39,736 nucleotides of DNA from Bacteroidales bacterium (GTDB lineage Bacteria; Bacteroidota; Bacteroidia; Bacteroidales; JAFGHD01), in contig JAFGHD010000144.1 of NCBI GenBank assembly GCA_016939365.1, positions 1 to 39,736 on the forward strand, written 5' to 3'. The translations under genes were made by a program, and so were the position numbers. Positions 1 through 39,736 of the stretch are shown one piece after another. A model generated the notes under the pieces. That model worked only from the letters and a program-made list of their open reading frames with translations. It did not search any database and was not told the origin of the DNA. Within the stretch, counting starts at the first letter, position 1; each line of letters begins with the position of its first letter.

Positions 1-24
1 CTGTAAGATTTTGCTTCGCCTGCC

Positions 25-109
25 TGTCATGCCTTCGACCTGTCTTCCTCCAGGAAGGCAGATAAATCGTTGGACAGGCAGACAGGCGAAATCAAACAGC
101 ATCAGTATA
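25..109. repeat. REP-like dispersed repeat, left copy
   Basis: This 85-base segment recurs in inverted orientation at 39652-39736 with a single mismatch (G at 88 here). It is internally semi-palindromic: a CTTCCT/AGGAAG stem lies in the middle, and GCCTGCCTGTC-like sequence just outside the left edge is mirrored by GACAGGCAGACAGGC near 73-87. It has no coding potential and lies just downstream of the lipoprotein gene that ends at 128. The size and hairpin structure fit a REP/MITE-type non-autonomous element. Which class it belongs to cannot be decided from two copies. Confidence 0.8.
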
Positions 110-127
110 ATAGTAATGATACGGGGA

Positions 128-1615
128 TTATTGGGCTATCTTTATGTAATCAAGCAAGACCTGTGCGTTCCCGGTACCCACACCGACCATTTTGCCTGAG
201 ATGTTACGGAATATGTTTTCCTGGTAAAGGCTCTGTCCGTTGAGTGAGTATACCAGAACGTTGCCTTTCTTTTGCAGGGCAATGGCGTTGAAATCGTTTT
301 TCCTGAAGTTGCCGGCCATGATCCAGGTATCCGATGCGCCTGAGTTGGGATTCCACTGACTGTAACCGTTGGGATTATCCGGAGACCGCAGGCGGTCCTC
401 CTGTTGACCGAAGCTGTATTTCCCCTCCCGGGTCAGGAAGAAATAACGGCTGCCATTGTTATCACCCCAGATAAATCCACAATAACTTTTGTTGCTGTTG
501 CCCTCACCTGTGAAACGGAGCCGCATCTCAAGAAAGAAATCCTTGCTGAAATCAATATCGAATGTGCGGGTCTTCTGGAATTGCCTTTCACTGCTTTCAC
601 ATCTGAGCATCTGGTCATCCGTCACCGAGAAATTGTAGCCGGAGCCCGTTCCTTCCCAGGCTGACTTTCCGTTGAATTCATCAAAGGACAGGTATCTGGC
701 ACTTGACCGGAGTGTCAGGCTCACGGTCTGAATGGAATCAGAACCGATGGTGTATTCCGCTGAATCACTCCTGTAATTCGTCATCATATACTTCAGGTGG
801 ATGGTAAATCCTTCAGGGGCTCTCATCTCGGCAGGCGTTTTCAGGGCTGCAATCCGACGTTTGCGCTGATCGGAAACGATCAGATTGGCCCCTTCCGGGT
901 CTGATTCCAGGATGATCCTTTTCACGTAAGGAGATTCAGGGAATTTCTCAAGGAAAACATTCAGATCAGCCACAAGGTTGCTTTCCACTGCGTTTTCATG
1001 GTATACCTCTTCGGCCAATTTCTGCACCTCCTCGGCATGCCGGCCTTCCGGGAACGACGTCAGATACCTTTCAACCTGAGGAATACTCCTGACCAGCATA
1101 AGGGAATCAAAAAAAATATCATCAATTTCATCTCTGTGCTTGCCTGCAGGAAAACGTTCCAGGTAGGTTTCAAAGGACATTGCAGACCCTCCTTCCACGA
1201 TACTGTTGAACAGGGCCGTTTCAAATTCCTGCAGGTATCGGCCGCGCGGAAAGCGCACGGCGTATTCCTCAAAGGCCTGAATGGAGCTGTTCTCAACAGC
1301 CCTGTTGTAAATCATGGTCTCGAACTCTTCCTGGTGCTCGCCTTCCGGAAATTCAGCAGAATAGTCATCGAATATCTGCAACAGCCTTTCAGGATGGATT
1401 AGGGTCTCCTCCAGCAACAGTTCCCCGATGTGCCCCTGAGCATCCGCAATATATTTTCCTTCAGGATTCTCAGAGATGTATTTCCTGTAACTTTCAATTG
1501 TATTTTCTGTCTTGGCTTCGTCCCAGGCGGAACTGTCCCCGGATGAACCGCAGGAGGCAAGGATTATCGCTGCCATCAGAGGTGTAAGCAGGGTCAAATA
1601 TCTGATTTTCATCAT
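128..1615 (-). CDS. Lipoprotein with six TPR-like repeats and a C-terminal LamG/DUF1080-like domain
   Basis: The N-terminus carries a lipoprotein signal peptide with the lipobox LASC (Cys22), so the product is probably anchored in the outer membrane or exposed to the periplasm. Residues about 40-240 hold six repeats of roughly 33 residues, each reading like YxxYxxxFPxGxxxxE, which resembles the helical repeats of TPR/BamD-type proteins. A PEGA-like stretch follows (DPEGANLIVSD). The last 190 residues look like a jelly-roll ligand-binding domain (SFDEFNG start, WIMAGNFRKNDFN, then a YSLNGQ strand), as in DUF1080/LamG folds. Either of the first two ATG codons could be the start. A candidate -7 box, TAAATTTG, lies upstream on the minus strand at 1674-1681. 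The exact role is unknown; a scaffold or glycan-binding role is a guess. Confidence 0.75.
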   Translation of the reverse strand: MMKIRYLTLLTPLMAAIILASCGSSGDSSAWDEAKTENTIESYRKYISENPEGKYIADAQGHIGELLLEETLIHPERLLQIFDDYSAEFPEGEHQEEFETMIYNRAVENSSIQAFEEYAVRFPRGRYLQEFETALFNSIVEGGSAMSFETYLERFPAGKHRDEIDDIFFDSLMLVRSIPQVERYLTSFPEGRHAEEVQKLAEEVYHENAVESNLVADLNVFLEKFPESPYVKRIILESDPEGANLIVSDQRKRRIAALKTPAEMRAPEGFTIHLKYMMTNYRSDSAEYTIGSDSIQTVSLTLRSSARYLSFDEFNGKSAWEGTGSGYNFSVTDDQMLRCESSERQFQKTRTFDIDFSKDFFLEMRLRFTGEGNSNKSYCGFIWGDNNGSRYFFLTREGKYSFGQQEDRLRSPDNPNGYSQWNPNSGASDTWIMAGNFRKNDFNAIALQKKGNVLVYSLNGQSLYQENIFRNISGKMVGVGTGNAQVLLDYIKIAQ

Positions 1616-1920
1616 GTCACTATGGATTATCTGATCAGAAAGAGGTTAAGGGTATTTCCCGTAAAAACCGTTCCAAATTTATAATTATTGCATCACTCAC
1701 CGCTTGACCCATCATCGCACAACTAATTTAGAATTAATCTAAATAGAATCAGGGTACTCAGCTTCAACTCAGATGATGAGCGGATCAGGGTCAGAATAAG
1801 AATTCGTAGCAAAAAAAAGAAATAATTATTTCAGGATGGTCAGGGTAATACCTGTCACCATTTGAAGGCAGTGAATGACTTCCCGGGAGCCTGTTCAAGT
1901 GAATTCAGAAATTTCAAAAG
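1616..1920. other. Intergenic region, AT-rich, no gene
   Basis: About 305 bases separate the 3' end of gatD from the start of the lipoprotein gene, both on the minus strand. The region is AT-rich. It contains the putative gatD terminator (1811-1861), a small AT-rich hairpin TTTAGA/TCTAAA at 1727-1743, and a candidate minus-strand -7 box at 1674-1681 for the lipoprotein gene. No convincing open reading frame or RNA gene is seen. Confidence 0.6.
1811..1861 (-). terminator. Putative terminator of the gatE-gatD transcript
   Basis: Read on the minus strand, gatD is followed by a GC-containing hairpin (ATGGT with ACCAT and CAGG with CCTG, 1836-1861). Then comes the perfect palindrome GAAATAATTATTTC (1819-1832) and a run of eight T residues (1811-1818). 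This arrangement is intrinsic-terminator-like, although the hairpin nearest the T-run is AT-only and therefore weak. Confidence 0.45.
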
Positions 1921-3306
1921 CTATTTGTGAACTCTCCTGATAAATTCCTCCACTTCGGGCACTCCCCCCTGATACACCAGGTAGCCGTTATAGGGTTCAC
2001 GGGGTGTAATTTCGTGGCTGACGGGAGTGAGCATCATTCTTCTGACCTCCACAGGATCATCTGTCTGGCCGAGAATCCAGCTCAACTTCACCCATGCGAC
2101 CTCTGGAAGCATGTTGCCGACGGGGATCACTCCCTTGGCCATCATATCCCGGCCGGTATCATAGACGAACATATGAACGTATCCCCAGATGGTCTGAACC
2201 GTCATAAAAACATGGACACCCTTTTCCTTTGCACGTTCCAGTGCAGGATAAAGCTCCTTGTTGACATGCCCGAGCCCTGTTCCCACGATAATGATACCCT
2301 TGTACCCGGCATCTATCAGCATATTCATGGTATCCGGCTGAATGCCCGGGTAGTAATACAGCATGGTAACCCTGTCGCTGAAATAGGGATAAATATTCAC
2401 ATTTCTATCCTTACGCCTGTGATTGTACTCCTTTTTAATCGGAATGATCTCTTTCCGGGTCACACGTGCCACGGGCACATCCCCGATGGTCCGGAAGGTG
2501 GAACGGTAGGAGGAATGCATCTTCCTGACGCGGGTGCCCCTGTGAAGCAAACCATATTCATCGCTGGTAGGGCCGAACATACAGACCATTACTTCAGCGA
2601 TATCTGAACGGCCGGCAGCATGCATGGCATGCATCAGGTTCAGTGCCGCATCGGAGCTCGGTCTGTCTGATGACCTTTGAGAACCGACAAGGATGATGGG
2701 TACCGGTGTATTCTGCACCATGAATGTCAGGGCCGCTCCCGTATGATGAAGGGTATCTGTTCCGTGCCCGATGACGATTCCATCGATCCCGTTCTCAATT
2801 TCCTGGCCGATGGCCTTGGCCAGGGCGATGTACTGCCGTGGCCCCATATTCTCACTGAATACGGCGAATACCTTCTCCGTGGTGAGATTACAGATATCTG
2901 CAAGTTCCGGAACAGCTCCATACAATTCCCCCGGAGTAAAGGCCGGAATAACCGCGCCTGTACGGTAGTCAAGACGCGATGCAATGGTGCCTCCCGTCCC
3001 GAAAAGCTTCACACTGGGCAATCCCGGAGTGATGGGAAACTCCTTTTCGGGTATCTTGTAATGGGCCTTTTTATAGCCCACCTCCTTCATGTCAGTGACC
3101 GTGCTGATATCGATACCAATGTTGTAACCCGTCGGTATTTTCAGAACAATATGCTGGTCATCATCATTTTCCGACCTGGGAAGTACCGTTCCGTTGAAAT
3201 CGCCACGGGTTGTCTGAATGACCGCCTGCCCCCAAACCCTGACATTGTATTTCTGAAGCGTTATCAGCGAATCACCCTTGTACCCCTGGAAAAGATCGTT
3301 GCTCAT
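1921..3306 (-). CDS. gatD: Glu-tRNA(Gln) amidotransferase subunit D (asparaginase-like)
   Basis: GatD hydrolyses glutamine and passes ammonia to GatE, which converts Glu-tRNA(Gln) into Gln-tRNA(Gln). The protein has 461 residues, with a GatD-type N-terminal beta-barrel (residues 1-90) before an L-asparaginase fold. The catalytic residues expected for GatD are present: Thr107 in GTGGTIAS, Thr183-Asp184 in GHGTDTLHHTG, and Lys262 in GTRVRKMHSS. The N-terminal extension and the RVRKMHSS segment separate it from ordinary asparaginases. It starts 36 bases after gatE on the same strand, so the two are almost certainly co-transcribed and form the heterodimer. The GatDE pair is classically archaeal; bacteria normally use GatCAB. 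Its presence here suggests an old transfer. Confidence 0.93.
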   Translation of the reverse strand: MSNDLFQGYKGDSLITLQKYNVRVWGQAVIQTTRGDFNGTVLPRSENDDDQHIVLKIPTGYNIGIDISTVTDMKEVGYKKAHYKIPEKEFPITPGLPSVKLFGTGGTIASRLDYRTGAVIPAFTPGELYGAVPELADICNLTTEKVFAVFSENMGPRQYIALAKAIGQEIENGIDGIVIGHGTDTLHHTGAALTFMVQNTPVPIILVGSQRSSDRPSSDAALNLMHAMHAAGRSDIAEVMVCMFGPTSDEYGLLHRGTRVRKMHSSYRSTFRTIGDVPVARVTRKEIIPIKKEYNHRRKDRNVNIYPYFSDRVTMLYYYPGIQPDTMNMLIDAGYKGIIIVGTGLGHVNKELYPALERAKEKGVHVFMTVQTIWGYVHMFVYDTGRDMMAKGVIPVGNMLPEVAWVKLSWILGQTDDPVEVRRMMLTPVSHEITPREPYNGYLVYQGGVPEVEEFIRRVHK

Positions 3307-3342
3307 AATAGAGAAGAAATAATTACCTGTTCCTGAATAATT

Positions 3343-5331
3343 TTATTTCGGTTCCTGGTGATCCCTCACAATTAAAGAAAGTTCCGCGAGACCGATATTC
3401 CCCAGGGCCTGCTTCCTGAGTTCACCCATGATCCAGTTGATCTCCTTTCCGGCATCATCAGATCTCCGGGAAACGGCAAACTTCCTTTTCAGAAACGGAA
3501 TCCCTGAAATGATTTTCTCTCTGGAGATCTTTTTGAATCCGATACTCGTCAGGATGCTGTCGAAGTCCATTTTGGGATGCTCGAACAGAACGGGGAGCAT
3601 GGTTTGGGCAAGTTCCTCATGTATATCCTGATCCCTAAGGAATTTTAGGAGATCGAAGATCATCTCCTCATGGAATTCATCCGACCGGATGTAATGCCCC
3701 TCCACGAATTTCAGGTGATGCCCCATGAAGGCACCTGTAAATACGGCATCCAGACCCAGTTCCTCAATGATCCTGCGGATCAGGGGATACAGATTTCGGC
3801 GGTGGATGAAGGTATAGGTATCTTCCGGAATGCCCCATTCCTTCATCCGGTGGTACCGGGTAATCACATCTTCCGGAACATTGGGTTTCAGCTTGTCGAT
3901 ATAATTGTCGGTGAGGGGAATGGGCACCGAGTCGGTATCCGGGTACATCCTGTCGGCACCGGGTAAAACCCTCTCAAAGATGGTCGTTCCGTTTTCAAAA
4001 GACTTGCGTGTTTCATTGGGTACGCCGGTAAAAGCCATCCTGCATCTCTCCTCAACCGATTCCACTGCCGTGGCCATATCTTCTTCAGGCCCCCATACAA
4101 TGAGCTGGGCATCCTCATCACCGGCGTCAAGCAGGTTTCTGAGAGCAATCCAGCCTTCCTGAGGCATCGTGGCCGTCTGCGACTCCGAATGGATCATGAA
4201 CGGCAGCTCAAGGCATGCGATCACTTTCAGCCTGCCGAGGATTTCATCGGCAAAGCACTGACCGGGCTGGGTGAAATGCGACAGGATTCCCCTGAATCCG
4301 GGCAGGTTCACCCCGATGATTTTCTGCCCCGAATCATGGGCTTCTTTGAGCTCCTGAAAAGGAAACAGGTGAATGTGGCGGTGTAACTCCTGACTTTTCA
4401 ACTTCCATTCCTCAGGTACGTCGGTAATATCTTTCAGCTTATCCCTGATGGATAGCAGGGCCCACTGCCTGAAACATTCATTATGTGTCAGTTCGGGTAT
4501 CCAGCTGGTATGGGATACACCTTTGATCTCCACACGACTCCCGCCACGGCAGCTGACATTCACATCCTGTCTGCCGGTTCCGATACCCGTTCTTACCTTA
4601 CCTGTACTCCTGTTCAGGAAACGGATATAGTCACAGGCTTCCCTGACCTCCTCAGGATTCGTGCAGTCGGGGTAAGTCACCGTCTCAATTAAAGGCATAC
4701 CCAGCCTGTCCGTTCTGTAAATACGTGTATGACGGATATCCGACACCTCCCGGCATGAATCCTCCTCAAGGCTCAGCTGGATCAAACGGATCTTCTTGTT
4801 TTTCAGATCGATCTCACCTTCCACCCCAATGATGCCGGTTCGCTGAAACCCGGTAGGGATGCTGCCATCAAGGTACTGCTTCCGTGTGATATGTACCTCT
4901 CCGACAATATTCAGACGGGACAGCAGGGATATCTCGATGGCGATGTCAAGGGCCTCCCGGTCGATGCTGAAAGGAGGCGTATCGTCAACATCATAGGTGC
5001 ATGCAGTTTCATTGGATATCCGGTAGATGATCTCCTTCCGCGTCTTGAACTCCATCAGCGCCGTACCGTCATACTCTCCCAGTTCACTCAATGTGGGTCG
5101 CATGTGCCTGATCAATTCTGCATCATATTCTTCAGGAGCCTGATAAATCCCGGCAGGGCATTTGCAAAACAGCTTGTGCCTGGTACGGAGCTGCTGATGC
5201 ACTTCGAGTCCCGATCTAAAACCGATACGGTCATAAATCTCCTGGGTTGCGGCCTTTCGGTTAACGTAACCGATCTCTTGTCTGGTCTTTTCGTAATTCT
5301 TCCCTGGATTCAACGGATATTCCTTATTCAT
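3343..5331 (-). CDS. gatE: Glu-tRNA(Gln) amidotransferase subunit E
   Basis: GatE is the tRNA-binding kinase/amidase-partner subunit that activates Glu-tRNA(Gln) with ATP and transamidates it using ammonia from GatD. The protein is about 662 residues. It shows the GatB/GatE cradle signature (GLEVHQQL followed by LFCKCP), the family segment MYPDTDSVPIPL, and a long middle insertion consistent with the AspRS-like GAD domain specific to GatE. A helical YqeY-like tail is expected at the C-terminus. The ATG at 5331 (MNKEYPL) is chosen; the reading frame extends to a TTG at 5370, but that adds 13 residues with no family support. It is the first gene of a gatE-gatD operon. Confidence 0.92.
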   Translation of the reverse strand: MNKEYPLNPGKNYEKTRQEIGYVNRKAATQEIYDRIGFRSGLEVHQQLRTRHKLFCKCPAGIYQAPEEYDAELIRHMRPTLSELGEYDGTALMEFKTRKEIIYRISNETACTYDVDDTPPFSIDREALDIAIEISLLSRLNIVGEVHITRKQYLDGSIPTGFQRTGIIGVEGEIDLKNKKIRLIQLSLEEDSCREVSDIRHTRIYRTDRLGMPLIETVTYPDCTNPEEVREACDYIRFLNRSTGKVRTGIGTGRQDVNVSCRGGSRVEIKGVSHTSWIPELTHNECFRQWALLSIRDKLKDITDVPEEWKLKSQELHRHIHLFPFQELKEAHDSGQKIIGVNLPGFRGILSHFTQPGQCFADEILGRLKVIACLELPFMIHSESQTATMPQEGWIALRNLLDAGDEDAQLIVWGPEEDMATAVESVEERCRMAFTGVPNETRKSFENGTTIFERVLPGADRMYPDTDSVPIPLTDNYIDKLKPNVPEDVITRYHRMKEWGIPEDTYTFIHRRNLYPLIRRIIEELGLDAVFTGAFMGHHLKFVEGHYIRSDEFHEEMIFDLLKFLRDQDIHEELAQTMLPVLFEHPKMDFDSILTSIGFKKISREKIISGIPFLKRKFAVSRRSDDAGKEINWIMGELRKQALGNIGLAELSLIVRDHQEPK

Positions 5332-5469
5332 TGGTATTGTGCCGGAAGCGATTTCATGTTGTGCCGCCAAAAGTAGATAATCTGAAACACATGAATACAG
5401 GAGGGGTAAAAAACATCTAAAAACTTTTCATCATTTTCTTGTTTTTTTCATCACGCAAAAAAAAAATAT

Positions 5470-5477
5470 TAATTTTG
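5470..5477 (+). promoter_or_regulatory. Bacteroidota -7 promoter box for the HEAT-repeat gene
   Basis: TAATTTTG matches the Bacteroidota -7 consensus TAnnTTTG exactly. It lies 150 bases before the start codon of the gene at 5628, which implies a leader of about 145 nucleotides. A -33 TTG at the ideal distance is not obvious, because the upstream stretch is a run of A residues. Confidence 0.5.
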
Positions 5478-5483
5478 GGTTTG

Positions 5484-5595
5484 CATTGAGGTAAAGCAAA
5501 GAAAAGCGTACAGGTCTGACGGGACAGAGACAACCCGTAAGCGGCTGTAACAAACTTCCTTTCTTAATAGTATAAGGTTACAGTGAACGTTTTTT
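5484..5595 (+). promoter_or_regulatory. Structured 5' leader or small RNA, possible attenuator
   Basis: Downstream of the predicted start of transcription there is a hairpin ACGGG/CCCGT (5519-5523 with 5534-5538). A second, longer stem pairs CTGTAAC (5545-5551) with GTTACAG (5577-5583), and six T residues follow at about 5590-5595. This is terminator-like and ends about 33 bases before the ATG at 5628. It could attenuate the downstream operon or release a small RNA of about 110 nucleotides. It matches no riboswitch class I can recognise. Confidence 0.35.
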
Positions 5596-5627
5596 GAATA
5601 ACCAGCCTATAAAACCTGTTATCCGAT

Positions 5628-7031
5628 ATGGGAAGGTGTAAGGTGTTCTTGATGTTACTCATTCTGGCAGGTGTTGTATTTGATACCGGCGGACAGAATC
5701 TAGTCAGGGGCGAATTTGACAGAAGGAATTTCACATTTCACCTCACATTCGACAATGATTTCGATTACCCGATCTATATCAACAAGATCGGAGGCATATG
5801 CCAGTTGAATTTCGGGGATTTCAACTGCCCTGCCACACGCTGGATACCTGATCCCATTGCCGACTTCATCGTCAGGCTTCCGGCCCGTAACGACACACTG
5901 ATCATCAGCACCAATCCTGTGATTTTAATTCCCCCGAAGAAGACAATAACCTTCTCGCTGGCCGTACTTCCCGATATCAGGCCTGCATGTGAAAGCTGGG
6001 CGATCGATGTGACTGCAATCGTGAAATTCCATTTCGGGTACACTTTCTTTTCAGGTTCCGAACTGGTGATGAGTCAGGACATTGATGCACAGAACCTGGC
6101 CCGTTACACGGATGCTGAGATACAGACCATGATCAACAGCCAGGATGCCAATACTCAGATTGACGCGATCAACAACCTGCAATTCTCCGAATTCAACACC
6201 CAGATGCTGACCAATTTCCTGACCTCCCGGATCAAAGACCCGGATATCCGTGTCAGGGAAGCCGCATTCATCGCGATCAAGGACCTCAGGCTCAACAGCA
6301 TGATCGATCAGGTAATCAGCCATCTCCTGGCATCACAGGAAACCGGAGAAAGGCTGCTCCTTATCCAGGTTCTTGAAAAAATGAGTGACGACAAGGCGAT
6401 TGATCCATTGATCGGAAGGATACTCAACGGAGATACCACCGAAACGTTCACCGCGGCACGCGCGCTTATAAGGATCAACAATCAGGAAATACCCAATAAA
6501 ATCCGTTTTCTGGTGCAAAGACACGACAGATGGGCCTCAGGAACACGCGAAGAACGCATGAAATTCATTTATCTGTGCAACATACTGATCAGCTATAAGG
6601 ATATGGCCAGTATCCAGATTCTGAAGAATCTCCTCACCAATGATGCCAACGGAGCCGATGTCCGGTTCGGTATCATTGCCTCACTCGCCTCCCTCATTCA
6701 TAATTACCGTGTGCTTAACGACCCGTTCATAAACAGCTTCAAATCCGAATATGAATTCTACCTCAACAACAAGGATGATTTTGTCCGTTACAACTCTTTG
6801 AACCTGTTGTGTGCAACTGATGCCGATGCCAAACTGAAATCCAAAATCATCCGCAAGTCAATCAAAGACACGGAATACCACATTCAATGCCGCGCAGCAG
6901 TATGGGCAGGAGAACTGGGATTCGGGGAATTTGCCAACGATCTCAGAATCCTTTGCAATGCAGCTGAAGGGCCAGAATATATTGAAATCTGTGAGGCATT
7001 GAACAAGCTCAGCCAGCCGGAAAACAACTGA
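5628..7031 (+). CDS. Secreted HEAT-repeat protein of unknown function
   Basis: The 467-residue product begins with a cleavable signal peptide (MGRCKVFLMLLILAGVV, cleavage near TGGQ). Residues 25-150 form a beta-rich domain with three to four cysteines (GICQL, FNCPA, RPACESW). This looks like an immunoglobulin-like periplasmic domain. Residues 160-460 are helical repeats of the HEAT type (for example DPDIRVREAAFIAIKDL and DKAIDPLIGRIL), which normally mediate protein-protein contacts. It is followed after 21 bases by the EEP-family gene on the same strand, so the two are likely co-transcribed. I do not recognise a named family. Confidence 0.75.
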   Translation: MGRCKVFLMLLILAGVVFDTGGQNLVRGEFDRRNFTFHLTFDNDFDYPIYINKIGGICQLNFGDFNCPATRWIPDPIADFIVRLPARNDTLIISTNPVILIPPKKTITFSLAVLPDIRPACESWAIDVTAIVKFHFGYTFFSGSELVMSQDIDAQNLARYTDAEIQTMINSQDANTQIDAINNLQFSEFNTQMLTNFLTSRIKDPDIRVREAAFIAIKDLRLNSMIDQVISHLLASQETGERLLLIQVLEKMSDDKAIDPLIGRILNGDTTETFTAARALIRINNQEIPNKIRFLVQRHDRWASGTREERMKFIYLCNILISYKDMASIQILKNLLTNDANGADVRFGIIASLASLIHNYRVLNDPFINSFKSEYEFYLNNKDDFVRYNSLNLLCATDADAKLKSKIIRKSIKDTEYHIQCRAAVWAGELGFGEFANDLRILCNAAEGPEYIEICEALNKLSQPENN

Positions 7032-7052
7032 TTTTACCTTTCTGTTTGCAAT

Positions 7053-8117
7053 ATGCCTCCCATGCGGATGTTCAGACTCCGTCATTTGAGTTGCATCCTG
7101 ATCCTGACGGCCTTCCGCCTTCAGCTGCCGGGCCAGGAAAACAATGAAATTCCAGCCGTATCTGATGTCTGCAAGTTCGGGATCATGTTCTACAACCTGG
7201 AGAATTATTTTGATACGAGGGATGATAGTCTAACCGGCGATGAGGAGTTCACACCTTCGGGATCCAGAGCCTGGGACAACTACCGTTTTTACACCAAACG
7301 AAATCATCTCTTCAAGGTAATCCTTGCTGCCGGTAATGGCAATCCTCCCGTTCTGATCGGAATGTGTGAGGCTGAAAACAGGTTTGTCCTGGAACGTCTT
7401 GCATACGATTCCCCGCTCCAGTTGTACGGTTACGGGATCGTTCATTACGATTCGCCGGATCCGAGAGGAATTGATGTGGCACTGCTTTTCAGGAAAGAGC
7501 TTTTCAGGCTGCTTCACACCCGGCCGGTTCATATCTCATTCCCTGAAGAGCCCTCGGTACGCACAAGGGATGTGCTTTACGTGAAAGGCATTCTTGACCG
7601 GCAGGATACCCTGCACATCATGGTATGCCACTGGCCCTCCAAATACGGAGGAGTGATGGCCACCCAGGCAAGAAGAAAACATCTGGCCCGGATGGTCAGA
7701 AGCCTTTCCGATTCGGTCATGACGGTGGAACCATCAACATCATTGGTCATCATGGGGGATCTTAATGATGAACCGGGGGAGGAAAGCGTGCAATACCTTA
7801 CAACACCCATTGCCGGTGCAACAGCTCCCCCGCTCGTCAACCTGATGGAATCACCCTGCGGATGCGAGGGCACTCATAAATATCAGGGAATATGGAGCAT
7901 ACTCGATCAGATACTGGTAAGCAAAAATCTCACAGATCAGGGAGGTATCTTGCATGTCAGTCCCGGGGGTGCAAGGATTTTCTGTCCGCCATTCCTGCTG
8001 TCAGAAGATGAGCGCCACCTGGGGAACAAACCTTTCGGCACCTATTCAGGTCCCGTTTACCGGGGTGGCTTCAGCGACCATCTGCCGGTATTGGTGGATA
8101 TCATCAGGAAGCCATGA
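7053..8117 (+). CDS. Secreted endonuclease/exonuclease/phosphatase (EEP) family protein
   Basis: The product is a 354-residue EEP-fold metal-dependent phosphohydrolase with an N-terminal signal peptide (hydrophobic stretch LSCILILTAFRL, then GQE). The metal and catalytic motifs are all visible: FYNLENYFD near the start of the domain, Glu106 in MCEAENR, HWPSKYGG, GDLNDEP (Asp236, Asn238) and the terminal SDHLP (Asp342, His343). The substrate is uncertain, since this fold includes DNases, sphingomyelinases and inositol phosphatases. The FYNLENYFD subtype common in Bacteroidota is usually annotated only as an extracellular nuclease/phosphatase. It ends 21 bases before the convergent permease gene. 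Confidence 0.88.
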   Translation: MPPMRMFRLRHLSCILILTAFRLQLPGQENNEIPAVSDVCKFGIMFYNLENYFDTRDDSLTGDEEFTPSGSRAWDNYRFYTKRNHLFKVILAAGNGNPPVLIGMCEAENRFVLERLAYDSPLQLYGYGIVHYDSPDPRGIDVALLFRKELFRLLHTRPVHISFPEEPSVRTRDVLYVKGILDRQDTLHIMVCHWPSKYGGVMATQARRKHLARMVRSLSDSVMTVEPSTSLVIMGDLNDEPGEESVQYLTTPIAGATAPPLVNLMESPCGCEGTHKYQGIWSILDQILVSKNLTDQGGILHVSPGGARIFCPPFLLSEDERHLGNKPFGTYSGPVYRGGFSDHLPVLVDIIRKP

Positions 8118-8138
8118 TAATCTGGAAAAGCTGACTGG

Positions 8139-9365
8139 TCAGTTGAAACGAATCGCCCTTACAGGCGTAAGCCGGTTGATCAGCTGCGCGGATATGAAAA
8201 GCATGGCAAAGCTAATAAGGAAGGTGCCTGCATTGATGAGGAGGATATGAACAGGGTCCAGGTTTACAGGTACCACAGCAACGTAATAGGATTCCTGGTT
8301 CAGGGTGAAAAGACCGGTATAAATCTGCAGCAGGCACAGACCCACGGCCGTAACATTTCCCCATAACAGCCCGAGACCCGTGATGCCGGCCATATGGATC
8401 AGAAATATCCTTCGTATGGATACCGATGGTGCTCCGAGAGCCTTCAATATTCCAATCATGGATGTTTTCTCCAGGATGATGATCATGAGCACCGAAATGA
8501 TCGTGATGATGGAGACCAGCAGCATCAGTGTGATCAGGATGACCACGTTCATATCATGAAGTTTCAGCCATTCGAAAATCTGGGGATATAACTGCCGGAC
8601 GGTCTTTACGTCCATTTCACGCCCGGTGAGCATGTAAATGGCATCAGCCGTCCGGTCCAGTTCGCTGAAATCCCGGATCTGTACTTCCAGGCTTCCCGCC
8701 TCATGGTCTTCCCACCCATTGATGCGACGGATGTGACGTATATCGCCGATCACGTATTTGTCATCCATTTCTCCGAGGCCTGTCTCATAGATGCCTGAAA
8801 TGAAGAACCTCCTCCCCCGGGGTTGTATTTCACCCGGGACGATGAAAAACATCCGCAGGGGGTCTCCCACTTGGAATTTCAGCCTGGAGGAGAGGCTGCG
8901 CGAGACAATGACCCGGTCACCGGCCAGGGAATCCCCGGGTTCAGCGATACGGCCCTCAATTAAATATTCCCTGAAGGCAGACCAGTCATACAGGCTGTCC
9001 ACACCCTTGAATATCACACCTTCGATCTGATCACCGGTCTTGATGATCCCTGCCTTTTCAGCAACAGGCTGAACGTGAACGACCTGTGGCATCTCATACA
9101 GCAATTCGACGATATCCTTGTCCACCGGTAGCGGTTCAGGTTCATATGAGTTGCTTACCTGAAAAAGGCCGATCCGGATATGAGACGCGAAACCCGACAC
9201 CTTCTCCCTGACCTGCTGCTGAAAACCTGTAACAACGGCCACAGTGACGATCATCACTCCCAGCCCCAGTGCGACACCTGTAACCGCAATCCGCACCAGG
9301 GGCCTTGTAAAGCCCCTGCTTTCCCTGAAAAAGAGACGGCGGGCAACGAAACGTTCAAACTTCAA
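8139..9365 (-). CDS. LolE/FtsX-type ABC transporter permease
   Basis: This is an inner-membrane permease of the LolC/LolE (MacB/FtsX) type, predicted to help extract lipoproteins for transport to the outer membrane. It has one N-terminal helix (around VRIAVTGVALGLGVMIVTVAVV), a periplasmic domain of about 200 residues and three C-terminal helices. The topology and length (about 408 residues) match the family. The open frame runs to a GTG at 9404, but that would overlap the promoter-like TACTTTTG on the minus strand at 9388-9395. The TTG at 9365 (LKFERFVARRL, matching the usual family N-terminus) is therefore preferred. No ATPase partner is adjacent, which is common for this gene in Bacteroidota. 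Confidence 0.85.
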   Translation of the reverse strand: MKFERFVARRLFFRESRGFTRPLVRIAVTGVALGLGVMIVTVAVVTGFQQQVREKVSGFASHIRIGLFQVSNSYEPEPLPVDKDIVELLYEMPQVVHVQPVAEKAGIIKTGDQIEGVIFKGVDSLYDWSAFREYLIEGRIAEPGDSLAGDRVIVSRSLSSRLKFQVGDPLRMFFIVPGEIQPRGRRFFISGIYETGLGEMDDKYVIGDIRHIRRINGWEDHEAGSLEVQIRDFSELDRTADAIYMLTGREMDVKTVRQLYPQIFEWLKLHDMNVVILITLMLLVSIITIISVLMIIILEKTSMIGILKALGAPSVSIRRIFLIHMAGITGLGLLWGNVTAVGLCLLQIYTGLFTLNQESYYVAVVPVNLDPVHILLINAGTFLISFAMLFISAQLINRLTPVRAIRFN

Positions 9366-9379
9366 TCCTGTGAAATGAT

Positions 9380-9395
9380 TAATATTGCAAAAGTA
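9380..9395. promoter_or_regulatory. Overlapping divergent promoter boxes
   Basis: On the minus strand TACTTTTG (9388-9395) matches the -7 consensus TAnnTTTG and points to the permease gene. On the plus strand TAATATTG (9380-9387) is a one-mismatch match pointing to the NamZ-like gene. No clear -33 box is seen for either. The two genes start only about 54 bases apart, so their promoters must overlap. Confidence 0.4.
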
Positions 9396-9418
9396 ACCAA
9401 ACACTTGATTCGCGGGTG

Positions 9419-10654
9419 ATGCCAGTGGAAAATAGCGGACGCCGAACGATCCCGGCCATGCTGGTGCTGGCTTTATTGCTTTCCTGTTTCCGGAATCATC
9501 CGGACCCGGGACCCACCGGGGAGCCGGCTATGCCTCTGCCCCTGATCACAGGCGCATCCAGAACGGAGTTTTACCTGCCCATGATTCTCGGAAAGTCTGT
9601 AGGTGTCGTGGCAAATCATTCATCAAGGATAGATGATGCACATCTGGTGGACAGCCTGGGCAGCCTGGGAGTCAAAATCACCCGGATTTTCTCCCCCGAG
9701 CATGGGTTCCAGGGAACCGGCGAAGCCGGAGAGACCATTCGCGATGGCAGGGATGCATCCTCGGGAATCCCGGTAGTTTCCCTTTACGGCCATAAAGTAA
9801 AACCTCTGCCGGAGGACATGAAGGGCATTGATGTGATGATATTTGATATCCAGGATGTGGGTGTGAGGTTCTTCACCTACATAAGCAGCATGACCTATGT
9901 CATGGAAGCGTGTGCAGAAAATGGCATTCCGCTGATCATCATGGACCGACCAAACCCCAACGGGGATTATATGGACGGGCCGGTATTGAGTCCTGAATTC
10001 AAATCATTCGTCGGATTGCACCCGGTTCCTGTGGTTTACGGAATGACCATCGGAGAGTATGCAGGTATGGTGAACGGCGAGGGATGGCTGGAGGAGGGGC
10101 TAACCTGTGAGCTGACCGTGATCCCCATGGACCATTACCGGCGGGATTCCGTTTTTCCGCTGCCCGTCAGGCCATCGCCCAATCTGCCCCGGATGGAGGC
10201 CGTCAGACTGTACCCTTCCCTATGCTTTTTCGAGGGCACCATCATCAGCGTCGGAAGGGGTACAGATGCACCCTTCATGATGATCGGCCACCCGGAATAC
10301 GAAGGCGGAGACACCTCGTTTACACCCCGGGATATGCCGGGTATGGCAACAGATCCACTATACAAGGGAATGGAATGCAGGGGGTATTCCCTGATCCTTT
10401 TCGCAAGGCAAAATCTTTTAAAAGAAAGCTCCATAATCCTCTCCTGGCTGATAGACCTGAACAGGTATTTTGCCGGCCGTAAGGAATTTTTCACAGGTTA
10501 TTTCGATTTGCTGGCTGGGGACAGCCTTCTGAAAAAACAGATATCCGCAGGTGTTCCGGAAGAAGAGATCAGGCTCAGCTGGAAAAATGATCACGACACG
10601 TTCCGCCGGATCAGGAAGAAATATCTTCTTTATCCCGACACGAATGAAAAATAA
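9419..10654 (+). CDS. DUF1343 lipoprotein, NamZ-like exo-beta-N-acetylmuramidase
   Basis: The protein belongs to the DUF1343 family, whose characterised member NamZ releases terminal N-acetylmuramic acid from peptidoglycan fragments. The sequence begins with a lipoprotein signal (LALLLSC, Cys23), so it is probably membrane-anchored facing the periplasm or outside. Family hallmarks are VGVVANHSS, the motif FSPEHGFQG (around residues 90-99), FDIQDVGVRFFTYISSM, MDRPNPNGDYMDGP and a C-terminal LSWKNDHDTFRRIRKKYLLY. The ATG at 9419 is preferred over the preceding GTG. The M14 carboxypeptidase gene begins six bases after the stop, so the two may be co-transcribed, which would pair glycan and peptide hydrolysis. 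Confidence 0.88.
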   Translation: MPVENSGRRTIPAMLVLALLLSCFRNHPDPGPTGEPAMPLPLITGASRTEFYLPMILGKSVGVVANHSSRIDDAHLVDSLGSLGVKITRIFSPEHGFQGTGEAGETIRDGRDASSGIPVVSLYGHKVKPLPEDMKGIDVMIFDIQDVGVRFFTYISSMTYVMEACAENGIPLIIMDRPNPNGDYMDGPVLSPEFKSFVGLHPVPVVYGMTIGEYAGMVNGEGWLEEGLTCELTVIPMDHYRRDSVFPLPVRPSPNLPRMEAVRLYPSLCFFEGTIISVGRGTDAPFMMIGHPEYEGGDTSFTPRDMPGMATDPLYKGMECRGYSLILFARQNLLKESSIILSWLIDLNRYFAGRKEFFTGYFDLLAGDSLLKKQISAGVPEEEIRLSWKNDHDTFRRIRKKYLLYPDTNEK

Positions 10655-10660
10655 ACCATC

Positions 10661-13387
10661 ATGAAAAAAACGGCATTGCTGGCAGGCCTGGTCACATTGG
10701 GCTGCATTCAGGGCCTGTCCCAGATCAATCCCGATCCGGACATCCTGTTCAGGGAACACAGTGAAACATGGATCGCTTTTACACTGGCTGATCCTTCAGA
10801 TATCGGTGAGGTCTCAAGGATCGTGTCTGTTGACAGATTTGACGGAAAGGAGGTCATTGCCAATGCAAGCCGATCTGAGATGGAGCGATTTCTCTCACTC
10901 GGGATCGATTACAGACTGTTGCCTCATCAGAGTGAAGGATTCGATATACCCATGAAAGATGTCACAGGGTGGAAGGAAAGCAAGGCTTGGGATACGTACC
11001 CGACTTATGAGGCATACGTTTCCCTCATGTACCAGTTTGCGGCAGATTATCCGGGTCTGTGCCAGGTTTTCAGTATCGGACAGTCGGTGCAGGGCAGGGA
11101 ACTCCTCATGGCCAGGATATCGGACAATCCCGGGATGGAAGAGGATGAGCCGGAATTCCTGTACACATCCACCATGCATGGGGATGAAACCGCAGGATAT
11201 ATCCTCATGCTGCACCTCATCGATTCATTGCTGACCGGGTACGGGTCAGCACCCCGGATCACAGAAATGGTGAACAGCATGGATATCTTCATCAATCCCC
11301 TGGCCAATCCCGACGGCACCTATGCAGGAGGCAACCATACCGTCTCAGGTGCCACCCGCAGGAATGCCAATTATGTTGACCTGAACCGGAATTTCCCCGA
11401 CCCGGAGGACGGTCCCCATCCCGACGGAAATCCCTGGCAGCCGGAAACGGTCGCATTCATGTACTTCGCTGAAGGAAGGAACCTGGTGATGTCATCGAAC
11501 ATTCATGGCGGATCGGAAGTATGCAACTACCCGTGGGATACCTGGGCCAGGCTGGCGGCTGATAATGACTGGTGGGTATTCGTTTGTAACGAATATGCCG
11601 ATACCGCGCAGTATTACAGCCCACCGGGATATTTTGACGATTTCGGCACCGGAATCACCAACGGCTATGCCTGGTACACCATCTCCGGAGGCAGGCAGGA
11701 TTATATGAACTATTTCCATCAATGCCGCGAATTCACCCTGGAGATATCAGCCACCAAACTCCTTCCGGCGAACCAGCTGATTGCCTGGTGGGGTTACAAC
11801 CGGCGTTCGTTCCTGAACTACATGGAGCAATGCCTTTACGGTTTACGGGGAGTGGTCACGGATTCCATCACCGGTGCCCCCCTCACCGCTGAGATCTACA
11901 TCCTGGATCATGAGATGGACAGCTCATGGATTTACAGCCACCTGCCAATGGGCAACTACCACCGGCCGCTGTTTGCAGGGAGCTATTCCGTGAAGTTCTC
12001 TGCCCCCGGGTATTTCCCGAAGATCATCCATGAAGTGACCATAAGCGACTACGCCACAACCATTTTGGACGTGCAGTTGGTGCCGGGTGAAGTGATCGCC
12101 GACTTCACCGCTTCAAAGACAATCATTGAAACCGGATCATCCGCCAGCTTCACCGACCTTTCCTGGGGGCCTCCCGAGAACTGGGACTGGAACTTCCCGG
12201 GAGGAACCCCGGCATCCTCCACCCTCCAAAATCCCACGGGGATCACCTACGCTGCATCAGGCTCGTTCCCTGTCGGATTAACAGTTACCAAGGGAACCGC
12301 CACAAATACACTTCTCAGGAATGATTACATATTCGTCGGCGACCCGCTGATCATGCAGAACGGGACATTCACCGGGTGTCATTACCTGTTCTATGATTCC
12401 GGCGGGGCCGGAGGCAGTTACGGAAACAGCCAGGATTTCACCCTCACCATCTATCCGGGGGCACAGGATAGCAAGATCGTGGCGGATTTTTACGCTTTTG
12501 AGCTGGAAAGCCATTCCAGCTGCAATTACGACTGGCTCAAGGTTTTTGACGGCCCCTCCGTCACCGCACTGATGATCGGCACATTTTGCGGGACAAACGG
12601 TCCCGGCACGGTCACTTCCACCCATGGTACCGGTGCGCTCACCTTCCAGTTCCACTCCGACAACAGCGTGGTCAAGCCGGGATGGGAAGCCAGGGTATGG
12701 TGCGAAGCAGAACCCTTCGCTCTTGATCTGAAAGTGTTCCTGGAAGGTCCTTTTGAAAACGGCTCCATGAGCACCCATCTTAGTTCGCTGGCCACGTTTC
12801 CGCTCTCGCAGCCATACCAGGGCGCACCCTGGAACTATGCCGGCTCAGAAGCGGTTAGCTCTGCGCCGGGCAGCCCGGTCACGGACTGGATATTGCTGGA
12901 ACTCAGGGATGCCCCATCCGCCGGGCAGGCCACCATCAGCACCCGTCTGGCACGCAGGGCACTGTTCATTCTCAGTGACGGCACCATCAGAGACCTGGAT
13001 GCATCCTCCCTTCCGACATTCAGCCTGACCGTCCAGCATCAGCTCTTTGCCGTCATATGGCACCGGAACCACCTGGGAGTGATGTCGGCCAATCCGCTTC
13101 CTTCTGCAGGAGTTACCAGATCTTATGACTTTACCGGCAGTGCTGCCCAGATTTACGGAGGTGCGCTCGGATGCCGTGAACTGGCTCCCGGAGTGTGGGG
13201 AATGACAGGAGGCGACGGCGATGCGAGCGGAGAGATCAACAACGGAGATAAAATCGAAGTCTGGAGCCCACAGGCCGGGAACGGAGGTTACCTGCCCGGA
13301 GACTTCAATATGGACACCGAGGTCAATAACGATGACAAAAACGAGCTTTGGGGCCCGAATACGGGACGCGGATCACAGGTGCCCTGA
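10661..13387 (+). CDS. Secreted M14 zinc carboxypeptidase with PKD, CUB and dockerin-like C-terminal module
   Basis: This is a 908-residue extracellular metallopeptidase. After a signal peptide (cleavage near GLSQ) comes an M14 peptidase domain, about residues 110-385. It has zinc ligands His173 and Glu176 (MHGDE), His282 (NIHGGSE) and catalytic Glu361 (FTLEIS). It continues with a carboxypeptidase regulatory-like domain (LRGVVTDSITGAPL, about 395-475), a PKD domain (about 477-560) and a CUB domain (about 565-680). The last 220 residues (from about 687) form a module shared with the protein at 19430-22279, ending in two calcium-loop-like motifs, GDGDASGEINNGDK and GDFNMDTEVNNDDK. There is no recognisable T9SS sorting domain. 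Likely job: digesting extracellular peptides. Confidence 0.92.
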   Translation: MKKTALLAGLVTLGCIQGLSQINPDPDILFREHSETWIAFTLADPSDIGEVSRIVSVDRFDGKEVIANASRSEMERFLSLGIDYRLLPHQSEGFDIPMKDVTGWKESKAWDTYPTYEAYVSLMYQFAADYPGLCQVFSIGQSVQGRELLMARISDNPGMEEDEPEFLYTSTMHGDETAGYILMLHLIDSLLTGYGSAPRITEMVNSMDIFINPLANPDGTYAGGNHTVSGATRRNANYVDLNRNFPDPEDGPHPDGNPWQPETVAFMYFAEGRNLVMSSNIHGGSEVCNYPWDTWARLAADNDWWVFVCNEYADTAQYYSPPGYFDDFGTGITNGYAWYTISGGRQDYMNYFHQCREFTLEISATKLLPANQLIAWWGYNRRSFLNYMEQCLYGLRGVVTDSITGAPLTAEIYILDHEMDSSWIYSHLPMGNYHRPLFAGSYSVKFSAPGYFPKIIHEVTISDYATTILDVQLVPGEVIADFTASKTIIETGSSASFTDLSWGPPENWDWNFPGGTPASSTLQNPTGITYAASGSFPVGLTVTKGTATNTLLRNDYIFVGDPLIMQNGTFTGCHYLFYDSGGAGGSYGNSQDFTLTIYPGAQDSKIVADFYAFELESHSSCNYDWLKVFDGPSVTALMIGTFCGTNGPGTVTSTHGTGALTFQFHSDNSVVKPGWEARVWCEAEPFALDLKVFLEGPFENGSMSTHLSSLATFPLSQPYQGAPWNYAGSEAVSSAPGSPVTDWILLELRDAPSAGQATISTRLARRALFILSDGTIRDLDASSLPTFSLTVQHQLFAVIWHRNHLGVMSANPLPSAGVTRSYDFTGSAAQIYGGALGCRELAPGVWGMTGGDGDASGEINNGDKIEVWSPQAGNGGYLPGDFNMDTEVNNDDKNELWGPNTGRGSQVP

Positions 13388-13767
13388 GACAGCAGTGCAT
13401 TCAGACATTCACTGAGGCACCCATTACCACATCCGGTAACTTGTCATTTCCCCCGGTGAAGCAACAGCTTAATTCCGGTCTATTCCATCTTCTTTGTTTT
13501 AAATGGATTATCACATGTTACAAATCCACCTACATTGATGAATCCAAATCATAGAATTACAGAATTTTGAGGAACCTGTCAATTTCGCGTTAAGAAATAA
13601 TGAATTTTTCTTTGATTTTAAGAATATCCTGCATAATTTTGAGTCGATAATGCCCGCATTTGGAAACAAACTGCTTGCGACAGAAAATTGTTTATGGTAT
13701 TATACTAATTATCAAGACATTAGACATTGGTCCAAACAATAATTCATTCAAACCAAAAACAGCAGTT
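13388..13767. other. Intergenic region with the adhesin promoter and leader
   Basis: These 380 bases between the carboxypeptidase and adhesin genes hold no convincing gene. The promoter at 13611-13641 lies inside it, followed by a leader of roughly 120 nucleotides. An in-frame ATG at 13660 would add 36 residues ahead of the signal peptide and is not believed. Confidence 0.6.
13611..13641 (+). promoter_or_regulatory. Full Bacteroidota promoter of the giant adhesin gene
   Basis: A -33 box TTTG (13611-13614) is separated by exactly 19 bases from the -7 box TAATTTTG (13634-13641). This is the canonical Bacteroidota sigma-ABfr arrangement. Transcription would start near 13647, giving a leader of about 120 nucleotides before the ATG at 13768. 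Confidence 0.72.
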
Positions 13768-16700
13768 ATGAAAAAATGGCTACTCCTTGCTCTGGTTTTT
13801 CTGACAGGTCTCAGCACCTTCAGCCAGACGACCGTCACCATCGGGACGGGAACTTCAACGAGCTATATGTATGGGCCCATTTACAGGTCCAGTTCATCCA
13901 GCTCGTATGATTACAGCAGTTACTGTTACCTGCTGACTGCGGATGAGCTTTACAATGCGGGCGTCTGCAACGGCGCGGTGATCTCCCAGCTGGCCTGGGA
14001 CAAGGTAAGCACCTTTACCTCAAACGGCAATGCGACCTTCACCATCTATCTGAAGAACTCATCCCTGACGACACTGACCACCGGCACGCAGTGGCAGAAT
14101 GTACTTGCGGGAGCCACAATGGTTTACCAGAACACGGCACAAACCATTCCGGCTGCCGGTTGGCTCAATTTCCCTCTGGGTACCAGCTTCACCTATACAG
14201 GCGGAGCCCTTGAGGTGATCGTCGACTGGGATTGTTCCATGATCTCAGGCAGTCCATCCACAGGATCCTACACATGGCATTACACTTCAGCGCTGACTTT
14301 CAACGGTACTATCGGCCGGGCCTCCAGTTCGGCCATCACACCCACAACCACCCTCAATACTTCCAGCTATGGAGGTACAAACCGCCCCAACATCCAGATC
14401 ACTTACACGGGCGGTGTATGTGGTCCCGGCAATCCTGCGTCCTTCACCGCAACGACCGTCAGCAGCAGCCAGATCGATGTGGCCTTTACGCCCAATACCA
14501 ACACCGATCCTGTTGCCATCGTATGGAATCTGACAGGTGTGTTCACAGATCCCCTGGGAGCACCTCCCGCGCCCGGACAGCCTTTCGCAGGCGGAACCCT
14601 GTTGTATTACGGACTGGCATCACCGCAGAACCACACAGGTCTCACCCCGGCGACTACCTATTATTACAAGGGGTTCTCCTATGACGGGGCAACCTATTCT
14701 GCAGGATCCACAGCCGATGCGACTACTCTCTGCGTTGCAGTGCCTATGCCCTGGTCGGAAGGCTTCAATGCATCCACCATCCCGACCTGCTGGTCAACGT
14801 TTATCGTGGCCGACCCGGGCACTGACCCGGTTATTTCTTTCGAAACCACAGGAACCAGTCCTGTCTGCACGCCTCCGGAAGGAACCCACATGGTAAAATT
14901 CAACTCATACAATTGCTCCTCGGGTGCATCCATCAGGCTCATCAGTGGCCCATTCTCATCTGTCGGTGCCACCAATGTGACCGTTGCCTTCAAATGGCAC
15001 CAGGATCCGGGATATTCAAGCTACCTCAATGAAGGCATGACCGTACAGTGGAGCACTGACGCCGGTAACACATGGAACAGCGGCAACTTCTACCAGAGGT
15101 ACGATCCGGTGATCGGATGGCGCGACATGGTGGAGACACTGCCCCCGGCTGCCGCCAACCAGCCCGATGTATTGCTCGGGTTCCTCTTCTATTCGCAGTA
15201 CGGCAATAACTGCTACATGGACTTTGTGGATGTGTATGAGCAACAGACAGGCGATCTGAGCGGATATGTAACAGAGCTCTCCACGGGCAATCCGCTGGCT
15301 GGTGCGGTGGTTGACTGCGGCGGCTACCTCTCGGCACCCTCCGCACCCGACGGTTCCTATACCATCACCAATATCGTCACAGGCACCTATGATGTCTATT
15401 GCTCCCTGGCCGGATACAATACCGGAGTGGCCAACGGTGTGGTGATCAGCAGCGGGATGAACACCCAGAACTTCGCGCTGACACAACCGACCATGACCGT
15501 CACCCCGCCAGCCATCACGATGGATGTATACCCGGGATTCGGCGCTACGTCCACCATCACAGTAACGAATAACGGCAACGGGCCGCTGAATTTCTCAGGT
15601 TACATTCAGTTCCTCACCGACCAGGCCAGCCTCACCTTCACTGAAGTGCCTGCAGCCGGACCTTCGAGCCCGGATATCGAATCTGCACCCGGCGCCACCA
15701 TCATGGAGAACGGCACGGACAACAAGGCCATGTGGGATGTTGCCTTCTCCTTCGATGCCAATGAAGGTGCACAACCCGGGCTGGAGACCGACGGACAGTA
15801 TATCTACACCTCTACATGGTCTTCTTCGTTCACCACACCCTTCTGGTTCCACAAATACGACTTTTTCGGAAACGTGGTCAGTGAATTTGACATCGCGGGT
15901 GCCACAGCCATCCGCGACATGGCCTATGACGGAACCTACTTCTATGGCGGCGCTGCAACGAACCTGATCTATATCATGGACTTCACGACACAAACCCTGG
16001 TGGGTACCATCCCCACAGCCACGGGCGTGACCGTCAGGCATATCGCCTATGACCCGCTGGCCAACGGCGGTGCTGGCGGCTTCTGGGTAGGCGATTTCGG
16101 TACCCTCTACCTGGTCAGCATGAGCGGAACCACCCTGACCACGGTGGCAGCTCCGGGTATGACAGGTATGTACGGCTCAGCCTATGATGGCGTCACACCC
16201 GGCGGACCCTACCTCTGGCTCTTCGATCCGGCAACCACCGGTGCGACACCCTATGTCAAGCAGTTCGACATCGCTACCCTCGCCCTCACAGGCGTACAGC
16301 ACGATGCCACCGATCTGCCCGGATTCAATGCAGGCATCGCAGGCGGCCTCTGCTCCTGGTACAATGCTTCGTCCGGTCAGTTCCTGCTCATCGGCAGCAT
16401 GCAACAGACGCCCAATCTGGTCTTCGGATACGTCCTGCAGGATGGCTGGGTGGACTTCACTCCCAAGACAGGCACGGTGGCAGGCAGCAAAGCCAGCATG
16501 GACCTCACCGTCACCTTCAACTCACTGAGCTACCCCGTGGGCACCACAAAGACCGCGATCGCACATTTCAACTCAGATCCCAACGTGGGAACCGGACAGG
16601 TGGCGCTCACCATGAACGTCATCGCACCCACCAACACGGTGGACTGGTGTAACCTGCAATGGCCGCCTTCAGCCAACATCAATGCCGGACAGACCACCAC

Positions 16701-19050
16701 GATATACGCGCGGATATGGGAAGACGGCGTCACCAACTTCCCGGGACCTGGTTCAGGAGTCAATGCATGGATCGGTGTGTCCACCACAGATACTGACCCG
16801 GCCACCTGGACAAACTGGATACCGGCCATTTACAACCAGGATTACGGCAATGACGATGAATGGATGGCCGATATCGGAGCCGGACTCATGCCCGGAACCT
16901 ATTACTACGCCAGCCGGTTTAACCTCGGCGGCGGACCGGATGCCTACGGCGGATACAATGCGGGCGGCGGCGGATTCTGGGATGGCATTAATAATGTATC
17001 AGGGATCCTCACCATCGGGAATCCATCTGCAATGGTCTGGACCGGTACCATCGACAGCGACTGGCACAACCCAGGCAACTGGGATATCTATGCTGTACCC
17101 GGCCCCGGAACCGATGTGACCATACCCTCCGGATTGACGAACTATCCGACACTGGGTACACCCGGCACATGCAACAACATCCTGATCGAATCGAATACGG
17201 CTGGTACAGCCACCCTTCTGGATGCAGGGCTGCTCACTGTCAATGGCACCTCTACCGTTCAGCGTTACTATGCAGGTGGTGGCGGTGATGTTCCGGAGAT
17301 GATCTATTATAAGTTTGAAAATCCGGGCGGTGCTGATGTTCCCAATGATGCATCCTCGCCGGTGGGCAACAATCCGGCTCCTGTACTTGGCATGACCATG
17401 GGCGGCACAGGGCAGTTCGGATCCGCACTCATCGGAACCGGAGCTTCATCTTCAACCAGCTATGTCAATGTCGGATGGTCTGTCAACCTGCCCTCCACCG
17501 GATGGACCATCTCCATGTGGCTGGATATTCCCAGCAGCACTACCCTGTACTACCTGTTCGGCGACCCGGGAGCATCTTCATTCCGGTGTTTCGCAGGTGG
17601 CGTTGCAGGAGCGGGGAACCTGATCATCCGCGGCGGCGGACTTACAGACACCTACATCAACGGTGTGGCACCCGGTCCTTCGGTAGCCCATTTTGTCTAT
17701 ACAGGCAGCTCCATGGATGTATATCTGAACGGAGCATATCAGGGTTCTGTGGCTCAGCCATCCGTGACAATAGCCGGTACCGGATTCAAAGTGGGAGGCT
17801 ATAGCACTTCAACAGGGCTTAACGGCTCCATGGACGAATTCAGGATGTACAGCAGGGCACTCACACCAACAGAGATCGCAGATAGCTGGAACGTCCTGCT
17901 TCCTCAGGCGTCCACTGCGTGGCACCTGATCTCTTCACCGATCAGCAATGCACTGTCGGGACTTTATACCGGTATGTACCTGCAAACTTATCATGAGGCG
18001 ACCATGCAGTGGATCGACATCATCCCGACCACCATCAACCTGCTGCCCCTCAAGGGCTATGCACTCTGGGTGGGCGAACTCGCGGTCGACTATGTTGGTC
18101 CGTTCAATACAGGCAACATCGGTTACCTGCTGAAAGCCGACAACCCTTACGGATGGAATCTACTGGGAAATCCCTACCCCTCCTCCATCGACTGGGATAT
18201 GGTAACCATCCCTGGTTACATGAACGGAGCCATCTATTACCTGGATGCCGTATCAGGCAACTATGTCTCCTATAACGGCGGTATGGGCGGCGGTTCACAG
18301 TATGTGCCTCCCATGCAGGGATTCTTCGTCAGCTCTACCGCCCAGGGTCCATTCTATGTCGACAACTCTGTGAGAAGTCACGTCAACGGATCATCCTACT
18401 ATAAGGAAGAACTGGTTAACATGGCAGTCATCCAGGCTTCGGGCAACGGATTCACCGACAAGACCTACATCCGCTTCGATGAATCCTCATCCTACGGCTT
18501 CGACGGCCAGTTCGACGCCTACAAGCTCTCAGGCCTCGAATTCAACAGCCAGCTGCCACAGATATTCACCCTGGCAGGACATGAGCTTTCCATCAATGTC
18601 CAGCCATTTGCCGAGACCATTGCGGCAGGCTTCAGATCAGGTGTCTCCGGTAACTTCACCATCGGCCTCTCCGAGCTGCGCGACATCTCCGTCGTCATCC
18701 TCGAGGACCTGGTCACCGGAACACTCACCGACCTGACCCAAGGATCCTACTCATTCGATTACACCACTTCGGATGATCCCAACAGGTTCCTGTTGCACTT
18801 CGCCCCGCTTGCCATCCCCGAAAACGCCGATCAGAACGTCAGCATCTACGCCTTCGGAAAGGATGTATACGTCTCTGTACCGGACAACATGTCGGGTGAC
18901 ATCCAGGTCTTCAACATGATGGGCCAGGCGGCCATTTCAACCACCGTCTCCTCAGCCCTCAACAAGATCACCGTGGCGGAGGCCGGAACCTATGTGGTCA
19001 GGCTGATCTCAGGTAAAGAGGTCATCACCGAAACCGTGATCATCAGGTAA
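13768..19050 (+). CDS. Giant multidomain surface protein with T9SS type A sorting domain
   Basis: The ATG at 13768 gives a clean signal peptide (MKKWLLLALVFLTGLSTFSQ) and a 1760-residue product. Visible parts, in order, are an N-terminal beta-rich region, a fibronectin-like segment and a cleaved-adhesin/MAM-like domain (about 325-487, WSEGF start and CYMDFVDVYE end). These are followed by a carboxypeptidase regulatory-like domain (about 496-573), a repeated beta-propeller-like region (about 650-890), a WTGTIDSDWHNPGNW domain (from about 1090) and a LamG domain (about 1177-1375, ending MDEFRMYSRALTPTE). The last 70 residues are a T9SS C-terminal domain (SIYAFGKDVYV, IQVFNMMGQ, GTYVVRLISG). It should be exported by T9SS and attached to the cell surface for adhesion or binding. 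Codons ending in C look unusually frequent, suggesting high expression. Confidence 0.93.
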   Translation: MKKWLLLALVFLTGLSTFSQTTVTIGTGTSTSYMYGPIYRSSSSSSYDYSSYCYLLTADELYNAGVCNGAVISQLAWDKVSTFTSNGNATFTIYLKNSSLTTLTTGTQWQNVLAGATMVYQNTAQTIPAAGWLNFPLGTSFTYTGGALEVIVDWDCSMISGSPSTGSYTWHYTSALTFNGTIGRASSSAITPTTTLNTSSYGGTNRPNIQITYTGGVCGPGNPASFTATTVSSSQIDVAFTPNTNTDPVAIVWNLTGVFTDPLGAPPAPGQPFAGGTLLYYGLASPQNHTGLTPATTYYYKGFSYDGATYSAGSTADATTLCVAVPMPWSEGFNASTIPTCWSTFIVADPGTDPVISFETTGTSPVCTPPEGTHMVKFNSYNCSSGASIRLISGPFSSVGATNVTVAFKWHQDPGYSSYLNEGMTVQWSTDAGNTWNSGNFYQRYDPVIGWRDMVETLPPAAANQPDVLLGFLFYSQYGNNCYMDFVDVYEQQTGDLSGYVTELSTGNPLAGAVVDCGGYLSAPSAPDGSYTITNIVTGTYDVYCSLAGYNTGVANGVVISSGMNTQNFALTQPTMTVTPPAITMDVYPGFGATSTITVTNNGNGPLNFSGYIQFLTDQASLTFTEVPAAGPSSPDIESAPGATIMENGTDNKAMWDVAFSFDANEGAQPGLETDGQYIYTSTWSSSFTTPFWFHKYDFFGNVVSEFDIAGATAIRDMAYDGTYFYGGAATNLIYIMDFTTQTLVGTIPTATGVTVRHIAYDPLANGGAGGFWVGDFGTLYLVSMSGTTLTTVAAPGMTGMYGSAYDGVTPGGPYLWLFDPATTGATPYVKQFDIATLALTGVQHDATDLPGFNAGIAGGLCSWYNASSGQFLLIGSMQQTPNLVFGYVLQDGWVDFTPKTGTVAGSKASMDLTVTFNSLSYPVGTTKTAIAHFNSDPNVGTGQVALTMNVIAPTNTVDWCNLQWPPSANINAGQTTTIYARIWEDGVTNFPGPGSGVNAWIGVSTTDTDPATWTNWIPAIYNQDYGNDDEWMADIGAGLMPGTYYYASRFNLGGGPDAYGGYNAGGGGFWDGINNVSGILTIGNPSAMVWTGTIDSDWHNPGNWDIYAVPGPGTDVTIPSGLTNYPTLGTPGTCNNILIESNTAGTATLLDAGLLTVNGTSTVQRYYAGGGGDVPEMIYYKFENPGGADVPNDASSPVGNNPAPVLGMTMGGTGQFGSALIGTGASSSTSYVNVGWSVNLPSTGWTISMWLDIPSSTTLYYLFGDPGASSFRCFAGGVAGAGNLIIRGGGLTDTYINGVAPGPSVAHFVYTGSSMDVYLNGAYQGSVAQPSVTIAGTGFKVGGYSTSTGLNGSMDEFRMYSRALTPTEIADSWNVLLPQASTAWHLISSPISNALSGLYTGMYLQTYHEATMQWIDIIPTTINLLPLKGYALWVGELAVDYVGPFNTGNIGYLLKADNPYGWNLLGNPYPSSIDWDMVTIPGYMNGAIYYLDAVSGNYVSYNGGMGGGSQYVPPMQGFFVSSTAQGPFYVDNSVRSHVNGSSYYKEELVNMAVIQASGNGFTDKTYIRFDESSSYGFDGQFDAYKLSGLEFNSQLPQIFTLAGHELSINVQPFAETIAAGFRSGVSGNFTIGLSELRDISVVILEDLVTGTLTDLTQGSYSFDYTTSDDPNRFLLHFAPLAIPENADQNVSIYAFGKDVYVSVPDNMSGDIQVFNMMGQAAISTTVSSALNKITVAEAGTYVVRLISGKEVITETVIIR

Positions 19051-19057
19051 ATCTTTC

Positions 19058-19087
19058 GGTTACCGCCGGGGAATCCCGGCGGTAACC
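19058..19087 (+). promoter_or_regulatory. Perfect 13-bp hairpin between adhesin and PID-CTERM genes
   Basis: GGTTACCGCCGGG (19058-19070), a four-base GAAT loop, and its exact complement CCCGGCGGTAACC (19075-19087) form a very stable stem eight bases after the adhesin stop codon. No T-run follows. It therefore looks like a 3'-end stabiliser or processing site separating the adhesin message from the following small gene, rather than a classic terminator. Confidence 0.65.
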
Positions 19088-19121
19088 TTCACCAATTGGT
19101 TATCATCAAAAAGAAACAGAT

Positions 19122-19340
19122 ATGAAAAAAGCAGCAAAAATCCTGATCACAGCGGCTTTCCTTTCGGCAGCACCTCTTTTGCTCCTGGCTCAGACACCTC
19201 CCCACCCCAACGGAGGCAATGCACCCGGACCCGGAAACACTCCCGTCGGCGGCGGAGCCCCCCTGGACGGAGGACTGACCGTCATGCTCATCCTCGGTGC
19301 CGCCTACGGAACACGCAAAGTGTTTCAGTTGAAAAAGTAA
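19122..19340 (+). CDS. Small secreted PID-CTERM-like protein
   Basis: The product is only 72 residues. It has a signal peptide (residues 1-24, ending LLLLAQ), then a Pro/Gly/Asn-rich stretch, then the tripeptide-like signal PLDGG. A transmembrane helix (LTVMLILGAAYGTRKV) and a basic tail (KK) follow. Signal, short conserved motif, hydrophobic helix and basic end together match C-terminal protein-sorting domains; the PLDGG motif resembles the Bacteroidota PID-CTERM type. Its mature part is barely 30 residues plus the anchor. It sits 71 bases after the adhesin stop, behind a strong hairpin, and is followed by its own terminator. Its function is unknown. Confidence 0.78.
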   Translation: MKKAAKILITAAFLSAAPLLLLAQTPPHPNGGNAPGPGNTPVGGGAPLDGGLTVMLILGAAYGTRKVFQLKK

Positions 19341-19356
19341 TTCTGCATCAAACCTG

Positions 19357-19388
19357 AAAAAAAGCCCCTGTCTACGGGGCTTTTTTTT
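19357..19388 (+). terminator. Intrinsic terminator after the PID-CTERM-like gene
   Basis: A run of seven A residues leads into GCCCC, a seven-base loop, then GGGGC and eight T residues. The A and T tracts extend the stem, so it could act on both strands. It closes the adhesin and small-protein unit, 16 bases after the stop codon. Confidence 0.9.
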
Positions 19389-19429
19389 CGGTTCATATTT
19401 ACGATATTTGGGCACTTTTCCTCATCACC

Positions 19430-22279
19430 ATGAAAGCGAACCTTCACTTTTTTCCCGCGGTCTTTCCGGCGCTGATCGCTATTCATATTGCCAGTGCCCA
19501 GATCGTCATCGACCAGAACGATATGCCGGGCATCGGAGATACGATCCGGTATGATGTTACCTATAATATATCTGGCATCAACTATACTGCCACGGGATCA
19601 GGCTTTACCTGGGACTTTTCAGACCTCGGATCATTGCTTCCCCAGGAAGCAGATACGTTTGTCCATGTATGGTCCACACCGATTCTGTACCAGCTTGTTT
19701 TCCTTTACCCGTTTGTTGCCAACCTCGCCTCACCGCAGGAGGAATTTACGCTGATACCGGGATTCCAGATGACTGAAGTTTTTAATTTCTATAAAAACAC
19801 TTCATCCTCCTACAATGAAGTTGGGAAGGCATTCACAGTCAATGACCTGCCCCTTCCCTTTCTGTACAGTGAACCGGATGTAATCTACCGGTTCCCTCTG
19901 CAATTCAGCGATCTGGATTCAAACACCTGTGAATGGAATGTCGGGTTGCCCGGCCTGGGTTATTATGGCAGCACCCTGAAGCGGAAAAACCATGCAGACG
20001 GCTGGGGCACGGTCATCACGCCCTTTGGCACCTTCGAAGCCCTGAGGGTAAAAACTACTGTTGAACAGAGAGATTCTGTATATGTGGATACGCTTGGTTT
20101 TGGTTTCGCCTTTAACTACGACCGTATCGAGTACCAGTGGCTGGCCAAGGGGTTTGGAAGACCCCTGGTTAAGGTGACTGAGTCGGGCATCCTTCCCCCG
20201 GTCATTGAATACCTGAATTTCCCTGAGGTGACCCTGACTGTTGATCTGGGAACGGATCAGCATATTTGCCTGGGTGAAACGACGGGCATCAAGGCTGAAG
20301 TAACCGGTGGAACACCGCCCTACTACTACCTGTGGAATACATTCCAGTTCGGGGATTCCATCACCGTCACACCGGAGGGAAGCACACTTTATTCAGTATG
20401 GGTGACGGACAGCGAATTGCACTTTGCAACCGACAGTGTATGGGTATGGGTACACCCGCCCCCTGTAGTAAATGCGGGGCAGGACACCTCGATAATCCTC
20501 ACAACTGCCTTTCATCTGAATGGAAGTGCTGCCGGTGGGATACCGCCATATTCCTATGAATGGTCGCCATCCAGCTGGCTTTCCGACCCGACCATTCCGG
20601 ATCCACTGTGCTCCCCGCCCTTCAGTACTGAATATACATTATCGGTAACAGACAGTCTCGGATGCACAGGCCAGGATAAGGTATTGATTGAAGTGATACA
20701 GGTACCCGTCCATCCCATTTCCGGTACCGTCAATGAATCTGTTACGGGACAAGGGCTTACGGGGGTTGAAATCGGTTTCACGGGACTGATGCCCGTCATC
20801 ACGGACGCACAGGGCTCATACAGCAAAGACGTTCATGAAGGATGGTCGGGTACGGCGAAACCAGCCATGGAAGATTATTATTTTGTTCCCGACTCAGTAG
20901 TGTATAATAATGTCACAGGCCCTGTTTCAAACCAGGATTACCTTGCTTTCTTTGTTTCACCTCCTGAATACCTGATCGCTGGAACCATAACGGATCAGCA
21001 GACCGGAAATCCTGCCGCCGGCATCAGCCTGATTTTTGAAGGCTTTGGCAATGCCATGACCAACGATACAGGATACTACAGTCTGAACGTGCCTGAAGGC
21101 TGGAGTGGCACCGTCACCCCCGTGGGCTACCTTTTCGATCCGCCATCACGATCCTACGTCAATATCATGGCAAATTTCCCTGACGAGGACTATGTAAGGC
21201 TCCAGGGAGGGCTCCCGCCGGGATGGAATGTCACCCCGACCAACAGCTGGCATCTGCTGAATATCCCGCTTGATGCAAATCCGCGCATCTACGGAACGCC
21301 TATCAGTACAGGGGACTACATTGGTGTATTTTATATAGATACTGAGGGAATAGAACAATGCGGTGGCGCGGTTTCCTGGACCGGGTCATCAGCCGTGAAT
21401 ATGACCGCTTACGGGGATGACCCCGGCACATCCGTCAAGGAAGGTTTCGACCAGCTGGAAAACTTTATCTGGAAAATCTACCACTGGAGTTCCTTCAGCG
21501 AATATTATGCAGAGGCGGAATATCACTGGCTGTTCCTGAACGACGGGAAGTTCCACAATATGGGTTTCTCAAGACTGACAGACCTGGAAGTCATGGGAGT
21601 GGCTCTGGATATCCGGGCATTTCTGGAAGGGTGTTACCAGGGATCAGCCATGTCGGTTACACTCAATAACAACGGTCTGTTACCACTTTCCCAGCCCTAT
21701 TCCATCCTGCCATGGATTTATACAGGTACCGAAGAAGTATCTGCGATCCCCAACAGCCACATTGTGGACTGGGTTCTGATCGAGGTCAGGGAAAATACAA
21801 CAAAGGGAAATCCTCTCACGGAAGGCATCATTGTGTCGCGCCAGGCGGGCTTCATCAGGGATAACGGTTTGATCACCGGCCTCAACGGGGCCAGTAAAAT
21901 GGTGTTCCAACTGAACAGCGTCTCGGACCTGTTTCCGGTCATTTATCACCGCAACCATCTGGCCATCACCTCACAGAACCCGATGATCCTGTGTGACGGA
22001 CGACTTGTTGCCGATCTGACCTCTTTACTACAGGTTTCAGGAGGGACACTTGCAGCAAAAGAGATCGCACCGGGATGCTGGGCCATGATCGCCGGAGACG
22101 GAAATGCCAACGGCCAGATCAACAATCCGGATAAAAACAGCGTATGGATGCCTCAATCCGGAACCACAGGGTATCTGAGCGGGGATTTCAACATGGACGG
22201 GCAGGTAAACAACCAGGACAAAAACGATTATTGGGCTCCCAATTGCGGCAGGGGGACACAGGTTGTCGCCATTCCATAG
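19430..22279 (+). CDS. Secreted PKD protein with dockerin-like C-terminal module
   Basis: The 949-residue product begins with a signal peptide (cleavage near IASAQ). Residues 25-260 are a beta-rich region typical of T9SS-associated proteins, with no enzyme motif seen. PKD/SprB-like repeats follow (from about 265 and about 346, GGIPPYSYEWSP, LSVTDSLGC). Two tandem carboxypeptidase regulatory-like domains come next (SGTVNESVTGQGLTG from about 428 and AGTITDQQTGNPAAG from about 517), both containing GWSGT. From about 724 to the end is the module shared with the M14 peptidase at 10661-13387, with calcium-loop motifs GDGNANGQINNPDKN and GDFNMDGQVNNQDKN. No classic T9SS sorting domain is visible. 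It is likely extracellular and adhesive or structural. Confidence 0.85.
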   Translation: MKANLHFFPAVFPALIAIHIASAQIVIDQNDMPGIGDTIRYDVTYNISGINYTATGSGFTWDFSDLGSLLPQEADTFVHVWSTPILYQLVFLYPFVANLASPQEEFTLIPGFQMTEVFNFYKNTSSSYNEVGKAFTVNDLPLPFLYSEPDVIYRFPLQFSDLDSNTCEWNVGLPGLGYYGSTLKRKNHADGWGTVITPFGTFEALRVKTTVEQRDSVYVDTLGFGFAFNYDRIEYQWLAKGFGRPLVKVTESGILPPVIEYLNFPEVTLTVDLGTDQHICLGETTGIKAEVTGGTPPYYYLWNTFQFGDSITVTPEGSTLYSVWVTDSELHFATDSVWVWVHPPPVVNAGQDTSIILTTAFHLNGSAAGGIPPYSYEWSPSSWLSDPTIPDPLCSPPFSTEYTLSVTDSLGCTGQDKVLIEVIQVPVHPISGTVNESVTGQGLTGVEIGFTGLMPVITDAQGSYSKDVHEGWSGTAKPAMEDYYFVPDSVVYNNVTGPVSNQDYLAFFVSPPEYLIAGTITDQQTGNPAAGISLIFEGFGNAMTNDTGYYSLNVPEGWSGTVTPVGYLFDPPSRSYVNIMANFPDEDYVRLQGGLPPGWNVTPTNSWHLLNIPLDANPRIYGTPISTGDYIGVFYIDTEGIEQCGGAVSWTGSSAVNMTAYGDDPGTSVKEGFDQLENFIWKIYHWSSFSEYYAEAEYHWLFLNDGKFHNMGFSRLTDLEVMGVALDIRAFLEGCYQGSAMSVTLNNNGLLPLSQPYSILPWIYTGTEEVSAIPNSHIVDWVLIEVRENTTKGNPLTEGIIVSRQAGFIRDNGLITGLNGASKMVFQLNSVSDLFPVIYHRNHLAITSQNPMILCDGRLVADLTSLLQVSGGTLAAKEIAPGCWAMIAGDGNANGQINNPDKNSVWMPQSGTTGYLSGDFNMDGQVNNQDKNDYWAPNCGRGTQVVAIP

Positions 22280-22331
22280 TCAGTACGTCCGAAGGTACCC
22301 CGGTTGACAATGAAAGGAAAGTGGTGGCCGG

Positions 22332-23762
22332 TCAGTCCGGATCATCAGATCGGCCCGCCTTCGAAACCTGCTCTAGTATCTCTGTGAACTTCCTTTTATC
22401 CCTGATATTGGCAAAGCAGGTATCGTTCTCCATCAGCCCTGCATTATCAAATCCTTTGTCCACTGACTTCTGAAGGTTGTTCAGAGCCTGTAACGTTTCT
22501 CCCTGCAAGGCCTGGACGCGGGCCGTGAAATAATAAGGCCAGTATTCATCAGGTTCCGATAACCGGCAGATATCCATAAACCGGGCAGCGGTATTAAAAA
22601 ACGCCTGACGGAAATACTCATCGTATTGTTCATATGCATTTCCGGTGATGAAGTCATGCAGACGATATCCCATATCCCGGTCATTTCCCTTTTTCATCTC
22701 ATCCAGCATCCTGAGTTCTGATTCCCACCAGTTCATGGATTTCACAGCCATGGAGGGATAGATCGAAGCAAGGCCCATATTCAGAAATTCGTCAAGGTAT
22801 CTGCTCCTGGATACGGATTCCAGCCGGTACTGCCTCACCAGATCATCAAATTCATCCCGGAAACCGGACAAACTGGCAATGGAGTCTGCAAGTTTTACCA
22901 CATGGCTGTTATCCGCGATCCCTTGCAGGCAGTTATAAAGCTTCAATGCAGAGAGGTAACGGTAAAACAAACCGGCCGGTGGCCGATCGCTCACCATCTG
23001 TTTCATATAAAATTGCCGGATCCGTTTTACCAGTGCTGTATCCTTGGGTATCAACCCTTTTCTCATGGCTGAAGCCTGGAAAAATAAAAACGCCTCTTCA
23101 ACATACTCCACAGGAGGCCATTCATGGCCTCCGTTGAAAACGACAAGTTGGTGAGGCACCTCCAGTTGTGCAAGCGCCGTATCCAGCTTCAGCATTTCCA
23201 CCCAGTTCATATCCCGGATTCCAATCATTGCGATATAACCGAACCCGACCTTTTCCCTGGGAGGGATTTGTCCGGGAAATCCTGCGCCGCATGCAATGAT
23301 TCCTGCAAACTGATCCGTTAACAGGGCGATGGTGGTTGCCGCCCTGGATCCACCTGAGAATCCCCCGGCATACACCCTCGATGGATCTATTCTGAAGCGC
23401 TGCCAGGTATCCGTAAAAACCGCATTGGCAGCCTCAATGACCGGTTCCCACGGCCCGTTTCTGGAGTTGTTCGAACTGGCTAGAATATAGCCAAAGTCTG
23501 TTGCGTGCGTCATGAATCTTTCCACAGCAAAAGCACCACGGCCTCCCGGATCAAAAAGATAGAGAACAGGCCATATCCGGCTTGGTTCGTAGGTGGGTGG
23601 AAGAAAAAGCGCATAACTCTGGGCTGTATCAGCCGAACATACTACACGGGGATGGAGTTCCCCCGCTTGAAATTCAACCTCCTGACCCAAAACAGCACAA
23701 GAAAGGATCAAAAACAGAAAACACACTGACCCAGGTTTCCAACTCCTTCCTACGGAAAACAT
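22332..23762 (-). CDS. Secreted esterase (PHB-depolymerase-like alpha/beta hydrolase) with C-terminal helical tail
   Basis: The protein has 476 residues with a signal peptide (VCFLFLILSCAVLGQ). Residues 35-230 form an alpha/beta-hydrolase domain of the esterase/PHB-depolymerase-like kind: YALFLPPTY, nucleophile Ser136 in GGFSGGSRAA, a probable Asp184 and His213 in GGHEWPP. The remainder (about 230-476) is helical. It ends with a TPR-like piece (ALNNLQKSVDKGF, then FANIRDKRKF), seen in Bacteroidota hydrolases of this type. The substrate is not determinable; an ester-linked polymer or xenobiotic ester is possible. It ends 52 bases from the convergent PKD-protein gene. Confidence 0.8.
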   Translation of the reverse strand: MFSVGRSWKPGSVCFLFLILSCAVLGQEVEFQAGELHPRVVCSADTAQSYALFLPPTYEPSRIWPVLYLFDPGGRGAFAVERFMTHATDFGYILASSNNSRNGPWEPVIEAANAVFTDTWQRFRIDPSRVYAGGFSGGSRAATTIALLTDQFAGIIACGAGFPGQIPPREKVGFGYIAMIGIRDMNWVEMLKLDTALAQLEVPHQLVVFNGGHEWPPVEYVEEAFLFFQASAMRKGLIPKDTALVKRIRQFYMKQMVSDRPPAGLFYRYLSALKLYNCLQGIADNSHVVKLADSIASLSGFRDEFDDLVRQYRLESVSRSRYLDEFLNMGLASIYPSMAVKSMNWWESELRMLDEMKKGNDRDMGYRLHDFITGNAYEQYDEYFRQAFFNTAARFMDICRLSEPDEYWPYYFTARVQALQGETLQALNNLQKSVDKGFDNAGLMENDTCFANIRDKRKFTEILEQVSKAGRSDDPD

Positions 23763-23779
23763 TGCGAATGATGTGATGC

Positions 23780-24799
23780 TTAATCCGAAATAAAACGCTC
23801 ATCCAGCACCCTTTGCATGCATTTCCGGCAACGTCCCAGGTGATCCAGACCGCTGGCATCGGTTTGATATCCCATCCGCCAGACAAGCACTTCCCCGCAA
23901 TTGGGACAGACGGTGTTGCTGCCTTTGTTGCTCCGGATGTTGCCCATGTAAACATATGAGAGCTCCTGCCTGGCAATATGGTAGAATTCATCCATCACAA
24001 CTTCGGAAGTAGGCGGTGCCGTCATGCGGTAAACCGGAAAATACCGGGAAATGTGCAGTACGGTTTCCGGGCCGAGTTCATCCCTGATCCAGTGAACCAT
24101 TGCAGTAAAATGGTCTATCCGGTCGTTGGCACCTGTCACCACCAGATGAACGATCTCAAGATGGCATCCGCTTTTCCTGATGGCCTTCAGGTTTTCAAGG
24201 ACGGGAGCCAGATGGGAACCTGTGTAATGCGAATAAAAATCCTCTGTGAATCCTTTCAGGTCTACGCTGAATGCATCGATCAGCGGGACGAGGTCCTGAA
24301 GCGGTTCCGGTGATACAAAACCATTGGTCACCATCACGGTGAACAATCTTCTTTCCCTGGCCAACCGCGCAATATCCATCAGGTACTCAATCCACACCAG
24401 GGGCTCGTTATAAGTGAATGCGATCCCGACATTGTCATCTCTTTGCCGGGCAAGACTGATCACCTCTTCGGGGGCCATACTTCGCAACATTGTGAATTCA
24501 TCCGTGCCATGCTGAGATATCTCCCAGTTCTGGCAAAACCGGCAATGCATATTGCATCCTACACTTCCCACTGAGAAAATGGTTTTTCCGGGGAAAAAAT
24601 GATAGAGTGGTTTTTTCTCAACAGGATCAAAATGTACGCTGCTGACCTGGGCAAAGTTTTCAGAAATGAGCTTTCCGTCGTGGTTGATCCGAACCCTGCA
24701 GATACCCCTTTTCCCATTATGGATATGGCAATGATGCGGACAAAGCGTGCAATATACACTTCCCTCCTCCCCAGGTTCATAATAAAGGGCTTCCTTCAT
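23780..24799 (-). CDS. amrS: AmmeMemoRadiSam-type radical SAM enzyme
   Basis: This is a 339-residue radical SAM protein of the AmmeMemoRadiSam group, whose reaction is not established. The cluster motif Cys82-X3-Cys86-X2-Cys89 (CNMHCRFCQNW) follows an N-terminal zinc-type cysteine set (Cys17, 20, 24, 34). The family signatures FTYNEPLVWIEY, VDLKGFTEDFY and SRYFPVYRMTAPPT are clear. A C-terminal zinc ribbon (CPNCGEVL, CRKCMQRV) closes the protein. The ATG at 24799 (MKEALYYEP) fits the family start. The frame extends to a TTG at 24862 overlapping the upstream stop, and an ATG lies at 24853. The usual partners AMMECR1 and Memo are not in this window. Confidence 0.88.
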   Translation of the reverse strand: MKEALYYEPGEEGSVYCTLCPHHCHIHNGKRGICRVRINHDGKLISENFAQVSSVHFDPVEKKPLYHFFPGKTIFSVGSVGCNMHCRFCQNWEISQHGTDEFTMLRSMAPEEVISLARQRDDNVGIAFTYNEPLVWIEYLMDIARLARERRLFTVMVTNGFVSPEPLQDLVPLIDAFSVDLKGFTEDFYSHYTGSHLAPVLENLKAIRKSGCHLEIVHLVVTGANDRIDHFTAMVHWIRDELGPETVLHISRYFPVYRMTAPPTSEVVMDEFYHIARQELSYVYMGNIRSNKGSNTVCPNCGEVLVWRMGYQTDASGLDHLGRCRKCMQRVLDERFISD

Positions 24800-24858
24800 C
24801 CGGATAAAATGAGAGACATCTTTCAAATTTAGTAAAACCCCGGAAACAGGCATCGAGG

Positions 24859-25626
24859 TCAATAGATGCTGCCGTCCTGGCGGTCGTTCCTGAGGCGCTC
24901 GATCATCTTCAACATCCGTTCAAAATGAGAACCTTTCCAGTAAATCCTCCGGCATCCCGGGCAAACAAAGAACTCATTGAAATATTGACGTGTCCTTTCC
25001 TTCAGCCTGTGAGCGATATGGTCCTTCTCCGCCACTTCAATAACAGAGTTACATTCCATACATCTCATCACAGGGTATTGATTCCTGATCAGGTCGAATC
25101 TCCTGACTACTTCCTTCAGTTGTTCCAGGGGTATTTGGGATCGTATCCAGTAACCGTGTGTAACGGCATTGTTTTTTAATATACCGATATCACGGGTGAG
25201 AATGATCCGCTTTTCCGCTGCAGCAATACTAATGATCTGGTTGTCCTCGTAGTCATTGCGGTACAGGGTGTCAAAACCGAGCATTCTGAGGTATCGTGCC
25301 AGCTTTCCGAGGTGAACATCCACGATGAACCTGATGATCCTGAGGGGATTCGGCCGTAAATGCGATACTCCGCTGATATCAAGGCTTTCAAAGACCGGAT
25401 ATACAGAAACCCTGTCCCCCTCGTCCGGACGGTATCCGAAGCCTACAGACTCGCCATTCACCAATATCATATCCACCTCAGTGTGAGGGATTCCAATTGC
25501 CTCTATGACGTCCTTGATGGCCGGAGTACCCATGAAAGTATGGCTGAATGTGATTTTGCGCCGTTGGGGAGGCAGGAAATCATTGAGCTCTTCATAAAAC
25601 CTTATGGAAATTGTCCGGGGCATCAT
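24859..25626 (-). CDS. Mut7-C RNase domain protein with N-terminal ubiquitin-like domain
   Basis: The 255-residue protein has an N-terminal beta-grasp (Mut7-C ubiquitin/ThiS-like) domain, residues 5-90 (VNGESVGFGYRPDEGDRVSVYPVFE). The Mut7-C domain, a PIN-like putative RNase, occupies residues 97-250. Its conserved acidic positions include Asp103 (VDVHLGKLARYLRMLGFDT) and Asp146 (LTRDIGIL). A zinc ribbon has Cys189, Cys192, Cys222 and Cys225, followed by the typical ending YWKGSHFERM. The RNA target is unknown. Its stop overlaps the longest possible start of the radical SAM gene, so the two are probably one transcript. Confidence 0.87.
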   Translation of the reverse strand: MMPRTISIRFYEELNDFLPPQRRKITFSHTFMGTPAIKDVIEAIGIPHTEVDMILVNGESVGFGYRPDEGDRVSVYPVFESLDISGVSHLRPNPLRIIRFIVDVHLGKLARYLRMLGFDTLYRNDYEDNQIISIAAAEKRIILTRDIGILKNNAVTHGYWIRSQIPLEQLKEVVRRFDLIRNQYPVMRCMECNSVIEVAEKDHIAHRLKERTRQYFNEFFVCPGCRRIYWKGSHFERMLKMIERLRNDRQDGSIY

Positions 25627-25698
25627 ACAAAAATAAGGTCAATTGAGGACTTTCAGGTTTACCCTATCAGGATGTAGCTTGAAGGGGGCAGAGATCGG

Positions 25699-26421
25699 TC
25701 AGTATCGGTCGCCGGACAACAATTCCTTCTGCCTGAACCTGAAGAGAAAAAGCAACATGAAGTATGCACCTGCGCCGCTAAAGGCATGCCACAGGAAATG
25801 TGATCCCATCGGAAGCCAGGATACCGGTTTCGGGTCAAGCTCCCTGAAAAGGAGTGCAATCATAAACAAACCTATTGTAATGACCGCGATGTGGAATCCG
25901 TACCCTTTTGTCCTGAACAGAACCACCAAGAGCGGCAGTGCGATAAGGACCCCGGAAACCGCATAGGAAAGATTGATCGCGGTATGCCGGGACAGATTGC
26001 TGAAAATCAGCCACCGAAGGGCGAATGAAAGAGCGATTATCCCTGCTACCCAGTGCCACCTTCCCAATAACTTATACCAGAAATAAATGCCAACGGAAAG
26101 TGTCATCAATGCTGCAGGTATGATATCCATGAAAAGGAAGAACCGTGATACCCTGAAGGCGTGGAAAAGAGCGCTTCCCAGTCCGCCTGTGATCACAAGG
26201 GGCAGACAGAAGGTAAGGAACCGGTATTGCCCGTAAAGACCTTTCAACCTGATCGCCCAGTAAACGGCAGGAATTACGATCAGCATGGAAGAGAAGGCAT
26301 TCCAAGGCTCAGCAAGCATCCGGTCCAGATCGGTCTCGGTATACAAAGGTCCGCCGTCAGGCAACCTGCGGTTCATCCAGTCCTGATAAAAATCCATCAT
26401 CCCATATCCGTCCATACTCAT
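25699..26421 (-). CDS. Seven-helix CREST-superfamily putative membrane hydrolase (ceramidase-like)
   Basis: The 240-residue product is a polytopic membrane protein with about seven helices. The metal-site pattern of the CREST superfamily (alkaline ceramidase, PAQR, Per1) is present: Ser83 and His87 in GLGSALFHAF, Asp99 in FMDIIPAAL, and His208-x3-His212 in SHFLWHAFSGAG. This predicts a zinc-dependent intramembrane amidase or esterase. The gene lies 63 bases downstream of the TonB receptor governed by the TPP riboswitch, on the same strand, so it may share that control. The substrate is unknown: sphingolipid-type amides are possible in Bacteroidota, and a link to thiamin is only contextual. 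A PnuC-type vitamin transporter was considered but does not fit the His/Asp pattern. Confidence 0.72.
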   Translation of the reverse strand: MSMDGYGMMDFYQDWMNRRLPDGGPLYTETDLDRMLAEPWNAFSSMLIVIPAVYWAIRLKGLYGQYRFLTFCLPLVITGGLGSALFHAFRVSRFFLFMDIIPAALMTLSVGIYFWYKLLGRWHWVAGIIALSFALRWLIFSNLSRHTAINLSYAVSGVLIALPLLVVLFRTKGYGFHIAVITIGLFMIALLFRELDPKPVSWLPMGSHFLWHAFSGAGAYFMLLFLFRFRQKELLSGDRY

Positions 26422-26484
26422 TTTGCCTTTGAACCAGACAGATCAAAGATACCTGAAAGAAGCTGATCAGAATCACCTCACACA

Positions 26485-28875
26485 TCAGAAGCAGGCAGAC
26501 AATCCGGCCATGAAATGCATCCCGGCCTGTGGGTAATAACTGATATCTGAATAGTAATCCCCGCCATAAGCATATCTGTAAACCCAGCCATGCGTCTCAA
26601 ACTTTTCATCGAAAATATTGAACACCTGTAAAAATAGACTCAGCTTATCGAATAAATGCTGCCGTATCGCTGCTTCCATCCTGATGTCACTGACCAGATA
26701 GGGATTTACACTACGATTCCTATCGCCTGAGTTATCCAGGAACTGCCGGCCGACATACTTGGTCCGGAGTGATGAGCTGAATACTTTTCCGGGCGTGAAG
26801 GATAACAAGCTTCCTGCAAGAATTTCCGGGGAAAACGAAACCGGGGTCTCATCATAGGTGGTGTTGACGACGGATCCCGTGCCGAAATCAAAGATATTCT
26901 CCTCGAAATCAAGAATTCTGTTCCGGCTTAGCGTCATGTTGAAATCCCATTTCAGGTTTCTAAGGATTTTTATCCCGAGAACCATCTCCAAACCTGCACG
27001 ATAGCTTCTTTCTACGTTTCTGAGAACCGGGTAGCCCACATTATTGATCTCGCCTGTTGCAACGAGCTGGTCACGGTAGTACATATAATACACGTTGGTC
27101 TGGGCCATCATCCTGCCTTTTTGCATACTCCAGCCGACTTCAAGGTCATAGAGTATTTCATGGGAAGGGATGTCGCCGGTACCCATGATATCGATGTAAT
27201 TCTGGCGTGCAGGTTCACGGTGTGCCACAGCCATTGACCAGAATATCCGCGTATCAGGACTCACCGACAGGCTGATCCCTGTTTTGGGATTAAAGAAGCT
27301 GAAATGATGCTCCTGTGAAACATCACTGTATCCGTCCTCAGAACCGTTAATAACATAGTCGATCCCCCTGTACTGGATGTCGGCAAAGAAGGACATCCGG
27401 TCGTTGATCCACATGGAAAGCCTTGTAAAAACACTATAATCGTTCTTTTCCCCGGTCGATGCATACCAGGGGTGATTGATAAAGGAATTACCCGCAAACC
27501 GGCTCCAGATCACATTTCCGAAAGAACGGCCACGATAGATCAGCAGGCCACCCCCTGCAATAAATTCCATCCTTCTTTTATTGAACACCAGGGAAACATT
27601 GGATCCATAAAGATCATTATCCAGCCATTTGCGCCGGATCAGATCCGTGTTGAACAGGGTATCCGTTCCTGACACCACCGGATCGATCCCATAGTAGGCC
27701 AGCGACGTGACTGCCCATGGATTTCCGGTATCCTGAAACTCTTCAAAATATCCCGATCCGTAGGTGTAATGAAGTACAGCATTCAGCAACATGTTCCTCT
27801 TCAACTCTCCGGAATACAGAAGTTGGAAATGATTTTGCCTGTAGTTATCCGTTTGGTTCTCGTAAGTGAAAGGATTGTATGTTCTGTGGGTTTTCAAGGT
27901 ATCTGCAGGGACACCTGCCCATGCCTGATAGGTTTTCTCATTACCTGACAGCAGATTGAACATGATCACGTTTCTGGCACCATGATATCCTGCGGCCAGG
28001 TGAAGGGATTCCAGGTCCGAAAAAGCCCGGTCAATGAATCCGTCAGATGTGATTTTCGACAGCCGGGTGTCAAAGGAAAACCGGTTGCGGATCAGGCCTG
28101 TACCGGCCCTGACGGAGTTCCGGAATGTGTTGAATGATCCGGCAGCCGATTCAAAACGGGCATAGGGCGTATCATTCAGCCCGGAAGTCAGGATGTTCAC
28201 ACTGCCGCCAAAAGCAGCAGCACCATTCATCGAGGTTCCCACACCCCTCTGGATCTGGAGGTTTTCTGTTGATGCGGCCAGGTCGGGCAGGTCCACCCAG
28301 TAAACCTGATGCGACTCTGCATCATTGAGAGGGATTCCATTCAGGGTGACATTGATTCTCTGGGGATCGGTGCCGCGAATCCGAAATGAGGTATATCCCA
28401 CACCTGTACCGGCATCTGAAGTGGTTATGACGGATGGGGTAAGGCCGATCAGCCAGGGCAGGTCTTTCCCCGTGTTGTCCGCTGATATCTCATCCCTGCT
28501 CACTTCTGTGTACGTGCTGGTAAAACCCTCCTTCATCCTCGACGCTGTAATGATCACCTCTTCCTGGAAAACGGGACTTACTTCCATGGAGATGCTCAGA
28601 ACAGTATCCTTCGGCAACTCCACCTCACGGGATACATCAAGATAACCCAGAAACGAAAATGAAATCATATACGTGCCTTTCTGAAGGCCCGTAAGTCTGT
28701 AAGCCCCGCTTATCATGGTAATGGTGCTGACATAGGTCCCGGGGATGAAGACATGGGCCCCCGGCAGGGATTCCCCAGTCCTTGCATCTGTGACCGTGCC
28801 CCGGATGGTGTATTGTCCGTTTGTTGCAGAGGAAAACAAGGACATCACTGTAAGAAAAATTGCAAACGTTCTCAT
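26485..28875 (-). CDS. TonB-dependent outer-membrane receptor, predicted thiamin-type uptake
   Basis: The 796-residue protein has a signal peptide (ending SSATNGQ), a carboxypeptidase regulatory-like domain (residues about 24-105, IRGTVTDARTGESLPGAHV), a plug domain (about 125-235, including VGYTSFRIRGTDPQRINVTLNGIPLN in two parts) and a beta-barrel ending in a terminal Phe, typical of outer-membrane barrels. It imports a substrate using TonB energy. The gene sits directly downstream of a TPP riboswitch, which points strongly to thiamin, its phosphates or a precursor as cargo. The start at 28875 is 27 bases from the riboswitch-linked terminator hairpin. The CREST protein gene follows after 63 bases. 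Confidence 0.92.
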   Translation of the reverse strand: MRTFAIFLTVMSLFSSATNGQYTIRGTVTDARTGESLPGAHVFIPGTYVSTITMISGAYRLTGLQKGTYMISFSFLGYLDVSREVELPKDTVLSISMEVSPVFQEEVIITASRMKEGFTSTYTEVSRDEISADNTGKDLPWLIGLTPSVITTSDAGTGVGYTSFRIRGTDPQRINVTLNGIPLNDAESHQVYWVDLPDLAASTENLQIQRGVGTSMNGAAAFGGSVNILTSGLNDTPYARFESAAGSFNTFRNSVRAGTGLIRNRFSFDTRLSKITSDGFIDRAFSDLESLHLAAGYHGARNVIMFNLLSGNEKTYQAWAGVPADTLKTHRTYNPFTYENQTDNYRQNHFQLLYSGELKRNMLLNAVLHYTYGSGYFEEFQDTGNPWAVTSLAYYGIDPVVSGTDTLFNTDLIRRKWLDNDLYGSNVSLVFNKRRMEFIAGGGLLIYRGRSFGNVIWSRFAGNSFINHPWYASTGEKNDYSVFTRLSMWINDRMSFFADIQYRGIDYVINGSEDGYSDVSQEHHFSFFNPKTGISLSVSPDTRIFWSMAVAHREPARQNYIDIMGTGDIPSHEILYDLEVGWSMQKGRMMAQTNVYYMYYRDQLVATGEINNVGYPVLRNVERSYRAGLEMVLGIKILRNLKWDFNMTLSRNRILDFEENIFDFGTGSVVNTTYDETPVSFSPEILAGSLLSFTPGKVFSSSLRTKYVGRQFLDNSGDRNRSVNPYLVSDIRMEAAIRQHLFDKLSLFLQVFNIFDEKFETHGWVYRYAYGGDYYSDISYYPQAGMHFMAGLSACF

Positions 28876-28901
28876 GACATTGATTTTTAAAGGAACTTCC
28901 T

Positions 28902-28928
28902 AAAAACCAATAGAGGAGAAGCTACTGG
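28902..28928 (-). terminator. Attenuator hairpin of the TPP riboswitch
   Basis: On the minus strand CCAGTAG (28922-28928) pairs with CTATTGG (28907-28913) across an eight-base loop with one G-U pair, followed by five T residues (28902-28906). It lies between the riboswitch and the receptor start codon. The 5' edge of the riboswitch (about 29012-29019) carries the same CCAGTAG, so the CTATTGG strand could pair with either copy. This suggests a terminator/anti-terminator switch. Confidence 0.6.
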
Positions 28929-28934
28929 GTTGGG

Positions 28935-29023
28935 TTCCGCATATCCCTCCGCCGGTATTACCCGGATCAGGTGCAATGGGTATGATCTCAGCCCGTACTT
29001 TTAGGGCACCCCCTACTGGAAAT
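28935..29023 (-). promoter_or_regulatory. TPP riboswitch (THI element)
   Basis: The conserved thi-box blocks occur in order on the minus strand: GGGGTGCCC (29004-29012), GGCTGAGAT (28985-28993) followed by ATACCC, ACCTGATCCGGGTAAT (28957-28972) and GGAGGGA (28944-28950). Thiamin pyrophosphate binding would fold the element and lower expression of the TonB receptor that follows, through the terminator at 28902-28928. The element begins about 20 bases after the stop of the DUF434 gene. Confidence 0.95.
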
Positions 29024-29044
29024 CTCAGACAAAGATACAAAATT

Positions 29045-29725
29045 TCAGGGAAGAAGGGATGCCAATTCGAAAAATCGTGGGTTGTAATGATCGCACAGTG
29101 TGTACCTTGCCAGATCGAAGAAAGGAATGCTGGAACGGTCAATGACAGTAGAATCGGATGAAGAGATCACTCCCTTGCGGCGGGATATGAGCCACTGATC
29201 AACGTGTGCATCAACGATCACCCTGCCGGGAATATTTGACTTTTTGCAGTAATTGCGGATGATTTCAGCTATCTGCAGACTGGTATCCACCTTTTGATCA
29301 ATGCAGAAATTGATTTGTACGTTATCCAGCTTGACCAGTGAGCGTATGATCAGCCGGGTGGCATGCTCCATGAAATCCCAACGGATTACCCTGCCCCTGG
29401 CTTCAAGGGCATCTCTCAGGAAATCATCCATCCCCAGAAAAACAGTGTTCCCCTTGAGATAAGCGGCTACCGTAAGCCACTGGTTGTAGGTATCTATATG
29501 AAGGAATTTGCCAAAACAATCATCCCGTACCACAAGTTTCCGTTTCCGACCGGAAGCGACCGAAGCCTGCATGCCCCCCCTGAACAGCAGGCTGCGCTCC
29601 GTTCCGCTGAGCCGGTGATGGTCGGCTACCATCTTAAGGGCAGAATGCCGGGGATAGGACTTCTCCAGTAACCAGAGATAATCACGAAACGCTTCCTCAA
29701 AATTGCCGAATGTTGACTTTCCCAT
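29045..29725 (-). CDS. DUF434 domain-containing protein
   Basis: The 226-residue protein looks like the DUF434 family: an early helical part (YPRHSALKMVADHHRLSGTE split around residue 30), then alpha/beta segments (DTYNQWLTVAAYLKG, FLGMDDFLRDALEARG) and an acidic patch DAHVDQWLISRRKGVISSSDS. It has no signal peptide or membrane helix, so it is cytoplasmic. The family is common in Bacteroidota, archaea and clostridia and has no established activity. It is upstream of the TPP riboswitch, but its own transcript should end or read through into the riboswitch, so a functional link to thiamin is not implied. Confidence 0.72.
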   Translation of the reverse strand: MGKSTFGNFEEAFRDYLWLLEKSYPRHSALKMVADHHRLSGTERSLLFRGGMQASVASGRKRKLVVRDDCFGKFLHIDTYNQWLTVAAYLKGNTVFLGMDDFLRDALEARGRVIRWDFMEHATRLIIRSLVKLDNVQINFCIDQKVDTSLQIAEIIRNYCKKSNIPGRVIVDAHVDQWLISRRKGVISSSDSTVIDRSSIPFFDLARYTLCDHYNPRFFELASLLP

Positions 29726-29869
29726 AGCCGTTCATACGGTATTGATACCCATAAGAGCTTTCCGGATCAGAGGACCGCGGTTTTCAGGAATTTTACAATA
29801 TAAAGATAACTTCCTCTGCAAATCTGCATCACATGGAAAAGGTTTATTTTTACGATAGAAATCCCGGTC

Positions 29870-30295
29870 ATGACGATTCTGATCATCAACGGACCCAATC
29901 TGAACCTCCTGGGAAAAAGAGAGCCCGGGATATACGGCAGCACTTCCTTTGAAGTGTATCTGGAAAGGATGAGGGAGCGGTATCCGGAAGTGAACCTGGA
30001 GTATTTCCAGAGCAATGTGGAGGGGGAGATCATCAACAGGCTTCAGGAATCATCCGGAAAGGTGGATGGCATTATTCTGAATGCAGGAGGCTACTCACAC
30101 ACGTCGGTTGTCATTGCGGATGCCGTAAAGGCTGGGGAGACACCCTTAGTGGAGGTACACATCTCGCAGATCTTCGGCCGGGAAGAGTACAGGCATAATT
30201 CCCTCATTGCACCCCATACCCGGGGAACCATCATCGGTTTTGGCCTGGAGTCCTACCATTTTGCCCTGCTGAGTTTCATCACCGGTCCATGCTGA
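29870..30295 (+). CDS. aroQ: 3-dehydroquinate dehydratase, type II
   Basis: AroQ converts 3-dehydroquinate to 3-dehydroshikimate, the third step of the shikimate pathway for aromatic amino acids. The 141-residue length fits type II enzymes. Active-site residues are clear: Tyr22 in EPGIYG, Asn71 and His77 in NAGGYSHTSV, catalytic His97 in VEVHISQ and Arg108 in EEYRHNS. It is a stand-alone cytoplasmic gene with the ATG at 29870. Its last 17 bases overlap the convergent GT2 gene. No other shikimate gene is adjacent. Confidence 0.96.
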   Translation: MTILIINGPNLNLLGKREPGIYGSTSFEVYLERMRERYPEVNLEYFQSNVEGEIINRLQESSGKVDGIILNAGGYSHTSVVIADAVKAGETPLVEVHISQIFGREEYRHNSLIAPHTRGTIIGFGLESYHFALLSFITGPC

Positions 30296-31316
30296 ATTTC
30301 CCGGGGTCCAGCTGAGAAAAACGGCGTCTTTTCAGTATGAAATACTCAAACACCAGGTTTTTCCTGTACATACATGAAATATCGGAAGGATAGTCCTGGC
30401 CACGCTCACGTTTCAGTGCGGGAATCATGGCATAGAAAGACCCGTGTGCCCTGATCACAGCCCACATATCCATGACACCTCCATCAATCAGGAATTTGAG
30501 AGCGGCAATCCCATCAAGCACCAGCCGGGCAATGAAGACCCTCCAGAGCCGGTGTGAAGGAAGATTTTTGAACAACATGATGTTGTTATTCCGCATATTG
30601 AGATAGGTCTTCTTCCATGATCTCTTGGGAAGGGTGCCTCCTCCCACATGAAACACCTTTGAATCCGGACAGAAAAAAATACGGTATCCCTTTCGTTTGG
30701 CCCGCCAGCAAAAATCAATTTCTTCCATATGGGCAAAAAAACGTTCATCCAGACCACCCAGCTCATGATAGACATCTGCCCGAACAAACATACATGCACC
30801 TGTTGCCCAGAAGACCTCCCGCACATCATCATATTGCCCCTCATCTTTTTCCATTGATTGGAAAATCCGTCCCCTGCAGAAAGGGTATCCGAAACGGTCG
30901 ATGAATCCACCGGCTGCTCCTGCATATTCGAAATGATCCCGTTTATAGAATGAAAGCAACTTGGGCTGGCATGCGGCAATGGAAGGATCCCGTTCCATCA
31001 GGCCGATCACAGGATCGATCCAGTGATCGTTTACCTCGATATCCGAATTCAGGAGGACATAGTATCTTGCATCCACCTGTGCCAGTGCATCATTATATCC
31101 CTTGGCATAGCCGCCGTTTTCGGAATTCCGTATCACACGAACCTCCGGGAAACTGCCTTTCAGAAATTCCACCGAATCGTCGGAGGAGTCATTGTCTGCA
31201 ACGATAACATCTGCCACATCCTTCGAGTATCTTATTACTCCGGGCAGAAACTGTTTCAGAAACTCCTTTCCGTTCCAGTTGAGAATAACGATAGCAACCT
31301 TTGGTTTTCCGGGCAT
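30279..31316 (-). CDS. Glycosyltransferase family 2 protein
   Basis: This is a 345-residue GT-A fold glycosyltransferase of family 2, rhamnosyltransferase-like. Key sites are the N-terminal VAIVILNWNG, the nucleotide-sugar acid cluster DNDSSDDSV (41-49), the metal-site Asp92 in LLNSDIEV and the acceptor-site region GGLDERFFAHMEEIDFCWRA written here in two pieces (GGLDERFFAH, MEEIDFCWRA). A C-terminal amphipathic region with arginines may bind the membrane. It follows the LpxL-type gene by 58 bases and is the last gene of a three-gene minus-strand run, which suggests a role in cell-surface glycan or lipid-linked glycan synthesis. The donor and acceptor are unknown. Confidence 0.9.
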   Translation of the reverse strand: MPGKPKVAIVILNWNGKEFLKQFLPGVIRYSKDVADVIVADNDSSDDSVEFLKGSFPEVRVIRNSENGGYAKGYNDALAQVDARYYVLLNSDIEVNDHWIDPVIGLMERDPSIAACQPKLLSFYKRDHFEYAGAAGGFIDRFGYPFCRGRIFQSMEKDEGQYDDVREVFWATGACMFVRADVYHELGGLDERFFAHMEEIDFCWRAKRKGYRIFFCPDSKVFHVGGGTLPKRSWKKTYLNMRNNNIMLFKNLPSHRLWRVFIARLVLDGIAALKFLIDGGVMDMWAVIRAHGSFYAMIPALKRERGQDYPSDISCMYRKNLVFEYFILKRRRFSQLDPGKFSMDR

Positions 31317-31374
31317 AGTATCCTGATCGGAATTGCGGATAAAATTAGATATTTTCAGGGAGGACTCTACTTGA

Positions 31375-32274
31375 TCAGTGACTGGTCTCCGATGCTTCCA
31401 TATATGGCTTCCGGTGCTTCCATCTCCTGTGCGACCAAAGCCAGTTGTCGGGATTCCGGATTATGGCTTCTTCCAGTGCCCTGACGTGTTTCACGGTGAT
31501 CTCTCCCTCCGTGGTATCCTTCGGGTTTTCTGTGAGCAAGCGGATATCCACAATGTAGCGTCCCCTACCTTCCCTCTGGATATCAAAAAAGACCACAGCC
31601 TGGTCGAACGAACGGGCCAGTTTTTCGATACCCAGGAAGACGGGGGTATTCTGGTTGAGAAACATGATCCAGAAATTGATCTCGTCACGGGTAGGTGTCT
31701 GGTCCCCTGCAATTACATGTATGGTCAGCTCGTGACGGGTTCGTGTCATGTATTTCAGGGTGCTTTTGAACGGCACCAATCCTCCCCGTGTATTGAACCG
31801 CCTTCTGATCCGGGCAAGATAACTCTCGAAATACACATCATTCATGGGCTTCACAACGGCAAAAACCCGGTAGGGACAGATCATCTCAAGCACCATGGTC
31901 ATCCATTCCCAATTACCGCAATGTCCTATTGAGACGATGATGCTTTTCTTTTCACTGTACAACCGTTCAATGATCTCATAATTCCTGAACCTTATTCTGC
32001 TCTGAATCTCGTTGCGTGAGATTTTTCGTCCTCTGATGACTTCAAGGATCAGGTCTGAGAAGTTCCTGTAAAACCTGCGTGCAATCCGGCGGATTTCCTT
32101 GTCCCCGATACCGGGGAAAGCGTTGTGCAGGTTGGCGAAAACCACACCCCTGCGGTAACGGATCACCCGGTACAGCAAAGGGGCCATCATATCTGAAAGA
32201 AGATACAATCCCCTCATCGGAATCTGGGAAATGATCCAGATCACGAAGGAAATGAAATAATGGAATGGTCGCAT
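31375..32274 (-). CDS. LpxL/HtrB-type lipid A acyltransferase
   Basis: The 299-residue product is an inner-membrane lysophospholipid-type acyltransferase of the lipid A lauroyl/myristoyl transferase family. It has an N-terminal hydrophobic anchor (ISFVIWIISQIPM), the catalytic motif His118-X4-Glu123 (GHCGNWEW), a second conserved region (AGDQTP) and the family ending WLWSHRRWKHRKP. The ATG at 32274 (MRPFHYF) fits the family N-terminus; the frame extends to 32382, which would overlap the preceding gene by 43 bases, so the shorter start is preferred. It adds a secondary acyl chain to lipid A and lies in the GWxTD operon. Confidence 0.9.
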   Translation of the reverse strand: MRPFHYFISFVIWIISQIPMRGLYLLSDMMAPLLYRVIRYRRGVVFANLHNAFPGIGDKEIRRIARRFYRNFSDLILEVIRGRKISRNEIQSRIRFRNYEIIERLYSEKKSIIVSIGHCGNWEWMTMVLEMICPYRVFAVVKPMNDVYFESYLARIRRRFNTRGGLVPFKSTLKYMTRTRHELTIHVIAGDQTPTRDEINFWIMFLNQNTPVFLGIEKLARSFDQAVVFFDIQREGRGRYIVDIRLLTENPKDTTEGEITVKHVRALEEAIIRNPDNWLWSHRRWKHRKPYMEASETSH

Positions 32275-32339
32275 CAGCGATGGCCGGGTTTGGTCTGCAA
32301 AGAAAAGGATAATGATGGAAACCCGGACAGGGATGAGGA

Positions 32340-33827
32340 TCAGTGCGGGATATCGAAATACTTCTTTGAGTTGCCCCCCCATGTATCATCCCTCACTCCC
32401 TGATCAATATCAAATCCAGCATCCACCCGGCTGTAAATGACCTGTTGCCACCTGTAATTGGAAAGCTCCCCGGAGACATCAGAATGTATCAGGGTGAAGT
32501 CATTGGTCACCAGATCCTTTGTAAAAAAGATGAAACGTTTATCCCTCTGTCCGTTTTTGAGAACATAATAATGCCAAATCTCATAGGGATAAGTGCCGGG
32601 TTCGTTATAGCTCTCCGAGATGGCATTCGGAGGTCCGTATTTCAGGTACACCCTTCCGCGGTCTGTCTCATATCCTTCGGATATCATGGTCGAGTAAGCA
32701 GAATTGACCATATTTACACCGTTCAGGTAATCCTTCCATGCCCCTTCCGGATCAACGGGCTTACGGTCATGCCAGAATTTATAAAAAAACCTTTGCTGAG
32801 TCGGAAGATCAGATGTGGCAACGTGCGATACCGCGAAGTACTTCTCCTGGTCGGTCGAAATGGGTTCCAGGTACTTGATGTACTTCCTGATCGTATCCAG
32901 GCTGGTGATCCTCGATGCAAAGGTGTTGTCCATTGAGATACTCAACAGATCCTCCGGTCGGATCTGTATCCTCGGGTTGAATCGCTGGAAGAAGAGCTTT
33001 CCGATGTCCAGCAATGCATTGGATTTATCCCTGATTTCGACGACAAGGTTATAATTACCTGATGGGAGATCCGTGATGTCGAATTCATTGAGGACGGGTA
33101 CGACGGCAGAAGTCTCCTGTTTCTTATGCCTCACGAATTGCTGAAGGATGGTATTGTTATCCGACTGCTCGATATAAACCGAAAGAAGGAACTGCTCCTG
33201 CTCTCCAAGAAACCTCGCGGTATTGTAGATTTCTGTATAGAAGATCATTCGGTTCACATCTCCCGGATAAAAATTGGAAACGTATGGCACCAGGTCATAG
33301 CCCACCTTGCTCAGTTTGCTTTTTGTTTCCGCTTTGGTGAATTTTTCCACGAGTTCTATCCCCGACAGGCAGACCTGATCTTCTGGGAATCCGAGTGTGA
33401 CCGGAAGAAGCGTGCTGTAAGGTTTCTCATCCTTGTACAGATCCGAAATCTGGATTTCAAGCCCGTATTCACCTGCGGGCAGCACATACCTTTGCTGATC
33501 GATAAAGCTGAAATTCAATGAAGTGGTATCATCCAGTTCCTGACTGGCAAGTTCATACTTGTCAAATTTCACGATGGTCTCACCCTCTCTGAACAGGATC
33601 AGAACCTGAACCTTTCCCTGGTATTTGCCTGCCTCGTTCTTTCGGAATTCAATGCTCTGGCCCATCACGGCCAGGTATGTCTCGACGTAGGGTCCGTCGG
33701 ATGGAGAATAAAAAGGTGCATAGGAAAAATAAGCCCTGATATTTCCTGCCTGCACATGATAATGTACCGGGAACAGCAGCATCAGGAGCACCAACCCCGG
33801 TAATCCGGACCGCAGATATGTTTTCAT
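32340..33827 (-). CDS. GWxTD domain-containing periplasmic protein
   Basis: The 495-residue product has a signal peptide (LPGLVLLMLLFPVHYHVQA), a long beta-rich middle region (residues about 30-290) and a C-terminal GWxTD-type domain (about 360-470). The latter includes AYSTMISEGYETDRGRVYLKYG (shown split: GYETDRGRVYLKYG) and YEIWHYY. Its biochemical role is not established; the domain recurs in Bacteroidota and related phyla in secreted proteins. The ATG at 33827 (MKTYLRSG) is chosen over a TTG at 33863, since a strong promoter box overlaps the longer version. It leads the run GWxTD, LpxL-type, GT2. Confidence 0.87.
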   Translation of the reverse strand: MKTYLRSGLPGLVLLMLLFPVHYHVQAGNIRAYFSYAPFYSPSDGPYVETYLAVMGQSIEFRKNEAGKYQGKVQVLILFREGETIVKFDKYELASQELDDTTSLNFSFIDQQRYVLPAGEYGLEIQISDLYKDEKPYSTLLPVTLGFPEDQVCLSGIELVEKFTKAETKSKLSKVGYDLVPYVSNFYPGDVNRMIFYTEIYNTARFLGEQEQFLLSVYIEQSDNNTILQQFVRHKKQETSAVVPVLNEFDITDLPSGNYNLVVEIRDKSNALLDIGKLFFQRFNPRIQIRPEDLLSISMDNTFASRITSLDTIRKYIKYLEPISTDQEKYFAVSHVATSDLPTQQRFFYKFWHDRKPVDPEGAWKDYLNGVNMVNSAYSTMISEGYETDRGRVYLKYGPPNAISESYNEPGTYPYEIWHYYVLKNGQRDKRFIFFTKDLVTNDFTLIHSDVSGELSNYRWQQVIYSRVDAGFDIDQGVRDDTWGGNSKKYFDIPH

Positions 33828-33849
33828 TTTCTTTGGAATATATAAAATA

Positions 33850-33880
33850 CAAATATATTTCAAACAGGATTGCCAGTCAA
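33850..33880 (-). promoter_or_regulatory. Bacteroidota promoter of the GWxTD operon
   Basis: On the minus strand a -33 TTG (33878-33880) and a perfect -7 TATATTTG (33850-33857) are separated by 20 bases. Transcription would start near 33843, only about 16 bases before the ATG at 33827. This supports that start codon. Confidence 0.7.
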
Positions 33881-33963
33881 GAAAAAATCAGTAACCGGCA
33901 ATTCTTTTCAAGTTAACGGTATTGGGCTTTATAAGTTGTATGGCCAGGGATGTTAAAAAATGT

Positions 33964-33971
33964 TACTTTTG
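33964..33971 (+). promoter_or_regulatory. -7 promoter box of tRNA-Ser(UGA)
   Basis: TACTTTTG matches TAnnTTTG and ends six bases before the mature 5' end of the tRNA. The second tRNA-Ser has an identical box at the same distance (34136-34143). No convincing -33 box is seen. Confidence 0.6.
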
Positions 33972-33976
33972 CGGCG

Positions 33977-34065
33977 GGAGAGATGGCAGAGCGGTCGAAT
34001 GCGGCGGTCTTGAAAACCGTTGTCCTGAGTGATCGGGACCGGGGGTTCGAATCCCTCTCTCTCCG
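33977..34065 (+). tRNA. tRNA-Ser (anticodon UGA)
   Basis: An 89-base class II tRNA folds fully: acceptor GGAGAGA/TCTCTCC with discriminator G, anticodon loop CTTGAAA giving anticodon TGA (reads UCA/UCN), a long variable arm (CCTGAGTGATCGGG) and a T-loop TTCGAAT. The CCA end is not encoded. A near copy with another anticodon follows 83 bases later. Confidence 0.96.
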
Positions 34066-34135
34066 CACCGGCTCCCTCTCCAGGAACACCGTGACGGCAT
34101 CATTTCACCGGTAATAAAAGTTGACGGAAGATTTA

Positions 34136-34143
34136 TACTTTTG
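34136..34143 (+). promoter_or_regulatory. -7 promoter box of tRNA-Ser(CGA)
   Basis: TACTTTTG again ends six bases before the mature 5' end of the tRNA. It matches the box of the first tRNA-Ser, which shows that the promoter was part of the duplicated unit. Confidence 0.6.
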
Positions 34144-34148
34144 CGGCG

Positions 34149-34237
34149 GGAGAGATGGCAGAGCGGTCGAATGCGGCGGTCTCGAAAACCGTTGTCCCGG
34201 GCAACCGGGACCGGGGGTTCGAATCCCCCTCTCTCCG
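34149..34237 (+). tRNA. tRNA-Ser (anticodon CGA)
   Basis: This 89-base class II tRNA is almost identical to the one at 33977-34065, but its anticodon loop is CTCGAAA, anticodon CGA (reads UCG). The variable arm is better paired (CCCGGGCAACCGGG). The acceptor stem GGAGAGA/TCTCTCC and discriminator G are unchanged, and CCA is not encoded. It arose by tandem duplication of a unit that also contains the promoter box and the trailing ACCGGCTCC. Confidence 0.96.
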
Positions 34238-34344
34238 CACCGGCTCCGGGCCCGAAAGGTCTTTTGGCTTGCCGGGGTCGAGCCATGCTTGTATGTGTGA
34301 GACACCGGTAATTCTTTCATACCAAATCCGAACGCCTTTTTGCC

Positions 34345-34352
34345 TATCTTTG
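34345..34352 (+). promoter_or_regulatory. -7 promoter box of the S9 peptidase gene
   Basis: TATCTTTG matches TAnnTTTG exactly, 33 bases before the ATG at 34385, implying a leader of about 27 nucleotides. The -33 region is not well matched. Confidence 0.5.
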
Positions 34353-34384
34353 TCAAAACTCTGATTTCCTAACAAGTTCCACCT

Positions 34385-36481
34385 ATGAAATCTCACGTAT
34401 TCATTCCTTTAGCCGTCTGCATACTGGCAGCCTGCACACCAACGGTTCAGAACGATCATCACGACAACGGAGAATCCCCGGTCATCGGAAAAAAAGAGAT
34501 GAAACTCGAATCCGATCTCATGACTCCCGAGGTTTTATGGTCCTTCGGCCGGATCAGTGATTTCGACGTGTCACCGGACCAATCCAGGATCCTGTTCGGC
34601 GTCACCTACTATGATATTCCCCAGAACAAAGGAAATTGTGATCTCTATACCATCGCTGCCGACGGTGCAGATTTTAGCCGGATCACTTACACCGGCACCA
34701 GCGAATACAATGCCTTGTGGAGGCCGGACGGACAAAAAATCGGGTTCCTGTTCGCCGGCCAGGGAGGTATGCAGGTATGGGAAGCGAATCCTGACGGATC
34801 AGACCGCAAGCAGATCTCTGACTTCGAACTGGACATCAACGGATTCAAGTACTCCCCCGATATGAAAAGGATCGCTTTCATTGCGGAGGTCAAATCGGAT
34901 ACAACCGCCCGGGATATTTATCCCGACCTGGACAAAGCCAATGGCAAGGTCATCAACGACCTGATGTACAGGCACTGGGACACGTGGGTAGAATCAGTGA
35001 GTCATATTTTCATTGCCGACTACGACGGTCAGTCATTAAGTAATGTAAAGGATATTATGGCGGGGGAATCCTATGATTCTCCCCTGAAACCGTTTGGCGG
35101 AATGGAAGAGATCAATTGGAGCCCCGATGGAAGATGGCTGGCCTATACCTGCCAGAAAATGAGCGGAAAAGATTACGCCCATTCCACCAACTCCGACATA
35201 TATCTCTATGATCTGTCCGATGGGTCGACCGATCACATCAGCCAGGGGATGATGGGGTACGACAAGGCCCCTGTATTCAGTCCTGACGGAAAAAAAATCG
35301 CATGGGAGAGCATGGAGCGTGAAGGTTACGAGTCGGATAAGAACCGGCTGATCGTCATGGAAATCGACAACGGGAACCGGCAAGACCTCACGGCAACTTT
35401 CGACCAGGACGTTCACGGCCTGGCCTGGGACGAAACGGGTGAAACGATCTACTTCACCAGCGGCTGGCACGGAACGGTTGAAATTTATGCAGCGAGCACA
35501 ACATCAGGGATCATACGCAAAATCACATCGGGAATTCATAATTACCTGGGATTGCAACCTTCAGGCAGCAAGATCATTGCCACCCGGCAATCGATGTCGA
35601 TGCCGACTGAAATTTTTTCTGTCAATATTGAAAACGGTGAAGCAGTCCAGCTGACCCGCGTCAACGAAGATATTCTCTCGCAACTCACCATGGGAAACGT
35701 TGAAAAGAGATGGATTCTGACCACCGATAACAAAGAGATGCTGACCTGGATCATCTATCCGCCCCATTTCGATCCCGCACAGAAATATCCTGCCCTGCTG
35801 TATTGCCAGGGCGGGCCTCAGAGCATGGTGGGGCAGTTCTGGTCCTATCGCTGGAATTTTCAGATGATGGCGGCCAACGGTTACATTGTGGTGGCCCCCA
35901 ACCGCAGGGGTGTCCCGGGTTTCGGCAGCGAATGGAACGAACAGATCAGCGGTGACTATGGCGGTCAGAATATGAAGGATTGCCTCTCAGCGATCGATGA
36001 GATGAAGAAGGAGCCCTTCATCGATGAAAACAGCCTGGGAGCTGTGGGTGCCAGTTACGGCGGCTTTTCCGTTTACTGGCTGGCCGGAAATCATCAGAAA
36101 AGATTCAAGGCCTTCATTGCCCATGACGGTATGTTCAACCTCGAAAGCCAGTATCTCGAGACAGAAGAGATGTGGTTCGTCAACTGGGATCTGGGAGGGC
36201 CATTCTGGGAAACGGAAAACCAAACCGCCATGCGCTCCTACGCCAACTCCCCCCACCGGTTCGTGAAGAACTGGGATACTCCCATTCTCATTATCCATAG
36301 TGAAAAGGACTACAGGATCACCTACACTCAGGGTATGAGCGCATTCAATGCCGCAGTAATACTGGGAATACCGGCCGAATTCCTCTACTTCCCCGATGAG
36401 AACCATTGGGTGCTGAAGCCGCAGAATGGCATTCTTTGGCAACGGCGGTTCTTTAACTGGCTGGATCAGTGGCTGAAATAG
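34385..36481 (+). CDS. S9 family peptidase (DPP5-like), predicted lipoprotein
   Basis: The 698-residue enzyme is a prolyl-oligopeptidase-family (S9C) peptidase similar to bacterial dipeptidyl peptidase 5. It should release dipeptides from oligopeptides outside the cytoplasm. A lipoprotein signal is present (ILAAC, Cys16). Residues about 45-430 make a beta-propeller with TolB-like blades (DVSPDQSRILFG, WSPDGRWLAY, FSPDGKKIAW). The C-terminal alpha/beta hydrolase carries Ser557 in GASYGGF, Asp642 in HSEKDYR and His674 in DENHWV, an intact catalytic triad. The likely role is peptide scavenging for amino-acid use. It is transcribed from its own promoter just after the tRNA-Ser pair. Confidence 0.93.
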   Translation: MKSHVFIPLAVCILAACTPTVQNDHHDNGESPVIGKKEMKLESDLMTPEVLWSFGRISDFDVSPDQSRILFGVTYYDIPQNKGNCDLYTIAADGADFSRITYTGTSEYNALWRPDGQKIGFLFAGQGGMQVWEANPDGSDRKQISDFELDINGFKYSPDMKRIAFIAEVKSDTTARDIYPDLDKANGKVINDLMYRHWDTWVESVSHIFIADYDGQSLSNVKDIMAGESYDSPLKPFGGMEEINWSPDGRWLAYTCQKMSGKDYAHSTNSDIYLYDLSDGSTDHISQGMMGYDKAPVFSPDGKKIAWESMEREGYESDKNRLIVMEIDNGNRQDLTATFDQDVHGLAWDETGETIYFTSGWHGTVEIYAASTTSGIIRKITSGIHNYLGLQPSGSKIIATRQSMSMPTEIFSVNIENGEAVQLTRVNEDILSQLTMGNVEKRWILTTDNKEMLTWIIYPPHFDPAQKYPALLYCQGGPQSMVGQFWSYRWNFQMMAANGYIVVAPNRRGVPGFGSEWNEQISGDYGGQNMKDCLSAIDEMKKEPFIDENSLGAVGASYGGFSVYWLAGNHQKRFKAFIAHDGMFNLESQYLETEEMWFVNWDLGGPFWETENQTAMRSYANSPHRFVKNWDTPILIIHSEKDYRITYTQGMSAFNAAVILGIPAEFLYFPDENHWVLKPQNGILWQRRFFNWLDQWLK

Positions 36482-36512
36482 AAGTCATCAACCCCTTGCC
36501 GAATGATCACCG

Positions 36513-36851
36513 GTGATAATCAATAGAAACAAAGCCAGTTTGTGGGCTAAGATTTCCGGCCTGCTGTTACTGATCCTGATGGCAGTATCCGGTGTGGTTA
36601 CCCCCTGGTACACCTCTATCTTCCGCCAATTCTGGCTTATCCTCTTTTTTTCCACCGCCGGATATGTTTTCGCATTGTTCAGGCCAAAGGAAGGTGGGCT
36701 GGTACTGATCATGGCAAGTATGATTCTTGGATTGTACGTCTATTACCTTCAGGGTCTTGGCAATATCCTGCCTCCGGCCCTTCTGGCAGGCGCATTGCTG
36801 GTACCGGGCATGCTGTTCACCCTTTCTGCAGACAGGTCTTCCGGCTTATGA
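36513..36851 (+). CDS. Small multi-pass membrane protein of unknown function
   Basis: The 112-residue product has three to four predicted membrane helices (ISGLLLLILMAVSGVV, QFWLILFFSTAGYVFAL, LVLIMASMILGLYVYYLQG, ALLAGALLVPGMLF) with short loops. The start is a GTG in the palindrome ATCACCGGTGAT, 31 bases after the S9 peptidase stop; no better ATG gives the first helix. I recognise no named family. It may be co-transcribed with the neighbouring hydrolases. Confidence 0.6.
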   Translation: MIINRNKASLWAKISGLLLLILMAVSGVVTPWYTSIFRQFWLILFFSTAGYVFALFRPKEGGLVLIMASMILGLYVYYLQGLGNILPPALLAGALLVPGMLFTLSADRSSGL

Positions 36852-36887
36852 ATCCGGTTTGGATGGGCCCATCATTTTTGATCAGCC

Positions 36888-38096
36888 ATGCCTGAGAGGT
36901 TAAAATACCATAAACACAGGGAGAAGGTCATAGGAATTTACCCGCAGGCCCGGGATCATGGCTACATTGAAGACAGGGGCTGCAGCCGGAGAATCTCCAT
37001 GCAAGTGATCATACTTGCCATCTGCCTGTCCTGGATGACCATGGGATGTCATGTCGGCAGATACTTCATCTGGAACTTCGCAGACCTGAACGATTACCGC
37101 AGATTCCCGTCCCTGCCCGTTCACTCCTCTCAAGATGACAGGCATGATCTGACATACAAAGAACGGGCAATCCAACTGCCGGAAACTTACTCAGGACAAT
37201 ATGAGCATCTGGATATTTTTCTGGAGAAACATTCCACTGTTGCCTTCCTGGTCGTGCAGAGGGACACTCTGATCTACGAGAGGTATTTCACGGGGTATGA
37301 TCAACGCTCGGTGATCCCATCCTTTTCTATTTCCAAGGTATTTGTTTCCGCTTTGACAGGGATTGCGCTGAATGAAGGGTATATCGGAGATGTTCATCAA
37401 CCGGTAACCGATTACCTGACCTGGCTGGACAGCAGCCAGTTCGGGAATGTCACCCTGGAGCATTTGTTGAATATGAGATCAGGCATACAGTTCAGTGAAA
37501 GTTACATTTCCCCTTTCAGTGAAATGGCTAAGTATTATTATGGCCGCGACCTGACGAAAAGCCTGCACCGGCTTAAAACAGGTTCGGATGAACCGGGAAG
37601 AAGTTACGAATATGTCAGCGTAAACACCTTGTTGCTGGGCCTGGTAATTGAAGAGGCAGCGGGTATGAAGCTGAGCAGTTATCTGGAAACGAAAATCTGG
37701 AAGCCCCTTGGCATGGAGTCCGATGCCACCTGGAGTGTCGACAGCAAACCACACAATACCATCAAATCATTTTGTTGCCTGAATGCTGTTCCCCGGGATT
37801 TCGCCCGATTCGGCATGCTGTACCTGAACGATGGCAACTGGGCAGGCCGTCAGATCATTCCGGCAGACTGGGTAAAAAGGTCGACTTCCGTCATGAACGA
37901 TTCCAGGGATGACCAGGGATATCCGTACACATACAGCTGGCGGGTCATGGAGCAGGGTGCCTTCTTCGCCAAGGGGATACTCGGGCAGTATATCTGGGTA
38001 TGCCCGGAAAAAGACCTCGTGATGGTAAGGATGGGGAAAAAATACAGCGGAACGGATTGGGCGATGTTTTGCTGGGAACTGTCGCGGCAATTATGA
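36888..38096 (+). CDS. Serine hydrolase of the beta-lactamase/class C fold
   Basis: The product (402 residues) is a serine hydrolase of the penicillin-binding/beta-lactamase family. The nucleophile motif is Ser147-x-x-Lys150 (SFSISK), the second motif is YEYVSVNTLLLG, and a GILGQYIW segment corresponds to the third. Conserved family text such as HLLNMRSGIQF and DFARFGMLYLNDGNW is present. The membrane-anchor stretch VIILAICLSWMTMGC may be a lipoprotein signal. If so, the ATG at 36999 is the true start, because the first 37 residues (with many charges) look unlike a signal. The substrate is unknown; esterase or peptidase activity is likelier than antibiotic resistance. The last six bases overlap the convergent thioesterase gene. 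Confidence 0.86.
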   Translation: MPERLKYHKHREKVIGIYPQARDHGYIEDRGCSRRISMQVIILAICLSWMTMGCHVGRYFIWNFADLNDYRRFPSLPVHSSQDDRHDLTYKERAIQLPETYSGQYEHLDIFLEKHSTVAFLVVQRDTLIYERYFTGYDQRSVIPSFSISKVFVSALTGIALNEGYIGDVHQPVTDYLTWLDSSQFGNVTLEHLLNMRSGIQFSESYISPFSEMAKYYYGRDLTKSLHRLKTGSDEPGRSYEYVSVNTLLLGLVIEEAAGMKLSSYLETKIWKPLGMESDATWSVDSKPHNTIKSFCCLNAVPRDFARFGMLYLNDGNWAGRQIIPADWVKRSTSVMNDSRDDQGYPYTYSWRVMEQGAFFAKGILGQYIWVCPEKDLVMVRMGKKYSGTDWAMFCWELSRQL

Positions 38097-38585
38097 ATCC
38101 GTGGCCATCCCTTCGGGGAGGAATTGCTCATAACCAGGATAACTGAAACGCTCCCTGGCCTCCTTTTCAGGGTACAGATAATATACTACTTCAGACGAAG
38201 TACACCGCTTATTCCGCACATCAGTAATATCTGCAGAGATAGTTGCCAGCCTGAGCCTTGTGGATTTCAGTCGTGCCCGACATGTCACAGGGCCTGCAAG
38301 TGATAACAATGGCTGATGAAATTTCAAATGCATACTGTATGTGACGCCCGCAGTCTTCAGCTTCAGCTGGACAAACCATGAGGCCACTTCATCCATCAGT
38401 GTACACTGTATGCCCCCGTGAACGATCCCAGGATAACCGTCGAAATGTCTCCCGGGATCCCACACGCTGTAAACCGAATCTCCCTCCTCCCAGAATTCAA
38501 GCTTCAGGCCAAAGGGATGATCCGGAGAGCAAGCAAAACAATGATAACCCGGGAGATTGCGGTAAGGATTCAGCAGCTTCGTCAT
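38091..38585 (-). CDS. PaaI-type hotdog thioesterase
   Basis: The 164-residue protein has the hotdog fold of PaaI/YbgC-like acyl-CoA thioesterases. Typical features are CFACSPDHPFGLKL near the N-terminus, the active-site segment GIVHGGIQCTLMDEVASWF (Gly/His/Asp loop before the central helix) and the strand MHLKFHQPL. It has no signal peptide and should hydrolyse acyl-CoA in the cytoplasm; the acyl chain is unknown. It begins three bases after the stop of the MORN-repeat gene on the same strand, so the two are translationally close and transcribed together. Confidence 0.88.
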   Translation of the reverse strand: MTKLLNPYRNLPGYHCFACSPDHPFGLKLEFWEEGDSVYSVWDPGRHFDGYPGIVHGGIQCTLMDEVASWFVQLKLKTAGVTYSMHLKFHQPLLSLAGPVTCRARLKSTRLRLATISADITDVRNKRCTSSEVVYYLYPEKEARERFSYPGYEQFLPEGMATDS

Positions 38586-38588
38586 CCA

Positions 38589-39314
38589 TTATTTGATTTC
38601 CTGATCCTCTCTGTATCTCACCGTTCGGATCAGATTGCCGGCCGGATCGTATTCTTTCCATTCACCTTCCTTCAGTCCGTTGACATAGGTTCCTTCCCAC
38701 TTTTTTGATCCTTTTTCATGATACTCGTTATAGGTTCCGTTCAGGACATTGTCCGAGTATTCTGCCGATGATTTGAGTATGTTATTATTGTAATAGGTTT
38801 TGTTTGTTCCATGAAAGATGCCATCGCGGTACTGAAACACAGCAATTACCTGTTGTTTGTCGCCAAACCACCGGGAAGTGCCATTCTTGACCCCATTTTC
38901 ATAGAATGATTCCTCCTGGAGCCGGCCATTGTCATAGAACAGCTCGGCTTTCCCATGATATTTGCCTCCCTTGAAGTTAATCTTTGATACAGGATTGCCC
39001 CGGGAGCTGTATTCAATCCGGAGTCCTGCCAGCGAGTCATTCCGGTAGTATTCCTGAAGCGTCAGAGTACCGGCTTTACCAAACACAAGCCAAAGCCCAT
39101 CCCTCTTGCCCATTCTGTAATTCTCCACCCTCTGGATCGTACCGTCGTAGTTTATTGTGCTCCAGCACCCCTCTTTCTGTCCGTTTTCATAATAACCCAT
39201 GACCGTGGATGCGCTTACCTTTTCCTCAAAATAACCATCCTGGGGGGTTCCGGATTGCTGTGCCGCAAGTGTTCCGGCCAGCAGCCAAAAAGCTACAATT
39301 ATTCTCAGTTTCAT
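38589..39314 (-). CDS. Secreted MORN-variant (YwqK-like) repeat protein
   Basis: The 241-residue protein has a signal peptide (IIVAFWLLAGTLAAQ) and then about eight MORN-variant repeats of about 23 residues, each resembling YxNGxxxGxWxxYxxxG (for example YENGQKEGCWSTI and YVNGLKEGEWKEY). Such repeats form beta-hairpin sheets. Their function outside the cell is unknown. Proteins of this type are sometimes labelled YwqK antitoxin, but there is no toxin partner here. It leads the two-gene unit with the thioesterase and has its own promoter at 39345-39376. Confidence 0.86.
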   Translation of the reverse strand: MKLRIIVAFWLLAGTLAAQQSGTPQDGYFEEKVSASTVMGYYENGQKEGCWSTINYDGTIQRVENYRMGKRDGLWLVFGKAGTLTLQEYYRNDSLAGLRIEYSSRGNPVSKINFKGGKYHGKAELFYDNGRLQEESFYENGVKNGTSRWFGDKQQVIAVFQYRDGIFHGTNKTYYNNNILKSSAEYSDNVLNGTYNEYHEKGSKKWEGTYVNGLKEGEWKEYDPAGNLIRTVRYREDQEIK

Positions 39315-39344
39315 TACTTCAATAGTTTATTTGAATGTATCACG

Positions 39345-39376
39345 CAAAAGTAACGATTTCAGTGCTGCCCTCCAAA
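39345..39376 (-). promoter_or_regulatory. Full Bacteroidota promoter of the MORN-protein operon
   Basis: On the minus strand -33 TTTG (39373-39376) and -7 TACTTTTG (39345-39352) are separated by 20 bases. Transcription would start near 39339, about 25 bases before the ATG at 39314. Confidence 0.75.
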
Positions 39377-39417
39377 CAAAGCTGCCCTTTATGATCATCC
39401 GGATGCTGAAAAAAATA

Positions 39418-39425
39418 TAACTTTG
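39418..39425 (+). promoter_or_regulatory. -7 promoter box of tRNA-Leu
   Basis: TAACTTTG matches TAnnTTTG. It ends 18 bases before the mature tRNA, so this transcript has a short 5' leader, unlike the two tRNA-Ser genes. Confidence 0.6.
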
Positions 39426-39443
39426 CCATAAATAAACGGTGCT

Positions 39444-39525
39444 GCGGATGTGGCGGAATTGGTAGACGCTCCAGACTTAGGATCTGGTGCCGTAAGGCGT
39501 GTGGGTTCGAGTCCCTCCATCCGCA
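39444..39525 (+). tRNA. tRNA-Leu (anticodon UAG)
   Basis: The 82-base class II tRNA has acceptor GCGGATG/CATCCGC, discriminator A, anticodon loop CTTAGGA with anticodon TAG (reads CUA/CUN), a short variable arm (GCCGTAAGGC) and a T-loop TTCGAGT. CCA is not encoded. The T-stem GTGGG/CCCTC contains one T-T mismatch, which is tolerable. Confidence 0.95.
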
Positions 39526-39640
39526 CTGCGTTTTGTGCGCATTTCATTACGCATTCAAACGCTTTCCCCCCGAAGCTTTACTTCTCTCACCACAGAACCG
39601 CAACAAGACTGTTCAGTTTTTTTGTCATATGATCCTATAG

Positions 39641-39667
39641 AAACAGCATAGTATACTGATGCTGTTT
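39641..39667. repeat. Perfect 9-bp hairpin at the inner edge of the right repeat
   Basis: AAACAGCAT (39641-39649) is mirrored by ATGCTGTTT (39659-39667), with nine bases between them. The right arm is inside the repeat copy at 39652-39736; the left arm is outside it, and the left repeat copy lacks this partner. Confidence 0.6.
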
Positions 39668-39736
39668 GATTTTGCCTGTCTGCCTGTCCAACGATTTATC
39701 TGCCTTCCTGGAGGAAGACAGGTCGAAGGCATGACA
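39652..39736. repeat. REP-like dispersed repeat, right copy (inverted)
   Basis: This is the reverse complement of 25-109 with one mismatch and reaches the last base of the window. With the left copy it bounds the whole window in inverted orientation. The copy lies downstream of tRNA-Leu in non-coding sequence. Confidence 0.8.

Follow-up and report, generated by a model that had tools for sequence, protein, structure and literature searches.

A C-terminal module with a predicted X-module–dockerin fold on secreted proteins of a Bacteroidales bacterium

Introduction

The type II X-module–dockerin dyad of clostridial scaffoldins (3kcp, 4fl4, 2b59, 4u3s and others) consists of an X-module followed by a dockerin and is located at the C-terminus of multi-cohesin proteins. 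Dockerins of type I (PF00404) are built of two 12-residue calcium-loop repeats with internal symmetry, and in many dockerins, but not in all, such two-fold symmetry is described as allowing dual binding (PMC5934362). A Trp-Pro clasp, in which a C-terminal proline meets an aromatic residue, has also been described for dockerins (PMC5934362, PMC5864761). In Bacteroidota, dockerins have been reported from a few single-cell genomes (PMC10266427). The cellulosome-like system proposed for Candidatus Stygibacter (Cloacimonadota) is described as combining dockerins, found by InterProScan, on secreted enzymes including peptidases with a multi-cohesin protein that has a T9SS-type C-terminal domain (PMC8542988). 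Three types of T9SS C-terminal domains (CTDs) have been described (PMC10202324, PMC12618676), type A (TIGR04183), type B (TIGR04131) and type C (ChiA type); type A is presented as a seven-strand sandwich (PMC12618676). In Porphyromonas gingivalis the last five residues are reported to be needed for transport (KVLVP in HBP35, KVIVK in RgpB; PMC2907840), and the C-terminal motif of its CTDs matters, yet extensions of type A C-termini are reportedly tolerated (PMC11285876).

Here we analyzed a 39,736-nt stretch of DNA (hereafter, the window) from a Bacteroidales bacterium, in which two secreted proteins end in a common module. The module is similar to the clostridial dyad in its predicted fold, in the order of its parts, in its C-terminal location and in its presence on multi-cohesin proteins. 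It differs from the dyad in sequence (13–16% identity), in an HRNH motif within the X domain, in its cargo (mostly peptidases and other proteins), in its 63 copies and in its outer-membrane host. With type I dockerins it shares two 12-residue calcium-loop-like repeats and internal symmetry, but not a match to the family model. T9SS CTDs and the module have in common their C-terminal place, a constrained end and occurrence on proteins, mostly with Sec signal peptides, of T9SS-positive Bacteroidota. However, the module matched no T9SS model, comprises 221 residues versus about 100 for type A, has a predicted X-dockerin fold instead of a sandwich and, while T9SS CTDs are always C-terminal, is terminal in 55 of 63 copies. 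As in Candidatus Stygibacter, peptidases are among the cargo, whereas the dockerin found here is an X-dockerin without a family model, present in tens of copies and exchanged with the type A domain. No earlier account of the module was found in the literature searched by title and the start of the abstract, with few subscription journals covered.

Results

The first of the two proteins is a secreted M14 carboxypeptidase of 908 aa (10661..13387, + strand; domain scan). It is composed of M14, carboxypeptidase-regulatory-like (CarboxypepD_reg), PKD and CUB domains, some of them matched below the cut-off of the domain scan, followed by module copy 1 (12722..13384, +; 221 aa, residues 688–908), which was delimited by alignment, tblastn and modeling. 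Within this copy, a putative X-module-like beta domain with a conserved HRNH motif (12722..13201, +; module residues 1–160; conservation and predicted model) precedes a dockerin-like loop pair; the limit of the domain was set by eye from the secondary structure of the predicted model. The loop pair comprises two calcium-loop-like repeats recognized by conservation (13214..13249, +, module residues 165–176; 13301..13336, +, module residues 194–205), and the C-terminus is QVP (13376..13384, +). The second is a secreted SprB/PKD-type protein of 949 aa (19430..22279, +). It contains SprB-, CarbopepD_reg- and PKD-like stretches, some below the cut-off of the scan, and then module copy 2, which runs to the stop codon (21605..22276, +; aligned part 21605–22264) and ends in GRGTQVVAIP. 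Between them lies a gene for a protein of 1796 aa without the module (13660..19050, +), which carries a type A sorting domain of the T9SS (TIGR04183; 18871..19047, +; E 2.8e-07). As the preliminary description had noted, no such domain is present in the two module proteins, where no T9SS model matched at E up to 0.1. Its statement that the upstream domains differ completely did not hold, since PKD-like and carboxypeptidase-regulatory-like stretches are common to both proteins, besides the domains peculiar to each.

The two tails aligned from end to end with a BLOSUM62 local score of 534, whereas 300 shuffles averaged 33 (sd 5) and reached 52 at most, which rules out a chance resemblance. With copy 1 as a query, tblastn recovered copy 2 at 47% identity over residues 1–220 of 221 (E 5e-63). 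The points of similarity listed earlier (FLEG, FPLSQPY/LPLSQPY, TDWIL/VDWVL, HRNHL, ELAPG/EIAPG and GRG[ST]QV) were all present, and two D-x-[ND]-x4-[VI]-N-N-x-D-K loops were found in both tails. Judged by this alignment, the two tails are homologous copies of a single module, about 221 residues long.

The two copies noted initially are real, but in total 63 were revealed by tblastn in the home genome (3.67 Mb, 197 contigs, 97% complete). By reading frame, 46 of them lie at most five residues from the protein end, nine are followed by 11–22 residues and eight are located mid-protein. Thus, the C-terminal placement proposed at the outset applies to most copies (55/63) but not to all, and internal placement is not as frequent as terminal placement. 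A signal-peptide heuristic was passed by 40 of the 50 frames with a 5' end; inspection of the ten misses by eye revealed a signal peptide in six, while four lacked one or were fragments. In the same genome TIGR04183 gave 135 matches, 131 of them over the cut-off, and none of the 63 module frames contained such a match; the 12 nearest module/type A pairs were set apart by frame limits or strand. The suggested mutual exclusivity with T9SS sorting domains therefore holds for these frames, with one exception seen by eye elsewhere: on contig L137 the module is located mid-frame and the same frame ends in a type-A-like end.

Together with three copies from other genomes, 11 mid-protein copies were collected, of which L294 runs off its contig and L296 resembles a fragment. 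None of the ten that have an end carries VP at the protein end, and an inner VP is present in 4 of the 11. In seven, the end is formed by a stretch containing [SG]-x-R-C-[LV], presumably FISUMP-like.

At least 79 loci were detected in named genomes; among the matches listed, 77 belonged to Bacteroidales/Bacteroidetes by title, one to Chlorobiota and one to Thermoplasmatota. The module was found in 41 of 296 genomes of an even phylum sample and in 30 of 247 genomes of an order sample, 70 distinct genomes altogether. Copy numbers per genome in these samples are lower bounds, with 10 or 12 places scored at most.

For the family searches we used a home-genome alignment (A1) of 58 out of 64 frames, from which partial modules were omitted. 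Among these 58 modules, Pfam at E up to 10 revealed Dockerin_1 (PF00404) in six (best E 0.28) and otherwise scattered single weak matches. NCBIfam at the same threshold gave scattered single matches and no T9SS model; this library includes TIGR04183, so that the negative result holds at least for type A. The view that the module belongs to no named family, and is not a type A CTD by sequence, is thus borne out within these scans, in which no family model of Pfam or NCBIfam exceeded its cut-off. A sequence search of the PDB yielded two unrelated matches only (E 0.19 and 0.7).

An AlphaFold2 model based on 129 homologues had a pLDDT of 97.5 and a pTM of 0.93, with every residue at 90 or above; the wider alignment mended the weak region of an earlier model (58 rows) at residues 183–189. 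The top Foldseek matches were chains of type II X-module–dockerins (4u3s_B, E 0.01, probability 0.99; 3kcp_A, 0.97; 4wi0_B, 0.96), and neither model reached an E-value below 0.001. In VIA-align, eight type II X-dockerin entries came first (Z 8.8–10.0; 139–145 residues, rmsd 3.3–3.8, identity 13–16%), followed by the isolated type II dockerin 2y3n_B (60/60 residues, rmsd 1.9, Z 4.9) and by other folds at Z 4.2 and below; the earlier, weaker model put the same eight entries on top (Z 7.5–8.5). Type A structures were absent among the VIA-align rows listed, an absence that does not exclude a likeness to the seven-strand Ig-like sandwich. In the predicted structure the dockerin fold contains both calcium-loop-like repeats, and the X domain and the dockerin superpose together in the same relative placement as in the known dyads. 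Residues conserved in at least 90% of the 129 rows are D165 and D176 (positions 1 and 12 of loop 1), D194 and D205 (the same positions of loop 2), HRNH (114–117) and V220. The model thus predicts an X-module plus a dockerin, the fold of a cellulosome docking module, in agreement with the initial designation of the tail as dockerin-like, and the two loops would be expected to bind calcium.

We next compared the two repeats of 27 modules, one from each of 27 genomes of the phylum sample (27/29 loci), in stretches of unequal length. The median mutual score of the repeats of one protein was 58, versus 23 when repeat 1 was compared with repeat 2 from other genomes, and 39 and 40 for like repeats between genomes. 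The partner repeat of the same protein outscored every other repeat in 18 of 27 genomes, and this preference was absent in the remaining nine. Internal two-fold symmetry, a usual though not universal dockerin trait, is therefore present but weak in nine genomes. The recognition stretch of both loops varies widely between genomes and is often nearly alike within a protein, so that both halves of the dockerin probably face a single lineage-specific partner.

To reveal which proteins carry the module, we analyzed 49 frames with at least 120 residues before it and a complete N side, along with 60 of the 135 type A matches. A stretch similar to a type A cargo (E 1e-5 or better) was found in 32 of the 49 module cargos, partly through common repeats, and for nine module proteins a type A relative matches more than 70% of the cargo at over 40% identity. 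In three pairs the boundary is clean: in one pair, homology (54% over 1129 aa) stops 12 residues short of the module and, in the type A partner, 108 short of the end; in another (48% over 467 aa) it stops at the module and 88 residues short of the partner's end; and in the last (32% over 625 aa) it stops one residue short of the module and 91 short of the partner's end. By these alignments, the module takes the place of the type A domain on paralogues. Among the 25 of 85 cargo families listed for the 49 cargos, C25 gingipain-type peptidases (7), C10 (3), M14 (3), C1 (2), MAM (8) and cohesin (3) were found; this listed part holds peptidases together with domains of binding or structural type.

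The preliminary description had suggested a cohesin-like partner gene. With an E limit of 1, PF00963 matched the home genome at 12 places, seven of them over the cut-off. In three clusters, a home-made cohesin profile revealed 12 domains, nine on three module proteins (four each on P0010 and P0011, one on P0006) and one on each of three proteins without the module (P0004, P0005 and P0008). P0010 and P0011, with four cohesins each, may correspond to the multi-cohesin scaffoldin of cellulosomes, which also comprise dockerin-bearing polysaccharide-degrading enzymes. In P0004 TIGR04183 matched below threshold (E 0.0022), in P0005 and P0008 not at all; their ends are type-A-like by eye only. Dockerin_1 gave three canonical matches, two over the cut-off; all adjoin cohesin genes, and two of the three proteins have a TIGR04183 domain.

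Co-occurrence with cohesins was supported: they were detected in 26/30 module-positive vs 44/217 module-negative genomes of the order sample (Fisher p 1e-12) and in 27/41 vs 71/255 of the phylum sample (p 4e-6), kinship being ignored in both tests. A cohesin gene wherever the module occurs was not. Cohesins were found in 55 of the 70 module-positive genomes (52 through PF00963 and three more through profile A4), and neither PF00963 nor the home-made profile detected any in the other 15, which include five one-contig genomes and a genome (G340) with at least 12 modules. Moreover, the home-made profile was positive in 3 of 18 PF00963-negative module-positive genomes and equally in 3 of 18 module-negative controls. 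Both results weaken the claim that a cohesin is always the partner.

SprA was present in all 70 distinct module-positive genomes (41 from the phylum and 30 from the order sample), and the module was present in none of the 80 distinct SprA-negative genomes of the two samples, compared by eye; in both samples, therefore, the module was confined to T9SS-positive genomes. With kinship ignored, the association with SprA was significant in the phylum sample (Fisher p 1.2e-5) but not in the order sample (p 0.23).

For the comparison of protein ends we used the home genome together with the named contigs. Of 106 plain ends, 103 have a [VIL]P pair among their four final residues; 37 of 42 extended ends have it as well, 9–23 residues past the end of the module, versus none of 60 type A proteins. 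In ten extended ends the inner proline is gone and the terminal one kept; in five the inner VP is kept and the terminal VP is missing. These rows are not independent, several being orthologues, and the counts omit the phylum-sample loci (L167 and up), in which VP is less strict, as well as modules incompletely matched at the end. All 145 frames in which a search pattern was found have an aromatic residue before loop 1 (121 W, 12 Y and 12 F), the pattern itself allowing eight residue types.

Discussion

By its predicted fold, the module described here is a new dockerin variant, and it matches no T9SS sorting model reported by the scans. Our leading explanation, to which we give about an even chance, is that it is a surface-docking C-terminal X-dockerin used in the type A domain's stead, with cohesins as the most likely receptor. 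According to this explanation, a beta-sandwich X-module would precede a dockerin carrying two calcium loops; the cargo would leave the cytoplasm via a Sec signal peptide and cross the outer membrane of a T9SS-running cell, presumably through the T9SS; and the dockerin face would bind a surface receptor, most likely cohesins, that holds the cargo on the surface. Module proteins with one or four cohesins could then act as adaptors. Cohesin proteins without the module, with their T9SS-tail-like ends, are possible anchors, though only tentatively so, given a sub-threshold TIGR04183 match in P0004 and none in P0005 and P0008. Several observations count against docking: the 15 of 70 genomes without a detected cohesin, the low identity to known dyads (13–16%), Foldseek E-values not below 0.001 and the missing own-repeat preference in 9 of 27 genomes. 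In addition, the Dockerin_1 proteins adjoining cohesin genes could be the real cohesin partners.

The runner-up, compatible with docking but in our opinion doubtful, is that the T9SS reads the module as a secretion signal in its own right, by its fold and [VIL]P end; it would then add a class to A, B and C, with cohesin docking secondary or absent. In its favor, the module occupies the position of the type A domain on paralogues, as in the three clean-boundary pairs and nine close relatives, and is restricted to genomes with SprA (70/70, versus 0/80 SprA-negative genomes with the module; p 1.2e-5 in the phylum). In the home module proteins no type A domain was matched in the same frame, as opposed to two of the three Dockerin_1 proteins. 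The [VIL]P ends (103/106 plain, 37/42 extended, 0/60 type A) recall the last residues of HBP35 and RgpB reported for P. gingivalis (KVLVP and KVIVK; PMC2907840), and by this analogy they keep an export role alive without proving it: the module may also be the export signal. On the other hand, no T9SS model appeared among the NCBIfam matches of 58 modules, 8 of 63 copies are mid-protein, as is the copy of L137 within its frame, and the association with SprA fades within the order (p 0.23). Furthermore, the model predicts the fold of a docking module, and the likeness to a strict end is imperfect if type A ends tolerate extensions, as reported (PMC11285876). A dual-use tail, in which one dockerin-fold module would be both an unrecognized T9SS signal class with a [VIL]P end and a surface cohesin dock, appears to us rather improbable. 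The terminal VP could instead be only an intramolecular dockerin clasp, its proline packing on the aromatic residue before loop 1 for stability and without recognition. Clasps of this kind are described for dockerins (PMC5934362, PMC5864761), the aromatic residue is present in all 145 frames, and mid-protein copies often lack the proline; this would be compatible with docking as well. Plain ends agree with the clasp. Extended ends do not, since they keep [VIL]P 9–23 residues past the module in 37 of 42 cases, ten with the inner proline gone, and as the sole role of the terminal VP we find the clasp unlikely. Least probable of all, in our estimate, is a general binding or spacer domain (e.g., for glycans) spread by duplication and without a sorting or docking role: varied cargo, many copies and some mid-protein locations would suit it, whereas the C-terminal bias, the exchange with type A, the internal repeat symmetry and the predicted X-dockerin fold all argue against it.

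If surface docking by the module is right, about 30% of the proteins with a recognizable C-terminal tag in this genome (55 module ends, next to 131 type A matches over the cut-off) would have been overlooked in annotation, because their tag has no family model. It would also reveal dockerin-based surface building in an outer-membrane bacterium, with peptidases prominent in the cargo. The natural paralogue pairs that differ in their tails make the number of signal kinds read by the T9SS testable, and the exchange with the type A domain hints at a second route for placing proteins on the cell surface.

Module sequence and gene context

In the window, the M14 peptidase gene whose product ends in the module (10661..13387) is directly preceded by a gene for a NamZ-type exo-beta-N-acetylmuramidase (9416-10654). 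The X domain of the module carries an HRNH motif (window 13061-13072; module residues 114-117) whose conservation reaches 90% or more in the homologue alignment of 129 rows.

Some module proteins run on past the module end (L088-L158), and their extensions resemble one another between different bins in more than the VP, sharing an end like [YF]-K-C-x-VP-[EDK]. Where the module lies inside a longer protein (L031, L050, L291, L292, L293, L152, L162), it is followed by domains ending in [SG]-x-R-C-[LV], a putative FISUMP-type end, and some of these copies are directly preceded by a signal peptide. A single frame, L137, combines the module with a cohesin-like stretch and an end resembling the T9SS type A sorting domain, both likenesses being judged by eye; it was the only joint case seen. 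The module contig of locus L127 was assigned to a Thermoplasmatota bin, in a binning series that also includes Bacteroidales bins, and was probably misbinned.

Cohesin-dockerin gene clusters

In the home genome, cohesin proteins, module proteins and all three canonical dockerin (PF00404) matches occur together in three gene clusters, located on contigs C77 (locus L199), C99 (L200) and C85 (L064 and L290). The larger cohesin-dockerin system may contain a second, small one.
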